Source: Devosia sp. Root413D1
GTDB taxonomy: Bacteria > Pseudomonadota > Alphaproteobacteria > Rhizobiales > Devosiaceae
Reading direction: 5' to 3'
Length of the DNA: 64,000 nt
NCBI RefSeq assembly: GCF_001425235.1
Contig: NZ_LMEA01000011.1
Location: 124,001 to 188,000 of the forward strand
Every line of letters starts with the position of its first letter. The stretch's first letter is position 1. Below, piece after piece: positions 1 through 64,000 of this stretch. The notes beneath the pieces were generated by a model. The model was not told where the DNA came from. It ran no database searches and saw only the letters and a list, made by a program, of their open reading frames with translations. The translations under genes were made by a program, and so were the position numbers.

Positions 1-1098
1 CGGCAGTTCGTCGTCGGCGTCTACATGTTCGGCTTCGGCATTGCCCAGCTCGCCTTCGGCCCACTCACCGACCGCTTCGGCCGCCGCGGCCCGCTGCTGG
101 TCGGCCTCGCCATCTACCTGATCTGCGCCTTTGCCGCGACCTTCGCCCCCACTTTCGGGGCGCTGCTGGCGCTGCGCTTCGTCCAGGGCATGGGCGCTGC
201 CGGCACCCGCGTCATCGCCACGGCCGTGGTGCGCGACAAGTTCTCCGGCCGCGAGATGGCCGAGATCATGTCGCTGACCTTCATGGTGTTCATGGCCATC
301 CCGATCCTTGCGCCGGGCATCGGGCAACTGATCCTCCTGGCCGGCCCCTGGCAGTATATCTTCCTGTTCATGGGCGGCCTCGCGACGGCGATCAGCCTCT
401 GGGCCTTCTTCCGCCTGCCCGAGACCATGCACCCCGAATACCGGCGCCCGCTCAGCTTCGGCTCGATCGTCGACGGTTTCCGCATCGTCGTCACCAACCG
501 GGTGGCGCTGTTCTATGGCCTCGCCGGCACCTTCCTGTTCGGCGCCATGTTCGGCTTCATCTCAGCGAGCCAGCAGATCTTCGTCGAGATCTATGGCCTC
601 GGGCCGTACTTCCCGGTGGCCTTTGCCGCCATGGCCGGCACCATCGCCGTCGCCCAGTTCATCAACTCGCGCGTCGTACGCCGCTTCGGCATGCGCCGCC
701 TCAGCCACACCGCGGCGCTGGTCTATCTCGGCACCGCCGCCATCCTGGTGGCCGTGGCGCTGATGGGCCCGGTGCCGTTCCCGGTATTTTTCGGGTTGCT
801 GATGGTGATCCAGTTCTTCTTCGGCTGGGCCGCGTCGAACATGAACTCGCTGTCGATGGAGCCGCTCGGCAACGTCGCCGGCACCGCCGCCTCGGTCTTC
901 GGTTTCACCCAGACGGTCGGCGGCGCCTTGATCGGCACCTATATCGGCCAGCATTTCAACGGCACGATCGTCCCCAACGCGCTCGGCTACGCCACCATGG
1001 GCGCCCTGGTGCTGGTCTCAATCCTCATCGCCGAGAAGGGCAAGCTGTTCGGCGTCAGCCCGCAATACGAGACGCATCACGACGACGGCGGGCACTAG
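1..1098 (+). CDS. Bcr/CflA-family MFS multidrug exporter, 5' truncated by window edge
   Basis: Inner-membrane drug:proton antiporter of the major facilitator superfamily. The reading frame is open from base 1 (RQFVVGVYMFGFG...), so the true start and first membrane helix lie outside the window; the ATG at 25 is internal. The MFS motif between helices 2 and 3 is visible (GPLTDRFGRRGPLL), followed by helices matching the Bcr/CflA pattern (LRFVQGMGAAGTRVIATAVVRD), about ten remaining membrane segments and a short His/Asp-rich C-terminal tail. Bcr/CflA proteins are usually about 400 residues; 365 are present here. The substrate cannot be read from the sequence. It is followed by 80 bp without a gene and a convergent methyltransferase. 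Confidence 0.85.
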   Translation, partial: RQFVVGVYMFGFGIAQLAFGPLTDRFGRRGPLLVGLAIYLICAFAATFAPTFGALLALRFVQGMGAAGTRVIATAVVRDKFSGREMAEIMSLTFMVFMAIPILAPGIGQLILLAGPWQYIFLFMGGLATAISLWAFFRLPETMHPEYRRPLSFGSIVDGFRIVVTNRVALFYGLAGTFLFGAMFGFISASQQIFVEIYGLGPYFPVAFAAMAGTIAVAQFINSRVVRRFGMRRLSHTAALVYLGTAAILVAVALMGPVPFPVFFGLLMVIQFFFGWAASNMNSLSMEPLGNVAGTAASVFGFTQTVGGALIGTYIGQHFNGTIVPNALGYATMGALVLVSILIAEKGKLFGVSPQYETHHDDGGH

Positions 1099-1179
1099 TC
1101 TAGCGCTTTCTGCCGAGCTGTCTGCACAAGCCTTGCGCTCCCCTCCCCTTGCGAGGAGGGAATCAAAACTGGCCTGCAC

Positions 1180-1899
1180 TCAGCCGTTCTTACGCCCCAC
1201 GAAGATGGTCCAGCCGAGCATCGGCCGAATGATCCGCTGGTAGTGCATCCAGTCGTCGCGGCTCTTCTGCAGCACCTCGGCGTGGTCCCGGTGGTTCGGG
1301 TTGTCGCGCGCCCACATCAGCGTCGCGTGCCGCTGGTGGCTCTGGTAGCGCTCGTAGTCGGCGTCCGACGCGCTGATCGTTGCTGAGACCTCGGCGCCGT
1401 GGCGCTCCATCACCCCCATCATGCTGACCGTGTCGGGCGGCAGGATATCGCCCTTCGGCACCGCCGGTGGATGCCTGAGGACGGTCGTTCCGAGCACCAG
1501 CGACCCACCGGGTTTCGCGGCGGTGGCCATCCATTCGAGCGCCGACGGCACGTCGCCGAGCGAGGCTGCCGCGCCGAGGCAAAGCACCACGTCGTAGGAC
1601 GCCGGCTCTATCTTGAAACCCTTCACCGACGCATTGTGGAAGGTCAGCTGGCCGCGGGCCGGGGTCTTCCGGCGCGCCGCTTCAAGAAACCGCGCGTTGA
1701 TGTCGATGCCGACGCCCTGGATGGCGAATTTCTCCGCCCAGTGCCGCATCAGCCAGGCCTTGCCGCAGCCCATGTCGAGGACACTCATCCCATCGCGGAT
1801 GGAACAGTAATCGTCGAGCAGCCGCAGCTTCCGATCGGTAATCGGGTTCTGGATTTCGACTTCGCGATCGGCGATCGCCCAGTAGTTCAGCTGGTCCAA
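1180..1899 (-). CDS. class I SAM-dependent methyltransferase
   Basis: A 239-residue soluble protein with a Rossmann-type methyltransferase fold. Motif I, the SAM-binding glycine loop, is VLDMGCGKAW at about residues 40-49; the acidic residue closing the next strand is in GVGIDINARF; a DVVLCLGAAASLGD segment follows. The substrate is unknown; the proteins resemble small-molecule methyltransferases of the methyltransf_25/11 type. The start is a TTG codon preceded by a purine-rich GAGGGGAGA, so an upstream start cannot be excluded. It is convergent with the Bcr/CflA gene, and the IMPase-family gene upstream on the same strand is 32 bp away, so the two may be co-transcribed. Confidence 0.75.
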   Translation of the reverse strand: MDQLNYWAIADREVEIQNPITDRKLRLLDDYCSIRDGMSVLDMGCGKAWLMRHWAEKFAIQGVGIDINARFLEAARRKTPARGQLTFHNASVKGFKIEPASYDVVLCLGAAASLGDVPSALEWMATAAKPGGSLVLGTTVLRHPPAVPKGDILPPDTVSMMGVMERHGAEVSATISASDADYERYQSHQRHATLMWARDNPNHRDHAEVLQKSRDDWMHYQRIIRPMLGWTIFVGRKNG

Positions 1900-1931
1900 A
1901 CCGCGTCTCCCCTCGACGGATCAGACCCTCA

Positions 1932-2753
1932 CTATAGCGTAAACACCTCTGAGCGCAGTAAATTCCAGGTATCGCGATCACTCGCAATTAGTAGCCCACC
2001 GCCCCGGTGGCTCGGCAGATAGGCCGAGCCGTCGAACCGGGCCACATGGCCACCGGCCTCCTGCGAAATCAGCGTTCCGCCCAGGTGATCCCACGGCATC
2101 AGCTTGTTGAACATCACGAAGTGCGAGAAGCCGGTCGCGAATGTCCGGTAGTCGTGCCCGGCGACACGGTAGTTCGCCGCCACTTTGATTTTGGCGAGGT
2201 TGGCCAGCACCGTCGGCTTGCTCTCAGCCGGCAGGAAGGTGATCGACACGTGGCCGACCAGGTCGGCCAGCCCCGGCGCCGTCGCCACCTTGAGCCGCCA
2301 TTGCGTGCCGTCCGGCCGCCGCTGCCAGGCGCCACCGCCCTGCTCCGCTAGCACCCAGTCGTCGCCCATCGGGTCGTAGATGATCCCGGCAATGGTCTCG
2401 CCATTCCGCACCACTGCAGCCATTGTCGCGAATAGCGGCAGCCCCGCCGCGAAGTTGGCCGTGCCGTCGACCGGATCGACGACGATGGCGAACTCGGCCT
2501 GATCCAGTTCGTCGAGCAGCGCCGGATTGGCCGCCACCGATTCCTCGCCGACGAACAGCGCCTCAGGCCAGGCTGCATCTACCGCGGCTTTGATCTGTCG
2601 TTCCGCCTGCTCATCCGCCTCGGTCACGAGGTCGATCGCATCGGTCTTCTGCCGCACCATCCCTGCGTCGAGGTGCCGGAAGCGCGGCAGAATTTCTGCC
2701 TTGGCCGCATCACGCAGGATGACGGCAAGGCGGTCGATATCAAAACTCGGCAT
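1932..2753 (-). CDS. inositol monophosphatase family protein
   Basis: A 273-residue Mg-dependent phosphatase of the IMPase/FBPase/CysQ fold. Metal-binding motif 1 is visible as GEES (about 69-72) followed by DPVDGTANF (93-101), and the second signature PWDHLGG lies near residue 225. Family members hydrolyse inositol monophosphate, histidinol phosphate or 3'-phosphoadenosine 5'-phosphate; nothing here decides between SuhB-, HisN- or CysQ-like roles. The ATG at 2753 gives the usual length and begins just upstream of the first conserved helix; a longer frame extends into ttcA and is not supported. ttcA ends 23 bp upstream on the same strand, suggesting an operon ttcA - phosphatase - methyltransferase. 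Confidence 0.85.
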   Translation of the reverse strand: MPSFDIDRLAVILRDAAKAEILPRFRHLDAGMVRQKTDAIDLVTEADEQAERQIKAAVDAAWPEALFVGEESVAANPALLDELDQAEFAIVVDPVDGTANFAAGLPLFATMAAVVRNGETIAGIIYDPMGDDWVLAEQGGGAWQRRPDGTQWRLKVATAPGLADLVGHVSITFLPAESKPTVLANLAKIKVAANYRVAGHDYRTFATGFSHFVMFNKLMPWDHLGGTLISQEAGGHVARFDGSAYLPSHRGGGLLIASDRDTWNLLRSEVFTL

Positions 2754-2776
2754 GGTCACTCTCGGTGTTATCGGGG

Positions 2777-3661
2777 TCAGGCGCCGGAAGCGCCATCCTT
2801 CGGCGCGCCGCTGAGGCCAAGGAAGTCGAACAGCTTTGGGTCGAGCAAATGGCTCGGCCGCACATTGCCCAAGGCGCGGATCATGATGTCCTTGCGCCCC
2901 GGCATCCGCTTCTCGATGTCGTTGAGCATCGCCTTCATGGCGTTGCGCTCCAGCCCCTCCTGCGAGCCGCAGAGGTCGCAGGGAATAATCGGGAACGCCA
3001 TGTGCTCGGCGAATTTCTCGAGGTCCGGCTCGGCGCAGTAGATCATCGGCCTCAGCACCTCGACGTCGCCATCGTCGTTCATCAGCCGCGGCGGCATCGC
3101 CGCGAGCTTGCCGCCATGGAACAGGTTCATGAAGAACGTCTCGAGGCTGTCCTCGCGGTGATGCCCCAGCACCAGCGCCGAGCACCCCTCTTCGCGCGCG
3201 ATGCGATAGAGATTGCCACGCCGCAGTCGCGAGCAGAGCGAACAATAGGTCGCGCCCTGCGGCAGCGTGCTGGTCACCACCGAGTAGGTGTCCCGATACT
3301 CGATCCGGTGTGTGATGCCGTTCTGCGTCAGCCACTCCGGCAGGATGTGCTTGGGGAAGTTCGGCTGCCCCTGGTCGAGGTTGCAGGCGATCAGTTCCAC
3401 CGGCAGCAGCCCGCGCCACTTCAAATCGAGCAGCAGCGCCAGCATGCCGTAGCTGTCCTTGCCGCCCGAAATGGCCACCAGCCACTTCTCGCCGGCCCGC
3501 GCCATGCCGAACTTCTCGATCGCCTCGCGCATATTGCGCACGAGCCGCTTCCTGAGCTTGTTGAACTCGACGCTGCGCGGCGCCGCGGCAAACAGCGGAT
3601 GCGTGCCGGAGAGGTCCTCGGCATCTGCTTCGAGTACGGCTGGGCTGACGATCTGGTTCAT
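2777..3661 (-). CDS. ttcA: tRNA 2-thiocytidine biosynthesis protein TtcA
   Basis: A 294-residue ATP-pyrophosphatase that thiolates cytidine 32 of certain tRNAs using a [4Fe-4S] cluster. The PP-loop SGGKDS is at residues 65-70. The three cluster ligands expected of TtcA are present: CSLC at 140-143 and a Cys in PCDLC at 228-231. The [17 protein letters not shown] block is also characteristic. The length agrees with the family (about 300). It is divergent from sbmA/bacA, with 105 bp between the two starts, and heads a leftward run with the IMPase-family gene. Confidence 0.93.
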
Positions 3662-3766
3662 GCCGCTGCTGTAGCAAACCCGGCGCCTTACCGGAAGCTT
3701 GCGGCAATTTTAACTCGCGGCAAGGTTCCACCGGATTTGTTGCCGGTCGCGGATTTAGTCAGTTAG

Positions 3767-5176
3767 ATGACCCCGACCTCACGGAACCCCAAGGAGTCTC
3801 CCTTGTTCCGCTCATTTTTCCCCGAACCCAAGCTGTTCTTCTCATCGGCCGTGATCTGGATGGTCCTTGCCACCGTGATCTTCTTCGTCGCCGGTGGGCC
3901 GATACGTTCCGTAGTCGGCCTTGATCGTTTCCTGGCTCCGGCGATTTGCGCGCCGGCGCCAGCCGCGGCCGATTCCACAGCGCCCAGCAATGAAGCGCCG
4001 GCAACGCAGAGCGCTGCCAACCCTAACGCGCCGGCCGCGACCGACGGCAGCGCCCCTGTCGCCACACCGGCCAACTGCGTCGCCGAGGATACTAACTTCC
4101 TCAACGGCGCGAAGCTCTGGGAGTATCAGTTCGTCCTGATGGTCGCGATCGCGTTCTGCGTGTTCTGGTACTTCTACAAGCGCAACGAGTGGTACTGGTG
4201 GTCGGTCGTTTCGTCGACGGCGATCCTTCTGGTTCTCTATTTCAACGTCCAGGTCGATGCCTGGATCAACGATTGGTCCGGCACCTTTTTCAATATGGTG
4301 CAGCAGGCCCTCAGCCAGCCAAGATCGGTGGAGCCGGCCACGTTTTACGGTCAGGTATTCATCCTCTTCGCCGTGCTGATGCCGAACATCCTCGTTCTGG
4401 TGCTGCTCAATTTCTACACGTCGCACTACGTGTTCCGTTGGCGCAAGGCGATGAACTCCTACTACATGGCCTACTGGCCATCGATCCGCACTACCGAGGG
4501 CGCAGCACAGCGCGTCCAGGAAGACACGATGCGGTTTGCCGACACAGTGGAAGACCTCGGCACAAGCTTCTTCTCCTCACTCATCACGCTGGTGGTATTC
4601 CTGCCGCTGCTCTGGGGCTTCTCCCAGCACATCACCGAACTCCCGATTCTGGGTGCCGTGCCTGGTAGCCTCGTTTGGGTAGCATTGGTCGCCGCGGCCC
4701 TCGGTACCGCGATGCTGGCCCTCGTTGGCATCAAGCTTCCGGGCCTCAACTTCGCCAACCAGCGGGTCGAGGCTGCCTATCGTAAGGAGCTGGTCTATGG
4801 CGAGGACAACGCCGATCGCGCGGAGCCGGTAACGGCGCGGCAACTGTTCGCCAACGTGCAGAAGAACTATTTCCGGCTGTACTTCCACTACACCTACTTC
4901 AACCTGGCGCGGTACGCGTACCTTAACCTGGTCGGCTATGTACCCCTCCTCGCCATGTCGCCGTCCATCCTCGCCGGAACGCTGACATTGGGTCTCTACC
5001 AGCAGATTTCGACGGCGTTCAGCCAGGTCTCCTCGTCGTTCCAGTTCTTCGCTCGGGCCTGGACCACCATCGTGAATCTGCTGTCGGTCTACCAGCGCCT
5101 GCACCAGTTCGAGGGCTTCATCCCGAGCGATCAGGAACCCATCAAGGAATCCCTCTCCGGCGCGCCGGCTCAATAG
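3767..5176 (+). CDS. bacA: SbmA/BacA-family peptide transporter
   Basis: A 469-residue inner-membrane protein of the SbmA/BacA family, which imports proline-rich antimicrobial peptides and other peptide-like compounds using the proton gradient, and which in rhizobia and Brucella is needed for chronic host infection and for very-long-chain lipid A. It aligns along its length with enteric SbmA, including HYVFRWR, the EGAAQRVQEDTMRFA block, GIKLPGL, RVEAAYRKELVYGE and the NYFRLYFHY segment. Odd: the first periplasmic loop contains an Ala/Pro-rich insertion of about 45 residues (60-104) bounded by Cys61 and Cys104, absent from enteric SbmA (about 406 residues). The start is the ATG at 3767 (MTPTSRN). 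It faces rpsD convergently. Confidence 0.92.
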   Translation: MTPTSRNPKESPLFRSFFPEPKLFFSSAVIWMVLATVIFFVAGGPIRSVVGLDRFLAPAICAPAPAAADSTAPSNEAPATQSAANPNAPAATDGSAPVATPANCVAEDTNFLNGAKLWEYQFVLMVAIAFCVFWYFYKRNEWYWWSVVSSTAILLVLYFNVQVDAWINDWSGTFFNMVQQALSQPRSVEPATFYGQVFILFAVLMPNILVLVLLNFYTSHYVFRWRKAMNSYYMAYWPSIRTTEGAAQRVQEDTMRFADTVEDLGTSFFSSLITLVVFLPLLWGFSQHITELPILGAVPGSLVWVALVAAALGTAMLALVGIKLPGLNFANQRVEAAYRKELVYGEDNADRAEPVTARQLFANVQKNYFRLYFHYTYFNLARYAYLNLVGYVPLLAMSPSILAGTLTLGLYQQISTAFSQVSSSFQFFARAWTTIVNLLSVYQRLHQFEGFIPSDQEPIKESLSGAPAQ

Positions 5177-5224
5177 CGGGGGGTATGCCGCCCAAGGGCG
5201 GCTTAACTGCCGCCCCAAAACAAA

Positions 5225-5249
5225 AGGGCCGCCCCATCGGGGCGGCCCT
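5225..5249 (-). terminator. Rho-independent terminator of rpsD
   Basis: A perfect 10-bp stem (GGGCCGCCCC / GGGGCGGCCC) with a 3-nt ATC loop, extended by an A-T pair. On the minus strand it is followed by TTTTGTTTTGG, so it is a good intrinsic terminator for rpsD. On the plus strand it lies 48 bp after sbmA/bacA but lacks a T-run, so it would be weaker in that direction. Confidence 0.85.
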
Positions 5250-5275
5250 CTCCAATTCCGTGGTGTGTCGCGCGA

Positions 5276-5893
5276 TTAGCGCGAGTAGAATTCCACCACC
5301 AGGTTCGGTTCCATCTGCACTGGGTACGGCACGTCCGACAAAGCCGGGACGCGGACGTAGACGGCGGTCTGCTTACCGTGATCGACTTCCACGTACTCGG
5401 GAACGTCGCGCTCGGCGAGCTGGTTGGCTTCGAGCACGATGCCGAGCTGCTTGGAGCGCTCGCGCACCTCAACCTTGTCGCCGACCTTGACCTGGTAGGA
5501 CGGGATGTTGACGCGCTTGCCGTTGACCAGGATGTGGCCGTGCGACACGAACTGACGGGCCGCGAACACGGTCGGCACGAACTTGGCGCGGTAGACGATG
5601 GCGTCGAGACGGCTCTCGAGCAGGCCGATCAGGCGCTCGCCGGTGTCGCCCTTGACGCGCGAAGCTTCGGTGTAGAGCTTCTTGAAGGCCTTCTCGGTGA
5701 TCGAACCGTAATAGCCCTTGAGCTTCTGCTTAGCGCGCAGCTGCAGACCGTAGTCGGAGGTCTTGCCCTTGCGGCGCTGGCCGTGCTGGCCGGGGCCATA
5801 GGCACGGTTGTTGAGCGGGGACTTCGGACGGCCCCACAGGTTTTCGCCAAGACGGCGGTCGATCTTGTGCTTAACTGAATCGCGCTTCGACAT
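5276..5893 (-). CDS. rpsD: 30S ribosomal protein S4
   Basis: A 205-residue primary rRNA-binding protein of the small subunit. It begins [20 protein letters not shown] and contains the S4 RNA-binding domain ([33 protein letters not shown] region, about 95-130) and the C-terminal VEFYSR end typical of alphaproteobacterial S4. The ATG at 5893 is preceded by AAAGGA six bases away, deciding the start against a longer frame. It is encoded alone rather than in the alpha operon, as in most Hyphomicrobiales. S4 can repress its own translation in enterobacteria; no such leader is evident here. A terminator follows directly. Confidence 0.97.
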
Positions 5894-6098
5894 CGGAATC
5901 CTTTCATAGATCGTCGAAAGTGATTGCGCCCTCCTCTGCCCGTCCTTGCGGAACGGACCGACAGATTCTCTGAATTCAGGGAATCCCGGGTGCGCTCGAG
6001 GAGCCCGAGGGCTCGACAAGTGGGCGCGTGATAGAGGCGGAAGCCGCAGGAGTCAAGCGCCGCGGGCCATTCGGGCGTGCCGGCGGCGCTTCGGTCGC

Positions 6099-6569
6099 TT
6101 AGCGTTCCTTGCGGCGCGTCCTGCCTTCGAGTGGCCCGATTGCCTCGAGCAGGGCTTCGAGAAGCGGCTGCAACTCGGCGCTCGCGACGCCAGTGGCCGG
6201 CCCTTCCTCGTCGAGCATCGCGAGCGTCTGGTCTTCCCCGTTGCCCCCGCCCACCACCGGATAGGTCCAATGGTAGATCAGCGGCAGCCTGGCGTTGCTC
6301 TTTTTGTGCTTCAGGCGCACGACGATCGTGTCACCCGGTTTCACGTTGATCCCGGTGATGTCGATCACGCCGTTGGCGTCGATGCCGACACCATGCGGAC
6401 TGACCGGGCTGTTGGGATCAATCCCGCCGATCCCGAGCACCTCGACGCTCGCGTCCGTCTGGTTGATATGCACGTCGGTCGCCGTTATGTTCGGCTGGTT
6501 GTTCTTGGGTGGTCTGCTGCCCAGCTTTTCCGGGCACTTGAGTTCGTAGTTGTCCGTGTGTTGAGGCAT
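6099..6569 (-). CDS. hypothetical protein, 156 aa
   Basis: I do not recognise this protein. It has no signal peptide or membrane helix. The N-terminal third is polar and Asn/Pro-rich; residues of about 40-105 are rich in beta-forming Val/Ile and Gly/Asp turns (for example VIDITGINVKPGDTIVVRL, which reads like a beta-sandwich strand-turn-strand), then comes an acidic Leu/Glu-rich helix and a strongly basic end (GRTRRKER). The ATG is preceded by a strong ribosome binding site (GGGAGGAAAGG), which argues that it is translated. It lies between rpsD and an MFS gene on the same strand, 123 bp from the latter. Confidence 0.6.
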   Translation of the reverse strand: MPQHTDNYELKCPEKLGSRPPKNNQPNITATDVHINQTDASVEVLGIGGIDPNSPVSPHGVGIDANGVIDITGINVKPGDTIVVRLKHKKSNARLPLIYHWTYPVVGGGNGEDQTLAMLDEEGPATGVASAELQPLLEALLEAIGPLEGRTRRKER

Positions 6570-6692
6570 CCTTTCCTCCCTTGCATGCGGCCGGACGCTC
6601 CGGCCTGCAGGGTAGAATTAGCCCGCGCTCACTTGTTCGGCGCTTTAAGTTCTGGACTCAGATTATTTCAACTCGTGTCAACCCGTAGCGGG

Positions 6693-7931
6693 CTAAACCA
6701 TTTTCCGGTCGAGGGTGCGCTGGTTTCTCAGCCCCGGGAACAGCCGGCTCCACAGCACCGCGATGGCGATCGAGCCGAAGCCGCCAATCACCACCGCTGG
6801 CACCGGCCCGATCAGATGTGCCACCGTGCCGGCACGGAACTCGCCCAGTTCGTTCGAGGCGCCGATAAACACCGAGTTCACGGCGTTCACCCGGCCGCGT
6901 ACCTCTTCAGGGGTCCAGAGCTGCATGATGGTCTCGCGGATGGTGACGCTCACCATGTCGGAGGCGCCGACCAGTGCCAACGCCGGCACCGAGATCCAGA
7001 CCGTGGTCGAAAAGCCGAACAGCACGGTGAAGGCGCCGAACAGCCCGACGAACAGGAACAACAGCTTCCCCGCATGGTCGCGGATCGGGAAGCGGGTCAG
7101 GAACAGCGCCATGGCGATGGCGCCGATGCCCGGCGCCGCGCGCAGGAACCCGAGCTCCTGCGGACCGGCATGGAGGATGTCCTTGGCATAGATCGGCAGC
7201 AGCGCCACGGCGCCGCCCATCAGCACGGCGAACATGTCGAGCGAAATCGCCCCCAGCACCACCTTGTTGGAAAAGATGTAGCGAAAGCCCGCCAGCATGG
7301 TCTCGAGGCTGGTCGCCTGGTGCGACTCCCGATGCTGCGGCTTCGAAATCATCAGCACCGAGCCCATGGCGATGACCAGCAGCACCGCGCCGGCACCGAA
7401 GGCCACCGACGGCGCGATGCCATAGAGCAACCCACCCACCGCCGGGCCTGCGATCGAGGCGAACTGCCAGGCCGACATATTGGTGGTGATGGCGTTGGCC
7501 AGCGCTTCCGGCGGCACGAGGTTGGGCGCCAGCGATTGCGCGGCGGGGCTCCAGAACGCCCGCGCCGTGCCCAGCACGACGAGAATGCCGAAGATCGGCC
7601 ACACCTCGTGCGCCTCGGCATTGACGAAGGCCAGGAAGCCCAGCGCGCAGAGCAGTTCCACCCCGAGGCAGATCGCCATGATCATCCGCCGGTTGAAGCG
7701 ATCGGCGGTGAGCCCGGTAATCAGGATCAGCACCAGCGCCGGCAGGAACAGCGACAGCCCCACCAACCCGAGCAGGAACGCCTCGCCGGTCACGTCGTAG
7801 ATCTGCCAGGCGATCGACACCGACATGATCTGCACCGCAAAGCTGACCAGCAGGGTGGTCAGCCAGAAGAAGCGGAAGTTCCGGTAACTGAAGGCGAGCT
7901 TGGAGGGCTCGGCGGCGGGGGGAGAAGACAT
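6693..7931 (-). CDS. MFS transporter, DHA3/EntS-like family
   Basis: A 412-residue, 12-helix major facilitator protein. The N-terminus FSYRNFRFFWLTTLLVSFAVQIMSVSIAWQIYDVTG and LTADRFNRRMIMAICLG (loop 2-3 motif) are typical of the DHA3 subfamily (MFS_3; enterobactin exporter EntS and macrolide-efflux relatives). A second RFPIRDHAGKLL loop marks the symmetric half. Probable role: proton-driven export of a small molecule or siderophore-like compound across the inner membrane; the substrate cannot be inferred. The ATG at 7931 was preferred to a TTG ten codons upstream; neither has a convincing ribosome binding site. The trmJ-type gene lies upstream on the same strand, 72 bp away. Confidence 0.82.
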   Translation of the reverse strand: MSSPPAAEPSKLAFSYRNFRFFWLTTLLVSFAVQIMSVSIAWQIYDVTGEAFLLGLVGLSLFLPALVLILITGLTADRFNRRMIMAICLGVELLCALGFLAFVNAEAHEVWPIFGILVVLGTARAFWSPAAQSLAPNLVPPEALANAITTNMSAWQFASIAGPAVGGLLYGIAPSVAFGAGAVLLVIAMGSVLMISKPQHRESHQATSLETMLAGFRYIFSNKVVLGAISLDMFAVLMGGAVALLPIYAKDILHAGPQELGFLRAAPGIGAIAMALFLTRFPIRDHAGKLLFLFVGLFGAFTVLFGFSTTVWISVPALALVGASDMVSVTIRETIMQLWTPEEVRGRVNAVNSVFIGASNELGEFRAGTVAHLIGPVPAVVIGGFGSIAIAVLWSRLFPGLRNQRTLDRKMV

Positions 7932-8003
7932 GGTGATGGGTGATGCCACGCGCACCGACAAGGCGTCAAAGCATACTTTGGGCGTTGTTCGGCTGCCCGG
8001 AGG

Positions 8004-8822
8004 TCAGTCCTCGGACTTCGCCGCCTTTGCCGCCTCGGCCTCTCGCGCCTTCCGCCCCTGCCGCAGATGCGCCCGGTCGATCGACGAAATCACGCCGCGC
8101 AGCGTCCGGATTTCCTGGGTCGAGAGTTGCGCCCGGGCAAATGCGGCGCGCAGGTTATCCACCATGGTCGGTCGCTTGTCCTCGGTCTTGAAGAAGCCGG
8201 TACGATCCAGCGTTTCCTCGAGATGCAGAAACAGCCCGATCAGTTCCTCGCGCGGTGCGGTCGGGTCGAGCCCGCCGCTGAACGGCAGCACCTCGCCCTT
8301 GTCCGCCTGCTGGCGCCACTCATACGCCATCAGCAGCACCGCCTGCGCGATGTTGAGCGAGGCAAACGCCGCCTCGACCGGGAAGGTTACGATGGCGTCG
8401 GCGAGCGCCACTTCCTCGTTATAGAGGCCCCATTTCTCCCGCCCGAACAGCAGCCCGGCCTTCTCGCCGCCGGCGATGTGCGAAATCATCCGCTGCGCCC
8501 CTTCCTCGGGGCCATAGACCGGCTTCTGCATATCGCGCCGTCGGGCGGTGGTGGCGAACACCAGTTGCAGGTCGGCAATCGCCTCTTCGACCGTCGCGAA
8601 CACGCGCACCTTGTCGATGACGTGGTCGGCCCGCGATGCCGCGGCGATGGCCCGCTCGTTCGGCCACGGGTCACGCGGGTTGACGATCCTGAGGTCCCAC
8701 AGCCCGAAATTCGCCATTGCCCGCGCCGCCGTACCGATATTCTCGCCCAGTTGCGGTTCGCACAGGATGATCGCCGGGCTTGGCCGGAAGGTGAACTCCT
8801 GCGATTTATCGGTTCCGGCCAT
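8004..8822 (-). CDS. trmJ: SpoU/TrmH-superfamily RNA 2'-O-methyltransferase, TrmJ-like
   Basis: A 272-residue SPOUT-fold methyltransferase. The three knot motifs are visible: ENIGTAARAMANFG (about 27-40), FGREKWGL (126-133) and SLNIAQAVLLMAYEW (155-169). TrmJ methylates the 2'-OH of nucleotide 32 in tRNA; the C-terminal helical extension after residue 170 (EETLDRTGFF, LRGVISSIDR) fits TrmJ/LasT-type proteins. The ATG at 8822 was chosen over that at 8834 because the GAAAGG sequence sits directly against the latter; it would leave 16 nt after the cyclase stop. It is therefore probably translated from the same message as the diguanylate cyclase. Both TrmJ here and TtcA above modify position 32 of tRNA. 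Confidence 0.85.
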   Translation of the reverse strand: MAGTDKSQEFTFRPSPAIILCEPQLGENIGTAARAMANFGLWDLRIVNPRDPWPNERAIAAASRADHVIDKVRVFATVEEAIADLQLVFATTARRRDMQKPVYGPEEGAQRMISHIAGGEKAGLLFGREKWGLYNEEVALADAIVTFPVEAAFASLNIAQAVLLMAYEWRQQADKGEVLPFSGGLDPTAPREELIGLFLHLEETLDRTGFFKTEDKRPTMVDNLRAAFARAQLSTQEIRTLRGVISSIDRAHLRQGRKAREAEAAKAAKSED

Positions 8823-8838
8823 CGGCCCTGACATCCTT

Positions 8839-10296
8839 TCAGTGCATCGGCGGGCGTTCCGATCCATCGAGGTCTGAGACCACCACCTGGTCGCGCCCTG
8901 CCCGCTTGGCCTCATACATCGCGCGGTCGGCGAGCGAAACCATTTCGGAGAGCCCGCCGCTGCTTGCGACGTCGAATGCCACCCCGATACTGACGGTGAT
9001 CCGCTGCAGGTTGCCGCTTTCCAGTACCACCGCGAGGTTGGCGACGGCCTTGCGCATCCGCTCCGCCACCGCCTGGGCTTCGCGCCGCGTCACCCGCGGC
9101 AGCACCAGCGCAAACTCCTCTCCGCCGATCCGGCCGAACAGATCGCCCTGTCGGATGGCGGTGCGGATCGCCGCTGCCACCGCCACCAGCACCCGATCCC
9201 CGGAGGGGTGGCCGTGCACGTCGTTGATCTGCTTGAAATGGTCGGCATCGAGCACCAGCACCGCGACCGCCGCCTGTTCTTCAAGCAGTTGCGACAGCAG
9301 CCGGATCCCTTCGTCCATAAAGGTGCTGCGGGTCAGCGCATCGGTCAGTGAATCGTGGCGCGCCAGCCGTTCCAGTTGCTCGATCCGGCGGCGGCGTTCC
9401 GCATTGACGCTGGCGATCACCATCGGCCCCAACGCCACCAGTGCCACGGCCATGTGTACTGCGGTGATCGCATCGCCCGTCACATCGGCGCCGAGCCCCA
9501 GGTCGAACAGTCCGAGCTTGATGCCGATCATCGCCAGCCCGGAGTAGATCATCACCAGCACCGCCGTGGCAGCCAGCGGCAGCGCCAGCGCGCACCAGAT
9601 CAGCGCCGGCACCGGAAACACGATGGCGACCGGATGCGCCACCAGCAGCGACAAACCGATCGCCGCGCCAAGCACCACAACCGGCAGCAGCAGCCTCCAC
9701 GCCCGGCCTGCCCGCAGCTTGGGCAGCGGCAGCCACTTCGATGGCGGCGGCACCGTCAGCAGCACCGGCAGGAACGCCAGATAGTTCACCAGCTCGGCTG
9801 CGAACCATCCGGCCCACGCCTCGAAATAGCTGAGGCCGGTGATCTCGCTCAGCGCCACCCCGCCGACAATGCCGGCGGCCGCCGACGCGGCGCATGCCAT
9901 CAGCAGCAGCGAGATCACGCCCTGCGGTCGCGACAGCGCCCGGTCTTCCGGCTCGAGCGAACCGAACAGCAGCATGAAGGCGAGCACGCCCAGCAGGTTG
10001 CCGCCGGTCAGCACCAGGGCGAGGCGCAGGCTGTCGCCTATCACCACTGCCGCCGCGAGGTATCCGGCGGCGGCGCCGAGAATCACCGGCAACGTGCGCA
10101 GCCGTTGCGAGCGCACCAGCACACCGGCGAGCACCGCGTTGGCGGGCCAGAATGCCGCAAGGAACCCGATCGGTCGCGACAGGCTACCGGCGATGGCGGC
10201 AAGGAAGATGAGGGTGGCGACGATCAGCACGTCGCGGGCGTGAAACGATAGAAAGCTGGGGGTGCGGCTGCCCCCGGCCGCGGGCGTCAAGTCCAT
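8839..10296 (-). CDS. membrane diguanylate cyclase, MASE1-GGDEF
   Basis: A 485-residue inner-membrane enzyme making cyclic di-GMP from two GTP. The first 290 residues form about eight hydrophobic segments with the RPIGFLAAFWPANAVLAG block typical of MASE1 sensor regions. The GGDEF domain follows a short coiled linker (ERRRRIEQLERLARHDSLTDALTR). The active-site loop reads GGEEF (391-395), a functional variant, and RQGD lies exactly five residues before it, so the inhibitory I-site is present. The ATG at 10296 has AGAGGA four bases upstream; longer frames start at non-ATG or unsupported codons. Flagellar genes elsewhere in the window make a motility role conceivable but unproven. Confidence 0.88.
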   Translation of the reverse strand: MDLTPAAGGSRTPSFLSFHARDVLIVATLIFLAAIAGSLSRPIGFLAAFWPANAVLAGVLVRSQRLRTLPVILGAAAGYLAAAVVIGDSLRLALVLTGGNLLGVLAFMLLFGSLEPEDRALSRPQGVISLLLMACAASAAAGIVGGVALSEITGLSYFEAWAGWFAAELVNYLAFLPVLLTVPPPSKWLPLPKLRAGRAWRLLLPVVVLGAAIGLSLLVAHPVAIVFPVPALIWCALALPLAATAVLVMIYSGLAMIGIKLGLFDLGLGADVTGDAITAVHMAVALVALGPMVIASVNAERRRRIEQLERLARHDSLTDALTRSTFMDEGIRLLSQLLEEQAAVAVLVLDADHFKQINDVHGHPSGDRVLVAVAAAIRTAIRQGDLFGRIGGEEFALVLPRVTRREAQAVAERMRKAVANLAVVLESGNLQRITVSIGVAFDVASSGGLSEMVSLADRAMYEAKRAGRDQVVVSDLDGSERPPMH

Positions 10297-10498
10297 GGGG
10301 TCCTCTATGCGTGCGTCCATTCGCGACATCGCGCCGAACGCCTGACCCCTCAATCAGCATTCTGCCGAAACGCGATGCCTCAGCAGCAACAAGTAGACCA
10401 CGCGGCCTGGCAGGCGTCAGGCAGTTTGCATGCCAGCCATGCGGCTTTACCAAGTCGACGCCCAGCCGCCTTGGCTCTACCATAACGCGCGCGTGAAA

Positions 10499-11092
10499 TC
10501 AGGCCACCATGTGGTGGCTCAGTTCCTTCACCTTGCTGCCGCGCAGCCATTCGCGATCGAGAATGGCGAAATGCAGCTCCTCGTCCCATTCGCCCTGGAA
10601 CAGCGCATGCTCACGGAAATGCGCCTCGAGCCGCATGCCGATATCCTTTAGCAGCTTGGCCGAAGCCTGGTTCCGCCCCGAGCACCGGGCATAGATCCGG
10701 TGCAGCCCGAGCTCGTTGAAGCCGAGATCCAGCATGGCGCGGACCGATTCCCGCGCATAGCCCTGCCGCCGCTGGGCGGGGCTTAGAATGAAGCGCAACT
10801 CGGCCTGCCCCGCCGTTGCGTCGGTCCAGCGCAACGAAATCTGCCCGATCAGCATATCGTCGGCCTTGCGTACTACTGCCAGGGTCAGCGCATCGCCCGG
10901 CCGGGTCAGCCGGTGCTGCGCACACATCGCATCGAGGGCGGCTTTCACCTCCACCCGGTCGCGCGCTTTCCAGTCGAGGTAACGTTGCACCTCGGGCAAG
11001 GCATGGTACGCCATGACGGCGTCCAGGTCGGATTTGTGGAAGTTCCTGAGAGTAAGTCTCTCTGTCTCAATCGGAAAGTCAGGCATCGCCAT
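10499..11092 (-). CDS. GNAT acetyltransferase, RimJ/RimL-like (copy 1)
   Basis: A 197-residue GCN5-related N-acetyltransferase. The N-terminus IETERLTLRNFHKSDLDAVMAYH, the acetyl-CoA pyrophosphate loop RRQGYARESVRAMLDLGF (about 106-123) and the HRIYARCSGRNQASAKLLKDIGM segment are characteristic of the RimJ/RimL/SpeG-like Acetyltransf_3 group. The acceptor is unknown. The ATG at 11092 has GGAGGAG six bases upstream. The neighbouring gene upstream is a related GNAT sharing the end block EHALF-G-WDEE, so the two look like an old tandem duplication. Confidence 0.85.
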   Translation of the reverse strand: MAMPDFPIETERLTLRNFHKSDLDAVMAYHALPEVQRYLDWKARDRVEVKAALDAMCAQHRLTRPGDALTLAVVRKADDMLIGQISLRWTDATAGQAELRFILSPAQRRQGYARESVRAMLDLGFNELGLHRIYARCSGRNQASAKLLKDIGMRLEAHFREHALFQGEWDEELHFAILDREWLRGSKVKELSHHMVA

Positions 11093-11222
11093 CTCCGCTC
11101 CTCCCCTCATGGTGCTGCTTACTCCAGCAACGCGACGGGTTGATGGCGGTTCCGCCTTAGTCGTTGAAATATCTTGCCAAATCCACTCGGTCGAGCGGGA
11201 ATAGCCAAGTCCTTGGCAGGAC

Positions 11223-11792
11223 TTAGCGCTCGGCGCGGTGGTGCCATTCGCCTTCGAGCAGGGCGTAGACGAACTCCTCGTCCCAGGCGCCCTTGAACAG
11301 CGCATGCTCGCGGAAATGCGCTTCCCGCCGCATGCCCAGCCGCTCCATCACCTTCCACGATCCGGCGTTGCGGGCGTCGCAGCGCGCGTAGATCCGATGC
11401 ATCCCGGCGCCCTCGAATCCCATCTGCAGCAGCATGCGGGCCGCCTCGGTGGCATAGCCTCGCCCATGGAACTCGGGGTGGAAAATGTAACCGATCTCGG
11501 CCTGCCGCGCCGGCCCGTCGCGCAGGATCAGCGACACCTCGCCGATGACTCGCGGCGACGCCTTGAGCTCGGCCGCGAGGAAGACCTTGTCTCCCTCGTT
11601 GGTGAGCTCGTACTGCCCGATCCGCTGCTGCACCACTTCGGTGACGCTCTCGTGACTCATCGGGCCGTCGAACAGATACTGCGCCACATCCTCGCGCTGC
11701 CGGTACGCGAACACCGCGTCGACATCGCCGCGCGTGAACGGGCGCAGCCGCAGCCGCTCGGTTTCGATCGGATAGTGAGGCGCGTAGACCAT
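11223..11792 (-). CDS. GNAT acetyltransferase, RimJ/RimL-like (copy 2)
   Basis: A 189-residue acetyltransferase of the same group as its neighbour. It shows IETERLRLRPFTRGDVDAVFAY at the start, the CoA-binding loop FHGRGYATEAARMLLQMGF (about 115-133), HRIYARCDARNAGSWKVMERLGM and EHALFKGAWDEEFVYALLEGEW. It probably acetylates an amino group of a protein N-terminus, antibiotic or metabolite; no acceptor can be deduced. It is separated from copy 1 by 130 bp, so separate promoters are possible. Confidence 0.85.
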   Translation of the reverse strand: MVYAPHYPIETERLRLRPFTRGDVDAVFAYRQREDVAQYLFDGPMSHESVTEVVQQRIGQYELTNEGDKVFLAAELKASPRVIGEVSLILRDGPARQAEIGYIFHPEFHGRGYATEAARMLLQMGFEGAGMHRIYARCDARNAGSWKVMERLGMRREAHFREHALFKGAWDEEFVYALLEGEWHHRAER

Positions 11793-11872
11793 GGCGTTCG
11801 TCTAAAGCCAGCGCCATCGGCGATCAAGCAGACGACTTGCGGATGGCAAATCCTCGGTGTCAGCATGCGCGC

Positions 11873-12319
11873 ATGACCGCGAACGCCAAACCCGAGATCG
11901 AGCTCCGCGCCAACTGCGCCTGCGGCGAGGTTACGCTGTCGGTAGCGGGCCGCATCCGTTCGATGTTCATGTGCTCATGCGAGGATTGCCAGCGCGCCAC
12001 CGGCACCGGGCATTCCACCGTCGCCCTGGCCCGCCCCGCCGACGTCACCGTCACCGGCCCTACCGCCAGCTTCGCCCGGCCCGCCCATTCCGGCGCTACG
12101 CTGACCCGCTGGTTCTGCCCCGCCTGCGGCACGCCGCTTTACGCCCAGTCGAGCCGCGCCCCAGACCTCTTGATGCTGCCGGTCGGCCTCTTCGGTTCCA
12201 GCGCCGATTGGTTCGCACCCAACCAGCTGATCTTCGCCCGCAGCCATCACGAGTGGGACGCCCTGCCCGATGGCCTCCCGCAGCACGACACCTACCGCGA
12301 TCCGGAGACACCCCGATGA
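11873..12319 (+). CDS. GFA-family zinc protein
   Basis: A 148-residue protein of the Gfa-like family (named after glutathione-dependent formaldehyde-activating enzyme). The zinc-binding cysteines are complete: Cys15 and Cys17 (CAC), Cys34/36/39 (CSCEDC) and Cys82/85 (CPAC). These form the two zinc sites of the Mss4-like fold. Most members are not proven formaldehyde enzymes, so only the fold is assigned. The ATG at 11873 is the last start before the conserved region. Its stop overlaps the start of the next gene (ATGA), implying translational coupling with the TfoX-N protein. Confidence 0.85.
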   Translation: MTANAKPEIELRANCACGEVTLSVAGRIRSMFMCSCEDCQRATGTGHSTVALARPADVTVTGPTASFARPAHSGATLTRWFCPACGTPLYAQSSRAPDLLMLPVGLFGSSADWFAPNQLIFARSHHEWDALPDGLPQHDTYRDPETPR

Positions 12320-12645
12320 GCAGCGCCTCCGACACCATGGGCGACCGCCTTCGGCCGCTGCTGCCCGCCGGCCTCATCGAAAAGAAGATGTTCGGCGGCC
12401 TCGGCTTCATGCTCGGGGGCAACATGGCCATCGGCACCACCGCCAAGGGCGAGCTGCTGGTCCGCATCGATCCCGGAAAGCAGGCCGAGGCGCTCGCCAT
12501 GCCCGGTGCCTACCAGATGCACATGGGCGCCCGCCCGATGACCGGCTTCATCGCGGTAGCGGCCGGCGGCACGCCCGACGACGCGGCGCTCAGCCGCTGG
12601 ATCGCCTACGCCCTCAGCTATGCCAAAACCCTTCCCCCCAAATAG
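12316..12645 (+). CDS. TfoX N-terminal domain protein (copy 1)
   Basis: A 109-residue protein made of a single TfoX-N domain. The hallmark KKMFGGLGFMLGGNMAIG is at about residues 24-41, followed by LLVRIDPGKQAEAL and MTGFIAV. TfoX/Sxy of gammaproteobacteria controls competence, but stand-alone alphaproteobacterial TfoX-N proteins have no settled function and carry no DNA-binding domain. It is coupled by a 4-bp overlap to the GFA gene and followed 15 bp later by a second TfoX-N gene. Confidence 0.82.
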   Translation: MSSASDTMGDRLRPLLPAGLIEKKMFGGLGFMLGGNMAIGTTAKGELLVRIDPGKQAEALAMPGAYQMHMGARPMTGFIAVAAGGTPDDAALSRWIAYALSYAKTLPPK

Positions 12646-12660
12646 GCCCCTGCCCCCGAA

Positions 12661-13005
12661 ATGAAGTCCGCTTCCACCACCATGACGCACCTCGCCGAGC
12701 GCATCCGTGACATCCTCGACGGCGACCCGCGCATCACCGAAAAGACCATGTTCGGCGGGCTCACCTTCCTGCTCAACGGCCGCATCCTGGTCGGCTGCAA
12801 GAAAGATGGGCGCATCCTGCTCAGCGTCGGCAAGGACAATAACGAGGCCGCCCTTGCTCGCCCCGGCGCCACCCAGATGATCCACGGCGACAAGGCGATG
12901 CGCGGCTTCATCTGGGTCGATGCCGAAGCGATCGAGGAAGACGACCACCTGCGCGACTGGGTCGAAACCGCCGAGCGCTGGGTCGCCGCCATGCCACCGA
13001 AATAG
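12661..13005 (+). CDS. TfoX N-terminal domain protein (copy 2)
   Basis: A 114-residue single-domain TfoX-N protein, paralogous to the preceding gene: EKTMFGGLTFLLNGRILVGC, LLSVGKDNNEAALARPGA, MHGFIWV-type block (MRGFIWV) and a C-terminal WVAAMPPK that parallels KTLPPK in copy 1. It has an extra hydrophilic N-terminal arm of about ten residues. The three genes GFA-TfoX-TfoX are evenly packed and probably form one message. Function unknown. Confidence 0.82.
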   Translation: MKSASTTMTHLAERIRDILDGDPRITEKTMFGGLTFLLNGRILVGCKKDGRILLSVGKDNNEAALARPGATQMIHGDKAMRGFIWVDAEAIEEDDHLRDWVETAERWVAAMPPK

Positions 13006-13033
13006 AGAGCCGCCGCGGGCCCCTTCAGAAGGT

Positions 13034-14698
13034 TCAGCCCCCGAGCTTGCCCTCAGTGCCGTAGACCTCCAGCGCACGTTCTCGCGTCAGATAGCCATCG
13101 CGGATATCGCGGGCGATCGCGTCGTTGCTGCGATCCCTGGGATCGCCATAGCCGCCACCATTGGCGGTGACGATGCGGATCACGTCGCCGGTGTTCACCA
13201 CCACGTTCGTTGCGAACGCATAGCGCTCACTGCGTCCATCGGTGCGGCGCAACTCGACATAGTTGAGCGAGCCGTCGAGGCCGCCGGCGACGCCCCATGG
13301 GGGTATGGTGGAGCGGGTATAGCCGAGCGACAGGAAGTTGTTGTCGCCACGCACCCGGTAATGCACCTCGATGCCCTTGCCGCCACGCCACTGCCCCTCG
13401 CCGCCAGGCTCGGCATTGAGCGCCACCTGGTCGACGAACATGCCATAGCGGGCTTCGGCGATCTCGGCCGGGCAGTTAAAGGTTTCGCCGTGGAAGCCGG
13501 AGAACTGTCCCGAATTGCCGTCATTGCCGTCCCAGCCGCCCCAGCCACCCACCTGTGGCTCGACGATGGTGTAATGGCGGCCGGTATCGGGGTGCTTGCC
13601 GCCCATCACGGTGCCGCAGATCGAGGCGAAGTTGCCGGCCGGCACGATGCCGCCGAAATGGTGCGCCAGCGCCCTGAGCGTCATGTCGAACAAGCGGATC
13701 TCGACCTCGGAATAGTAGCCGAGCGCGCCCGGTTCGACGACGTGGAAGATGGTGCCGGGCTCGGTGATCACCTCGAGCGGACGGAAGCAGCCGCCATTGC
13801 CCGGGCCGTCCGGATCGGTGAAATCCTTGAAGGCCAGCTGCAGGGCGATCTCGGAGCCCTCGCGTGAGGAGTTCTTGGAGCCCGATTGCTTGGGGTTACC
13901 GCGCAGGTCGACGGTGAACTTTTCCGGCGTGATGACGAGGCGAACATTATGCACCGCGCCGTCGTCCTGGGTTTCCGAATAGTCGTAGGTGCCGGCCGGC
14001 ATCTGCCCGAGCGCCGCCAGCGCCCGGCGCTCGCCCAGGTCCATGTAGTCAGCCACAGCGGCGAGGTAGGTATCGGCGCCGTATTTGGCGAGCAGTTCCT
14101 GCACGCGGCGCTCACCGATGCGCAGCCCCGCAATGCCGGCCCACAGGTCGCCCTTGAGGAAATCGGGCAGCCGGGTGTTGACGTAGAGGATGTCGAACAC
14201 CGCCTGGTTCGCGACGCCCTGGTCGAACAGCTTGACCGCCGGGATGCGCACGCCTTCCTGAAAAATCTCGGTGGCGTCGGCCGACATCGAACCGGGGACG
14301 TTCCCGCCCACATCGTTCCAGTGTGCGATGTTGGCGACCCAGGCGACGATCCGGTCGCCTGAAAACACCGGCGAGGTCAGCACCATGTCGTTGAGATGCG
14401 TTACGCCGCCGTAATAGGGGTCGTTGGAAGCATAGAGGTCGCCCGGCCGGACGCTCTCCAGCGGAAACTTCTTGAGGATACCTTTGACCGCCTTGTCGAG
14501 CACGCCGATGAAGGCCGGAATGCCGGCGCCGGCCGCGGCGATATCGCCGACTGGATCGAGGATCGACGACGAGAGGTCGAGCACTTCGTAGATGATGGCC
14601 GACATCGACGCCTTGCGCTGCGCCACGAACATTTCGTCGGCGATCGCTTCGAGGGCGTTCTGGATGATGTCAAAGGTGACGGGGTCGTGCTTGCTCAT
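13034..14698 (-). CDS. hyuB: hydantoinase B/oxoprolinase-family protein
   Basis: A 554-residue HyuB-type subunit. Members of this family form complexes with HyuA-type proteins and hydrolyse or carboxylate cyclic amides and ketones (5-oxoproline, N-methylhydantoin, acetone, acetophenone) with ATP. Metal-site motifs are visible: RPGDLYASNDPYYGG (84-98) and HLNDM (101-105), then HWNDVGG and the terminal GGGYGDPRDR. The length equals that of N-methylhydantoinase B. It lies 6 bp downstream of hyuA and ends the operon. Substrate: a cyclic amide or lactam is likely, but the exact compound is not deducible. Confidence 0.9.
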   Translation of the reverse strand: MSKHDPVTFDIIQNALEAIADEMFVAQRKASMSAIIYEVLDLSSSILDPVGDIAAAGAGIPAFIGVLDKAVKGILKKFPLESVRPGDLYASNDPYYGGVTHLNDMVLTSPVFSGDRIVAWVANIAHWNDVGGNVPGSMSADATEIFQEGVRIPAVKLFDQGVANQAVFDILYVNTRLPDFLKGDLWAGIAGLRIGERRVQELLAKYGADTYLAAVADYMDLGERRALAALGQMPAGTYDYSETQDDGAVHNVRLVITPEKFTVDLRGNPKQSGSKNSSREGSEIALQLAFKDFTDPDGPGNGGCFRPLEVITEPGTIFHVVEPGALGYYSEVEIRLFDMTLRALAHHFGGIVPAGNFASICGTVMGGKHPDTGRHYTIVEPQVGGWGGWDGNDGNSGQFSGFHGETFNCPAEIAEARYGMFVDQVALNAEPGGEGQWRGGKGIEVHYRVRGDNNFLSLGYTRSTIPPWGVAGGLDGSLNYVELRRTDGRSERYAFATNVVVNTGDVIRIVTANGGGYGDPRDRSNDAIARDIRDGYLTRERALEVYGTEGKLGG

Positions 14699-14704
14699 GT
14701 CGCT

Positions 14705-16774
14705 TCAGCCCTCAATCGCGATGTGGATGTTGCCGTAGTCGTCGATGCTGACACGGTTGCCCGGCTGGATGACCACCGTGGTGCCCGGATCCTCGATCAC
14801 CGCCGGGCCGGCAAAGCTCATGCCGGGCTCAAGCCTCGTGCCGTCGTAAATGGTGGCCTCATGGACGCCGTCGGTCGCGTAGTCGACGTCGCGGCGGCCC
14901 TTGATCGCGGCCTCGAGGCTGGCGCCGGTCCGCTCCAGTCTGGTGATCTCGAGCTTGCCGACCTCCGAGGCCGCCACCAGGTGCAGCCCGATGATCTCGA
15001 CGCCGGCGTCGAGCCGATAGGTGTATTCGCGCTCATAGGCATCGTGGAAGTTGGCGATCAGTTCGGCCATGGAGACCGGGCTCGGCTCGCCCGCCGGCAG
15101 CGGCACTTCGACGGCGAACTCCTGGTTCTGGTAGCGCACGCGGACGAGACCGGTGATGCTCACCTTGTCGGCCGGCACGTTGCCGCGCGCGAAATCCGCG
15201 ATGGCACGTTCGCGGGTGCGGCTCAGCAGGCCAGACAGGCTCTGGTGGTCGTCAGCATCCATCAGCTGGGTGACGAAATAATCGCGCCTGAGGTCCGACA
15301 TCAGCATGCCCCAGGCCGAGAACACCGAAGCGCCACGCGGCACCACGACCTTCTTGACGCCCAGTTCCTTGCCAAGCTCGGCGCCATGCATCGGACCGCC
15401 ACCGCCAAACACCACCATGGTGAAATCGCGCGGATCGTACCCGCGGTTTACCGACACCAGCTTCAGCGCGTTGACCATGTTCGAATTGGCGATGCGCACG
15501 ATGCCGCGCGCCACCTCGATATTGCTCATCTTGAGCTTGCCGCCGAGCTCGGCCAGCGCGCCGTTCAGCGCCTCCATGTCGGCGACGACGTTGCCGCCGA
15601 CGAAGTAGTCCTTGTTGATGCGGCCGAGCGCCAGGTTGGCGTCGGTGGTGGTGGCGTTCACGCCGCCGCGGCCATAGGCGGCCGGGCCCGGCACCGCGCC
15701 GGCGGAGCGGGGGCCGACATGCAGCTTGTCGAACTCGTCGACCCAGGCGATGGAGCCGCCGCCATTGCCGATCTCGACCAGGTCGACCACCGGCACCATG
15801 ATCGGGTAGCCGGCCGACTTGCGGTCGCGCTCGATCCAGTAGTCGGTCTTGATGGTGACATGGCCGCCCTTGATCAGCGAGCATTTGGCGGTGGTGCCGC
15901 CGATATCGAGCGCCAGCACGTCGGGCTCGCCGATAATGCGGCCGAGCTCGGCCGCACCCCAGAAGCCCGAGGCCGGGCCGGATTCGACCATGGTGATCGG
16001 TGTCTGCTTGATCGAGTCCACGGTATCAACGCCGCAGTTGGACTGCATGACATAGAGCCCGCCGGCATAGCCCTGGTCGCGAAGGCCCGTTTCCAGCCGC
16101 TCGAGATAGCGTTGCGCCGCCGGCTGCACATAGGCCGACAGGATCGTCGTCGAGGTGCGCTCGTATTCACGCCATTCGCGGGTGATCTGGTGCGAGGCGA
16201 CGGCGATCACCTCCGGCCACAGCCGGCGCAGCTCGGCCAGCGCCGCCTCTTCATGTGACGGATTGGCATAGGCGTGGATAAAGCAGATGGCGACGGCCGT
16301 AACGCCATCGGCCTTGAAGTCGGCAACGATCGGCGCGAGGTCTGCCAGGTCGAGCGGTACCTGCTCGTTGCCATGGAAATCGATGCGGCCGGCGAGCTCC
16401 CGGCGCAGGTAACGCGCGACGAAGGGTTCGGGCTTCTTGTACTTGAGGTTGAAGAAATCCGGGCGGTTGCCGCGGCCGATTTCCAAGACGTCGCGGAACC
16501 CTCTCGTGGTGATCAGGCCAACCTTGGCGCCTTTGCGCTCGGTCAGCGAGTTGATCACCACGGTGGTGCCATGAGCGAGGAAATCGAGGCTATCGAGCGC
16601 GACGCCCGCCTTGGCCAGCACATCGAGCACGCCCTTCTCGAACTCGGGCGGAGTGGTGTCCGACTTTTCGGTGCGCACGCTCTGCGCGCCAGTGCGCGTG
16701 TCGGTTTCGAAGTACACGAGGTCGGTGAACGTGCCGCCGACATCGGTGGCCACGCGGGTAATCTTGTCGGACAT
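14705..16774 (-). CDS. hyuA: hydantoinase A/oxoprolinase-family ATPase subunit
   Basis: A 689-residue HyuA-type protein with an actin-like ATPase fold that activates the amide carbonyl with ATP and works with HyuB. Visible motifs: DVGGTFTD (11-18, phosphate 1), AHGTTVVIN (67-75), the catalytic-domain NCGVDTVD, and LDIGGTTAK (289-297). The C-terminal RLDAGVEIIGLHLVA region is typical. The length (about 690) matches N-methylhydantoinase A and acetone carboxylase beta; a fused 5-oxoprolinase would be about 1200. It begins 68 bp after the ABC permease stop, in the same leftward operon. Confidence 0.92.
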   Translation of the reverse strand: MSDKITRVATDVGGTFTDLVYFETDTRTGAQSVRTEKSDTTPPEFEKGVLDVLAKAGVALDSLDFLAHGTTVVINSLTERKGAKVGLITTRGFRDVLEIGRGNRPDFFNLKYKKPEPFVARYLRRELAGRIDFHGNEQVPLDLADLAPIVADFKADGVTAVAICFIHAYANPSHEEAALAELRRLWPEVIAVASHQITREWREYERTSTTILSAYVQPAAQRYLERLETGLRDQGYAGGLYVMQSNCGVDTVDSIKQTPITMVESGPASGFWGAAELGRIIGEPDVLALDIGGTTAKCSLIKGGHVTIKTDYWIERDRKSAGYPIMVPVVDLVEIGNGGGSIAWVDEFDKLHVGPRSAGAVPGPAAYGRGGVNATTTDANLALGRINKDYFVGGNVVADMEALNGALAELGGKLKMSNIEVARGIVRIANSNMVNALKLVSVNRGYDPRDFTMVVFGGGGPMHGAELGKELGVKKVVVPRGASVFSAWGMLMSDLRRDYFVTQLMDADDHQSLSGLLSRTRERAIADFARGNVPADKVSITGLVRVRYQNQEFAVEVPLPAGEPSPVSMAELIANFHDAYEREYTYRLDAGVEIIGLHLVAASEVGKLEITRLERTGASLEAAIKGRRDVDYATDGVHEATIYDGTRLEPGMSFAGPAVIEDPGTTVVIQPGNRVSIDDYGNIHIAIEG

Positions 16775-16842
16775 ATCTCAGTCTCTCGTTTGCGCGCCGC
16801 GGTCGGGGGCCGACGGCGCAGTATCCTGGGGGTGGCGCACGC

Positions 16843-17817
16843 TCATCGCTTGTTGCCGGTCGCGGCGAGCGCGACGGCGAGCACGATGATCACACCGGTG
16901 GTCAGGTCCTTGAAGAACGGGTTCACGTTGAGGATGTTGAAGCCGTTGCCGATCAGCGCCATCAGCAGCACGCCGGCCATCGAGCGCCAGATGGCGCCGG
17001 CGCCGCCCATGATCGAGGTGCCGCCCAGGATCACCGCTGCGATCGCCTCGAACTCGTAGCCGGTGCCGGCCTGCGGCTCGCCCATGGAGAGGCGCGACAC
17101 GGTGATCACTCCGGCCAGGCCCGCTGCGCCACCGGAAACCGCGAAGGTGATGATCTTGACCAGGTTGGTGCGGATGCCCGAAAGCAGCGCCGCTTCCTCG
17201 TTGCCGCCCACCGCGAAGATGGCGCGGCCCAGCGTCGTGCGGTTGAGCATGAACATCATCAGCGCCATGAACGCCAGCATCACCAGCACGGCGACATTGA
17301 CCAGGTCGAGCTTGGCGCGGCCGAGCCAGGCAAATTCCTCGACCCGCACCGGGATCAGCTTGCCGTTGGTGATGAGGATGGCCATGCCGCGATAGACGAG
17401 GCTGGTTGCCAGCGTCACGAGAAACGAGTGGACGTTGAAGGCGGTGATGATGATGCCGTTGATCGAGCCCAGCAGGAGCCCGATCAGCGGCGCCGCGATG
17501 ATGGCCACCAGCGGGTCGACATTGACGGCGAGATACGCCGCACTCACTGAGGCGACGCCGAAAATGGCGCCGGTGGAGAGATCGAACCCGCCGCCGATGA
17601 TCACCAGGGTGAGCGCGCAGGCGATGATGAACAGCGGCGTCGACTGGTTGAGGATGTTGAACAGGTTCCGCGGCGTCAGGAACGACGGCGACAGCATGGT
17701 GAGAGCGAGCAGCATCACCGCGATGATGATAAGCACACCATACTGGCGCACGAAGTCGCCGATATCGAAGCGCCGGCGCACGGCGCTGGGTGTCTTGGTG
17801 AGGGTGGTGTCGGCCAT
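16843..17817 (-). CDS. CUT2-type ABC transporter permease (RbsC-like)
   Basis: A 324-residue integral membrane protein with 8-10 hydrophobic segments, of the BPD_transp_2 family used by ribose/xylose-type importers. Diagnostic segments are LVIIGGGFDLSTGAIFGVAS, the coupling stretch FAVGGNEEAALLSGI and AAVILGGTSIMGGAGAIWR. The start ATG overlaps the ATPase stop (TGATG), so the two are translationally coupled. CUT2 systems import pentoses but also autoinducer-2, purines and, in rhizobia, diverse polyols. Its place beside hyuAB suggests import of the compound that hyuAB attacks. Confidence 0.9.
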   Translation of the reverse strand: MADTTLTKTPSAVRRRFDIGDFVRQYGVLIIIAVMLLALTMLSPSFLTPRNLFNILNQSTPLFIIACALTLVIIGGGFDLSTGAIFGVASVSAAYLAVNVDPLVAIIAAPLIGLLLGSINGIIITAFNVHSFLVTLATSLVYRGMAILITNGKLIPVRVEEFAWLGRAKLDLVNVAVLVMLAFMALMMFMLNRTTLGRAIFAVGGNEEAALLSGIRTNLVKIITFAVSGGAAGLAGVITVSRLSMGEPQAGTGYEFEAIAAVILGGTSIMGGAGAIWRSMAGVLLMALIGNGFNILNVNPFFKDLTTGVIIVLAVALAATGNKR

Positions 17818-19352
17818 CAGCTGGCAGCCTCCTGGCGATTGCGTTGGCTGTTCTGTTCGAGAAAGACGCGGGTCAGCGCCGCCTCCACCGTCAGCGCGGC
17901 GGCGGGCTCCTCGGCGAAGATCCGACCTTCGCTGAGCAGGTAGCAGCGATGGGAGAGGTTGATGACTTCCTCGAGCTCGGATGAAATCAGCAGCACGCCG
18001 ACACCCTGCCTCGCCATCTCGACGATGAAATCGTGAATGCGCCGCCGCGCGCCGATATCGACGCCACGCGAGGGCTCGTCGAGGATCAGCAGCTTGGGCT
18101 TGGCAACCGCCCATTTGGACAGCAGCACTTTCTGCTGGTTGCCGCCCGAATAGCGGGCCACCCGGCCGTCGATCGCGCCCGGCACGATGCCGAAATGACC
18201 GATCATCTCGCGCGTCTGCCTGATCTCGGCGCCGCGGTCGAGGATGCCGAAGCGGCTGATCCGGCCGAGCGTGCCAAGGCTTATGTTGAAGCGGGTTGGC
18301 TGCGTCAGCACCAGGCCTTGTTTGCGCCGGTCCTCCGGCACCAGCGCCACACCGGCGGCGATGGCGTCGTGGACCGTGAAGCGGCCGCGCACCGGCGCGC
18401 CCTCGATCAGATACTCGCCGCCGGTGATCCGATCGGCGCCGAATAGGGCGCGCGCCACCTCGGTGCGGCCCGAGCCGACCAGGCCGACCAGCCCGACGAT
18501 CTCGCCCGGGCGGATAACGAGGGAAACATCGGAGAGCCCCGTGCCGGTGCTGACCCCGCGCAGCTCGGCTATCGGCGGCAGCGTTTCGGCCGGGGCGGCG
18601 GGCAGCGCCGGCCAGAGGATTTCGGCCGCCTGCCCGAGCATGGAATCGACCAGCGTCTGTTTGGTCTCGCCCGTCATCGGCGAGGTACGCACCACCTTGC
18701 CGTCGCGCATGATGGTGACGTTGTCGCAATTGGCCAGGATGTGGTCGAGGAAGTGGCTGACATAGATCACAGTCTTGCCCTGCCCCTTCAGCCGCCGGAT
18801 CACCTCATGCAGGCGGTCGGCCTCGTCCTCCGTCAGCGACGAAGTCGGCTCGTCCATGATGATGACCTGCGCATCGCGGGCGATGGCGCGCATGATCTCG
18901 ACCTTCTGGCGCTCGGCGATGCGTAGCGTCGCCACCTTGGCGAGCGGATCGATGCCGAAATCGCAGGCCTTCTCCAACGCTGCGAAACGGGCGGTGTCGC
19001 CGCCGACGAGGATGCCGGCGCGCTGGCTCTCGCGGCCGAGAAACACGTTCTGCACCACGTTGAGCTCGGGCGCGAGCTGCAGCTCCTGGTGGATCATGGC
19101 GACGCCAAGACCCAACGCGTCGCGCGGCGAAAAGCGCGCCACCCGGGCGCCCAGGATTTCAACCTCCCCCTCGTCCGGCATGTAATAGCCACCGATGATC
19201 TTGCCGAGGCTCGATTTGCCGGCGCCATTCTCGCCGACCAGCGCGTGCACGGTGCCCGCGGCGATCTCGACGTCGATGCCCTCGAGGATGCGCGTCCCGC
19301 CAAAGCTCTTGGCGACTCCGCGCACCCGAACGGCGATGCTTGGCGTGGTCAT
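17817..19352 (-). CDS. CUT2-type ABC transporter ATP-binding protein (RbsA-like)
   Basis: A 511-residue tandem ATPase. The first nucleotide-binding domain has Walker A GENGAGKSS (40-48) and Walker B VIIMDEPTSSL; the second has the degenerate Walker A GLVGSGRTE normal for RbsA relatives, signature SGGNQQKVLLSKW and Walker B LLILDEPSRGVD. It energises import by the adjoining permease. It follows the binding-protein gene after 73 bp and overlaps the permease start. Confidence 0.93.
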   Translation of the reverse strand: MTTPSIAVRVRGVAKSFGGTRILEGIDVEIAAGTVHALVGENGAGKSSLGKIIGGYYMPDEGEVEILGARVARFSPRDALGLGVAMIHQELQLAPELNVVQNVFLGRESQRAGILVGGDTARFAALEKACDFGIDPLAKVATLRIAERQKVEIMRAIARDAQVIIMDEPTSSLTEDEADRLHEVIRRLKGQGKTVIYVSHFLDHILANCDNVTIMRDGKVVRTSPMTGETKQTLVDSMLGQAAEILWPALPAAPAETLPPIAELRGVSTGTGLSDVSLVIRPGEIVGLVGLVGSGRTEVARALFGADRITGGEYLIEGAPVRGRFTVHDAIAAGVALVPEDRRKQGLVLTQPTRFNISLGTLGRISRFGILDRGAEIRQTREMIGHFGIVPGAIDGRVARYSGGNQQKVLLSKWAVAKPKLLILDEPSRGVDIGARRRIHDFIVEMARQGVGVLLISSELEEVINLSHRCYLLSEGRIFAEEPAAALTVEAALTRVFLEQNSQRNRQEAAS

Positions 19353-19425
19353 GGGCGTCTCCAGAACGGCTCGATGCAGGTGGCCGGGGACGCTTGCGCC
19401 CCCGACAGGAATGTCGCCGTGGCGA

Positions 19426-20415
19426 TCAGCCCTCCCACTCGGCCTTGAAGTCGGGGTTGGCGTCGAGCCATTCCTTGGTGACGATCAGCGGGTTGGTGGC
19501 CTTGGTGGCCGGGTCGATCCAGTTCTCGACCGTCTCGCCCTTCTTGGCCCGGATCAGCGCATCGGCGGCGTAGAACCCCTCCGAATACGGGTAACCGGAA
19601 AGCGTCGCGTCAAACACGCCAGCCTTGATCTTGTCGACGGTGATCTGGTTGAGGCCGCCGCCGATCAGGTAGATCGGCTCGATCGGGATGCCGGCATCGG
19701 CGAGCGCGATCTCGACACCCAGAAGGTGCTGGTCGGCGTTCGAGAGCACTACGTCGATCTTGGGGTTCGCCTGGATGATGTCCTGGAACGCAGTCAGCGA
19801 CGCATCAGGGCTGTAGCTGCCTTCGCCGGTGGCGACGACTTTGATGTTGGCGTGCTGGCTCAGCACGGTCTCGAAGCTCTTGTAGCGCAGGTTGTCGAAC
19901 GGAAACTGCAACTGGCCGATCATGATCACCACGTTGCAGGGATCCTTGTCGGCGCAGAACTTCACCACTTCCTCGGCCTGGGCCGTGGCGCCGTCCACCG
20001 GGTTGGAGGCAACCGTGGTGGTGAGGCCAGCGACCTGCGGGGTCATCACCGTCAGTTCCGGGCCGACCGGGAACAGCGTCGAGGCGACGAGCAGGCCTTC
20101 CTTGGTCGCTTCTTCGAGCGCGGTGGCGATGCCGACCGTATCGTTGGGAGCAATGATGATGCCGTCGAAGCGACCGCCGGCGATGATGTCTTCCACCTGC
20201 TTGTACTGGGTGGCGGCATTGAACTCGCCGTCGAAGATTTCGACCTCGACGCCGCCGGCCTTCTCTGCGGCAGCCTTCACGCCCTGCCAGGTCGCATCAT
20301 TGTAGCCGTTCTGGCTCGATGCGGCGAGGAAGGCCAGGCGGATCGGCTCCTGGGCCATGGCGGTGGCGGGGATGAGGCACGTGGCCAGCAATGCCGCGGC
20401 GATGAGTTTATGCAT
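19426..20415 (-). CDS. periplasmic sugar-binding-type protein (RbsB-like)
   Basis: A 329-residue Peripla_BP_4 solute-binding protein. A cleavable signal peptide (MHKLIAAALLATCLIPATAMA, cut before QEP at about 21) precedes the mature protein. IRLAFLAASSQNGYNDATWQGVKAAAE is the usual first strand-loop, FDGIIIAPND and VVLSNADQHLLG the hinge regions. The ATG at 20415 has AGGAGAG at a good distance; the longer frame is unlikely. It captures the substrate for the adjoining permease/ATPase. The mature protein lacks obvious clues to the ligand, and association with amidohydrolase, GAF and hyuAB genes is unusual for a sugar importer. Confidence 0.92.
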   Translation of the reverse strand: MHKLIAAALLATCLIPATAMAQEPIRLAFLAASSQNGYNDATWQGVKAAAEKAGGVEVEIFDGEFNAATQYKQVEDIIAGGRFDGIIIAPNDTVGIATALEEATKEGLLVASTLFPVGPELTVMTPQVAGLTTTVASNPVDGATAQAEEVVKFCADKDPCNVVIMIGQLQFPFDNLRYKSFETVLSQHANIKVVATGEGSYSPDASLTAFQDIIQANPKIDVVLSNADQHLLGVEIALADAGIPIEPIYLIGGGLNQITVDKIKAGVFDATLSGYPYSEGFYAADALIRAKKGETVENWIDPATKATNPLIVTKEWLDANPDFKAEWEG

Positions 20416-20512
20416 GCGTTCTCTCCTGTCGGGACGGCTGTCCCGCTCCTGTTGCGTTCCCTTGGGCCCGTGATGACCGGACCACGTAATGCGCCGCCTG
20501 CGAGGCAGCGAG

Positions 20513-21052
20513 TTATCCTTCCATTGCCGCCACCGCGGTGTCGGTTCCGTGGAAGTTGGCGCCTTCCGACCCAGCAAGGTCGAGCAAAAGAAAGGCGAGT
20601 GTCGCCACCGGTTGCCAGGCAAGCGCCAGCGCCACCCGGTCGGTGGTGAAATGTCCCTGGCGGTGCAGGAGGTTGATGGTGCCGATCACGCGGCCATCGG
20701 CGATCGCCGGCAGGTTCATGTTGGATTCGAACCCCAGCTGCTGGATTTTCTGCCAGTCGAAGAACACCGTGGCGATCTCCTCGATGCTGGTCGAGGAGAA
20801 CGGGCGGCGGCCTTCGATCACCGTCTCGAAGTAGCGGTTGCGGTCGAGCCGCTTGAAATTGCCCGTCGGGTAGGCTGCCGCATCGTCGGTCCACACCCGG
20901 CGTGAGCGCATCTGCTTGAGATCGTAGACCGAAGCGGTGGTGAGGAGTGAGCCGGCCGCCTGGTGGATACCCGCCCGGGCATAGGCGAACACCGCCTCGG
21001 CGGCGTGCTCGCCGGCTGCCAATCTGAAGGCATGCGCGAGGTCAGGCGTCAT
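20513..21052 (-). CDS. GAF-domain protein
   Basis: A 179-residue soluble protein that appears to be a single GAF-like domain: VYDLKQMRSRRVWTDDAAAYPTGNFKRLD forms the early strands and ESNMNLPAIADGRVIGTINLLHRQGHFTTDRVALALAWQ is the diagnostic GAF end (strand, VIGTINL, then helix). No output domain is attached, so it is either a ligand-binding partner or an enzyme of the free-methionine-sulfoxide-reductase type, though the cysteines of that enzyme are absent (I see none). Its start overlaps the amidohydrolase stop by 4 bp, so it is translationally coupled and belongs to the pathway. Confidence 0.75.
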   Translation of the reverse strand: MTPDLAHAFRLAAGEHAAEAVFAYARAGIHQAAGSLLTTASVYDLKQMRSRRVWTDDAAAYPTGNFKRLDRNRYFETVIEGRRPFSSTSIEEIATVFFDWQKIQQLGFESNMNLPAIADGRVIGTINLLHRQGHFTTDRVALALAWQPVATLAFLLLDLAGSEGANFHGTDTAVAAMEG

Positions 21053-22281
21053 GCGCGCCTCCGGTCATGCGCCACCACGCCGTCCTTGACCACCAGCTTC
21101 AGGTGCTCGGCCGGACGCCCCAGCGCCGCGATGTCGGTGAACGGGTCGACGTCGAAGGCCACCAGGTTGGCGCGCGCCCCGGCCGCCATGGTGCCGATCT
21201 CGCCCTCCATGCGGCAAAGCCGTGCGCCGGCGTCCCACATACCGCTGAGGATTTCCTTCGGCGTCAGCACCTCGGCGAGCAGCGAAAACTCGAGTCCGCC
21301 ATATTTGCGCAACTGGCCCAACAGGTCCGTGCCGAAGGCCATGGGCAGGCCTGCCCTGCGCATGATGCCGAGCGAGTTTCGGCCGCCATCGCGTACCACG
21401 TCCAGCTTCAGTTGCTCAGCCTCGCCGAGGCCGAGCTGCGCCCCCTCGAGCTTGAGGCCCTCGTAGGCCGCCAATGTCGGGATGGCGATGCAGCCCGCTT
21501 CAGCCGCCATTGCCGCCGTCTCGGCGCCGATCAGGTTGCAGTGCTCGAGCGACTTGACGCCCAGCTTCACACAGCGGCGGATCGAGGCATCGGAATAGAC
21601 ATGTGCCGACACATAGGTATTGGCGTTGCCAGCCTCCTCGACCATCGCCCGGATCTCGTCGTCCGAATACTGCAGGCCGTCGATCGGATCGTTCGGCGAG
21701 GAGACACCGCCATTGCCCATCACCTTGATGAAGCGGGCACCTTCCTTGATCATCTTGCGGCAGGCGCGGCGCACCTCGTCGACGCCGTCGACCAGCACGC
21801 CCATGTTGCCGACGCGCCAGCCCAGGGTGTCGGGGCGGCTGTCGGTGCGCTGACGCAGGTCCGTATGCCCGCCGGTCATCGACAGCCCCTTGCCGCAGAT
21901 GACCAGGTCCGGCCCGGCAATCAGCCCTTCGTTGACGCCGCGCACGAGCCCGTAGTCGGCGCCGCCGAGATCCCGCACCGTGGTGAATCCGTCGGCCAGC
22001 AGTTCTTCCATCACCTTGACGGCGCGCACCGCTGCAAGGCTGTCGGGCGCGATGGCATTGGCCCATAGGTCGAGCGACCAGGCCACGACATGGAAATGGC
22101 AGTCGATGAAGCCCGGCATCAGCGTCAGGCCGCCGAGGTCGATCACCTCGTCCCCGGGCAACGCCGTTGCACCGACGCCGATGATCCTGCCGTCACGCAC
22201 CGACACAGTGGTCGACGGGCTCAGCGTCTGCCTGTCGAGGTCGACCAGACGGGCGTTGGTGAAGCTCAGCGCAGCGCTCAT
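21049..22281 (-). CDS. metal-dependent amidohydrolase, imidazolonepropionase/prolidase-like
   Basis: A 410-residue amidohydrolase-superfamily enzyme. The binuclear metal site is complete: HFH in GFIDCHFHVVAW (about 62-64), the bridging Lys in RFIKVMGNGGVSSP, His in YVSAHVYSD, His in LEHCNL, and the catalytic Asp in AFGTDLLG. The sequence resembles the COG1228 group that includes imidazolonepropionase and Zn-dependent Xaa-Pro/Xaa-Arg dipeptidases of the same superfamily. It probably opens or trims an amide in the compound handled by this island. It is the first gene of the leftward operon, preceded by a promoter carrying a GntR-type palindrome. Confidence 0.85.
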   Translation of the reverse strand: MSAALSFTNARLVDLDRQTLSPSTTVSVRDGRIIGVGATALPGDEVIDLGGLTLMPGFIDCHFHVVAWSLDLWANAIAPDSLAAVRAVKVMEELLADGFTTVRDLGGADYGLVRGVNEGLIAGPDLVICGKGLSMTGGHTDLRQRTDSRPDTLGWRVGNMGVLVDGVDEVRRACRKMIKEGARFIKVMGNGGVSSPNDPIDGLQYSDDEIRAMVEEAGNANTYVSAHVYSDASIRRCVKLGVKSLEHCNLIGAETAAMAAEAGCIAIPTLAAYEGLKLEGAQLGLGEAEQLKLDVVRDGGRNSLGIMRRAGLPMAFGTDLLGQLRKYGGLEFSLLAEVLTPKEILSGMWDAGARLCRMEGEIGTMAAGARANLVAFDVDPFTDIAALGRPAEHLKLVVKDGVVAHDRRRA

Positions 22282-22387
22282 CGGCCAGCCACCGCCAGGT
22301 CACGCGGGGCGGCGTCGCGCCGTCGATGGGGCATCTGGCTCTGCTCGGTGAGGCGCATTGAGGTCCTGCTTGCGACGCTTTCATGTC

Positions 22388-22417
22388 AGTATGAGCGAAT
22401 ATTTAGTTTGTCGACAA
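22388..22417 (-). promoter_or_regulatory. promoter and TTGTCGACAA operator of amidohydrolase operon
   Basis: On the minus strand TTGTCG (-35) is followed after 18 bp by CATACT (-10), about 110 bp upstream of the amidohydrolase start. The 10-bp perfect palindrome TTGTCGACAA (22408-22417) overlaps the -35. TTGT-N2-ACAA palindromes are the usual operator type of GntR regulators with FCD domains, and such a regulator lies in this island. A second, nearly identical element is at 23778. Binding is inferred. Confidence 0.6.
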
Positions 22418-22455
22418 GATGGATTCTGAGCCGGATCCTGCCCAAACTTTGGCGG

Positions 22456-23724
22456 TCATGCTGCCTTCAGGCCGCACCATCTGGCTACGAAACGGGCAAT
22501 CACCTCGGTGGTTGTCTGTAAGCTGGCGAGTTCGACCGCCTCCGACGGTGCGTGCATGCCGCGGGCGTTGCCGCCGTAGCAAAGCGCCGGAATGCCGTAA
22601 TAGAGGTCGTAGAACCGGGTATCGCTGGTGGCCGTCATGCTGAGCGGCTCGAGCTCCCGGCCGAGCAGTTCGGCGTGGATACCGGCCAGCAGCGCCTCGG
22701 CCTCGGTGCCCGGAGCAAAGACGTGGCCATCTGCCTGGAAGCCGATCCAGCTCAGCGCCGGCATCTCGGCTTCTAGCGCGGCGGCGCAACGGCGAACGGC
22801 CTCGCTGACACGCTCGCGCACATCGGCGAGGCTATGCCCCGGCAGCACCGACAGCCGGCACTCGAGTTCGCACCATGACGGGATCGAGCCCAGCCAGTCC
22901 CCGCCCCGGATCTTGCCGGGGTTGAACTTCACCGGGTCGGCAATGGCGCCGAAATATGGGTGCGTCACCGCTTCGGCATTGATCTCGGCCGTCAGGCCCT
23001 TGAGCGCCTCGATATAGGCCATGGCCGCGAGAATGGCGTGCGAACCGGTGGATACGCCTGCGTACACATGGCCCGGCCGGCCAAGGATGCGCAGCCGGAA
23101 CCACACTGAGCCCAGTTCGGCGCGGATGATCTGGTGCCCCATGCTTTCAGGGATGAACGCCGCATCCGCGCGATAGCCCCGCGCCAGCGTCGAAAGCGCG
23201 CCATTGCCGGTGCACTCCTCTTCGCTCACCGTCTCGATATGCACGCGTGAGCCCGGCACGTAGCCGAGCCGGCGCAGCGCATCGAGGGCGAAGACCATGG
23301 CCGAGACACCTGCCTTCATGTCGCCAGTGCCGCGGCCATGCATCCAGCCATCGCGCACTTCTGGCCTGAACGGATCCTGCGACCAAAGCTCGGTCGCCCC
23401 GACCGGCACCACGTCAATATGCCCCATCAGGATCAGGCTTCGCCCGACCGGCGCTTCGACCTGGTGCGTCGCCACCACCTGCACGGCTTTGGAGTAATCG
23501 GCGTCAACCACCGGCGAGTACCCCGTCAGGCCGGCGATCTCCACCTCGTCGATCGTGTACCTGTCGACCGCCCAGCCGCGCGCCGCGAATTCGCCGGCCA
23601 GCCAATCCTGGCACGGGGCCTCGTTCCCGCGCGTGCTGTCGAACGAGGCGAGCTTGGCCAGCCATTCAGTCTGCCGGCCAAACCCTTCTGCCACCGCCGC
23701 GCGGAGCGCTGTCGGATCGATCAT
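22456..23724 (-). CDS. M20-family metallopeptidase (ArgE/DapE/ACY1 type)
   Basis: A 422-residue zinc hydrolase removing acyl or carbamoyl groups from amino acids or cleaving small peptides. Metal ligands: H102 and D104 (MGHIDVVP), D135 (GRGTGDMKAG), the EE pair in SEEECTGNG, and a C-terminal His/Gly block GGNARGMHAPSE. The dimerisation lid lies between about 190 and 300. The ATG at 23724 has GAGGAG nine bases upstream. It resembles ArgE/acetylornithine deacetylase-like members and N-carbamoyl hydrolases; after a hydantoinase step, an N-acyl or N-carbamoyl amino acid would be a logical substrate, but this is inference. Confidence 0.9.
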   Translation of the reverse strand: MIDPTALRAAVAEGFGRQTEWLAKLASFDSTRGNEAPCQDWLAGEFAARGWAVDRYTIDEVEIAGLTGYSPVVDADYSKAVQVVATHQVEAPVGRSLILMGHIDVVPVGATELWSQDPFRPEVRDGWMHGRGTGDMKAGVSAMVFALDALRRLGYVPGSRVHIETVSEEECTGNGALSTLARGYRADAAFIPESMGHQIIRAELGSVWFRLRILGRPGHVYAGVSTGSHAILAAMAYIEALKGLTAEINAEAVTHPYFGAIADPVKFNPGKIRGGDWLGSIPSWCELECRLSVLPGHSLADVRERVSEAVRRCAAALEAEMPALSWIGFQADGHVFAPGTEAEALLAGIHAELLGRELEPLSMTATSDTRFYDLYYGIPALCYGGNARGMHAPSEAVELASLQTTTEVIARFVARWCGLKAA

Positions 23725-23777
23725 CGTGCCACTCCTCAACTCCAATCGGCACCCCACGTGCGAGACTGGATTTCCCC

Positions 23778-23787
23778 TGTCGACAAA
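23778..23787. promoter_or_regulatory. second TGTCGACA operator between M20 and DapA-family genes
   Basis: TGTCGACAAA on the plus strand; read on the minus strand it gives AGTTTGTCGACAGG, sharing AGTTTGTCGACA with the site at 22405-22416. It lies 54 bp upstream of the M20 start and about 90 bp upstream of the divergent DapA-family start, so one regulator could serve both promoters. Confidence 0.5.
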
Positions 23788-23877
23788 CTGTCGGCTGAAC
23801 CCTATAGGGAGATCACAACGAAGCGCAATATGCTTTGATGAGCCGCTTGATCGCCTTTAGCCGCTGGAGCAGACCCC

Positions 23878-24816
23878 ATGGAAAAGAGCCCGTTCACCGG
23901 GTGCATTCCCGCCCTGATGACCCCGTGCCGCGCCGACCGGACGCCGGATTTCGATGCGCTGGTGCGCAAGGCGAACGAGCTGATCGGGCTCGGCATGTCG
24001 GGCGTCGTCTATTGCGGATCGATGGGCGATTGGCCGCTGCTTACCGACGCTGAGCGCATGGAAGGCGTCGAGCGGCTGGTCAAGGCCGGCATCCCGGTGA
24101 TCGTCGGCACCGGCGCGGTCAACACCAAGGCGGCTGCCGCCCATGCCGCTCATGCACAGCAGGTGGGCGCCGCAGGCCTGATGCTGATCCCGCGCGTCCT
24201 CTCCCGCGGCTCGTCGGCCGCTGCGCAGCACGCGCATTTCAAGGCCCTGCTCTCGGCCGCGCCGGACCTGCCGGCGGTGATCTACAACAGCCCCTACTAT
24301 GGCTTTGCCACCCGCGCCGACCTGTTCTTCGCGCTGCGCGCCGAGCATAAGAACCTGGTGGGCTTCAAAGAATTCGGCGGCGAGGCTGACCTCTCCTACG
24401 CCGCCGAGCACATCACCTCAGCCGATCCGAACCTGACGCTGATGGTGGGCGTCGATACCGCCGTTTATCACGGCTTCATCCAGTGCGGCGCCGCCGGCGC
24501 CATCACCGGCATCGGCAACTGCCTGCCGCGCGAAGTGCTGCACCTTGTGGATTTGTGCATCAAAGGCCAGCAGGGGGACCCCGTGGCGCGCCGCCGCGCC
24601 AGGGAACTCGAAGAGGCGCTGATCACCCTCTCCACCTGGGACGCCGGTCCGGACCTGGTGCTGTTCTTCAAATACCTGCTCGCGCTCAACGGCGAGAAGG
24701 AATACGAGCTTCACTTCAACCAATCCGATGCCCTGAGCCCGGCGCAGCGGCGCTTCGCCGAACAGTCGCTCCAGCGCTTCCGCACCTGGTACTCCGCATG
24801 GTCCGAGGCGGCGTAA
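23878..24816 (+). CDS. DapA/NAL-family lyase or deaminase
   Basis: A 312-residue class I aldolase-fold enzyme of the dihydrodipicolinate synthase family. The Schiff-base lysine is K164 (NLVGFKEFGG) and the catalytic tyrosine Y136 (AVIYNSPYYG). The DapA carboxylate-binding GTTGE is replaced by GSMGD (47-51), so it is unlikely to be DapA itself. The YNSPYYGFATRADLFF region recalls the 1-pyrroline-4-hydroxy-2-carboxylate deaminases of hydroxyproline catabolism, but no other gene of that pathway is present. It is divergent from the M20 gene across 153 bp holding a GntR-type palindrome. Confidence 0.85.
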   Translation: MEKSPFTGCIPALMTPCRADRTPDFDALVRKANELIGLGMSGVVYCGSMGDWPLLTDAERMEGVERLVKAGIPVIVGTGAVNTKAAAAHAAHAQQVGAAGLMLIPRVLSRGSSAAAQHAHFKALLSAAPDLPAVIYNSPYYGFATRADLFFALRAEHKNLVGFKEFGGEADLSYAAEHITSADPNLTLMVGVDTAVYHGFIQCGAAGAITGIGNCLPREVLHLVDLCIKGQQGDPVARRRARELEEALITLSTWDAGPDLVLFFKYLLALNGEKEYELHFNQSDALSPAQRRFAEQSLQRFRTWYSAWSEAA

Positions 24817-24925
24817 GCTGAACGCCCTGCTAGGGCACCGAACACGCAGTCGGCGGTCCTCTCCCGATGGGAGGGGGCGGCCGAGCCATCGCGCCCTCCA
24901 GCCCTCCGGGCTCTGCGCCCCCCGC

Positions 24926-25657
24926 TCACCGCTCCTGTAGCGCCAGGTCGATGCGGCTCGTGGTGTCGCGCGCCATATAGGCCTGGATCTGTCGCACGAT
25001 CTGGGCAGCATGTGTCGCAGCCAGCGCGTCGGCGCGGTCTGCGTCGCGCGCCTCGATGGCGGCAACCATGTCGGCGTGCTCATCGACATACTGGCGCGGC
25101 AGGTCGTCGTCGAACGAGTAATAGAAGACCCGCATCACCCGCCGCCCTTCGTCGAGCAGCCGGGCGAACAACTGCGTGAAATAGACATTGCCCCCCGCCT
25201 CGGCCACCGCGACATGGAAATCGCGGTTGATCGCGATCATCCCCAACGCATCACGGCGTCGCACGGCATCGGCATAAGCCGCCTCGAAGGCCCGGATGCG
25301 CACCAGGTGCTCAGGGCGCCGATGTACCGCTGCGGCGCGCGTGGTGACGCGATACATCAACGTCAATGCCTCGAAATAGACCGGCAGGTTGATGAAATCG
25401 ATCGGCGCGACAATGGTGTTGCGGTTCGGCAAGGTCGTCAGCAGCCCCTCCGCCGCCAGCCGCACCATGGCCTCGCGGATCGGGGTGCGCGACAGATCGA
25501 ACTCTTCCGCCAGCCGCATCTCATCAAGCGGACTGCCCGGTGGCAGGCTGAGATCGAGGATCGATTGCCGCAGCTTCTCGTAGACCTTCTGCACGCCATG
25601 GCCGCGCTTGCGAACCGGCGTACTCGTCTCTGCAGTCGGCCGCGGCTTCTTCGCCAT
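24926..25657 (-). CDS. GntR-family regulator with FCD domain
   Basis: A 243-residue transcription factor. The winged helix-turn-helix spans about 20-88 (GSPLDEMRLAEEFDLSRTPIREAMVRLAAEGLL, the GntR signature). The C-terminal all-helical FCD effector domain has its metal-binding-type residues in RDFHVAVAEAGGN and DEHADMVAAIEARDAD. FCD regulators sense organic acids or amino-acid-like ligands and mostly repress. It lies at the end of the catabolic island, convergent with the DapA-family gene; TTGT-N2-ACAA-like palindromes near 22412 and 23782 are the likely targets. The ATG at 25657 is preferred because it precedes the conserved basic arm. Confidence 0.9.
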   Translation of the reverse strand: MAKKPRPTAETSTPVRKRGHGVQKVYEKLRQSILDLSLPPGSPLDEMRLAEEFDLSRTPIREAMVRLAAEGLLTTLPNRNTIVAPIDFINLPVYFEALTLMYRVTTRAAAVHRRPEHLVRIRAFEAAYADAVRRRDALGMIAINRDFHVAVAEAGGNVYFTQLFARLLDEGRRVMRVFYYSFDDDLPRQYVDEHADMVAAIEARDADRADALAATHAAQIVRQIQAYMARDTTSRIDLALQER

Positions 25658-26008
25658 TCCCAAACCTCGATTCCACCAAACCGTCGGGACAGGCTTCATA
25701 GATAAAGTATCACCGGATTGCCAGACGGCGCGCCGCCTTGATTACTTCCCCCGAGCGTTACTGCCGCAATATGCAGTTGCCGGCAGGCTCGGACCTTCGG
25801 GATTGCTCCTTGGTCCGAGCCTGACGTTGCATGCCTTGTTTTGTGGCCTCGATGATTCTGGCTATCGGTATCTGCGCTGCATTGGCCCGCACGCGCACAG
25901 GCGACGTCTCACCGGCCGGGCGCGCCAGCGTTCCTGCCGCGCCGCAGTGCAATCGTGTGTGGCCGGGCCCGGGACGAGGGCAAGATCGTCGCCGAGCCGC
26001 GTCAACGC
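25658..26008. other. 351-bp intergenic region with a hairpin
   Basis: Lies between the gntR start and the end of the ketosynthase gene. A perfect 10-bp inverted repeat GGCTCGGACC / GGTCCGAGCC is at 25786-25795 and 25812-25821, with a 16-nt loop and no T-run; it may weakly terminate the ketosynthase message. The region to its left must hold the gntR promoter, but no clear palindrome matching the two island operators is seen. A short frame at 25831 begins with a hydrophobic stretch but decays into Arg/Pro-rich sequence and was not called. Confidence 0.5.
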
Positions 26009-27280
26009 CTAAATCGCCGAGAACACCAGCGTGGCGTTCACCCCGCCGAAGCCGAAGGCGTTCGACAGCGCATGCCGCACGGTCTTTTGCTGCGCCACCT
26101 TCGGCACCAGGTTGAATTGCTCGCCCACATCCGGATCCTCGAGGTTGCGCGTCGGCGGCACGATGCCGTTGCGGATCGCGAGGATCGAGAACAGCGCCTC
26201 GATGGCGCCCGCTGCGCCCATCAGGTGCCCGGTCGCCGACTTGGTCGAAGAGATTGCGAGGTCCTTGCCGCGATTGGCGAACACCGCGCCGATCCCGGCC
26301 AGCTCCGCCGCATCGCCGACCTGCGTCGAGGTCGAGTGGGCGTTGATGTAGTCGATCTCACCCGGCGACAGTCCGGCCATCCGCAAAGCGCCGCGCATCG
26401 CTGCCTGCGCTCCGGCGCCGCCCGGCTCGCCGGCCGTCAGGTGATAGGCATCGGCCGATGTCCCGTAACCGGAAAGTATCGCGAGCGGCGTCGCGCCTCG
26501 GGCCTTGGCGTGACTCAGCCGCTCGATCACCAGCACTGCGGCGCCCTCGGCCAGCACGAACCCGTCGCGCTTGCGGTCGAACGGCCGCGAGGCGCCCTCG
26601 GGGTCGTCGTTGAACGCCGTCGCCAGCGCTCGCGCCGCGCCGAACCCGCCGACCGAAATCGGGTCGACCGAGCCCTCGGCCCCGCCGACAACAGCCACGT
26701 CCGCTTCGCCCGTAAGGATCAGCCGCATGCCGTCGCCGATCGCCTGGCCCGACGCCGCGCAGGCGGTCACCGGCGCGCCGATCGGCCCCTTGAAGCCGTA
26801 GCGGATGGAGATCCAGCCGGCCGCGAGGTTGGCGAGAAAGCTCGGCACGGTGAACGGCGACAGCCGCCGCGGCCCCTTCTCGATGATCGTCTCGACCGCA
26901 TGCGCCATAACCGGCGAGCCGCCGACCCCGGTGCCGATCACCGTGGCGGTACGGGCCTTTTCGTCCTCGGTCTGAGGCGCCCAGCCGGACTGGGCGATCG
27001 CCTCCTGCGCGGCGACCAGCCCGTACTGGATGAACAGGTCCATCTTCTTGATGTCCTTCGGGTCGATCGCCACCAGCGGATCGAATCCCTCAGGGTCCGT
27101 TTCGCTCGTCGGCACCAGCCCGGCCACCTTGGCCGTATAGTTGGTCACGTCGAAGCGGGTGTTCCGGACAATGCCGCTCTTGCCGGCGATGAGCCGTGAC
27201 CACACGGTTTCGACGCCGGTGCCCAGTGGGCTGACCACGCCCATGCCGGTGACGACGATCGGATCGGACTGAGTTGCCAT
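26009..27280 (-). CDS. beta-ketoacyl-ACP synthase II-like (FabF family)
   Basis: A 423-residue condensing enzyme extending acyl chains by two carbons from malonyl-ACP. The Cys-His-His triad is intact: C174 (VTACAASGQAIGD), H315 (INAHSTSTQVGD) and H352 (TKSATGHLMGAAGA), with the conserved Lys347. The length and the ends VVTGMGVVSPLG and NAFGFGGVNATLVF match FabF. HSTSTQ replaces the HGTSTP usual for the main FabF, so it may be an accessory KAS. It is not in a fab cluster; it follows a MarR-family gene by 63 bp, and an operator-like GTGTAGTTACAC lies 16 bp before its start, so expression is probably switched by that regulator. Confidence 0.92.
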   Translation of the reverse strand: MATQSDPIVVTGMGVVSPLGTGVETVWSRLIAGKSGIVRNTRFDVTNYTAKVAGLVPTSETDPEGFDPLVAIDPKDIKKMDLFIQYGLVAAQEAIAQSGWAPQTEDEKARTATVIGTGVGGSPVMAHAVETIIEKGPRRLSPFTVPSFLANLAAGWISIRYGFKGPIGAPVTACAASGQAIGDGMRLILTGEADVAVVGGAEGSVDPISVGGFGAARALATAFNDDPEGASRPFDRKRDGFVLAEGAAVLVIERLSHAKARGATPLAILSGYGTSADAYHLTAGEPGGAGAQAAMRGALRMAGLSPGEIDYINAHSTSTQVGDAAELAGIGAVFANRGKDLAISSTKSATGHLMGAAGAIEALFSILAIRNGIVPPTRNLEDPDVGEQFNLVPKVAQQKTVRHALSNAFGFGGVNATLVFSAI

Positions 27281-27296
27281 GGGAATTCTTCCTTAT

Positions 27297-27308
27297 GTGT
27301 AGTTACAC
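27297..27308. promoter_or_regulatory. MarR-type operator upstream of the ketosynthase gene
   Basis: GTGTAGTTACAC: two 5-bp inverted arms GTGTA/TACAC around GT, embedded in TGTGTAGTTACACGG. The identical 15-bp sequence occurs before marR at 27772-27786 at the same distance from the start codon (15-16 bp), which is strong evidence for a shared regulatory site rather than chance. Confidence 0.7.
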
Positions 27309-27343
27309 GGGTCGGCTCGAGGTCAGCAGGCTGCCGCATCGCT

Positions 27344-27757
27344 TCAGATGGTGGCGAGCCGCTGCAGTTTCATCAGGGTATCTTCAAAGCCGTCGGCGCC
27401 GAGCTCGGCGCGGATCTCAGCCTGCGCCTTGCGCCACAGCGGCAGCAACTCGTTGACCAGGTCGCGTCCCCTCGGGGTGAGCGAACAGATCCGGCCATTG
27501 CCATGCTCGGCCGGGCGCGACGCGATCAGCCCCATCTTCTCCAGCCGATCGAGGTTCCGCGTCAGTGTCGTCCGCTCGAAGCCGCGCTGTTCGGCCAGCT
27601 CGCTGACGTTCCGCTCGCCGGAGGCCACGATCAGCCCGAGCACCGAGTACTGCGTCGAGGTGATGCCGAACGGCCGCGTATAGGCATCATAGCGCCGCGT
27701 AATCGCCCGCGCCGCCATCCGCGTATTCGAAACCATGCACCGGCTGAAATCATCCAT
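27344..27757 (-). CDS. MarR-family transcriptional regulator
   Basis: A 137-residue dimeric winged-helix regulator. The wHTH is visible at about 45-105: [65 protein letters not shown]. The N-terminal [26 protein letters not shown] helix carries a cysteine at residue 7, a position sometimes used for redox sensing in this family. It is co-directional with the downstream ketosynthase. Its promoter has a palindrome in the spacer, so autorepression is likely. By analogy with FabT-type MarR proteins it may respond to acyl groups, which is inference. Confidence 0.88.
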
Positions 27758-27764
27758 GCGCCGA

Positions 27765-27792
27765 CAAATAGTGTGTAGTTACACGGTGTCAA
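27765..27792 (-). promoter_or_regulatory. marR promoter with operator in the spacer
   Basis: On the minus strand TTGACA (-35, 27787-27792) is followed by a 16-bp spacer and TATTTG (-10, 27765-27770). The spacer contains GTGTAACTACAC, the complement of the site before the ketosynthase gene. A repressor bound there would block RNA polymerase. The -10 lies just 7 bp from the ATG, so the message would have a very short leader. Confidence 0.65.
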
Positions 27793-28066
27793 GTGAGGCG
27801 GCGCTCGCTGGAGTGGGTGGGACGACGAAAGGGAGCGGCGTTTGTGCACTTGCTGGTCCGGCAACCAGCCCGGCGTCAGCGCGCCGGTTGCTGCTCTCTC
27901 GATTGGTCCGACCCGTCGGCGGGCCGGTTGTCGCGTCGGGCAGGACATCGTCGTCGGTTTCGAACAGCGGTTCCGGCGGTGCCTTGCTCGGCCCCAGTGG
28001 TCCGCGGTCGGTCTTGTCGATGTCGAGATTTCGCACGTGTGGCGGGATGCTCGTCGGGATGCTCAT
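27779..28066 (-). CDS. small Pro-rich hypothetical protein, 95 aa
   Basis: I do not recognise it. It is disordered in character, Pro/Asp/Thr-rich, with no membrane or signal segment (begins [20 protein letters not shown]). For: an ATG with GAGGA four bases upstream, high third-position GC, and no other gene in 466 bp. Against: low complexity, no known homologue, and its last codons overlap the marR promoter. It is divergent from icd and upstream of marR on the same strand. Tentative. Confidence 0.4.
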
Positions 28067-28223
28067 AGTGTCCTCGGACCTGGCGCGCGATGCGGTGACA
28101 ATGCCGGCAGCGCCACGACGGTTGCGTGACGCCCAACGAGGCTGCGCTCCGACGCTTTCGCTCGGCCGATTTCATGCTATTAGCCCCGGCATCAGATTTT
28201 CCGCGCCGCTGAGGAGCTTACGC

Positions 28224-29438
28224 ATGGCCAAGATCAAAGTTGCCAACCCTGTCGTCGATCTCGACGGCGATGAGATGACCCGCATCATCTGGCAGGCGAT
28301 CAAGGACAAGCTGATCCTTCCCTATCTCGATCTCGATATCGAATACTACGACCTCTCGGTCGAGAACCGCGACGCCACCAACGACCAGGTGACGGTCGAC
28401 GCCGCCAACGCCATCAAGAAGCACGGCGTCGGCATCAAGTGCGCCACCATCACCCCCGATGAGCAGCGCGTCGAAGAGTTCAAGCTCAAGAAGATGTGGA
28501 AGTCGCCCAACGGCACGATCCGCAACATCCTGGGCGGCGTGATTTTCCGCGAGCCGATCATCTGCTCGAACGTGCCGCGCCTCGTACCGGGCTGGACCCA
28601 GCCGATCATCGTCGGCCGCCATGCCTTCGGCGACCAGTACCGCGCTACCGATTTCCGCTTCCCGGGCAAGGGCACGCTGACCATCAAGTTCGCCGGCGAA
28701 GACGGCCAGGTTATCGAGCACGAAGTCTACCAGGCGCCGGGCGCCGGCGTGGCGCTCGCCATGTACAACCTCGACGAGTCGATCCGCGATTTCGCCCACG
28801 CCTCGTTCAACTACGCCATCAACCGCAAGGTGCCGTGCTACCTCTCGACCAAGAACACCATCCTCAAGGCCTATGACGGTCGCTTCAAGGATATCTTCCA
28901 GGAGATCTTCGATGAGCACTACAAGCAGAAGTTCGACGAGCTGAAGATCTGGTACGAGCACCGGCTGATCGACGACATGGTCGCCTCGGCGCTGAAGTGG
29001 TCCGGCGGCTACGTCTGGGCCTGCAAGAACTACGACGGCGACGTGCAGTCCGACATCGTCGCCCAGGGCTTTGGCTCGCTCGGCCTGATGACCTCGGTGC
29101 TGATGACCCCCGATGGCAAGATCGTCGAGGCCGAAGCGGCGCACGGCACCGTCACCCGTCACTACCGCCAGCACCAGCAGGGCAAGGAGACCTCGACCAA
29201 CTCCATCGCCTCGATCTTCGCCTGGACGCGTGGCCTGCAGCACCGCGCCAAGCTCGACAACAATGCCGAACTGGCGAAGTTCGCCCTGACCCTCGAGAAG
29301 GTCTGTGTCGAGACCGTCGAAGCCGGCCAGATGACCAAGGACCTCGCCTTGCTCGTCGGCCCGGACCAGAAGTGGCTCTCGACCCTTGGCTTCCTCGACG
29401 CCATCGACGCCAACCTGAAGAAGGCCATGGCTGCCTGA
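28224..29438 (+). CDS. icd: NADP-dependent isocitrate dehydrogenase
   Basis: A 404-residue TCA-cycle enzyme converting isocitrate to 2-oxoglutarate, CO2 and NADPH. The start [23 protein letters not shown] marks the eukaryote-like (type II) homodimeric IDH found in Hyphomicrobiales; other signatures are [13 protein letters not shown], the substrate-binding [13 protein letters not shown], and [15 protein letters not shown] near the NADP site. The ATG at 28224 has GAGGAG eight bases upstream, ruling out a longer frame. It stands alone, followed by a hairpin. icd, alaS and recA are close neighbours in many Hyphomicrobiales, as here. Confidence 0.97.
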
Positions 29439-29452
29439 CGTCCAACCCGATA

Positions 29453-29479
29453 GCAGGCGGCGACTGCATCGCCGCCTGC
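29453..29479 (+). terminator. hairpin after icd
   Basis: A perfect 11-bp stem GCAGGCGGCGA / TCGCCGCCTGC with a CTGCA loop, 15 bp after the icd stop. It is followed by a pyrimidine-rich CCCTCTCT rather than a T-run, so it is a likely but weak intrinsic terminator or mRNA-stabilising hairpin. Confidence 0.6.
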
Positions 29480-29544
29480 GCCCTCTCTGGTGCCTCCGTC
29501 ATCTGGCCGGTCTATAGTTCGCCCCACCAGATGAGGAGCGAACG

Positions 29545-29946
29545 ATGGCAGCAGGTACCAGAGACGATCCGTGGTTGCTCAAGACCCCGCCGGGCAGCAG
29601 CGACATCACGCTTTACCGCGCTCCCGATGCCACGCCGCCTGCCCTTATCTGCGTCGCCGGCGGCACCGAGTTGCGCTACCACCTCAGGGCCATCGAAGAC
29701 CTGCACCAGATGCTGAAACAGCACGGCGACTGGATGGAACTCGGCAATGCCGATGAGCAGAAGGACGCCAAGCCTGGCACGGTCGAAGCCTGGGCCCGCT
29801 CTCACGACAACCCGGTAGGTGGGTGGTATGGCATCCGGAAGGGATTTCGCGGCCGCTTCGCCAACTACGTGACGCCGGTGCTCGAGGTGCTGGGTCTCGT
29901 CGAACTGGAACACGGGCCGCGCAACAACCGGGTCCGTGCTCTCTAG
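29545..29946 (+). CDS. hypothetical protein, 133 aa
   Basis: Not recognised. Soluble, mixed alpha/beta composition with no signal peptide. It opens MAAGTRDDPWLLKTPPGSSDITLYR; the central RYHLRAIEDLHQMLKQHGDWMELGNADEQ is helical and the end (VGGWYGIRKGFRGRFANYVTPVLEVLGLVELEHGPRNNRVRAL) resembles a winged-helix or HTH-like terminal unit with a basic tail. The ATG is preceded by GAGGAGCGAACG, a fair ribosome binding site. It lies between icd and a secreted-protein gene. Confidence 0.65.
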   Translation: MAAGTRDDPWLLKTPPGSSDITLYRAPDATPPALICVAGGTELRYHLRAIEDLHQMLKQHGDWMELGNADEQKDAKPGTVEAWARSHDNPVGGWYGIRKGFRGRFANYVTPVLEVLGLVELEHGPRNNRVRAL

Positions 29947-30002
29947 CAGTTTCCGTCTCGACCCACCCCAAGGACGCTTGAACGGCGCGCGTCAAAGCTC
30001 CT

Positions 30003-30016
30003 AGAACTACAGTTCT
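30003..30016. promoter_or_regulatory. small inverted repeat before the periplasmic protein gene
   Basis: AGAACT-AC-AGTTCT, a 6-bp perfect inverted repeat 15 bp before the ATG at 30032. It could be an operator or a small leader hairpin. It occurs once, so support is weak. Confidence 0.3.
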
Positions 30017-30031
30017 CGGGGGAATTTCCGC

Positions 30032-31573
30032 ATGCGTCTTCTCGCCTTCGCGACCGCTCTGCTGTCGATCTTCGTCGCCTTGCCGATCAACGCATCAGCA
30101 GCAACTATTTCCATCGTCTCAATGCAGTATTCCGCCGCGCACCCGGTGCCGCACCTGCACTATGACGGCGATACCGCCGACGGCGATGTCGCAACGCTGC
30201 AGAGCATGTACGACACCTTCGTCAAATGCCGCCTGTCGTGCATCGGGCCCGACGGAGGGGCAACGGCGGTACTCACCCTGAATGGGCCGGGCGGCAGCTA
30301 TTTTGAGGGCCTGGCGCTCGCCGACTTCCTCCGCGCCAACCATATCGCCACCGTCGTCGAGCGCGGCAGCGGTTGCTATTCCGCTTGCGCTTTCGCTTTC
30401 CTCGGCGGTTCTGCCTGGTCCAGCCAGGACGGCGTCGGCACCTATGTCGACCGCATGGTCGAGCCCGGATCCGTCGTCGGCTTCCACGCCCCCTACTCCG
30501 ACGAAGTGTCCTTCACCAATGCCCTCAACGAGCGCGGCGCCATGGCTATGCAGGGCCAGACGCGGGATTTGCTCGCCCTGATGGTCAAGGAGCTGGTGAA
30601 GTGGAACGTCGATCCCGAGGTGATCTTCAAAATGGTCGGCATGGGCCCGGAGGAAACTTACAACCTGGTGACCGCGGAAGACCTCTATTTGGCCCGGGTC
30701 ACCCTGCCGCCTACACCGTCCTCCGGTTGGATCACCGACCTGCCTTCCGCCATCCGTGAGGCCTGCCTGCGCCTCCTCGCCATCGACGAGCGCGCCGCCC
30801 CGTACGACATGCAGTGGCGCTTCGAATCCGACTACACGCCGGCCATCGGCGAAGCCGAATTGGCCGGGCCGATCTCCGGTTACAAGCTGGGCGACCGGCT
30901 GCTCGATATCGGCAGCTGCTCGGCCACCGACGCCTCGATGGCGACGGATGGCGACTACGAGATCGCGCTCTACTTCACCCCCGGCCTCGATGGTCTCAAT
31001 GCCGCGAGCACCAGTTTCTTCAACCGCCAGCACGGCTGGTCCACAGCCGGCGTCGGGCGCGACCCGCTGAAGCGCATCTTCGCCAAGGGGCCGCTCAACA
31101 GTTTCTTCCTGCCGCTCGACGCCGATATCGACGGCCTCGACCTGCCCGGCGAAGCCGATATCGACGCCAACCGCTTCAACACGGCGCTGCCGCCGCTGCT
31201 GCCGACCATGCCCAGCGACCTCGTCGTCGACGCCAGCACGCCCAGCTCGCGCGTCTCGCATTTGGGTGACGTCTTCGTCTTCGAACGCGTCGGCACTCGC
31301 CAGCTCTATGACAGCGCGTTCGCCCAGGGCGCGTTGGGCCGTGCCTACACCAACGAGGTCACCAGCGACACCGGCTTCGTCCGCGAAGGCGCCTTCGTCG
31401 ATACGGCCGCGACCTTCGTCTGGTTCGGCATCCTCAATGGCGAGAGCAGCGCCGTGGTCGAGGCCATCGTGGTGAAACCCAACGGCGAAGCCCCCACCGA
31501 CGAGGACCTGGCGACCCTCCGGCGCATCCAGTGCGAAGCCGATTTCCAAGGCTCCAAACTCAACTGCGGCTGA
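30032..31573 (+). CDS. periplasmic ClpP/crotonase-fold protein (COG3904-like)
   Basis: A 513-residue exported protein. A signal peptide (MRLLAFATALLSIFVALPINASA, cut near residue 23) precedes a domain recalling periplasmic ClpP-fold proteins: LTLNGPGGSYFEGLALADFLRANHIATVVERGSGCYSACAFAFLGG (about 81-126), with the putative nucleophile Ser117 between two cysteines (C115, C119) in the GSGCYSACAFAF block, then the GVGTYVDR and GSVVGFHAPY strand seen in the family. The last 270 residues (DLPSAIREACLRLLA onward) contain beta-rich unassigned sequence. Function is unknown; protease or peptide-binding roles have been suggested for the fold, none shown here. Followed by a phosphodiesterase gene 62 bp downstream. 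Confidence 0.8.
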   Translation: MRLLAFATALLSIFVALPINASAATISIVSMQYSAAHPVPHLHYDGDTADGDVATLQSMYDTFVKCRLSCIGPDGGATAVLTLNGPGGSYFEGLALADFLRANHIATVVERGSGCYSACAFAFLGGSAWSSQDGVGTYVDRMVEPGSVVGFHAPYSDEVSFTNALNERGAMAMQGQTRDLLALMVKELVKWNVDPEVIFKMVGMGPEETYNLVTAEDLYLARVTLPPTPSSGWITDLPSAIREACLRLLAIDERAAPYDMQWRFESDYTPAIGEAELAGPISGYKLGDRLLDIGSCSATDASMATDGDYEIALYFTPGLDGLNAASTSFFNRQHGWSTAGVGRDPLKRIFAKGPLNSFFLPLDADIDGLDLPGEADIDANRFNTALPPLLPTMPSDLVVDASTPSSRVSHLGDVFVFERVGTRQLYDSAFAQGALGRAYTNEVTSDTGFVREGAFVDTAATFVWFGILNGESSAVVEAIVVKPNGEAPTDEDLATLRRIQCEADFQGSKLNCG

Positions 31574-31635
31574 GGCCATCCGGTCATACTTGAGCCATGA
31601 ACTCACCTGAGCGTCAGCCGCATTGAGGGGTATTG

Positions 31636-32613
31636 ATGTTCAAAAAGATTCTGCTTGGCCTCGCGGTCATTGTCGCCGCCGTCTACGTCTGGAATGCGTC
31701 CTGGCGCGTCGCGCCGCCTCAGGGAAAGCCCGAGCTGATCGCCCATCGCGGCGTGCACCAGACCTTCGATCGCGCCGACCTCAACAACGATACCTGCACC
31801 GCCGAGCGGATCGATCAGCCGACCCACGATTACCTCGAAAATACCCTCCCCTCGATGCAGGCGGCCTTCGCGGCGGGGGCCGATATCGTCGAACTCGATG
31901 TCCATCCGACCACCGATGGCCAGTTCGCCGTACTGCATGACTGGACCGTCGATTGCCGCACCGAAGGCACCGGCGAGACCCGTGGCCACGACATGGCGTC
32001 ACTGAAACTGCTCGATATCGGCTACGGCTACACCGCCGACGGCGGCGCGACCTTTCCGTTTCGCGGCAAGGGCATCGGCCTGATGCCCGAACTCAAGGAG
32101 GTGTTCACCGCCTTCCCCGCCGAGCGCTTCCTCGTCAACTTCAAGAGCAACGAGGCACGCGAGGGCGACATGCTGGCTGAGCTGCTGTCGTCGCACCCGC
32201 AATGGCGGCCGGCTGTCTGGGGCGCCTATGGTGGTGATCCGCCAACCTACCGCGCCGCCGAGCTGGTCGGCGATCTCAATGTCTGGTCGCGCAAGGGTCT
32301 GGTCGATTGCCTACTGCAATACGAGGGGTTTGGCTGGACCGGGTTTGTTCCGGAGGCCTGCCGCAACACCAAGGTGATGCTGCCGATCAACGTCGCGCCA
32401 TTCGTCTGGGGCTGGCCGAACCTCTTCATCGAGCGCCTGCAGCAGGCCGGCTCGGAGGTGATCCTGCTCGGCCCTTACAGCTCCGGCGATCCCGGCACCG
32501 CCGGCATCGATACGCCCGAACTGCTGGCTCAGGTGCCCGACAACTTTGCCGGCTACATCTGGACCAACAAAATCGAGACCATCGGGCCGCTGGCGCGTGA
32601 ACGCTTCAAGTAG
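31636..32613 (+). CDS. glycerophosphodiester phosphodiesterase family protein
   Basis: A 325-residue membrane-anchored or exported TIM-barrel enzyme releasing glycerol 3-phosphate from deacylated phospholipids. The N-terminus MFKKILLGLAVIVAAVYVWNASW is one hydrophobic anchor. Catalytic residues are visible: HRG at 37-39 in LIAHRGVHQ, ENTLPSMQ and DIVELDVHPTTDGQFAVLHD (E, D and catalytic His). The ATG at 31636 follows a GAGGGG at about 7 bases. A TTG precedes it directly. An insertion between His and Glu (DRADLNNDTCTAERIDQPTHDY) is longer than in GlpQ. It may be co-transcribed with the gene before it. Confidence 0.88.
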   Translation: MFKKILLGLAVIVAAVYVWNASWRVAPPQGKPELIAHRGVHQTFDRADLNNDTCTAERIDQPTHDYLENTLPSMQAAFAAGADIVELDVHPTTDGQFAVLHDWTVDCRTEGTGETRGHDMASLKLLDIGYGYTADGGATFPFRGKGIGLMPELKEVFTAFPAERFLVNFKSNEAREGDMLAELLSSHPQWRPAVWGAYGGDPPTYRAAELVGDLNVWSRKGLVDCLLQYEGFGWTGFVPEACRNTKVMLPINVAPFVWGWPNLFIERLQQAGSEVILLGPYSSGDPGTAGIDTPELLAQVPDNFAGYIWTNKIETIGPLARERFK

Positions 32614-32723
32614 AGACGAAATAATTAGGCCCTGTGGCATTCCCGCCCATCGACGGTACGGCCGGCCCATCGTATAGGACTAACATACCAGTTGCCGTCC
32701 CTCCCCTCTTGGATGCCCAGAAG

Positions 32724-33707
32724 ATGCCCTCCGGCGTCGCTTTCGCGCTTTTTGCCTATCTCCTCTATTCCTGCTGCGACGCCATCATCAAAGGGTTCGG
32801 CACCAGCCTCTCCGTCTTCGAAATTGCCTTCTGGACGGCGCTGTTTTCCTTCATTCCCGCGATCTTCACCAAGCCCAAGGGCGAGCACTGGCGGCACCTG
32901 CATCGCATGCGCCACCCCTATCTCGTGCACTTGCGCAGCATTGCCGGGGTGATCGGCAACCTCTGCATCATTTACGCCTTCACCCATATTCCGCTGGCCG
33001 AGGCATACTCGATCGCCTTCCTGGCGCCGATCTTCGTGGTGGCGCTGTCGCGGAGCTTCCTCGGCGAAACCGTGACCTGGCAGCGCTGGCTGTTCCTTGG
33101 CGCCAGCTTCTGCGGTGTGCTCCTCGTCGTCCGGCCGGGCTTCCGCGAACTGCAACTCGGCCATCTCATGGCGGTCGGCGCCGCGGTGATGGGCGGCATT
33201 GCCACCACCACGCTGCGCAAGGTCGCCCCGGTCGAAAAGCGCGTCAGCCTGCTCGGCCTGCCGCTGGGCTACGTTGTCGTTATCAACTCCATCCTGATGC
33301 TCATCGCCGGGTTCCATTGGCCGACGCTGCAGGAATTCGCCTTCCTGGTTCTGATCGGGGCTCTGGGCGGCACCGGCAACATCCTGTTCATCACCGCGAC
33401 CCGCACCGCGCCGATAAGCATGATCGCGCCGGCCCAGTACAGCCAGATTGCCTGGGCCATCGTCTTCGGCGCGATATTCTATGCCGAGTATCCCGATACC
33501 GTCGCCTATTGCGGGCTCGTCGTCGTTGCCATCTGCGGCATCCTCAACGTGATGTCGGACGAAACGCGCATCCGCATCTTCTCGCGCCTGTCGGTCTTCG
33601 GTCCGGCCAGTGCCGTTTCCGAGGTCAGTCCGCCGCTCGGCGATGACGCCAAGCTGCCGCGACGCGGCGATGCCGACGACCAGGCGCAGGCGGCGCCTGG
33701 CAAGTAG
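32724..33707 (+). CDS. DMT-superfamily EamA transporter (copy 1)
   Basis: A 327-residue inner-membrane protein with ten hydrophobic segments arranged as two EamA repeats. Diagnostic stretches are IIKGFGTSLSVFEIAFW, PLAEAYSIAFLAPIFV and FGAIFYAEYPD. RhaT/EamA family members export or import amino acids, nucleosides and drugs. The ATG at 32724 places the first helix right after the start; an upstream GTG at 32634 would add 30 residues of unlikely sequence. The C-terminus has a polar tail of about 45 residues. Its stop abuts the start of a paralogue (TAGATG), so the two are coupled and might act as a pair. Confidence 0.85.
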   Translation: MPSGVAFALFAYLLYSCCDAIIKGFGTSLSVFEIAFWTALFSFIPAIFTKPKGEHWRHLHRMRHPYLVHLRSIAGVIGNLCIIYAFTHIPLAEAYSIAFLAPIFVVALSRSFLGETVTWQRWLFLGASFCGVLLVVRPGFRELQLGHLMAVGAAVMGGIATTTLRKVAPVEKRVSLLGLPLGYVVVINSILMLIAGFHWPTLQEFAFLVLIGALGGTGNILFITATRTAPISMIAPAQYSQIAWAIVFGAIFYAEYPDTVAYCGLVVVAICGILNVMSDETRIRIFSRLSVFGPASAVSEVSPPLGDDAKLPRRGDADDQAQAAPGK

Positions 33708-34667
33708 ATGCTGCGCTCCCTCTCACCGGTTTCGCTCGGTGTGCTCTGCGTGCTGGGCGGGATGGCGTCATTCTCGACCGCCGACGCGCTGGTCAAAGCG
33801 CTGGGCGGCTCACTCAGCGTCTTCGAGATCGGCCTGTTCACCACCGTCTTCTCGTTCCTGCCGGCTTTGTTCTCCAAGCCGCGCGAAGAGCGCTGGCGGG
33901 ACACCTTCAAGCTCAACCGCCCGGCGCTGATGCTCCTCGTCGCGTTCTGCCGGACGCTGAGCGCGGTGCTGATCACCTACGCCTTCGTCACCATCCCGCT
34001 GGCCGAGGCCTATTGCCTCGTCTTCCTCATCCCGGTGCTGGCGACCATCCTCTCGGTCGTCGTGCTCAAGGAGGAGGTGTCGCTCGATCGCTGGGCGCTG
34101 GTGGTCATCAGCTTCCTCGGCGTGCTGCTGGTGGTGCGGCCCGGTTTCCGTGAGATCGAACTGGGGCACATCGCCGCCTTCATCTGCGCGCTCGCCGCTG
34201 CCGTGTCGCTTACCACCATCCGGCTGATCTCGGGCGCCGAGCGGCGCGTCACCCTGTTCGCCCTGCCCGGCCTGCTCACCCTGGTGGTCAACCTGGTCGG
34301 CGTCTTTATTGTCGGCTTCAGCTGGCCGAGCCCGTTGCTGCTGGGCGGGCTGGTGGCCTGCGGCGTATTGGGTGGCATCGGCTATCTGCTGCAGCTCAAG
34401 GGCGTCGCCCTGGCGCCGGCGAGCCGGGTGGCGCCGATGCAGTACAGCCAGATCATCTGGGCGCTGCTGTTCGGGGCTTTGTTCTTCAGCGAAGTGCCCG
34501 ATGCGATCAGCCTTGCCGGGCTTGGCGTCATCGTCGCCGCCGGGCTCGCCAATATCTTCGCCGATGGCGCCCGCGCCCGCATCGCCGGACGCTGGGCCGA
34601 ATATCGCGCCCGGCGAGACAACCCCTCGCCGGACGATTTCAAGGGTCCGGGGCCGGACCCGGTGTAG
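33708..34667 (+). CDS. DMT-superfamily EamA transporter (copy 2)
   Basis: A 319-residue, ten-helix EamA protein, clearly paralogous to copy 1: LVKALGGSLSVFEIGLFTTVFSFLPALFSKP and GVLLVVRPGFREIELGH occur nearly unchanged in both. It begins directly after copy 1's stop, which indicates recent tandem duplication and co-translation. The two may form a heterodimer, as some small DMT proteins do, but most EamA proteins with ten helices are self-sufficient. Substrate unknown. It ends at the heptanucleotide array. Confidence 0.85.
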   Translation: MLRSLSPVSLGVLCVLGGMASFSTADALVKALGGSLSVFEIGLFTTVFSFLPALFSKPREERWRDTFKLNRPALMLLVAFCRTLSAVLITYAFVTIPLAEAYCLVFLIPVLATILSVVVLKEEVSLDRWALVVISFLGVLLVVRPGFREIELGHIAAFICALAAAVSLTTIRLISGAERRVTLFALPGLLTLVVNLVGVFIVGFSWPSPLLLGGLVACGVLGGIGYLLQLKGVALAPASRVAPMQYSQIIWALLFGALFFSEVPDAISLAGLGVIVAAGLANIFADGARARIAGRWAEYRARRDNPSPDDFKGPGPDPV

Positions 34668-34761
34668 GCAGTAGGCAGTCGGCAGTCGGCAGTCGGCAGT
34701 CGGCAGTCGGCAGTCGGAGCAGAAAGCACGACCTACTGCCTACTGCCTACTGCCGACTGCC
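34667..34761. repeat. heptanucleotide tandem array facing its inverted copy
   Basis: Seven GGCAGT(A/C) units run without a gap from 34667 to 34715 (one GGCAGTA, six GGCAGTC). After a non-repeated 18-bp gap four complementary units (TACTGCC three times, GACTGCC once) occupy 34734-34761. The arms can pair over about 28 bp with A/C variants. The array lies between the convergent EamA and alaS genes and overlaps the last base of the EamA stop. It may act as a bidirectional terminator. Confidence 0.85.
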
Positions 34762-34764
34762 GAC

Positions 34765-37404
<2,640 letters not shown>

Positions 37405-37570
37405 GACGGGTCTCTTACAGACAAATGGCGAGGCCATGAGCCCCGCCAAGAACAACAGGAAAGGCCTTCTATCGCGGGGCTTGCGGTTGTGTCCAGCGCA
37501 GGGTGGGGAGAGGTGTCAGATTGGGTGCGTAGGACGCGGAGATCGCACTGTCGTCAGTCCCGCAACAAGC

Positions 37571-37723
37571 ACCGGCCGTCATCCCGGCGAACGCCGGGAC
37601 CCAGTGCACCAAACATTCCGCCAACGTCGACCCATCCGACCTTGCTGTGACGGACCGGCGGGGTTCGTACCCAGTCCATTGTCCGAGCAGTGGGTCCCGG
37701 CGTTCGCCGGGATGACGGCCGGT
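37571..37723. repeat. 33-bp perfect inverted repeat, REP-like
   Basis: The left arm (37571-37603) begins ACCGGCCGTCATCCCGG and the right arm (37691-37723) is its exact complement, ending CCGGGATGACGGCCGGT; 87 bp separate them. Each arm contains an internal short palindrome (CCCGGCGAACGCCGGG). The core GTCATCCC-GCGAA-GC-GGGA-CC recurs near 54500 and 57970, marking a dispersed family. Confidence 0.9.
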
Positions 37724-37805
37724 GGATGGGCACAATTGAGTTTACCCACCAGCGCCGGCGTGAATGGCACGATCGTGGAAACGCAACCCACCGCTCAAAA
37801 CGAAA

Positions 37806-37824
37806 GGGCGCCACCTGGGCGCCC
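37806..37824 (-). terminator. recA terminator
   Basis: GGGCGCC/GGCGCCC with a 5-nt loop; on the minus strand followed by TTTCGTTTTGAG, 26 bp after the recA stop. A convincing intrinsic terminator. Confidence 0.8.
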
Positions 37825-37850
37825 TCTTCTTCACATCCCGGCGGGTCCGA

Positions 37851-38927
37851 TCACGCGTCCCCGTCGTCGCCCTCGTCACCTTCCGGCCCGGCCAACAGCG
37901 CTTCGCCGAGGATGCCGGAGCTTTCGCGCACGCCCTTTTCGATCTGGTCGGCGATCGCCGGATTGTCCTTGAGGAACTGGCGGGAGTTTTCACGCCCCTG
38001 CCCCAGCCGCTGGCTGTCATAGGAGAACCAGGCGCCGGACTTCTCGACCAGTCCCGACTTCACGCCGAGATCGAGCAGTTCGCCGGTCTTGGAGATGCCT
38101 TCACCATACATGATGTCGAACTCGACCTGGCGGAACGGCGGAGCCAGCTTGTTCTTGACCACCTTGACGCGTGTCTGGTTGCCGATGACTTCCTCACGCT
38201 CCTTGATCGCGCCGATGCGGCGGATATCGAGGCGGACCGAGGAGTAGAACTTCAGCGCATTGCCGCCGGTCGTGGTTTCGGGCGAACCGTACATCACGCC
38301 GATCTTCATGCGGATCTGGTTGATGAAGATCACCATCGCCTTCGACTTCGAAATCGAGCCGGTCAGCTTGCGCATCGCCTGACTCATCAGGCGCGCCTGC
38401 AGGCCCGGCATCGAATCGCCCATCTCGCCTTCGAGTTCGGCTTTCGGGGTCAGTGCGGCCACCGAGTCGACCACCAGCACGTCGACGGCGCCGGAGCGCA
38501 CCAGCGTATCGGCGATCTCGAGCGCCTGCTCGCCGGTATCGGGCTGCGAGATCAAGAGCTCATCGACCTTCACGCCGAGCTTCCTGGCGTAGATCGGATC
38601 GAGCGCATGCTCGGCGTCGACGAAGGCGGCGATGCCACCGTTCTTCTGCGCCTCGGCCACCACATGCAGCGCCAGCGTGGTCTTGCCCGAGCTTTCCGGC
38701 CCGAACACTTCCACGATGCGGCCGCGCGGCAACCCACCGATGCCCAGTGCGATATCCAGTCCGAGCGAGCCGGTGGAAATCGCCTCGACCTGGGCAATGG
38801 CGCCCTCGCCGAAGCGCATCACCGTGCCCTTGCCGAAATTCCGCTCGATCTGGCTCAGCGCTGCTGCCAGCGCCTTCTCCTTATCCATCGATCCCTCAAT
38901 AACTCGTAGAGGCGCAACAGCAGCCAT
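37851..38927 (-). CDS. recA: recombinase A
   Basis: A 358-residue DNA strand-exchange ATPase and LexA co-protease. Walker [10 protein letters not shown] (76-84), VDAEHALDP, Walker [10 protein letters not shown], and the [20 protein letters not shown]-type block (here QAMRKL) are intact. The alphaproteobacterial N-terminal arm [20 protein letters not shown] supports the ATG at 38927; a GTG directly upstream is possible. The ribosome binding site is GGGAG. C-terminus acidic (GDEGDDGDA). SOS-like repeats lie about 65-90 bp upstream. Its terminator is at 37806. Confidence 0.98.
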
Positions 38928-38989
38928 CACCGGTCTCCCTTATTCCACTTCGGTCTGCGCCGCGCAAACCGATAAGATGTCCATCTAAT

Positions 38990-39015
38990 GTACTCATTCT
39001 GTTCTCATTTCGTTT
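38990..39015 (-). promoter_or_regulatory. SOS-box-like repeat upstream of recA
   Basis: On the plus strand GTAC-N7-GTTC-N7-GTTT: three 4-bp units at exact 11-bp spacing, matching the alphaproteobacterial LexA consensus GTTC-N7-GTTC with one mismatch in each pair. A TTGACG -35-like hexamer (minus strand, 39022-39027) lies next to it. Control by LexA is inferred from position and consensus. Confidence 0.65.
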
Positions 39016-39182
39016 CCAAATCGTCAAGGGGGTAAATTCGCTGTTCCTTACGCACCGGCGCCTTGCGATTCGACCGCTGCGCACCCTTGGCACCCGCGTT
39101 GGTGATCTACATCCAAAATCCAAATGCAATCGCGGCTGCGCCGCGCTATAGGGCGGCAACGAAAATCAAGGGAATGGGCTTC

Positions 39183-40175
39183 ATGCATCTCATCCAGTTC
39201 CAGGACGACAAGGGCGCGCGCGCCGTCGGCGCCACCGAAGGCGGCGTCACCAGCGTGGTCACCGGAGCCCAGAGCGTCTATGCGCTCGCTGCCGAAGCCG
39301 CCGAGCGCGGGCTGTCGCTGCGCGCCGTGGTCATCGAGAAGGGCCTCGGCGCCAAGCTCGATCGCGAGGCGCTCGCCCGTGAGGGCCGCCTGCTTGCCCC
39401 GATCGACCATGTCGATCCGTCGCACCTCTACGTCACCGGCACTGGCCTTACCCACCTGGGTTCGGCTTCGACCCGCGACGCCATGCACAAGTCGAACCAG
39501 CAGCAGGCTGAAGCGCCGCTGACCGATTCGATGAAGATGTTCCGCATGGGTCTCGAAGGCGGCAAGCCCGCGCCGGGCGAGATCGGCGTGCAGCCCGAAT
39601 GGTTCTACAAGGGCAACGGCTACACCGTCACCGCGCCGGGCCAGCCGATCCCCTCGCCTGCCTTCGCCAAGGACGCCGGCGAGGAGCCCGAGATCGCCGG
39701 CATCTACTATATCGGCAAGGACGGCACGCCTTTCCGCCTTGGCTTCGCGCTCGGCAACGAGTTCTCCGACCACGTGACCGAGCGGGTGAACTACCTGTTC
39801 CTCGCCCATTCCAAGCTCCGCTTCTGCTCGTTCGGGCCGGAGCTGCGGGTTGGCGAGCTGCCGCGCAACGTCTCGGGCATGTCGCGGATCCTGCGCGCCG
39901 GCAAGGTGCTGTGGGAGAAGCCGTTCCTCTCGGGTGAGGACAACATGAGCCACACCATCGCCAACCTCGAGCACCACCACTTCAAGTACGACCTGTTCCG
40001 CCAGCCGGGCGACATCCACGTCCACATGTTCGGCACCGCGACGCTGAGCTTTGCCGACGGCATCAAGACCGAGCCCGGCGATGTGTTCGAGATCGAGGAA
40101 AGCCAGTTCGGCCTGCCGCTGCGCAATGCCGTCGCCTGGAACGACGACCGGCCCGTGACCATCCGCCAGCTCTAA
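39183..40175 (+). CDS. GguC/AraD1-family protein
   Basis: A 330-residue protein of the GguC/AraD1 group within the fumarylacetoacetate-hydrolase superfamily. It starts MHLIQFQDDKGARAVGATEGG; HLYVTGTGLTHLGSASTRDAMH (about 94-115) and GVQPEWFYKGNG are typical. Members occur next to sugar ABC transporters (Agrobacterium gguABC) and act in L-arabinose/galactose-type catabolism as 2-keto-3-deoxy sugar acid dehydratases by annotation. Here it stands alone, divergent from recA. The ATG at 39183 is favoured because AAGGGA lies nine bases upstream; the ATG at 39174 is too close to it. Confidence 0.82.
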   Translation: MHLIQFQDDKGARAVGATEGGVTSVVTGAQSVYALAAEAAERGLSLRAVVIEKGLGAKLDREALAREGRLLAPIDHVDPSHLYVTGTGLTHLGSASTRDAMHKSNQQQAEAPLTDSMKMFRMGLEGGKPAPGEIGVQPEWFYKGNGYTVTAPGQPIPSPAFAKDAGEEPEIAGIYYIGKDGTPFRLGFALGNEFSDHVTERVNYLFLAHSKLRFCSFGPELRVGELPRNVSGMSRILRAGKVLWEKPFLSGEDNMSHTIANLEHHHFKYDLFRQPGDIHVHMFGTATLSFADGIKTEPGDVFEIEESQFGLPLRNAVAWNDDRPVTIRQL

Positions 40176-40200
40176 GGGCTGGCCATCGTTGAGTTTTTGA

Positions 40201-40225
40201 GGAGCCGGGCCATGTGCCCGGCTCC
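40201..40225 (+). terminator. terminator after the AraD1-like gene
   Basis: A perfect 10-bp stem GGAGCCGGGC / GCCCGGCTCC with loop CATGT, followed by TTGCTTTT, 25 bp after the stop codon. Confidence 0.8.
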
Positions 40226-40432
40226 TTGCTTTTCGGCCTTTTCCACAGCGTGCACATTTCGGCCCCCTCCCCGCCCAGATTGATGGGCGATGTTGCGGGA
40301 GTTCTCTTGGCAATTTGGTGCAAATCCGATCGATCGGCCTCAGCCGGGATTAGCGCTCGTCAGGAACACTATAGCCGCGGTGCAAAGGGAGGCATTCGCG
40401 TCCACCTCCACCTATAGCGAAAGGTACTCCCA

Positions 40433-42532
40433 ATGATCACCGTATCCGCCTCGACCTCCGCGGCCGAGCTGCAGACCATTATTGACTCCGCTCCGGCTGG
40501 CGAAACCATCCTGATGGGCGCCGGCACGTTCGAGTTCAATGAGACCGTCGTCATCAACCGCGACGACATCACGGTGATGGGCACCGGTTCGGGCGCCACG
40601 ACCATCGAACTCACCGGCAATGCCCGCGCCGGCGGCGCCTTCCAGGTCGGCGGCGTCATCGACGTACCAAGCTACTCGGGCGAGTTCGCGCTGGACGAGC
40701 CGGCGGCGGAAGGCTCGATGTACCTGCACCTGGCTGACGCGTCGGGACTCGCAGCAGGCGATCACCTGTGGATCGAGCTCGAGAACACGCCCGAATATCT
40801 CGACTCCATCGGCGATACCGAGTGGCGCGAGGATAAGCCTTTGCGCACCTCGATGGTCGAGGTCGCCTCGGTCAACGGCAACACCGTGCGGCTGACCAAC
40901 GGCCTGGCCTTCGATTTCTCCACCATTGCCTCGGTGCAGAAGATCGAGGTGGCCGAGAACGTCAAGCTCGGCGGCTTCACCATCGAATCCGGCCTCGCCG
41001 AACAGGATCCAGGCAGCTTCACCAATGTCTCGGAGGCGTTCGACCGCTCCAACGTCATTTCGCTGTCGGGCACCAGCCACACAAAACTGTTCGACATCGC
41101 CATCGACAACGCCCCGTCCAACGGCTTCACCTTTGCCCAGTCGATCTTCCTCGAGGCCTCGAACCTCTCGGTCGATGGCGCGGTGAACAAGGGCGATGGC
41201 GGCAACGGCTACGCCTTCCAGCTCAAGGCGCTCTACGACAGCCAGCTGGTCGGGCTCGAAGCCTTCGACACCCGCCACGCCGTGCTGTTCGCCAGCTGGA
41301 CCAGCGAAGCCAACAACACCATCCAGGTGCGCGAGACCAACCGCGACATCAACTTCCACGGCGGCGACGACCACGACAACATCGTCATGGTGCTAAGCTC
41401 GGAACGCACCGATCTCGAAGCCACCTACCTGTCGCCGACCCTGTTCGTGAACGACGAGGGCACCAGCTATGGCGCCCCCACTAACCCCCATGCCAACACC
41501 GTCACCTTCGACGTCGTCAAAGGCACCAACAAGAGCGAACTGCTGGTGGCCAATGACAGCGGCGTCGAGTTCCATGCCCGCGCCGGCGCCGACATTCTCG
41601 TCGGCGGCAATGGCAGTGATCGGCTCTACGCCGAAAAGGGCGACGACCTGGTGTTCGCCTCGAAGGGCAACGACGTCATCGATGGCGGGCTCGGCACCGA
41701 TGTGCTGGCCTATGCCGGCGACCGTGATGACTACACGCTGACCCGCGACCTCTCCGGCCGCTTCGTCGTGCACAAGGCCGGCGGCAGTTACGACATCGTC
41801 GGCGGCGTCGAAGCCTTCCGCTTCGCCGATGGCACGGTGGCTACCTCGACCCTCACCGACCTGCCGACCACCTATTTCGGCTCCGACGACGCCGATCGCA
41901 TCGTCGTCAGTTCGGTGCATGACGTGGTGCTGTCGGGCGGCGGCTACGACCGTATCGTGGCCTCGACCAGCTACGTGCTGGGCGACGAGAACGAGGCGCT
42001 GGAGCTCGTCGGCGATCGCGCCGTCAACGGCTTCGGCAACGCTTCCAACAACAGCTTCACCGGCAACGATGCCGACAACGAGCTGTTCGGCTTCGGCGGC
42101 GACGACCGCTTCTTCGCCCGTGGCGGCAATGACTATCTGTCCGGCGGCGACGGCAGCGACGATCTCTACGGCCAGGCCGGCAACGACCGGCTGTTCGGCG
42201 GCAGCGGCGATGACCTGCTGAATGGCGGCTCGGGCAGCGACACCTTCGTGTTCTCGGCCGGCCGCGACACTGTCGAGGACTTTTCGCTTCGCTCCGGCGA
42301 CCGGCTCGACACCGGGCTCACCAGCTTTGCCTCACCGGAAGCGTTCCTCGCGGCGTTCCGAGAGGCGGCGGCCAGCGGCGGCGACAGCTTCGATACGCTC
42401 GGCATCGATGTCGATGGCAGCGGCTACCACGTCGAAATCCGCGTCGCCGATACGCATGGCGACCCGCTCGTCATGGGGCTCAACGGCGCGACGCTCGAAT
42501 CCCTGTTGGCATCGTCGGACTGGATCGTCTGA
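40433..42532 (+). CDS. RTX protein with beta-helix domain, type I secretion substrate
   Basis: A 699-residue protein without a signal peptide. Residues 5-340 look like a right-handed parallel beta-helix of the pectate-lyase/pectin-lyase type (AELQTIIDSAPAGETILMGAGTFEFNETVVI, later SNVISLSGTSHTKLFDI). Calcium-binding GGxGxDxLx nonapeptides lie at 383-425 and 553-603, for example GGNGSDRLY and GGSGDDLLN. The protein ends SSDWIV, an acidic residue plus three hydrophobics as in substrates of type I exporters. The exporter genes follow directly. The first domain may bind or cleave a polysaccharide; catalytic residues cannot be assigned. ATG at 40433 has GAAAGG eight bases upstream. Confidence 0.88.
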   Translation: MITVSASTSAAELQTIIDSAPAGETILMGAGTFEFNETVVINRDDITVMGTGSGATTIELTGNARAGGAFQVGGVIDVPSYSGEFALDEPAAEGSMYLHLADASGLAAGDHLWIELENTPEYLDSIGDTEWREDKPLRTSMVEVASVNGNTVRLTNGLAFDFSTIASVQKIEVAENVKLGGFTIESGLAEQDPGSFTNVSEAFDRSNVISLSGTSHTKLFDIAIDNAPSNGFTFAQSIFLEASNLSVDGAVNKGDGGNGYAFQLKALYDSQLVGLEAFDTRHAVLFASWTSEANNTIQVRETNRDINFHGGDDHDNIVMVLSSERTDLEATYLSPTLFVNDEGTSYGAPTNPHANTVTFDVVKGTNKSELLVANDSGVEFHARAGADILVGGNGSDRLYAEKGDDLVFASKGNDVIDGGLGTDVLAYAGDRDDYTLTRDLSGRFVVHKAGGSYDIVGGVEAFRFADGTVATSTLTDLPTTYFGSDDADRIVVSSVHDVVLSGGGYDRIVASTSYVLGDENEALELVGDRAVNGFGNASNNSFTGNDADNELFGFGGDDRFFARGGNDYLSGGDGSDDLYGQAGNDRLFGGSGDDLLNGGSGSDTFVFSAGRDTVEDFSLRSGDRLDTGLTSFASPEAFLAAFREAAASGGDSFDTLGIDVDGSGYHVEIRVADTHGDPLVMGLNGATLESLLASSDWIV

Positions 42533-42607
42533 CCTGCCCTGAATTTCGGCACGGGGGCACCCAAATACCTGTTGCTGAAAAATGCGGCACCAACCCCGCA
42601 TGACCTG

Positions 42608-42639
42608 AACCCCGGAACCCCAGTGTTCCGGGGTTTTTT
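42608..42639 (+). terminator. terminator between RTX gene and exporter genes
   Basis: An 11-bp stem AACCCCGGAAC / GTTCCGGGGTT with a CCCAGT loop, ending in a run of six T (TTTTTTC). A strong intrinsic terminator, 75 bp after the RTX stop and 125 bp before the exporter start. Partial read-through would give more substrate than exporter. Confidence 0.9.
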
Positions 42640-42764
42640 CTTGCTCGGCATCGCATCGGCCATGCCATCCAGGCATGGCTACTATCCGACGGCGCCGGTT
42701 CATGCATGGCGCGGCCGAAACGAGACTCCGCCGCACTGGCCCAATCGCAGCGACGGGGTGTGAA

Positions 42765-44483
42765 ATGTCGAACGGCGCCAGGCGCGAAAGCGTCGTCCGC
42801 GCCCTGATGAGGCGCACCCGCTTCCCGCTGCTGGCGCTTGGCCTCTTAAGCCTTGCCACCAACCTCCTGGTGCTCACCGGCCCGCTATTCATGTTGCAGG
42901 TCTACGACCGCGTGCTGGCCAGCCGCTCGGTGCCGACACTGGTGGCGCTGTTCGCGCTGGTCGCTGGCACCTATGCCTTTCTCGCTTTGCTTGACCTCTT
43001 GCGCTCGCGCATGGCCTTCCGCTTTGCCGGCGCGCTGGAGGCCTCGGTCGCGCCCGACGTGTTCCGCGCCTCGCTCCGCGCCGGGTTGCTGCCGCTCGGC
43101 CTCGTGCGACCCGACGCGGTGCGCGATCTCGATTCCATCCGAAGCTATGTCGGCGGGCCGGGACCGCTGGCGCTGTTCGACCTGCCCTGGCTGCCGGTCT
43201 ATCTGGGCGTGGTTTTCCTGTTCCACCCGGCGCTCGGCTGGCTGGCAACCGGCGGGGCGCTGGTGGCGACGACCCTGCTGGTGATCAACGAGCGCCTGTC
43301 AGGCCGGCCTACCGCCGAAGCCGCCGCTGCCATGGCGCATCGCCAGGCGCTCGGCGAGGATGCCCGCGCCAATGCCGAGCCGGTCTTCGCCATGGGTATG
43401 CTCGACGATGTCACCGGCCGCTGGCAGGCGCGCTCCGAGGTGCTGGCCGAGGTGCAGACCCGCGCCTCCGACGTCGGCGCGCTCTACTCGTCGGTAACCA
43501 AATCGTTCCGCTTCCTGCTGCAGTCGGCAGTGCTGGCGCTGGGCGCCTATCTGGTGATCCGTGGTGAACTTTCGGCCGGGCTGATGATTGCCGCCTCGAT
43601 CGTTACCTCGCGGGCCCTGGCGCCGGTCGAGCAGGTGGTGGCGCAGTGGCGCGGACTGACAGCGGCCCGCCAGGCGCTGCGCCGCACCGAGATGCTGCTG
43701 GCAATGCAACCGCCGGCGGGCAACCGGCTGAGCTTGCCCGACCCGCAATTCACTCTGGAAGTCCGGCAGTTTGCCACTGGGCCGGACCTGGAAAAGCCGC
43801 CGCTGGTGGCCGGTGTCAGCTTCACCCTCGCGGCGGGCGAAGCCATGGGCGTGCTCGGCCTTTCCGGCTCGGGCAAGACCTCGCTGGCGCGCGGCCTCTG
43901 CGGCATCTGGCCAGTGCAGCAGGGCGAGGTACGCCTCGATGGCTCGGAGCTCACGCATTTCGATCCGATCCAGCTCGGCCGCCGCATCGGCTACCTGCCG
44001 CAAAGCGTCGGGCTGTTCGACGGCACCGTCGCCGAGAACATCGCCCGGTTCCGCCCCGACGCCGACAGCGAAAGCGTGCTGAAGGCAGCCCGGCTGGCCG
44101 GCGTGCATGAGCTGATCACCGGGCTTGCCGATGGCTATGACACCCGGATCGGCTCCCGCGGCGCGGCGCTGTCGGCCGGGCAACGACAGCGCATCGGACT
44201 GGCACGGGCACTTTATGGCGACCCGTTCCTCCTCGTGCTCGACGAGCCGAACGCCAATCTCGATTTCGCCGGCGACAACGCGCTGACCACGGCGCTGACA
44301 TCAGCCAAGGCGCGCGGCGCCGTGGTGATCGTCATCGCCCACCGGCCCAGCGCCATCGCCGTGTGCGACAAGCTGATCTACCTGGTGAACGGACGCCAGA
44401 GCGCCTTCGGCGCCAAGGAGGAAGTGCTGCGGCAGGTCACAGCCCCTGCCCCACGCATCGAAGGGGTGCGGATCAATGGCTGA
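42765..44483 (+). CDS. type I secretion ABC transporter, PrtD-like
   Basis: A 572-residue fused membrane-ATPase half transporter. N-terminal six-helix domain (about 20-300) includes LLVLTGPLFMLQVYDRVLASRSVPTL, typical of PrtD/HasD/RsaD exporters. ATPase domain: Walker A GLSGSGKTS (365-373), signature LSAGQRQRIGLARAL (469-483), Walker B LVLDEPNANLD (490-500). No C39 or CLD N-terminal domain, consistent with a PrtD-type exporter of RTX proteins. The ATG at 42765 was chosen since the frame upstream reads through basic non-conserved sequence. It overlaps the HlyD-type gene by 8 bp. The outer-membrane TolC is not in the window. Confidence 0.92.
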   Translation: MSNGARRESVVRALMRRTRFPLLALGLLSLATNLLVLTGPLFMLQVYDRVLASRSVPTLVALFALVAGTYAFLALLDLLRSRMAFRFAGALEASVAPDVFRASLRAGLLPLGLVRPDAVRDLDSIRSYVGGPGPLALFDLPWLPVYLGVVFLFHPALGWLATGGALVATTLLVINERLSGRPTAEAAAAMAHRQALGEDARANAEPVFAMGMLDDVTGRWQARSEVLAEVQTRASDVGALYSSVTKSFRFLLQSAVLALGAYLVIRGELSAGLMIAASIVTSRALAPVEQVVAQWRGLTAARQALRRTEMLLAMQPPAGNRLSLPDPQFTLEVRQFATGPDLEKPPLVAGVSFTLAAGEAMGVLGLSGSGKTSLARGLCGIWPVQQGEVRLDGSELTHFDPIQLGRRIGYLPQSVGLFDGTVAENIARFRPDADSESVLKAARLAGVHELITGLADGYDTRIGSRGAALSAGQRQRIGLARALYGDPFLLVLDEPNANLDFAGDNALTTALTSAKARGAVVIVIAHRPSAIAVCDKLIYLVNGRQSAFGAKEEVLRQVTAPAPRIEGVRING

Positions 44484-45774
44484 TCCGCTCGGGAGCCTCA
44501 GGCGGCATGCCTTCGCCGGGCTCGGCGCCATGGCGCTATTTATTGGCCTGCTCGGTGGCTGGGCCGGCACCACCGAGATCGCAGGCGCAGTGGTGGCGCA
44601 GGGCACTGTCGTGCCGCTCGAAGGCAGCAAGCGTGTGCAGCACCCGGAAGGCGGTGTGGTCAGCGCCATCCTGGTGAAGGACGGCGATGCCGTCGAGGCG
44701 GGCCAATTGCTGGTGCACCTCGACAGCACCACGGTTTCAGCCAATCTCGCGGTCATCGTCTCGCAGCTGAGCGCCGCATTCGCCCTCGAGGCGCGCCTCA
44801 CCGCCGAGAGCATCGGTAACGACAAGCTGACGCTTCCAGCCAGTCTGGATGCCTGGCCGGACCGCGCGACGCTCGACGGGTTGCTCGCCGCGCAGGAGCG
44901 GCTGCGCCAGAGCCGTGCCGCGGCGCAGGCCGGTCTCACGACGCAATTGGAAGAGCAGATCGGTCAGCTCGGCGAACAGATCGCCGGGCTCCAGTCCCAG
45001 CAGGCGGCGGTGCGCCGGCAGAGCGAAATCCTCGCCGACGAGGTCGTCGATGCCGAGGCGCTGTTCCGCGATGGCCTGATGGAAGCCAGCCGGCTCAACG
45101 CTTCCAAGCGCGAACTGGCGCGGCTCGAGGGCGAGGCCGGCAACCTCACAGCCGAGATCGCCTCCGCTCGCACCGCCATCGCCGGCAGCCGGGCCAAGAT
45201 CGCCGAGAACACCGCCACCTTCCGCGCCGGCGTGCTGGAAGACCTGCGCGATGTCGGGCTGCAGATCGCCGAGCTGCTGCAACAGAAGATCGCCGCCGAG
45301 GACCGGCTGGCAAAACTCGAAATCCGCTCGCCACAGGCCGGCATCGTCCACGAGTCGATCGTTCGCACCGTCGGTGGCGTGGTCGCGGCCGGTGAGACGC
45401 TGATGCAGGTCGTGCCCCATACCGACCGGCTGGCGCTCGAGGCACGCGTCTCGCCGCTCGATGTCGACAAGCTGACCGTCGGCCAAGCCGCCGCGGTGCG
45501 GCTCACCGGGCTCGATGCCCGAACCACGCCCGAACTGGTGGCCGCGGTCGACTCCATCTCGCCCGACCTGTCGCGTGATCCGGCGACGGGCGTCGCCTAT
45601 TTCTCGATCCGCATGAAACTGAGCGAAACCGAGCTCGCCCGCCTGCCCCACGGCCAGCACGTCACCGCCGGCATGCCGGCCGAAGCCTTTCTGCGTACGG
45701 CGGACCGCACGGTGCTGTCGTACCTCTTGGGGCCGCTGGCGGCACAGCTCAGCCATGCCTTCCGCGAGGACTAG
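44476..45774 (+). CDS. type I secretion membrane fusion protein, HlyD family
   Basis: A 432-residue periplasmic adaptor joining the ABC exporter to TolC. One N-terminal membrane helix (about 13-33), a lipoyl-like half (GGVVSAILVKDGDAVEAGQLLVHLDS), a long alpha-helical hairpin (about 110-275, ARLTAESI to QQKIAAEDRL), the second lipoyl half (IRSPQAGIVHESIV) and a beta-barrel (GETLMQVVPHTDRLALEARVSPLDVDKLTVGQAAAVRL). The start overlaps the ABC gene by 8 bp, so the products are co-translated. Most similar in architecture to PrtE/HasE. Confidence 0.93.
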   Translation: MADPLGSLRRHAFAGLGAMALFIGLLGGWAGTTEIAGAVVAQGTVVPLEGSKRVQHPEGGVVSAILVKDGDAVEAGQLLVHLDSTTVSANLAVIVSQLSAAFALEARLTAESIGNDKLTLPASLDAWPDRATLDGLLAAQERLRQSRAAAQAGLTTQLEEQIGQLGEQIAGLQSQQAAVRRQSEILADEVVDAEALFRDGLMEASRLNASKRELARLEGEAGNLTAEIASARTAIAGSRAKIAENTATFRAGVLEDLRDVGLQIAELLQQKIAAEDRLAKLEIRSPQAGIVHESIVRTVGGVVAAGETLMQVVPHTDRLALEARVSPLDVDKLTVGQAAAVRLTGLDARTTPELVAAVDSISPDLSRDPATGVAYFSIRMKLSETELARLPHGQHVTAGMPAEAFLRTADRTVLSYLLGPLAAQLSHAFRED

Positions 45775-45986
45775 TCCTCGTTGCTGGCCACCTGCTGCAG
45801 CCGCTTGAGCTGCGGTCCGTCGAGGAGGCCGAGGCGGCTCATGAAGCCGAGCAGCAGCCGGCCGCTGTCGAGCGGCGCCAGCATCAGCACCAGGCTGTCG
45901 GAAATCCTTGGGCTTCGCCGGGCTGGTCCAGACTTCCCGTCAGCGAGATCGAGCAACAAGGCGTGGGCAAAGCCGAGCTTGAGCAT
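45771..45986 (-). CDS. small hypothetical protein, 71 aa
   Basis: A 71-residue frame ending 4 bp inside the convergent HlyD-type gene. ATG at 45986 follows AGGAG at six bases, a good ribosome binding site. Sequence: hydrophobic start MLKLGFAHALLLDLADG, a leucine-rich middle (SLVLMLAPLDSGRLLLGFMSRLGLLDG) and an acidic end QVASNED. It could be a small regulatory or exported protein; I find no family. Coding status is moderate since it also shares a strand region with a busy gene end. Confidence 0.45.
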   Translation of the reverse strand: MLKLGFAHALLLDLADGKSGPARRSPRISDSLVLMLAPLDSGRLLLGFMSRLGLLDGPQLKRLQQVASNED

Positions 45987-46061
45987 GGCCATCTCCTGGT
46001 CTTTGGTGAGCTTACGCCGCGAACACTTGCGCTACCACCTTTGGCTGGTTTACCCGGTGCA

Positions 46062-46075
46062 ACTGACATGTCAGT
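46062..46075. promoter_or_regulatory. 14-bp palindrome upstream of the aldo/keto reductase gene
   Basis: ACTGACATGTCAGT, a perfect 14-bp palindrome 37 bp before the ATG at 46112. The position and symmetry fit an operator for a dimeric repressor. No regulator gene adjoins it. Confidence 0.45.
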
Positions 46076-46111
46076 GTCCGCCGCCGTCGGGCCAAGGGAG
46101 TTTGTACATAG

Positions 46112-47143
46112 ATGAGCGCCACCAGTTTCAAGCAGCGCCAGGTTGGTCGGACCAGCCTCGAATTGACCGAGCTCGGGCTCGGCGGCGCGACGCTCGCCGG
46201 CATCTTCTCCGAGGTCCCCGACGAGCAGGCCCGCGCCACCGTCGGCGCTGCCCTCGATGCCGGCATCCGCTACTTCGACACCGCGCCGCAATATGGCTAT
46301 GGCCGCTCCGAACACCTGATGGGCGATGGCCTGCGCTTCCGCACCGAGGGCGTCGCCATCTCCACCAAGGTCGGCCGCCTGCTGCGGCCGGTACAGTCGG
46401 AGGCCGAGCGCGACTATCCGCATAACTGGATCAAGCCGCTGCCGTTCGAGCAGGTCTACGATTACAGCTATTGGGGCGTGATGCGCTCCTACGAGGCCAG
46501 CCTCGCCCGCCTCGGGCTGAGCAAAGTCGACATCCTCTACGTCCACGATATCGGCCTCGCCACTCACAGCGCCGAGCAGAACCCGATCTACTGGAAGCAG
46601 CTTGCCGAGGATGGCGGCTACAAGGCGCTCAACGAGCTGAAGGCGACCGGCAAGGTTTCGGCCATCGGCCTCGGCGTCAACGAGTGGGAAGTGCTGATGG
46701 ATGCGTTCGCGCTCGGCGATTGGGACGTGTTCCTGCTCGCCGGCCGCTACACGCTGCTCGAGCAGACCTCGCTCAGCCCGTTCCTCACCACCTGCCTCGA
46801 ACGCGGCGCCTCGGTGGTCTGCGGCGGCCCGTTCAATGGCGGCGCCCTGATGGGCACCGGCACCTGGAACTACGCCAAGGCGCCCGAGCACATCATCAAG
46901 CGCGTCTCCGACCTCGAAGCGCTGTGCAAGGAATTCGGCGTGCCGCTCGGCGCCGCCGCGCTGCAGTTCCCGCTCGCCCACAAGGCGATCTGCAACATTC
47001 TCCCCGGCCCCAGGTCGCCGGCCGAACTCAACGGCATCCTCGACTGGTGGAACGTCACGATTCCCGACGCGCTGTGGGATGCCCTCGCCGATCGGAAGCT
47101 CGTCGAAGCCGGCACGCCACTGCCGAACGGCCGCACCGCGTGA
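46112..47143 (+). CDS. aldo/keto reductase, D-threo-aldose/L-fucose dehydrogenase-like
   Basis: A 343-residue TIM-barrel NAD(P)-dependent oxidoreductase. Catalytic tetrad: Asp and Tyr in YFDTAPQYGYGRSEHLMGDGLR, Lys in ISTKVGRLL and His in ILYVHDIG. The FDTAPQYGYG-RSE pattern and the long middle insertion are typical of D-threo-aldose 1-dehydrogenase and L-fucose/galactose dehydrogenases. It probably oxidises a free sugar to its lactone. It is coupled to the HAD gene by a TGATG overlap, and a palindromic element lies upstream. Confidence 0.87.
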   Translation: MSATSFKQRQVGRTSLELTELGLGGATLAGIFSEVPDEQARATVGAALDAGIRYFDTAPQYGYGRSEHLMGDGLRFRTEGVAISTKVGRLLRPVQSEAERDYPHNWIKPLPFEQVYDYSYWGVMRSYEASLARLGLSKVDILYVHDIGLATHSAEQNPIYWKQLAEDGGYKALNELKATGKVSAIGLGVNEWEVLMDAFALGDWDVFLLAGRYTLLEQTSLSPFLTTCLERGASVVCGGPFNGGALMGTGTWNYAKAPEHIIKRVSDLEALCKEFGVPLGAAALQFPLAHKAICNILPGPRSPAELNGILDWWNVTIPDALWDALADRKLVEAGTPLPNGRTA

Positions 47144-47754
47144 TGCCACACAAGGTGCTGATGATGGACGTCGACGGCGTCCTCGTCAGCGGCCGGCCGA
47201 CAGACGGCCGCCATCTGTTCGCCGAACTGGAAGCCGATCTCGGCTTGTCGCCTGATCGGCTGCGGGAGACGTTCTTCACGCCGTTCTGGGAAGACATCGT
47301 CACCGGTCGCGAAGCGCTGACCGAACGGCTGGCGCCGGTGCTGGCCGAGATCGCGCCAAAAGTTTCGTGCGAGCGGCTGATCGCCTACTGGTTCGAGAAC
47401 GACTCGCGGGTCGACAAGGCCGTGCTTTCAGCGGTGAAACGTTATCGAGAGCGTGGCGTGCCGGTGTTCCTCGCCACCAACCAGGAGCACATGCGGGCCG
47501 ACTACCTGATGCAGCAGGTCGGCCTCGGCGCATATGTCGACGGCATCATCTATTCGGCGGCGCTCGGCCACCGGAAGCCACATGCCGAGTTCTTCGAGCG
47601 CGCCGCGGCCATTGCCGATGCTGCGCCCCAGGACATCGTGCTGGTCGACGATACGCTGGCCAATGTCGAAGCGGCGCGGCGAAGCGGTTGGAGCGCCGTG
47701 CACTGGACTGGCGACAGCACGCTGGACGACGAACTATCACCCTATTTGGGGTGA
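47143..47754 (+). CDS. HAD-superfamily hydrolase
   Basis: A 203-residue phosphatase-fold protein. Motif I DVDGVLVSG (9-17) carries the nucleophile and acid/base Asp pair; motif II is LATNQEH; the Lys is in GHRKPHAEFFERA and motif IV is VLVDDTLANVEAA. The cap is short and helical (WEDIVTGREALTER). Similar to haloacid-dehalogenase-like sugar phosphatases (YihX/epoxide-hydrolase-N type). The start overlaps the reductase stop by one base, linking them. Confidence 0.85.
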   Translation: MPHKVLMMDVDGVLVSGRPTDGRHLFAELEADLGLSPDRLRETFFTPFWEDIVTGREALTERLAPVLAEIAPKVSCERLIAYWFENDSRVDKAVLSAVKRYRERGVPVFLATNQEHMRADYLMQQVGLGAYVDGIIYSAALGHRKPHAEFFERAAAIADAAPQDIVLVDDTLANVEAARRSGWSAVHWTGDSTLDDELSPYLG

Positions 47755-47795
47755 GCGCGCGCCGTTCGTCCTTACCGTGACGGATCGGTGGCTTA

Positions 47796-47957
47796 CCCCT
47801 CACCCGTCTCGGCCTACGGCCGATCCACCCTCTCCCCGACGGGGAGAGGAAAAGTGAGGGTCACCGCACCCTCGTATTCTTCTCCCCGTCGGGGTCGCGG
47901 GACGAGGGCGTAGCCCTCGCCCGGAGGTGGCGCGTAGCGCCGGATGAGGGGTGGGCC
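47796..47957. repeat. intergenic repeat bounded by CCCCTCA-type inverted ends
   Basis: A 160-bp segment begins CCCCTCACCC and ends GGATGAGGGG-TGGGCC, so its ends are near-complementary. Inside, CTCTCCCCGACGGGGAGAG (47829-47847) is a perfect palindrome and TTCTCCCCGTCGGGG a second copy. The composition is typical of dispersed palindromic elements of Hyphomicrobiales genomes. It fills most of the 261 bp between the HAD gene and the methyltransferase gene. Confidence 0.6.
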
Positions 47958-48015
47958 ACAAAAGTTTGGCGCTGCTGGCCGCTCGTGAACCCCGAGCCAG
48001 CCTCAAACATGGCTC

Positions 48016-49203
48016 CTAAAGCCCCACCGCATCCTCGAGATAGTGCCGGCGGATGCCGAAGAACTCTTTGGCCTCCGCCAGCTTCCTCAGCTGCGCGGCA
48101 TCCTTGCCGCGCCTGGTCTTGGTCGCAACGATCAGTACGTTCTTGGGTGTATGCACGTCCGAGATGAACTCGAACACCTTGGTCGAATAGCCGAAATGCT
48201 CGAGGATCATGGCGCGCATCGCGTCGGTGACCATCTCGGCCTGCCGCTCGACGAAGATGCCGTGCTTCATCAGGAAATCCAGCGCATTGCCGCGGTTCGA
48301 GGTCTCGATCTCGCGGCGGATCTGCTTGTGGCAGCACGGCGCGACGACGATCAGTTCGGAACCGGCAGCGATCCCCTTGGCGATGGCGTCATCGGTAGCG
48401 GTGTCGCAGGCGTGGAGCGCGATCAGCACGTCGGCACCGGCGGAGTCGAAATTCTCGATCGTCCCCTGCTCGAAGCTCAGGTTGCCGATGCCGGTGGCGC
48501 GGGCCGTCTCGTTGCAGAAGCTCACGAGATCGTCGCGGAATTCGACACCGACCACCTCGGCGGAACGCCCAAGGTTCTGCTTCAGATAGTCGGCCACGGC
48601 GAAGGTCAGATAGCCCTTGCCGGCGCCCATATCGACCACCCGGTTCAGCTTGCCCTCGGGGATCGCCTTCAGCAGCGGCCCGAGGATTTCGACATAGCGG
48701 TTGATCTGGCGGAACTTGTCGCCGGCGGCCTTCAGCACCTGCCCATCGGCGCCAGTGACGCCGAGTTCGGTAAGCCAGGCTTTGCCGGCCGCCGGGATCG
48801 GGCGGGCCTTGGCGCGATCGTGTGACAACGAGGCCGGCGCCTTGCTGGTCGGTTCGCTCTGCTTCAGCCGCGGCGCCTTGCCCTGGCTGTCGAACTGCAG
48901 GTCGAACGCCGTGGTGAACAGGAAGGCCTGGCGAAAGTCCTTCTCCATCAACCGCCTGAGCTGGCCGATCGCGCCAGCGGGCGGATGGTTCTGCGTGAGG
49001 TCGCGGGTCTGGTGGTGGAAGGTGAAGCTAAGCTTCAGCTGCTCGCGGATGGTCGCGGGTTTGACATCGACGCTCTTCAGCGTCTCGTCGGCGCCGAACG
49101 GCAGGCGCAGCGCCAGGCGCACGAAGCTGCCATCGGCGACGGCGCTGTCGAGGGCGGCAAGGAACTGGTCGATCTTGGGAAGGCTGGTATCCATCTCCGG
49201 CAT
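48016..49203 (-). CDS. class I SAM methyltransferase, Methyltransf_32-like
   Basis: A 395-residue protein. N-terminal about 170 residues form an unassigned domain (DLTQNHPPAGAIGQLRRLMEKDFRQAFLFTTAFDLQFDSQG); the C-terminal half has VVDMGAGKGYLTFAVADYL (motif I, about 190-208), VGVEFRDDLVSFC, ADVLIALHACDTATDDAIAKG and VVAPCCHKQIRR. These resemble the METTL25/GSTCD-type group where the HACD and CCHK motifs are conserved. The group's substrate is not known for bacteria. The ATG at 49203 has AGCAGG at a proper distance. Confidence 0.8.
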   Translation of the reverse strand: MPEMDTSLPKIDQFLAALDSAVADGSFVRLALRLPFGADETLKSVDVKPATIREQLKLSFTFHHQTRDLTQNHPPAGAIGQLRRLMEKDFRQAFLFTTAFDLQFDSQGKAPRLKQSEPTSKAPASLSHDRAKARPIPAAGKAWLTELGVTGADGQVLKAAGDKFRQINRYVEILGPLLKAIPEGKLNRVVDMGAGKGYLTFAVADYLKQNLGRSAEVVGVEFRDDLVSFCNETARATGIGNLSFEQGTIENFDSAGADVLIALHACDTATDDAIAKGIAAGSELIVVAPCCHKQIRREIETSNRGNALDFLMKHGIFVERQAEMVTDAMRAMILEHFGYSTKVFEFISDVHTPKNVLIVATKTRRGKDAAQLRKLAEAKEFFGIRRHYLEDAVGL

Positions 49204-49257
49204 ATAGGCCTGCTGGCGCCGAAACGCTACTGCCCGCTGGAGCTCTCTGATTTTGTC

Positions 49258-49296
49258 GCGCTATCAGGAAAAGTCTGCAACTTTTCCTGATAGCGC
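49258..49296. repeat. 17-bp perfect hairpin at the cckA 3' end
   Basis: GCGCTATCAGGAAAAGT (49258-49274) and its exact complement ACTTTTCCTGATAGCGC (49280-49296) around a CTGCA loop. It starts at the last base of the cckA stop codon. Neither strand has a T-run next to the stem, so it is not a classic intrinsic terminator, although a stem this strong would stabilise or end the cckA message. Confidence 0.85.
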
Positions 49297-51860
49297 TACT
49301 CCGCGCCCTGTTCGACCTTGCCCAAGACGTCCTTCACCTTGGTGTTGATCTGGTCGAGCGAATACGGCTTGGGCAGGAACTCGACGCTCTGGTTATCGGC
49401 AATGTCCTGCCGGACGTTCTCTTCGGCATAGCCGGAAACGAAGATCACCTTGAGATCCGGCATGTGCTCGCGCACTTTGGTGAGCAGCGTCGGGCCGTCC
49501 ATTTCCGGCATCACCACGTCCGAGATCATCAGGTCGATCTTGTAGTCGAGCTCCTCCAGCACATCGAGCGCCTCGTCGCCGCTATCGGCCTCGAATACCT
49601 CATAGCCGGTGGTGCGCAGCGCCCGCGCCGAAAACGCCCGCACGCTGTCCTCGTCCTCGACGATCAGGATGCGCTCATGGCCGGTGAGGTCCTTGACCTG
49701 CACCACTGCCTGCTTGACCGGCGCATCGCTTTCGGTCGGCACGTAGCGTGGCAGGAAGATGCGGAACGTGGTGCCCTTGCCGACGATGGAGTCGGTGTAG
49801 ATGAAGCCCGACGACTGCTTGACGATGCCATAGACCGTCGACAACCCGAGGCCGGTACCCTTGCCGAGTTCCTTGGTGGAGAAGAACGGCTCAAAGATCT
49901 TTTCGAGGATTTCCGGCGGCATGCCGGTGCCGGTGTCCTCGACTTCGATCAGCACGTAGTCGGCCGGCGGCATCCCGGTATAGGTGAAGCCGCTGGCCTC
50001 GCCCTCGGTGACGTTGCGCGTCCTGAGCGTGATGTCGCCGCCATTGGGCATCGCGTCGCGCGCGTTGACCACGAGGTTGACCACCACCTGCTCAAGCTGC
50101 ACCAGGTCGGCCTTCACCGGCCAGACCGGATTGGAGTGCTCGACACTGAGGGTGATCTGCTCGCCGATCAGCCGCTTCAGCAGCACCGTGAGGTCGTCGA
50201 GATGCCCCGGCACCTCCAGTACCTGCGGCCTGAGCGTCTGCCGGCGCGAGAAGGCCAGCAGCTGCCGGGTGAGGCCGGCTGCGCGGTTGGCGCTGTTCTT
50301 GATCGACATCAGGTCGGCAAAGCTCGGATCGCCCGGCTTGTGCTTCAAGAGCAGCAGGTCGGCGAAGCCGATAATGGCGGTCAGCACGTTGTTGAAATCA
50401 TGCGCCACGCCGCCGGCCAGCTGGCCCACGGCCTGCATCTTCTGGCCCTGGGCGAACTGCGCTTCGAGCTTGCGCTGCTCGCTCATGTCGAGTGCGTAGA
50501 CGTTGATCCGCTCCGCCGCGCCCTCGGCTTCCTCGGAGCTCGAGACATAGAGGCGCACCGCGTGGTCGCTGCCACGGGTCAGCGTCGCATCCACCGGCTC
50601 GATCTCGGAGCGGCTGGCCAGCGCCGCGTCGATCGCCTTGGCGAAGGCCTCGCGGTTGCCCTCGGCCAGCAGGTCTGCCATCGGCTGCATGTCGATCGAC
50701 TGCTCGCCACCGGCCCAATCGAAGATCCGGCTGAACGGCGCATTGGTGCGAATGATGCGGCCGGCTTTGTCGAGCGTCGCGATGGCGAACGGCGTGTCGT
50801 TGAAAAAACGCGAGAAGCGGACTTCCGACGCGCGCAGCGCCTCTTCCTTGTCGGCGCCCTGCCGGCGGTCGAGCACCAGGGTGCGGGTCTCGCCGAGCTC
50901 GCCATCGGCGAGGCGCGCGGCGCGATGCATCAGCCGCACCGGGAAGCTGGTGCCGTTGCGGCGGACGAGGTCGATATCGATGATCTCGGTGCGGATCTCG
51001 CCGTCCGAGCGGCCGCGCATCAACAGGCTCGCGCCGTCGCCGCGCACGATGTCGCTGAGCCGGATGGCGGTGGATTCGAACTCGGCGAGATCGTAGCCGA
51101 GCCAGTCCGCGAGGGTCGAGTTGAGGTACTGCACCCTGCCCTGCGCGTCGGCGGAGAAGAAACCGGCCGGCGCATGGTCGAGATAGTCGATGGCGCGCTG
51201 CAGTTCGAGGAAGGCGTTGTCCTGCCGCTCGCGGTCGCGGGTAATGTCCTCGACGGTCCACAGCACCAGGGGCTTGCCGCCCTCGTCGATGGTGGGCAGG
51301 GCCCGCACCCCGACCCGGTACCAGAACGGCTTGGTCGAGCCGCCCACCGAACCGCCGAGCCCGCCGATGATGCGGATATCCTCGATCGCCGGCCGGCCGT
51401 CACGCGCCGCGCGCGCCAGCCGATACACTGCCTCGGAGGCCTCGGGCTCACCGGCGAACAGCCGCGGCACCGAAACCGGCACGCCGTCAGTCACCCCGCC
51501 GGGAAACTCGCCGTAATGCGCGTTGACATAGCTGATCTTGCCTTCGCGGTCGGTGACCAGCGCGCCGAACGGCAGGCTGTCGACCACGGCGCGGCTGAGC
51601 GTCTGGGTATCCTCGCTGGCCGAGAAGCGGAACAGCCCTGCGGCCACCGCGAACAGGCAGAACACGCCGACCACGGCGAGCAGCCCGAGAAACACCAGGA
51701 TCAGGTCGGCCGGAATGCGGTCGCCCAGCGTCGCCAGCAACACCGCGCCGGTAATGAAGAAGGCCGCCAGCGCCACCACGCGCCAGAGCCCCGCGCTGCT
51801 GCGCCCGCGGTTCAGCAGCGGGTTGGGATAGTTATCCTCGTCGAGCGGCAGAGGTGCCAT
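49296..51860 (-). CDS. cckA: hybrid histidine kinase CckA
   Basis: An 854-residue membrane kinase controlling CtrA through the phosphotransferase ChpT in Alphaproteobacteria. Two membrane segments (about 27-45, 53-75), three PAS-type sensor regions (about 90-205, 222-330 and 345-460), HisKA with phosphoaccepting H487 in [17 protein letters not shown], HATPase ([35 protein letters not shown]), and a receiver with D781 ([12 protein letters not shown]). Order and length match CckA. The ATG at 51860 was chosen over an upstream frame. It is the last gene of the leftward block with flhB; a CtrA-type box lies 4 kb away. Confidence 0.93.
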
Positions 51861-52219
51861 GCGCTGGTGGTGCCCCGGGGAAAAGTCACGCCGAATCGGC
51901 CTTCTCAAGGTCTAGCAAAGCCACAAGTCGGTTGGGTAGCCGCAATGGCGTTATCCCCGTCAGGTCGGGCAGATTTGTGAGGGGGATGGAAGGGATACAG
52001 CACCAGCCTATCAGCCATCTCCCCCTCGGCGGGGGAGAAAGCGAAAACTTGGGCTTAGCGCAGCTAAGTCCTTAGTTTTCGCAAGAGAGGGGGACGTGGA
52101 GAGGCACGGAGGCTCCGCATCCCCTCTCTCTTGGAATTTCGAAGGCTTAGCCAAGAAGCTAAGCCCAAGAAATCCCACTCTCCCCCGCACGGGGGAGATG
52201 GGCATCGAGTTGCCTCTCC
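51861..52219. other. 359-bp flhB-cckA intergenic region
   Basis: The right half (52013-52203) is a nested palindromic repeat, described separately. The left 150 bp before cckA contains no obvious promoter or frame I can support. The DNA between the CckA start and the repeat includes CAATGGCG and CCCCGTCAGG but no repeat of it elsewhere was noted. Confidence 0.6.
52013..52203. repeat. nested 190-bp palindromic element
   Basis: Outer inverted repeat: GCCATCTCCCCC (52014-52025) opposite GGGGGAGATGGGC (52191-52203). Inside, CTTGGGCTTAGC (about 52049-52060) pairs with GCTAAGCCCAAG (about 52158-52169). Further in are CGAAAACT/AGTTTTCG and GAGAGGCACGGAGGCTCCGCATCCCCTCTC. The whole is foldable into one long stem. 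The size, imperfect symmetry and lack of a gene suggest a MITE-like or RNA-structural element. Confidence 0.75.
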
Positions 52220-53302
52220 CTAACCCGCCTTCCAGCCGCGGCTCTGCTTCAACCGCATCACGAAGCCGATGACTTCGGCCACCGCCTTGAAGTGCTCGGT
52301 CGGGATGGTCTGATCGATGTCGACGCTGGCATAGAGCGCCCGGGCCAGCGGCGGGTTCTCGACGATCGGCACGTTGTTCGCTTTGGCCAACTCGCGGATA
52401 CGGAAGGCGATGGCGTCGGCGCCTTTGGCGACGCATTGCGGCGCCGCCATGTCGCGATCGTATTTCAGCGCCACGGCGAAGTGGGTCGGGTTGGTGATCA
52501 CCACCGTCGCCTCGGGCACCGCCGCCATCATGCGCTTGCGGCTGCGCTCCATGCGCACCTGCCGGATGCGGCCTTTGACCTTGGGGTCGCCTTCCTGCTG
52601 CTTGTATTCGTCGCGGGTTTCCTGGACCGTCATCTTCAACCGGTTCCACCAACGGGTGCGCTGGTAGACGTAGTCGGCGATGGCGACGACGGTGACCACC
52701 GCCAGCACCGCCCCGAAAATGCTGAGGCTCAGATCCATGAACTCGGCGGCGATCATCGCCGGCTCGAGCTGGATCATCATCTCGAGGCTGTCGATCTTGG
52801 GCGCCAGCACGAACCACAGCACCGCCGAAACCACGGCGAGCTTGATCAGCCCCTTGACGAAGTTGACCAGCGCCTCGGTCGAGAACAGGCGCTTCGCCCC
52901 TTCGATCGGGTTGATCTTGGAGAATTTCGGCTTGATCGGATCGAGCGACAGCAGCGGCCGGTGCTGCACCAGGTTGGCGGCAATGCCGAATGCGGCGAGG
53001 ACGATCGATGGCAGGATCGCCACCATCAGGATCGAGCCCGCGAGGCTGCTCCAGAACGCCGCCAGCGCCTGACTGCCGACCTCGAACTTTTCCGCATTGC
53101 CGAGCAGCACCTTGAGCTGTTCGACGAGGCTGGCGCTGGTCGGTCCGGCCATCATGGCAAACACCAGCGCCGAGCCCGACAGGATGAACCAGGTATTGAC
53201 CTCCTGGCTCTTGACCACATCGCCCTTCTCATGGGCGTCGCGAAGCTTTTTTTCCGAAGGATCTTCGGTTTTTGATGACTGTTCCGGGGCCTCGTCGCTC
53301 AT
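52220..53302 (-). CDS. flhB: flagellar export switch protein FlhB
   Basis: A 360-residue component of the flagellar type III export gate that switches secretion from hook to filament substrates. Four hydrophobic segments (about 38-52, 90-112, 150-168, 190-214) precede the cytoplasmic domain; the autocleavage motif NPTH is at 271-274 (VVITNPTHFAVALKYD). Start MSDEAPEQSSKTEDPSEKKLRDAHEKGDVVKSQEV is characteristic. It lies 104 bp downstream of fliR, across a RIME-like repeat, and is followed by 359 bp and cckA. Confidence 0.95.
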   Translation of the reverse strand: MSDEAPEQSSKTEDPSEKKLRDAHEKGDVVKSQEVNTWFILSGSALVFAMMAGPTSASLVEQLKVLLGNAEKFEVGSQALAAFWSSLAGSILMVAILPSIVLAAFGIAANLVQHRPLLSLDPIKPKFSKINPIEGAKRLFSTEALVNFVKGLIKLAVVSAVLWFVLAPKIDSLEMMIQLEPAMIAAEFMDLSLSIFGAVLAVVTVVAIADYVYQRTRWWNRLKMTVQETRDEYKQQEGDPKVKGRIRQVRMERSRKRMMAAVPEATVVITNPTHFAVALKYDRDMAAPQCVAKGADAIAFRIRELAKANNVPIVENPPLARALYASVDIDQTIPTEHFKAVAEVIGFVMRLKQSRGWKAG

Positions 53303-53308
53303 CTACCG

Positions 53309-53351
53309 CATGTCTCCCGAAAGTGCGTACCGGTTTCGGGACAAAGACATG
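53309..53351. repeat. RIME-like palindromic repeat between flhB and fliR
   Basis: CATGTCTCCCGAAA (53309-53322) opposite TTTCGGGACAAAGACATG (53334-53351). The sequence around CCGAAA-N-ACCGGTTTCGGGACAAAGACATG resembles the Rhizobium intergenic mosaic elements (RIME). It probably forms a hairpin in the fliR-flhB message. Confidence 0.75.
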
Positions 53352-53406
53352 CGCAAAAACAAAGAGCTAAGGCGCACGAAGCGACTCCTGGAGATCGCGA
53401 CGCGCA

Positions 53407-54177
53407 TTAGCGAACGCCGCGCAGCATGGCGAGCACGCCCTCGAAATGCATCAGGTAGAGGCCCATCATCATGGCCAGCAGCAGCGCCATCAGGATCAAG
53501 CCGACCCCAACCGTCGCCGGCATGGCGATGAAGAACACCTGCAATTGCGGCATCAGCCGGCTGAGGATGCCCATGCCCAGGTTGAACACCAGCCCGAACA
53601 CGATGAACGGCGCCGACATCTGCACCCCGATGACGAAGGCGCCGGCGACGGTATCCACCACCGTCTCTGCCGCATCGCCGAACATCAGCGGCTCTTTGGG
53701 CGTGAAGATCATGTAGCTGTCATGGATCGCCGACAGCGCTACGTGGTGAAGGTCGGTGGCAAAGATCAGCGTGATGCCGAGAAAGCTGAGGAACGCACCG
53801 ATCAGCGCGCCCTGCACGCCGCCATTGGTCGGGTCGGCCGCCTGCGCCACCGAGAGGCCGGATGACGAGGCGATAATGGCGCCGGCGGCCTGGGTGCCGG
53901 AAACCGCCAGCCGAGCGATGGCGCCGAGGATCAGCCCGACAATCACCTCGTGCAGCACCACCACCACCATCTCGGGCAGGTTGGTCGGCAGCGCCGGCAG
54001 CTGCGGCGAAACGATCGGATAGAGCACGGCGGCGAAGACCAGCGCGAAACTCAGCCGCATGCGGGCCGGGATAGCGGTTTCGCCCAGCGCAGGGATCAGC
54101 ATCAGCATGGCGCCGACGCGGGCAAAGATCAGCACATAGAAATAGGCGGTCTCGGGCAGCCAGTTGAGCGAGATCAT
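53407..54177 (-). CDS. fliR: flagellar export protein FliR
   Basis: A 256-residue membrane protein of the flagellar type III export gate with six hydrophobic segments. MISLNWLPETAYFYVLIFARVGAMLMLIPALGE opens the typical FliR start, followed by FAVVLYP-like RLSFALVFAAVLYPIV and a C-terminal VGVGLILMALLLAMM. The start codon lies 2 bp after the fliQ stop, so it is coupled. It forms the export channel with FliP and FliQ; fliP is encoded separately on the opposite strand 2.4 kb away. Confidence 0.93.
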   Translation of the reverse strand: MISLNWLPETAYFYVLIFARVGAMLMLIPALGETAIPARMRLSFALVFAAVLYPIVSPQLPALPTNLPEMVVVVLHEVIVGLILGAIARLAVSGTQAAGAIIASSSGLSVAQAADPTNGGVQGALIGAFLSFLGITLIFATDLHHVALSAIHDSYMIFTPKEPLMFGDAAETVVDTVAGAFVIGVQMSAPFIVFGLVFNLGMGILSRLMPQLQVFFIAMPATVGVGLILMALLLAMMMGLYLMHFEGVLAMLRGVR

Positions 54178-54179
54178 GG

Positions 54180-54446
54180 TCAGCCGCCGGACATGATCAT
54201 GTCGGCGAGCTTGGTCATGTAACCGCCGAGGATAGCGCCCATGAACGGCAGCGACAGCAGCATGGTGACGAAGATCGCGAGGATCTTGGGCACGAACACC
54301 AGCGTCATTTCCTGGATCTGGGTCAGCGCCTGGAACAGCGCGATGACCACGCCGACCACCAGCCCGACGATCATCATCGGCGCGGCAACGAGGATCATCA
54401 CCCAGATGCCCTCACGGGCAAGATCGAGAACCGCGGCGCCGGTCAT
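54180..54446 (-). CDS. fliQ: flagellar export protein FliQ
   Basis: An 88-residue, two-helix protein of the export gate. MTGAAVLDLAREGIWVMILVAAPMMIVGLVVGVVIALFQALTQIQEMTLVFVPKI matches FliQ throughout, with the usual length of about 88. The ATG at 54446 is preferred to a longer frame that enters a repeat. Gap to fliR is 2 bp. Confidence 0.95.
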   Translation of the reverse strand: MTGAAVLDLAREGIWVMILVAAPMMIVGLVVGVVIALFQALTQIQEMTLVFVPKILAIFVTMLLSLPFMGAILGGYMTKLADMIMSGG

Positions 54447-54497
54447 ACTGTGGCGCTCCCGAAGGCCGCTGGTCCGCCGGCACCCGCCTCCCACTCG

Positions 54498-54580
54498 GCG
54501 TCATCCCCGCGAAAGCGGGGATCCATTCCGCCGCTTGCGCGGGCGGAGACATGGGTCCCAGCTTTCGCTGGGATGACATC
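54498..54580. repeat. REP-like palindrome between fliQ and fliE
   Basis: GTCATCCCCGCGAAAGCGGGGATCC (left) and GGGTCCCAGCTTTCGCTGGGATGAC (right) are near-complementary arms around a 30-bp centre. The core is the same as in the repeats at 37571 and 57968. It separates fliQRflhB from fliE. Confidence 0.8.
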
Positions 54581-54646
54581 TGTGAGTGGGTGAGAGTGGT
54601 TCATGAGCGGCCCTGCCTGCTGCACGATATCGCGAGTCGCGAACCG

Positions 54647-54970
54647 TCAGATCGGCATCCGCATGATTTCCTCATAGGCCGAGATCACCCGGTCGCGGAC
54701 CGTCACCATGGTATCCATGGCGAGCTCGGTCTGGCTGATGGCCGTCACCACGTCGACCATATCGCCGCGGCCGCTGACCATCTCCATCGCCTTGGTGTCG
54801 GCGACCTTGCCACTGTCGACCACGCCCTGCACGGCCTGGCCGAGCATTTTGGCAAAATCCTGCCCGCCGCCGAGATCGGCGACCTGGTTGAGCTGCGGCT
54901 TCTGCGCCTGCCCCAGGAGCTTGGCGGCATTCGAATAGGCCGCCGTGGCGGCGTTGATTGGAAGAGCCAT
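54647..54970 (-). CDS. fliE: flagellar hook-basal body protein FliE
   Basis: A 107-residue MS ring-rod junction protein. The end GRGDMVDVVTAISQTELAMDTMVTVRDRVISAYEEIMRMPI is the FliE signature. Start MALPINAATAAYSN. It lies 23 bp downstream of flgC; rod and junction genes form one run flgB-flgC-fliE. Confidence 0.93.
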   Translation of the reverse strand: MALPINAATAAYSNAAKLLGQAQKPQLNQVADLGGGQDFAKMLGQAVQGVVDSGKVADTKAMEMVSGRGDMVDVVTAISQTELAMDTMVTVRDRVISAYEEIMRMPI

Positions 54971-54993
54971 GATCAGTTCCTGGAAAAGACGCG

Positions 54994-55407
54994 TCAGCCG
55001 CGCAGGATATCGAGGGTGGACCCCAGCATCTGCCGGGTGACGGTGACGACGTTGAGGTTGGCCTCGTAGCTGCGCTGCGCCTCGCGCATATCCATCGTCT
55101 CGATCAGCGAGTTGACGTTGGGGTAGCGCACATAGCCGGTGGCGTCGGCGGCCGGATGGCCGGGCTCGAAGCGCGAGGTGAAGTCGGACTGGTCGTAGGC
55201 GATGCGGCCGATCTCGACTTTGGTGGCGCCGAGCTCGTTATCCATCACCGCCTTGAAGGTCGGGATCTTGCGCCGATACGGGTCCTCCCCCGGTGTCTTG
55301 CCGGCGGAGTCGGCATTGGCGAGGTTTTCGGCGATTACCCGCATGCGAGCCGACTGGGCATGCAGGCCCGTCGCCGCGATTTTGAGGGACGAAAGAAAGT
55401 CGTTCAT
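54994..55407 (-). CDS. flgC: flagellar basal-body rod protein FlgC
   Basis: A 137-residue proximal-rod protein. It shows the N-terminal rod motif LKIAATGLHAQSARMRVIAENLANADSAGKTPGEDPYRRK and the C-terminal coiled motif VRYPNVNSLIETMDMREAQRSYEANLNVVTVTRQML. The start is 2 bp past the flgB stop. Typical length (about 135). Confidence 0.95.
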   Translation of the reverse strand: MNDFLSSLKIAATGLHAQSARMRVIAENLANADSAGKTPGEDPYRRKIPTFKAVMDNELGATKVEIGRIAYDQSDFTSRFEPGHPAADATGYVRYPNVNSLIETMDMREAQRSYEANLNVVTVTRQMLGSTLDILRG

Positions 55408-55409
55408 CG

Positions 55410-55808
55410 CTATGCCTGCTTGCCGAGGGCGGTTTTGATCAGCTTGACCGAGCGCGTGTAGAGCGTCGTGATCGCCTGGTAGTCCATCTGGTTGCCGGCA
55501 ACCTTCATCATCTCGTCCTCGAGCGTCACACCGTTGCCCTCTGGGGTGATCTCAAAGCTGTTCATCGTGCGGGCGCCGAACCCGTCGGCATCGGTGCCGG
55601 AAATCGCGATGTGCCCCGGCTGCGTCGTCACCGTCGCGATCTTTGCCGTCGACAGATTCTTCATGTGCTCCTCGAAGCCGTAAGCCTTGAGGTCACGACC
55701 GCGGTAGCCGGGAGTATCGGCATTGGCGACATTTTCGGCGAGCAAGGTCTGGCGCGTCTGGTGCCAGCGCATCTTCTCGCCGATGGCGTCGAGCAGTCCT
55801 AATTTCAT
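55410..55808 (-). CDS. flgB: flagellar basal-body rod protein FlgB
   Basis: A 132-residue proximal-rod protein beginning MKLGLLDAIGEKMRWHQTRQTLLAENVANADTPGYRGRDLKAYGF and ending with the coiled VTLEDEMMKVAGNQMDYQAITTLYTRSVKLIKTALG. The NVANADTPGYRGRD block is typical. It heads the run flgB-flgC-fliE and is divergent from fliO; the 191-bp control region holds a CtrA-type site. Confidence 0.94.
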   Translation of the reverse strand: MKLGLLDAIGEKMRWHQTRQTLLAENVANADTPGYRGRDLKAYGFEEHMKNLSTAKIATVTTQPGHIAISGTDADGFGARTMNSFEITPEGNGVTLEDEMMKVAGNQMDYQAITTLYTRSVKLIKTALGKQA

Positions 55809-55863
55809 GGTGAGCCGGGTCCAGAATCCCCTGAGGAACTGGGCAAATCCTGCCTAGCAAGCG

Positions 55864-55879
55864 TTAACGAGACATTAAC
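55864..55879. promoter_or_regulatory. perfect CtrA box between flgB and fliO
   Basis: TTAA-CGAGACA-TTAAC: an exact match to the CtrA consensus TTAA-N7-TTAAC. It lies 56 bp upstream of flgB and 121 bp upstream of fliO, in the shared control region. Class II flagellar genes of Caulobacter and other Alphaproteobacteria are activated by CtrA through such sites, and cckA lies in the same cluster. Confidence 0.75.
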
Positions 55880-55999
55880 CACGAGCCTCCGCACGCCGAG
55901 TTGTCTCGCATTTTGCATAATCTGGGCGCATTACTCGGCAATAAGTTCCACTGATTTGCGTTCGGATGGCCACCCCGAGCGTCGAGGGAGTGCGCGGCG

Positions 56000-56614
56000 A
56001 TGCAATTTATGACGAGTTTGCTGGGCGAGTCGGCCGGAACCATCGTCACCTCGGTGCTCGCTTTGGGCATCGTCCTGGTGCTGATCGTCCTCGGCCTCTG
56101 GGCGCTGAAACTGCTCACCCGTGGCACCACCGTCGTCGGCCGGGGCCGCAACCGGCGGCTCAGCGTCATCGACCACATGCAGGTCGACGCCAAGCGCCAG
56201 CTGCTGATCATCCGGCGCGACAATGTCGAGCACCTGATCCTCACCGGTGGCCCGCAGGACGTCATCGTCGAGACCGGCATTCCGGTGGAGCGCCCGCCGA
56301 TGCCGACCCGCCGCAGCGTCGAACACGAAGTGCCGCCGCCGGCCACCCCGACGCTCAGCACGTCCGAGATCGACCGGCTGCGCGAGTTCGTTCGCCCGGG
56401 CGCACGCAAATCCACCTCGCTCCGCCATACCGGTTTGTTGCGCCCGGTCAGCACCATGGAGCCCGCCATTATCCCGATGCCGGCGATGACTGGGGATAAC
56501 TCCGGCCGCGGCAAAGCCGACTCAGCTACAACGCCCGCAGGCAAGGACAACGGGCGGACTGCGCTTGGCGCTCAACGCAATCTCGGGGACGAACCCAAAG
56601 CGGATAGCCGCTAG
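56000..56614 (+). CDS. fliO: FliO-like flagellar biosynthesis protein
   Basis: A 204-residue protein with one N-terminal membrane helix (about 13-38: TIVTSVLALGIVLVLIVLGLWAL) and a cytoplasmic part with RRLSVIDHMQVDAKRQLLIIRRDNVEHLILTGGPQDVIVE (about 60-95), the FliO/FlhX-type hallmark. The C-terminal half is Pro/Ser-rich and unconserved. FliO assists FliP ring assembly. Its 3' end overlaps the start of fliP by 50 bp, so the two are coupled. The divergent flgB shares a CtrA site. Confidence 0.85.
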   Translation: MQFMTSLLGESAGTIVTSVLALGIVLVLIVLGLWALKLLTRGTTVVGRGRNRRLSVIDHMQVDAKRQLLIIRRDNVEHLILTGGPQDVIVETGIPVERPPMPTRRSVEHEVPPPATPTLSTSEIDRLREFVRPGARKSTSLRHTGLLRPVSTMEPAIIPMPAMTGDNSGRGKADSATTPAGKDNGRTALGAQRNLGDEPKADSR

Positions 56615-57359
56615 TCGCCCCGCACTTCGCCGGGTCCTTACGCTACTCGCCTTTCTCTGTGCGCTGATCCTGCCGGGCCTCGCCTTCGGCCAGGACATCT
56701 CGATCGATTTCGGCAACGACGCGACCATCACCGAACGGGCGGTCCAGCTCGTCGGGCTGATCACCCTGCTCTCGCTGGCGCCGTCAATCCTCGTCATGGT
56801 GACGAGCTTCACCCGCATCGTCGTGGTGCTCTCGCTGCTGCGCACCGCCATTGGTCTTCAGACCGCGCCGCCCAACTCGGTGATGGTCAGCCTCGCGCTG
56901 TTCCTCACCCTCTTCGTCATGGGCCCGACGCTACAGCAGAGCTACGACAACGGCATTGCGCCGCTGGTTGCCGGCCAGATTCAGGTCGAGGAAGCCTTCA
57001 CCCGGGCCTCGGCGCCAGTGCATGACTTCATGGCGGCCAATGTCCGGCCCGCCGACCTGCAGCTGTTCTTCGACATGTCGTCAACCCCGGCCCCCGCCGA
57101 TCGCACGGCGATCCCGCTGCAGGTGCTGATCCCGGCCTTCATGATCTCGGAGCTCAGGCGCGCCTTCGAGATCGGGTTCCTCTTGTTCCTGCCCTTCGTC
57201 ATCATCGACATGGTGGTGGCGTCGGTGCTGATGTCGATGGGCATGATGATGCTGCCACCGGTGGTGATCTCACTGCCGTTCAAGCTGATCTTCTTCGTGC
57301 TGGTCGACGGCTGGCACCTGGTCGCCGGCTCGCTGATCAGAAGCTTTGTGAGTACTTAG
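56565..57359 (+). CDS. fliP: flagellar export protein FliP
   Basis: A 264-residue export-gate protein. Its signal-like N-terminus (RVLTLLAFLCALILPGLAFGQDISIDFG) is followed by SLAPSILVMVTSFTRIVVVLSLLRTAIG, NSVMVSLALFLTLFVM and LIPAFMISELRRAFEIGF. No ATG or GTG precedes the signal peptide in this frame, so a TTG at 56565 is taken as start; it lies inside fliO, an overlap of 50 bp. Together with FliQ and FliR it forms the export channel. Closely conserved otherwise. Confidence 0.92.
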   Translation: MALNAISGTNPKRIAASRPALRRVLTLLAFLCALILPGLAFGQDISIDFGNDATITERAVQLVGLITLLSLAPSILVMVTSFTRIVVVLSLLRTAIGLQTAPPNSVMVSLALFLTLFVMGPTLQQSYDNGIAPLVAGQIQVEEAFTRASAPVHDFMAANVRPADLQLFFDMSSTPAPADRTAIPLQVLIPAFMISELRRAFEIGFLLFLPFVIIDMVVASVLMSMGMMMLPPVVISLPFKLIFFVLVDGWHLVAGSLIRSFVST

Positions 57360-57463
57360 CAAAGCTGTGTGGACGTCCCTCTGGCAATGCGCTGATCAGA
57401 ACCGGTCACGATCCCGCCGGGATTTGAAGCGCAGGTTGGTCCGAGGAAGCGGAGCTCGTCCCG

Positions 57464-57913
57464 GTGAACCATTTGTTTGCAGCAGCCCTCTTGTGGGTAG
57501 CGCTAACCGCACAAAGTCCCGCTCAGAGCATTCCGCAGTTCACCGTTGACGTACGCAACGGCAAACTCGTGCTTCCGACGCATGGTTGGGGAGAACCGGA
57601 TCACCCCGACGTCTATTGGTTCGATCTCGACGAGACCACGCAGCTTTCGGAAGGTGTAGAGTATCTCGCCGACATCGAACTGACCTCTCCCGATGGGACC
57701 AAGCACCAGTTCGGGGCGGCGAAGGTGTTTCGAGAGAGCGTGGAGCCGCCACCGATGGGTCTTACCCCGTCTGTTCGGCTCATCCTCTGGCTAGATGACA
57801 AGATCGAGCCGGAGCTTGTCGAGACGGTCACTATCAGCGCGAGCGAACGGTGCGTGCTGCCCGAGAGCGGAAACTTCTACTATGGCATCTCGCCGTTGGC
57901 GGCCTGCTGGTAA
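57464..57913 (+). CDS. small secreted hypothetical protein, 149 aa
   Basis: A predicted exported protein: signal peptide MNHLFAAALLWVALTAQSPAQS (cut near 19-22, start GTG with AGGAAG upstream), then beta-rich sequence (FTVDVRNGKLVLPTHGWGEPDHPDVYWFDLDETTQLSEG, RLILWLDDKIEPELVETVTISA). Two Cys in the last 35 residues (ERCVLPES and PLAACW) could form a disulfide. I do not recognise the family. It follows fliP by 104 bp but nothing links it to flagella. Confidence 0.6.
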   Translation: MNHLFAAALLWVALTAQSPAQSIPQFTVDVRNGKLVLPTHGWGEPDHPDVYWFDLDETTQLSEGVEYLADIELTSPDGTKHQFGAAKVFRESVEPPPMGLTPSVRLILWLDDKIEPELVETVTISASERCVLPESGNFYYGISPLAACW

Positions 57914-57967
57914 GGGCCGCGTCCGGCTGCTTGCATAGGCTGCTGTGGCCCGGTGGTCCATTCCAGT

Positions 57968-58041
57968 GAAAGCGGGAACCTCCGTTTTCGCGCACCTCCA
58001 CGATAGCAAACGGAGATCCCCGCTTTCGCAGGGATGACATC
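57968..58041. repeat. REP-like palindrome after the secreted protein gene
   Basis: GAAAGCGGGAACCTCCGTTTTCG opposes AGCAAACGGAGATCCCCGCTTTC; the right end reads GCAGGGATGACATCC, the same core as the repeats at 37571 and 54498. It fills the 150 bp before the large periplasmic protein gene. Confidence 0.75.
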
Positions 58042-58063
58042 CAGCGTGAGAGACGACCCGCCG

Positions 58064-61000
58064 TTACGCCGCTCCCGGCACCGATTTGTCCGGCACCATC
58101 TCAGCGCTGCCATAGAGTTCGCGGTACGACGCGAGGAACGCATCGAGCGAGTCGGCGCTGGCCACTTCGCGCGCCACCTTGCGGAACTCCACCGATTGCG
58201 GGGCGATGTCGCGCGTCACGTACTCGAACAGCGGCCATTCGGCCGAGTTCGCCATCTGCTCTGAGAATTTCGAGCGGATGCGCGACAGCCCGAGCTCATC
58301 CCCGGCCAGCACGAACCCGACTGCCGCCTTGACCACGCTCATCCGGGCCGGCTGCGACAGCTTGCCATCGATCGGCGCGTTGAGGATTTCGAGCAGCTCC
58401 GACGCCATGGCGTAGTTCTTCGACTTCCAGTAGCCGTCGACCCTGAGGATGTCGGCATCCTTGCCGGTGAGTTTTGAGATCAGGTCGAGCGCCAGCTCCT
58501 GCCGGCCGGCATCGATCAGCGCCCGCGACTCGAGGATGCGCCGCTGCCGCTCGAGCTGCGGCGGCAGGTCGGCGAGACGGGTGCGATTGAGCACGCGCAG
58601 CGCGCCCTCGGGATTGCGGTCGGCAATGCGGATCAGCGCCAGGTCGGCCGCCACCTGCGACTGCGCCACGCCGGTGAGCCGGCTGTCGATCTGGTACTCG
58701 AGCAGGTCCGCCGCCTGGGTCAAGAGGTCCACCTTCACCAGCCGGCGCGCCAGGTTGCGGATCATCTCGTCGCCGCGCGTTCCGGGCGGGGTGAGCTGGC
58801 GGAAATCGTAGTAGAGCGCCAGCGCATCGAGGTCGCTCAGGTTGTCGGCCGCGCCGTTGAGGTAGAGATCCTCAAAGGTCTGCTGCGCCTCGCCCAGCAG
58901 CGTGTCGGTGGATTCGCTCTCGGGGAAGCTGGCGGCAGCCTGCTTCACCGCATCGAACCCGTCGCGATAGTCGTGATTGGCGAAATAGAGCTCAGCCAAG
59001 AGCTTCTGCATATCGGCCTCGAGCGCCGTGCCGCGCCACATCAGCGACTCGGCCGAGAGCGTTTCGGTGGCCTTGGCGAGATCGACCTTGCCCGCTTTGC
59101 GCAGCAGGACCAGCGTGCGGTACACCGCCTCGGCCCGGGTCGGGCGGAAGTCATAGGCGATCACCTGGCCATAGGTGTCGACTGCGTCCTGGTCGTGCCC
59201 TTCGAGCTCGGCGACCCGCCCCTGCATCAGCTGGAAGAAGCTGGTCTGTTCCGGGTCGAGCTTGGGGAAATCCACCTCACCGAGCAGCCGCAGCGCCATC
59301 TGCGCATCATTGGTCTCGACCGCCGCGCGCAAGGCCGCGAACAGGAACTTGGTCTGGATCCAGATCGGATAGGTCGCGACGATCCCCTCGGCGGCGATCG
59401 CATCGAGCCGCGCGCCGCGGAAATCGCCGCTATCGGTGCGGGCGATGGTGCGCCACATCAGCGCGTCGCTCTCCTCGGGGAAGGTGCCGGCGTTGAGCGT
59501 CATCAGCGCATCGCGCCAGCGCCCGGCCAGCGTATCGGCGATGGCGCGGACCAGTCGGGTCTTCTTGCGCAGGTCCTCGCTCTTCAGCTCCTCGTCGAGA
59601 ATGCCAAGTACGCCGATCGCTTCATACGAGAGGTCGTTGGCGACATAGAGCTGCGCCAGGTCGAGCCGCGCCACATCGCGCAACTGCCCTTCCGCCGCTG
59701 CTGCCCGCGCCATCGTCTCTTCCTTGCGCGTCGTGAACGCTGCGGGGTTGTCCTCGCGCCATACGCCCAGATCGAGATAGCTCTGGCGGAACTCAGGCGA
59801 GTTGCCGGCATCGAGTTTTCGCGACGTCTCGAGCGTCGACAGCGTCAGGCCGTTCGCCGCGGAAATGACGGCGACCTTGTCTTCCACCTCGACATCGAGG
59901 CTGTCATTGCGCGGCTTGATGACGAGGCCATGGGCCGAGCGGAGCGCATCGAAATCGACGAACTGCAGGTTGCGCGTCAACCCGCGTGCCGGCGGCATCA
60001 CCGTCACCACTCTGAGACTGTCGCCGACCACCGGGTCGCGCAGCACATGCACCTTGCCGGGCCGCTCGATATCGGCGGTCATCTCGAACCGGCCGTCCTC
60101 GTCGCGTTCGCGGTCGAGCGTCATCGGCTCGGTGGCGCTGAGCAGCGCATCGCCGAGCGACAGCACCCAGGCCCTGCCCTCCGAGCCCAGTGTCGCCAGT
60201 CGATCGGATGACAGGTCCATGCGCGCGACTTTGGTTTCGCCGGCTGCCACCATTTCGAAATTGCTGGCGATACTGGCCAGCGCATCGGACGGTGGCGGCG
60301 CCACCACCGATTGCGGCGTGTCGAACACCATCCAGACGGTATCGCCACGCCGGAACACCGCCGCCGGGGTATCGGCATCGAACGGAAAGGCGATGCGCAC
60401 GGTCTTGCCGACCGTGGTCACTGTCGGCGTCACCACACCACGGCTGGTCGGGTAGAGCTCGGCGGTGTCGTCGTGCCCGGTTTCGAGCCCGAGGCGGGCG
60501 GCGCGGCGCTGCTCCTGCTCGGCTGTGGCGACCTCGAGGTCGAGCCGGGCCTGCTTGGCCTTTTCCTCGGCCGCCAGCGCGGCCTTCAGCCCCTCCTCCG
60601 GCGCGATATCGACATCGACCACGAATTGCCGTGGCGACAGCTCGTAAAAGCGCGGCACCACCCCTTCGGCCACGGTGAGATCAACGGACGAGCCGGCCGG
60701 ACTGACGGCGTTGCTGGCGCCCTTGAACTCCGGCGGCATGTCGGCCTTCAGCGCATAGAGATCGATCGGCACCGGCCAATCGAAGGCCAGCGTCCCCTTG
60801 GTCCCCTTCAGCGCAAACTTCGCCTTGGCGTCGACATTCCAGTCAAACTGGATGCGCAGGAATGTTGGGTTGCGACCGACCCGCACCGTGGCCACCGGCT
60901 GCAGGAGCTTGGCCTCTGCTTCCTTGCGCTTCTGTTCGGCGATCTTGGCCAGCTTCTCAGAGCGGTCAGCCAGCGCCTTCACCACCTCGGCGGGAAGTGC

Positions 61001-61429
61001 CGGCGGCAGGCCGACCCAACTGGTCGGCAGCAGGTCGATATAGAGTTTTTCGCCCGCATCCATGCGGTTGATGTTGAAGGTGGTCCTCAGCCCGATGCGG
61101 ATGCCGCGCTGGTCCGGATCGACGCGCGCAATGGTGGCGTAGTCCGGCATGGCGAGCGAGATATCGGGCAACAGGATCGAAATCGGCTGCTCGAACTCGA
61201 TGGCGAGCACGCCGTTCTCGTACTTCACCTTGTATTTGGGGAGATCCATCCGCTCCGGAAAGGCAATGATCAGCCGTCCGAACCCGTTCTCGGGCGTGGC
61301 AAAGATCTGCGCTTTCTCTTGTGCCGAAGCGAAACTGGGCCACAGGCTGCAGGCGAAGAGCAACGCCAAAGCAACCAAGCGCCACGGGAACGCGAACGCC
61401 CCTCGCCGATATGCGACCCACGATGTCAT
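58064..61429 (-). CDS. large periplasmic protein, beta-rich N-half and TPR-like C-half
   Basis: A 1121-residue exported protein whose family I cannot name. A signal peptide ends near residue 36 (SFASAQ). Residues 37-420 are three similar beta-rich modules, each with a strand-turn-strand containing small and aromatic residues (FGRLIIAFPERMDLPKYKV, FLRIQFDWNVDAKAKFALKG, KTVRIAFPFDADTPAAVFRRG), reminiscent of AMIN domains. A coiled-coil linker (LADRSEKLAKIAEQKRKEAEA) lies between the first two. Residues 580-1100 are helical repeats like TPRs (RDALMTLNAGTFPEES, LADLALIRIADRNPEGALRVLN). It follows motE, so it may be a flagellar motor-associated scaffold. A CtrA-like box lies upstream. Confidence 0.75.
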   Translation of the reverse strand: MTSWVAYRRGAFAFPWRLVALALLFACSLWPSFASAQEKAQIFATPENGFGRLIIAFPERMDLPKYKVKYENGVLAIEFEQPISILLPDISLAMPDYATIARVDPDQRGIRIGLRTTFNINRMDAGEKLYIDLLPTSWVGLPPALPAEVVKALADRSEKLAKIAEQKRKEAEAKLLQPVATVRVGRNPTFLRIQFDWNVDAKAKFALKGTKGTLAFDWPVPIDLYALKADMPPEFKGASNAVSPAGSSVDLTVAEGVVPRFYELSPRQFVVDVDIAPEEGLKAALAAEEKAKQARLDLEVATAEQEQRRAARLGLETGHDDTAELYPTSRGVVTPTVTTVGKTVRIAFPFDADTPAAVFRRGDTVWMVFDTPQSVVAPPPSDALASIASNFEMVAAGETKVARMDLSSDRLATLGSEGRAWVLSLGDALLSATEPMTLDRERDEDGRFEMTADIERPGKVHVLRDPVVGDSLRVVTVMPPARGLTRNLQFVDFDALRSAHGLVIKPRNDSLDVEVEDKVAVISAANGLTLSTLETSRKLDAGNSPEFRQSYLDLGVWREDNPAAFTTRKEETMARAAAAEGQLRDVARLDLAQLYVANDLSYEAIGVLGILDEELKSEDLRKKTRLVRAIADTLAGRWRDALMTLNAGTFPEESDALMWRTIARTDSGDFRGARLDAIAAEGIVATYPIWIQTKFLFAALRAAVETNDAQMALRLLGEVDFPKLDPEQTSFFQLMQGRVAELEGHDQDAVDTYGQVIAYDFRPTRAEAVYRTLVLLRKAGKVDLAKATETLSAESLMWRGTALEADMQKLLAELYFANHDYRDGFDAVKQAAASFPESESTDTLLGEAQQTFEDLYLNGAADNLSDLDALALYYDFRQLTPPGTRGDEMIRNLARRLVKVDLLTQAADLLEYQIDSRLTGVAQSQVAADLALIRIADRNPEGALRVLNRTRLADLPPQLERQRRILESRALIDAGRQELALDLISKLTGKDADILRVDGYWKSKNYAMASELLEILNAPIDGKLSQPARMSVVKAAVGFVLAGDELGLSRIRSKFSEQMANSAEWPLFEYVTRDIAPQSVEFRKVAREVASADSLDAFLASYRELYGSAEMVPDKSVPGAA

Positions 61430-61484
61430 GCCGGCTTCTGCCCGCCCTACACTCTTCTGGTGCGACGAGCATAGGCAGACGGGC

Positions 61485-61500
61485 TTAACGGGGGCCTAAC
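61485..61500. promoter_or_regulatory. CtrA-like site upstream of the large periplasmic protein gene
   Basis: TTAA-CGGGGGC-CTAAC, matching the CtrA consensus TTAA-N7-TTAAC at all but one position, 56 bp upstream of the ATG. Spacing to the start is the same as for the flgB box. Confidence 0.5.
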
Positions 61501-61542
61501 CGGAGGCGTGACAAACGCCGCGGAAATGGAGGCTTTGGCAGG

Positions 61543-62541
61543 CTACTGGCCGACGATCTGCGGCAGGCTGGCGAGGTCCTCGACCGGCGTATCGAGGGAC
61601 GGTTCCGGTTGCTCGGTGGCCAGCCCCGCAGTCAGCGACTTGGCCTTCATCGGGTCCATCCGGGCCAGCACCGGCGCCATCTTGCGCGGGTTCATCGCCT
61701 TCGCCACCCGCATCAGCACGCCCATATCGAGCTGGTTGAAGATGGTGGCGGCTTCCTTGGGTTTCATCGTCTCGTACATGGCGACGATCGAGGCAAACTG
61801 CTCGTTCTCGGCCGCCTTCTTCTCGTCGACCAGCGCGTTGATCTTGGCCTCGATGGCCTTCAGCGTCGCGGTGCGTTCGTCGAGCCGCTTCTCCGCCGCC
61901 TCGACCAGCGCCATGCGCATCTCGAGTTCCTTCTCGCGCGCATCGAGCGAATCGCGGCGCTCGCCAAGGCGCCCGATCAGCTCGCTCTCGCTGCCACCCT
62001 CGCCCTCCATCGGCGCCAAGACGCCCGCGCTGTTCAGCTCCATCGGCAGGGCATCGCCATGCTCGTTGACCGAAGGCGGACAATCGACCAGCGGCGGCGC
62101 CGCGGCTGCATCAGCCGAAGCCGCGCCATGCCCGGCCGCTGGCTCAGCAGCCGCATCGGCGGCGCACGCCACTTCGATCGGTGCAGGCGCCTGCTCTTCC
62201 GCCGGCGCTGCTTCGGCGGGCGCTTCCGCCGCCGGCTCGGCCCCATGCCCACCGGCCTCAGCCACCCCCTCGGGTTCCAGCGGCAGCACCGGAGCGCCAT
62301 CACTCAGCGTCGGGCTGGTATCGGCCATCGTGGTATCGGGCGGCAGCGCCATGGTCGGGTCGACCCCGGCCCCACCAGCCGCGGCCGCCCCCGCGTGCTC
62401 GCCGCCGCTACCGCCTGCCGCCACCGCGCTGCCCGCGCCGGTCAGCACATAGCCGCCAGTCGTCACCAGCCCGATGCCCTTGAAGAGCAGGAGCGCGGTA
62501 GCGGCAGCTATGACGACCGGGAGCAGGCGCGGCGTTTTCAT
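61543..62541 (-). CDS. motE: MotE-like periplasmic motor protein
   Basis: A 332-residue protein with an N-terminal membrane anchor (about 8-28) and a long Ala/Pro/Gly-rich linker (40-180) containing two Cys (126, 154), then a coiled-coil (187-247: ELIGRLGERRDSLDAREKELEMRMALVEAAEKRLDERTATL) and a C-terminal MgtE-N/FliG-like bundle (250-305: EQFASIVAMYETMKPKEAATIFNQLDMGVLMRVAKAMNPRKM). In Sinorhizobium MotE is the periplasmic chaperone of MotC and works through disulfides. MotC is not in this window. The start overlaps the DUF6468 stop by one base. Confidence 0.82.
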   Translation of the reverse strand: MKTPRLLPVVIAAATALLLFKGIGLVTTGGYVLTGAGSAVAAGGSGGEHAGAAAAGGAGVDPTMALPPDTTMADTSPTLSDGAPVLPLEPEGVAEAGGHGAEPAAEAPAEAAPAEEQAPAPIEVACAADAAAEPAAGHGAASADAAAAPPLVDCPPSVNEHGDALPMELNSAGVLAPMEGEGGSESELIGRLGERRDSLDAREKELEMRMALVEAAEKRLDERTATLKAIEAKINALVDEKKAAENEQFASIVAMYETMKPKEAATIFNQLDMGVLMRVAKAMNPRKMAPVLARMDPMKAKSLTAGLATEQPEPSLDTPVEDLASLPQIVGQ

Positions 62542-62972
62542 CAGGCGGCGTTACCCCTGATGCGCGGACGCATGGAGAGCTGCTGCAGCGCCGACTGCAC
62601 CTTGTTGGGCTCATCCAGCCGATCATCGAACGGTTGCGTGCCGCGCGCCGCGCTGGTGATCCGCGCCAGCCGATCCATGATCTGCTGGCCGGCATTAACG
62701 TGATTGGCGAGCTCGACGCCGAAACGCTCGGCCTCGCCCAACCGCGTCTCGAGCACCGTCTCGGCTTCCTGCGCCGTGTGCTTGAGCTCCTGGATCGCCG
62801 CATTGGCGAGGCCCGTGGCCTGCACCAGGTCGGCCACCATCTGCTTCAGCTCACCACGATCGGCGTGCAGCCGCTTCAGGCGCTGGTTGAGGATCACGCA
62901 ATAGCCGATTGTCGTGGCGAGCAAAATCGTAACCAGCGTTTCGATCACGATTCCCAACGGCAAACCGAACAT
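62541..62972 (-). CDS. DUF6468 / PflI-like flagellar protein
   Basis: A 143-residue protein with one N-terminal membrane segment (VIETLVTILLATTIGYCVIL, about 9-28), then a long helix (RLKRLHADRGELKQMVADLVQATGLANAAIQELKHTAQEAETVLETRLGEAERFGVELANHVNAGQQIMDRLARI) of coiled-coil character. It matches the small flagellar-cluster proteins between fliM and motE in Alphaproteobacteria; PflI of Caulobacter is one, acting in flagellar positioning. Both ends overlap neighbours by one base (TGATG), so fliM-DUF6468-motE is one translation-coupled unit. Confidence 0.7.
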   Translation of the reverse strand: MFGLPLGIVIETLVTILLATTIGYCVILNQRLKRLHADRGELKQMVADLVQATGLANAAIQELKHTAQEAETVLETRLGEAERFGVELANHVNAGQQIMDRLARITSAARGTQPFDDRLDEPNKVQSALQQLSMRPRIRGNAA

Positions 62973-64000
62973 CAGCGGCCCTCCTGCTTGTTTTCATCGA
63001 TGGCTTCGAAGGCCGCCATCGTTACCTTCGGCGCGTTCAGCGGGCGCGACACGCGCACCGACACATGGTTGCCGATATGCCCCATGATCGCTTCGGTGAG
63101 ATCGACATTGCCGCACCTCAGCCCAATCGGGTCGCTCGGGGTGCGGTCGAACATCACCGTGTCGCCCGGCTGCATCGACAGCACCCGGCTGAGCGGCAGA
63201 TCCATCTCATGCAGGATCGCGTCGACTTCGACATCGGCGGCAAATATTTCGGTGGCGAGATGGCCTTCCCAGATCGGGTCGCGGCCGAACTTCTCGCCCA
63301 TATACATCTGCAACAACTGCTCGCGGATCGGCTCGATCGTCGCGTAGGGCAGCAGGATTTCTATCTTGCCGCCGCGATCGTCCATCTCGATCCTGAGTTC
63401 GATCAGGATCGCCGCATTGGCCGGGCGCGAGATGGCGGCAAAGCGCGGGTTGGTTTCCAGCCGCTCGACGCGGAAGTTGACCTCGGTCACCGGCTCGAAG
63501 GCGCGATGCGTGTCCTCGAGGATCACCTCGATCATCCGCCGCGCCAGCGCCATCTCGATGGTGGTGTAGGGCCGGCCCTCGACCCGGATCTGCCCGCCGA
63601 CGCGGCGACCGCCGAGCAGCACGTCGATCATCGAGTAAATCAGCGAGGAGTCGACGGTGAGGAGACCGTAGTTCTCCCACTCCTCGGCCTTGATCACCGA
63701 GAGGATGGCCGGCAGCGGAATGGAATTGAGGTAGTCGCCGAAGCGCACCGAGGAGATCGAGTCGAGCGCCACTTCGACATTGTCGGAGGTAAAATTGCGC
63801 AGCGAGGTCGTCGCCAGCCGGACCAGCCGGTCGAAGACGATTTCGAGCATCGGCAGGCGCTCGTAGGAGACCAGCGCCGAGTTGATCAGCGCCTGCACTC
63901 CGGTGAGCTCGGCGCCGCCGCCGGCATTGGGATCGAAGCCGAGCAGGCTGTCGATCTCATCCTGGTTCAGCACCCGGTCGGCGGCCCCGGCCTCAACGCT
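62972..64000 (-). CDS. fliM: flagellar motor switch protein FliM, 5' truncated by window edge
   Basis: C-ring switch protein that binds CheY-P and sets rotation. The frame is open to the window end (...SVEAGAADRVLNQDEIDSLLGF), so the true N-terminus lies beyond 64000; 342 residues are present. LNQDEIDSLLGFD is the conserved CheY-binding neighbourhood; the middle domain has RLVRLATTSLRNFTSDNVEV and VLLGGRRV; the C-terminal SpoA domain has LPLSRVLSMQPGDTVMFDR. Alphaproteobacterial FliM is of similar length. It heads the leftward unit with DUF6468 and motE. Confidence 0.95.
   Translation of the reverse strand, partial: SVEAGAADRVLNQDEIDSLLGFDPNAGGGAELTGVQALINSALVSYERLPMLEIVFDRLVRLATTSLRNFTSDNVEVALDSISSVRFGDYLNSIPLPAILSVIKAEEWENYGLLTVDSSLIYSMIDVLLGGRRVGGQIRVEGRPYTTIEMALARRMIEVILEDTHRAFEPVTEVNFRVERLETNPRFAAISRPANAAILIELRIEMDDRGGKIEILLPYATIEPIREQLLQMYMGEKFGRDPIWEGHLATEIFAADVEVDAILHEMDLPLSRVLSMQPGDTVMFDRTPSDPIGLRCGNVDLTEAIMGHIGNHVSVRVSRPLNAPKVTMAAFEAIDENKQEGR

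Follow-up and report, generated by a model that had tools for sequence, protein, structure and literature searches.

A conserved gene island in Devosia as a candidate regulon for hydroxyproline- or proline-containing cyclic dipeptides

Introduction

Cyclic dipeptides (2,5-diketopiperazines) are widespread, stable microbial products, as published abstracts also describe them. Among the matches listed in a search of the open-access literature, there were neither named genes for the bacterial opening of cyclic dipeptides nor a described gene set for importing, opening, and splitting those that contain hydroxyproline (Hyp) or proline (Pro). The rings opened by members of the family of CapAB/OplAB of Pseudomonas include caprolactam, valerolactam, and reportedly 5-oxoproline (PMC6061476 and PMC11033972). 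PMC6061476 also remarks that a gene named oxoprolinase may in fact encode a lactamase or a hydrolase of cyclic dipeptides. Four metal ligands are named for CapB (Asp41, His99, Asp102, and His124), and one paper states that a lysine, CapA Lys40, is absent from oxoprolinases (PMC6061476, PMC8453981, and PMC11033972).

A hyp-type locus on Sinorhizobium meliloti pSymB holds a protein that is HypD by its neighbours, together with 4HypE, an FAD oxidase, an aldehyde dehydrogenase, and aconitase X. The activity of this HypD has reportedly been proven, and the amino-acid ABC importer of the locus presumably takes up free Hyp. Solved prolidases of the amidohydrolase superfamily, with Xaa-Pro activity, include 3mkv and 3feq/3n2c, of which 3feq/3n2c carry the name prolidase; among CUT2 (ribose-type) importers, an Asp-Arg pair and a later Asp are the sugar contacts of the ribose and galactofuranose binders.

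Here we analysed a ten-gene island of a soil-type bacterium in a 64-kb window (the whole stretch of DNA studied). Judging from sequence comparison, we consider it somewhat better than an even call that these genes form a regulon through which cyclic dipeptides containing 4-hydroxyproline or proline are used.

Results

Pfam matches and the reading of open reading frames (ORFs) confirmed the ten genes with the families stated in the initial annotation. The leftward order is M20 peptidase, amidohydrolase, GAF protein, binding protein, CUT2 ATPase, permease, HyuA, and HyuB. The initial wording "overlaps or short gaps" is accurate for three junctions of this leftward set (a 4-bp overlap of the GAF and amidohydrolase ORFs, a 1-bp overlap of permease and ATPase, and a 6-bp gap between HyuA and HyuB) and generous for the other four (68, 73, 97, and 174 bp). 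The DapA-family gene (+ strand) is divergent from M20 and is faced by the GntR/FCD gene (- strand). Genes of other families flank the island (TfoX-like on the left; ketoacyl synthase, MarR, and IDH on the right).

Three relatives have the complete gene order, a fourth has it as far as a contig end, and others keep parts of it. The ten genes are one conserved unit, more than a chance assembly, because the same order recurs in relatives; the possibility that the homologues are split apart in all of them was checked and is answered by the three intact loci. In G097, a GAF gene follows HypD and M20, and prolidase-like, CUT2, and HyuAB genes were not recognised in the 20 kb examined.

Other loci combine genes of these kinds in other ways. 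In L084 (genome G633), 4HypE (82%, Cys/Cys), prolidase-like, GAF, CUT2, HyuA, HyuB, and aldehyde dehydrogenase genes (the last 66% to its S. meliloti counterpart) run in one direction. A Devosia neptuniae plasmid carries HypD, Ldh, M17, CUT2, GntR, HyuAB, and a proline-racemase-family protein with a Ser/Cys dyad, as in one assigned 4HypE cluster; its GAF similarity is split across two reading frames. On a Parageobacillus plasmid, HyuAB (HyuB 41%) lies with a racemase, an Xaa-Pro peptidase, PruA, and proline dehydrogenase. Peptide importers accompany HyuAB, GAF, and M24 in seven loci (L040, L072, L073, L079, L087, L088, and L089), and genes for 4-hydroxyproline epimerase, D-amino-acid oxidase, or semialdehyde dehydrogenase occur in related sets of other genera or families. 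Neither an M24 nor an amidohydrolase prolidase was recognised in the stretch examined of the clade loci L078, L080, L081, L082, L083, and L071.

The DapA-family (DHDPS-family) protein (23878..24816, + strand) is 71.9% identical to the protein of the S. meliloti locus, and its top PDB matches are 4mpq, 2hmc, and 5czj. It is HypD-like, a probable Pyr4H2C deaminase, and is the only copy in the genome at E <= 1e-60. Contig C8 of the same genome carries 4HypE (68-69%, Cys/Cys) and a D-amino-acid oxidase (53%); HypD was not found in the 9 kb of C8 examined. A search of the genome at E <= 1e-60, run without a positive control, gave no semialdehyde dehydrogenase of the S. meliloti type.

For the amidohydrolase (21049..22281, - strand), the best PDB matches, over nearly its whole length, are the putative amidohydrolase 3mkv (E 7e-95) and the prolidase 3feq/3n2c (E 2e-93), and its metal ligands H62, H64, K186, H227, H247, and D319 are kept in 16 of the 16 rows compared. 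This closeness to solved amidohydrolase-superfamily prolidases predicts a prolidase-like enzyme, presumably of the cog1228 type, that would cleave Xaa-Pro/Xaa-Hyp. Together, the HypD-like lyase and the prolidase-like amidohydrolase point to hydroxyproline. Both identities had been missed in the first reading of the sequence. The M20 peptidase (22456..23724, - strand; ATG start, ORF opening at 23757) is a PRK06837-type ArgE/DapE-family deacylase, scoring 532 bits with NF005306 (cut-off 376) and exceeding the ArgE/DapE-family cut-offs. No L-N-carbamoylase model was among the best 25 of 47 NCBIfam families, and removal of N-carbamoyl groups, one of the M20 activities named in the initial annotation, finds no backing among them.

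A palindrome, TTGTCGACAA, precedes hypD, the peptidases, GAF-CUT2, and hyuAB. In the window, one operator candidate (TTGTCGACAA, 22408..22417) lies about 131 bp upstream of the prolidase-like gene and another (CTGTCGACAA, 23777..23786) between the divergent M20 and hypD genes; near-matches with at most one mismatch are not rare there (19 places vs 4.85 expected). Across 19 loci, from which the near-duplicates L034, L036, L037, and L067 were omitted while the close kin L062, L063, and L069 remain, 40 of 53 TGTCGACA sites lie at most 250 bp upstream of an island-type gene (5.3 expected), in 18 of the 19 loci. TGTCGACA ranks first of 256 palindromic octamers, the next reaching 15/65. Six other exact sites elsewhere in the genome are all inside long open frames, and island-type genes were not recognised beside them. 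TGTCGACA was not found in the 9 kb examined beside the 4HypE of contig C8, and a comparison of 10-mers shared by window and C8 DNA gave nothing convincing. The genes are apparently co-regulated, and the GntR/FCD regulator (24926..25699, - strand; PF00392 and PF07729) probably reads TTGTCGACAA.

The lone GAF-domain protein (20513..21052, - strand) carries no output domain and matches Pfam GAF weakly. Its AlphaFold2 model (pLDDT 93.2) has a GAF fold by Foldseek, with E 5e-6 to the Lcd1 GAF domain 5w10 and 124 chains at E <= 0.001. Residues R52, Y61, K67, D99, and N113 are invariant in the alignment. Free Met-R-sulfoxide reductase, a lone GAF enzyme, was considered and rejected, the window protein having no Cys. 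We tabulated co-occurrence in 60 HyuB-selected loci, picked without viewing neighbours (13 clade loci with at least 40% to the window HyuB and 47 lower matches, excluding G130, the other known Devosia loci, the plasmid loci, and L049 and L050, two paralogues from this genome). A prolidase-type peptidase is present in 11/11 loci with the lone GAF and in 1/49 without it (L096, an M24 at 25% identity); Hyp genes are near only 3 of the 11 GAF loci (P = 0.017 in this HyuB-selected sample). Of 28 GAF-selected loci (including L146, counted as GAF and not found again by a later search), 6 have a prolidase-type gene, 11 have oligopeptide-importer genes, and 3 have HyuAB; the same reference search found none of these in nine arbitrary control windows. 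L137 carried no label in the tree. A strict rule that GAF means prolidase thus holds in the HyuB-selected loci but fails class-wide (6/28).

HyuB (13034..14698, - strand; PF02538, 486 bits), the metal-site subunit, has D41, H101, D104, and H126 aligned with the four CapB ligands, and HyuA (14705..16774, - strand; PF05378, PF01968, and PF19278), the ATP-using subunit, has motifs DVGGTFTD and DIGGT aligned with those of CapA. By these ATP motifs and conserved metal ligands, the pair is a member of the ATP-dependent hydantoinase/lactamase family, and gene context suggests that it may act as a diketopiperazine hydrolase. HyuAB might instead be a lactamase or oxoprolinase acting on one part of a different Hyp/Pro amide (pyroglutamyl-Hyp, a Hyp lactam, or N-acyl-Hyp). 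The lactams and 5-oxoproline opened by family members speak for such a substrate, and the equivalent of CapA Lys40 is not placeable (position 40 of the solved chain aligns as Gly, and the aligning Lys is chain position 32), which leaves oxoprolinase activity compatible with the sequence. Yet HyuA and HyuB score far under the caprolactamase equivalog cut-offs (NF050156 and NF050157; 498.8 and 218.3 bits vs 1000), and such a compound would have no obvious need for a prolidase-like enzyme plus a second peptidase; we regard it as unlikely.

Less probable still, and in our estimate quite improbable, is that HyuAB opens an (N-substituted) hydantoin whose carbamoyl group M20 removes, with the HypD-like and amidohydrolase genes as passengers. 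The best PDB match of HyuAB is indeed N-methylhydantoinase 7hk5, and many clade loci contain an Asp/Glu-racemase-family gene, which also suits hydantoins. However, HyuAB repeatedly stands with HypD, prolidase-type peptidases, peptide importers, proline dehydrogenase, and 4HypE, the operator candidate is common to hypD and the HyuAB set, and the M20 family scores lead to ArgE/DapE models. Several observations count against the cyclic-dipeptide reading: the diversity of the rings handled by the HyuAB family, the six clade loci in which no prolidase was recognised, the Asp/Glu-racemase-family genes, the small share of GAF loci with Hyp genes nearby, the semialdehyde dehydrogenase missing from the genome search, the gene content of G097, and the frequency of near-matches to the palindrome. 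A linear Hyp peptide with an unrelated lactam would also produce part of the same picture.

The importer comprises a CUT2-type permease (16843..17817, - strand; PF02653, start read from sequence), a double ATPase (17817..19352, - strand; two ABC_tran stretches), and a periplasmic binding protein (19426..20415, - strand; Peripla_BP_4, start MHKLI, ORF opening at 20622). In alignments, the Asp-Arg pair of sugar binders falls on Gly-Pro (YtfQ) or Met-Thr (2ioy), in an uncertain register, and the later sugar-contact Asp falls on Gly254 (2ioy and 5hsg). LFPxG and GGG/GAG motifs occur in the window protein and the 21 rows compared. A sugar importer was rejected on these residues, and with it goes the "sugar-linked" compound of the initial annotation. 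Plant Hyp is often glycosylated and the transporter is CUT2-type, so that an Amadori or glycosylated Hyp compound entering by a true sugar transporter comes to mind; it is very unlikely, since the sugar-contact residues are lacking while the motifs are kept, Pfam identifies neither a glycosidase nor a sugar kinase among the ten island genes, and peptide importers accompany other HyuB-clade members. Two independent modules (HyuAB-CUT2 for a cyclic amide, and Hyp) side by side by chance are scarcely credible: genes are placed apart within the locus in some relatives (L063 and L069), but one palindrome stands at promoter-like positions of separate genes in all but one of 19 loci, and the single same-strand run in L084 joins both.

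Discussion

Our analysis supports the initial view of the locus as a catabolic island that serves to import and stepwise hydrolyse a compound, probably a cyclic amide, and shows it to be conserved as a unit; among the matches listed in our literature search, there was likewise no described pathway with a lone GAF protein and a CUT2 importer in such a set. For cyclic dipeptides of Hyp or Pro, we infer the following course. The CUT2-type transporter would bring the neutral diketopiperazine ring into the cell, where HyuA would spend ATP activating one ring amide and HyuB would hydrolyse the activated amide, so that the linear dipeptide could emerge in either of two orientations. Xaa-Pro/Xaa-Hyp would be cut by the prolidase-like enzyme; the candidate for the other orientation is the M20 enzyme, in whose place other loci have M17 or M24 enzymes. 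Freed hydroxyproline might then be epimerised by 4HypE and oxidised by D-amino-acid oxidase, both encoded on contig C8 here, and the product deaminated by the island HypD. The GntR/FCD protein would control the gene set via TTGTCGACAA, and the GAF protein may be a cytosolic small-ligand sensor or helper common to peptide-uptake operons.

A wider reading seems to us evenly balanced between right and wrong: that the missing bacterial ATP-dependent diketopiperazine hydrolase is the HyuAB clade, which occurs in Alphaproteobacteria, Betaproteobacteria, and Thermus and has more distant relatives in Parageobacillus. In this reading, one palindrome would tie the clade to the catabolism of hydroxyproline in Devosiaceae and other Hyphomicrobiales, a CUT2 transporter would have been turned to the import of cyclic dipeptides, and the GAF-only protein would generally accompany peptide-uptake operons, irrespective of the kind of importer. 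The enzymes of the set, its transporter, and its candidate operator and regulator are open to testing. The set also offers a candidate substrate for part of the large gene group named hydantoinase or oxoprolinase, and brings to light a family of lone GAF proteins in which a set of residues is strictly conserved.

Among known systems, the S. meliloti hyp locus shares with the island the HypD-type protein (71.9%) and a GntR regulator and with the wider set an Ldh-family enzyme, 4HypE, an FAD oxidase, and an aldehyde dehydrogenase; it has an amino-acid ABC importer, whereas HyuAB, prolidase, and GAF are not annotated in the 19 kb shown. The importer has the gene types and families of CUT2 (ribose-type) ABC importers, but its binding protein departs from theirs at the sugar-binding Asp/Arg positions. 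With CapAB/OplAB of Pseudomonas, HyuAB has in common the two-subunit, ATP-dependent cyclic-amide opening family and aligned metal ligands and ATP motifs; unlike that pair, it falls short of the equivalog cut-offs (499 and 218 bits, where 1000 is required) and is accompanied by prolidase-type and Hyp genes. The prolidases 3mkv and 3feq/3n2c are the closest solved relatives of the amidohydrolase along nearly its entire length, with metal ligands retained, but unlike them the window enzyme shares its gene set with a putative ring opener.

Results

All ten genes that the initial annotation had placed in a catabolic island (13034-25657) were recovered by Pfam/NCBIfam-type model matches, with the families as named. 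Eight of them, from M20 to HyuB, form a leftward run; the hypD-like gene is divergent to M20, the GntR/FCD gene faces the hypD-like gene, and both flanks carry genes from other families. The proposed gene order was borne out in relatives: GntR-HypD-M20-amidohydrolase-GAF-CUT2-HyuA-HyuB is complete at three compared loci (L035, L037, and L055) and, as far as the contig end, at L034. Of 18 other genomes searched within the genus, 6 have a GAF orthologue (at least 77% identity), so the island is accessory. Genome G102 retains the amidohydrolase, GAF, and CUT2 genes with HyuAB from a different lineage, and the genes recognised in G097 are HypD, M20, and GAF only. Outside the genus, composition varies about a common core. 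L084 reads, in a single direction, 4-hydroxyproline epimerase (4HypE), prolidase-like, GAF, CUT2, HyuA, HyuB, and aldehyde dehydrogenase; L077 has HypD, GntR, prolidase-like, GAF, CUT2, HyuAB, and dehydrogenase genes; and D. neptuniae has HypD, Ldh, M17, CUT2, GntR, and HyuAB, plus a gene of the proline-racemase family whose product carries a Ser/Cys dyad, as reported for one assigned 4HypE cluster (PMC4113996, in part).

The DapA-family protein did not hold up as DapA itself (model score 101 bits, below the cut-off of 206). It shares 71.9% identity with a protein encoded at the S. meliloti pSymB locus, where there are also genes for a GntR regulator, an Ldh-family enzyme, aldehyde dehydrogenase, FAD oxidase, 4HypE, and aconitase X; these match the hydroxyproline pathway superfamilies in excerpts of PMC4113996, so the protein is most likely HypD. 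Its gene is the sole copy in the window's genome at E ≤ 1e-60. Contig C8 of the same genome carries a 4HypE-like gene (68-69%, Cys/Cys) and an oxidase (53%), with a GntR gene 66% like the island's; no HypD lies beside this 4HypE-like gene in the 9 kb taken. Another gene of the proline-racemase family lies on contig C12; it has a Ser/Thr pair, and next to it is an Ldh-family gene, which is what would be expected of a trans-3-hydroxyproline dehydratase.

The palindrome TTGTCGACAA lies upstream of the prolidase-like amidohydrolase gene (21049-22281, minus strand), with a one-change copy between M20 and hypD. Near-matches (at most one mismatch) are not rare in the window (19 vs. 4.85 expected), and the argument therefore rests on position and conservation. 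TGTCGACA occurs 53 times over 19 loci of the family, some closely related, and 40 of these sites lie at most 250 bp upstream of an island-type start (hypD, M20, prolidase-like, GAF, binding protein, HyuA, GntR, or 4HypE), against 5.3 expected from the share of such upstream DNA. Such a site is present at 18 of the 19 loci, L058 being the exception; the next best of all 256 palindromic octamers had 15 of 65 sites so placed. An enlarged set of 24 family loci, duplicates included, has 72 sites in 465 kb, vs. 34 in 1541 kb of other loci. At L063 and L069, hypD, GAF-CUT2, and hyuAB are separated, with one site each. The GntR protein is the predicted binder. That one signal is common to hypD and hyuAB argues more strongly than any other single point that ring opening would supply hydroxyproline catabolism.

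The closest structures to the amidohydrolase are 3mkv and, named as a prolidase, 3feq/3n2c. In a search of 398 genomes from the phylum and 199 from the order, the HyuB matches listed split into one group of at least 40% identity and a remainder of at most 38%; in a quick-method tree of 90 HyuB proteins the window falls inside a 34-row group (SH-aLRT 100). Plasmid members (Thermus, Qingshengfaniella, Roseateles, and Ketogulonicigenium) accompany peptidases of the Xaa-Pro or aminopeptidase P family together with importers of peptides. More distant HyuAB of Novosphingobium and Parageobacillus occur with Xaa-Pro peptidases, the latter with PruA and proline dehydrogenase as well. None of these associations is seen for the Mycetohabitans member. 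Among 60 HyuB-selected loci of at most 20 kb, with kinship ignored throughout, prolidase-type genes (M24 or amidohydrolase) were recognised at 8 of 13 loci of the at-least-40% group vs. 4 of 47 others (Fisher, P = 1.7e-4) and, when the loci are split by GAF gene, at all 11 that have it vs. 1 of the 49 that lack it (P = 3.5e-11); for hydroxyproline-pathway genes the latter split is 3/11 vs. 1/49 (P = 0.017). The GAF-prolidase pairing recurs at loci whose HyuB is of a different lineage, of which there are at least two (L066/L057/L107/L110; L132).

Six clade loci have a second, divergent HyuB gene after the first HyuAB pair (L070:11695-13269, L072:12913-14463, L087:11772-13343, L088, L089, and L137); these form their own HyuB-tree branch (support 90), with one HyuA recognised per locus. 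Asp/Glu-racemase-family genes occur with many wider-clade pairs (L040, L070, L073, L075, L076, L078, L079, L080, L087, L088, and L137); by analogy with hydantoin racemase on hydantoins, their products could epimerise ring carbons in cyclic dipeptides. An enolase-superfamily (MR_MLE) gene, L087:16313-17413, amid genes for proline racemase, D-amino-acid oxidase, and HyuAB, may encode an epimerase for a hydroxyproline compound. An A. vitis plasmid carries an additional HyuAB pair, from another lineage (L039:4713-8452), together with a Dpp importer, an Ldh-family enzyme, and trans-3-hydroxyproline dehydratase; these genes adjoin the GAF-CUT2-HyuAB set.

The CUT2 binding protein aligns to ribose- and galactofuranose-type proteins, in which an Asp-Arg pair and a later Asp bind the sugar. 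One alignment sets Gly-Pro against the pair, another Met-Thr (the register is uncertain, and the stretch lacks Asp-Arg); the later Asp is matched by Gly254 in two of the three alignments that were shown. Both the LFPxG and the GGG/GAG motif are conserved across 21 rows. This fits a neutral, non-sugar ligand.

The GAF protein has neither an output domain nor Cys; its model is confident (pLDDT 93.2) and has structural matches to GAF sensor domains. Invariant in 39 rows are G34, L37, R52, Y61, K67, D99, I103, L106, G107, N113, P115, and L129. Across the class it is present, at E ≤ 1e-15, in 24 of 385 genomes, one of which is the window's. Importer genes (Dpp, branched-chain, TRAP, or tricarboxylate type) occur at 21 of the 27 GAF loci taken outside the window's genome, and 14 of the 27 have a gene for a peptidase, a gamma-glutamyltranspeptidase, or HyuAB, often adjoining the GAF gene (counts pooled from several scans covering part of the neighbours, some loci being close kin); nine control windows were searched with the reference gene set only. 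On these counts the protein seems to accompany small-peptide uptake in general and may sense the imported or cleaved product. GAF genes without recognised HyuAB (L139, L141, L145, L148, L150, L152, L155, L158, L159, L162, and L163) have importers of the branched-chain, TRAP, tricarboxylate, or oligopeptide kind nearby, as well as M3 oligopeptidase, gamma-glutamyltranspeptidase, or prolidase-like genes, making five importer kinds near this family with the window's CUT2. Three further paralogues in the window's genome (L051, C12:134601; L052, C12:516650; L164, C8:30446) lie next to genes of oligopeptide importers; one of the three also has an M24 peptidase (28%), and no HyuAB was recognised in the 20 kb.

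Discussion

The island is conserved as a catabolic set and is apparently co-regulated, and its link to hydroxyproline and Xaa-Pro peptides is strong. Its substrate very probably contains proline or hydroxyproline; that it is a cyclic dipeptide we favour by a modest degree. A cyclic dipeptide is the substrate that accounts for the set most economically, since it requires a ring opener together with peptidases for two orientations: the ring would be opened first, and peptidases handling both orientations would follow.

Among the papers listed in the open-access literature, to which the search was confined, no gene set named for the opening of diketopiperazine rings was seen. PMC3852281 is a study of diketopiperazine degradation by microbes, and in its main text neither ATP nor oxoprolinase occurs as a word start. 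In alignments, the ATP motifs and metal ligands that excerpts of PMC8453981 give for CapAB are retained in HyuA and HyuB, yet both subunits score far under the equivalog cut-offs for caprolactamase. A remark in the portion of PMC6061476 seen allows that oxoprolinase-named genes may be cyclic dipeptide hydrolase genes.
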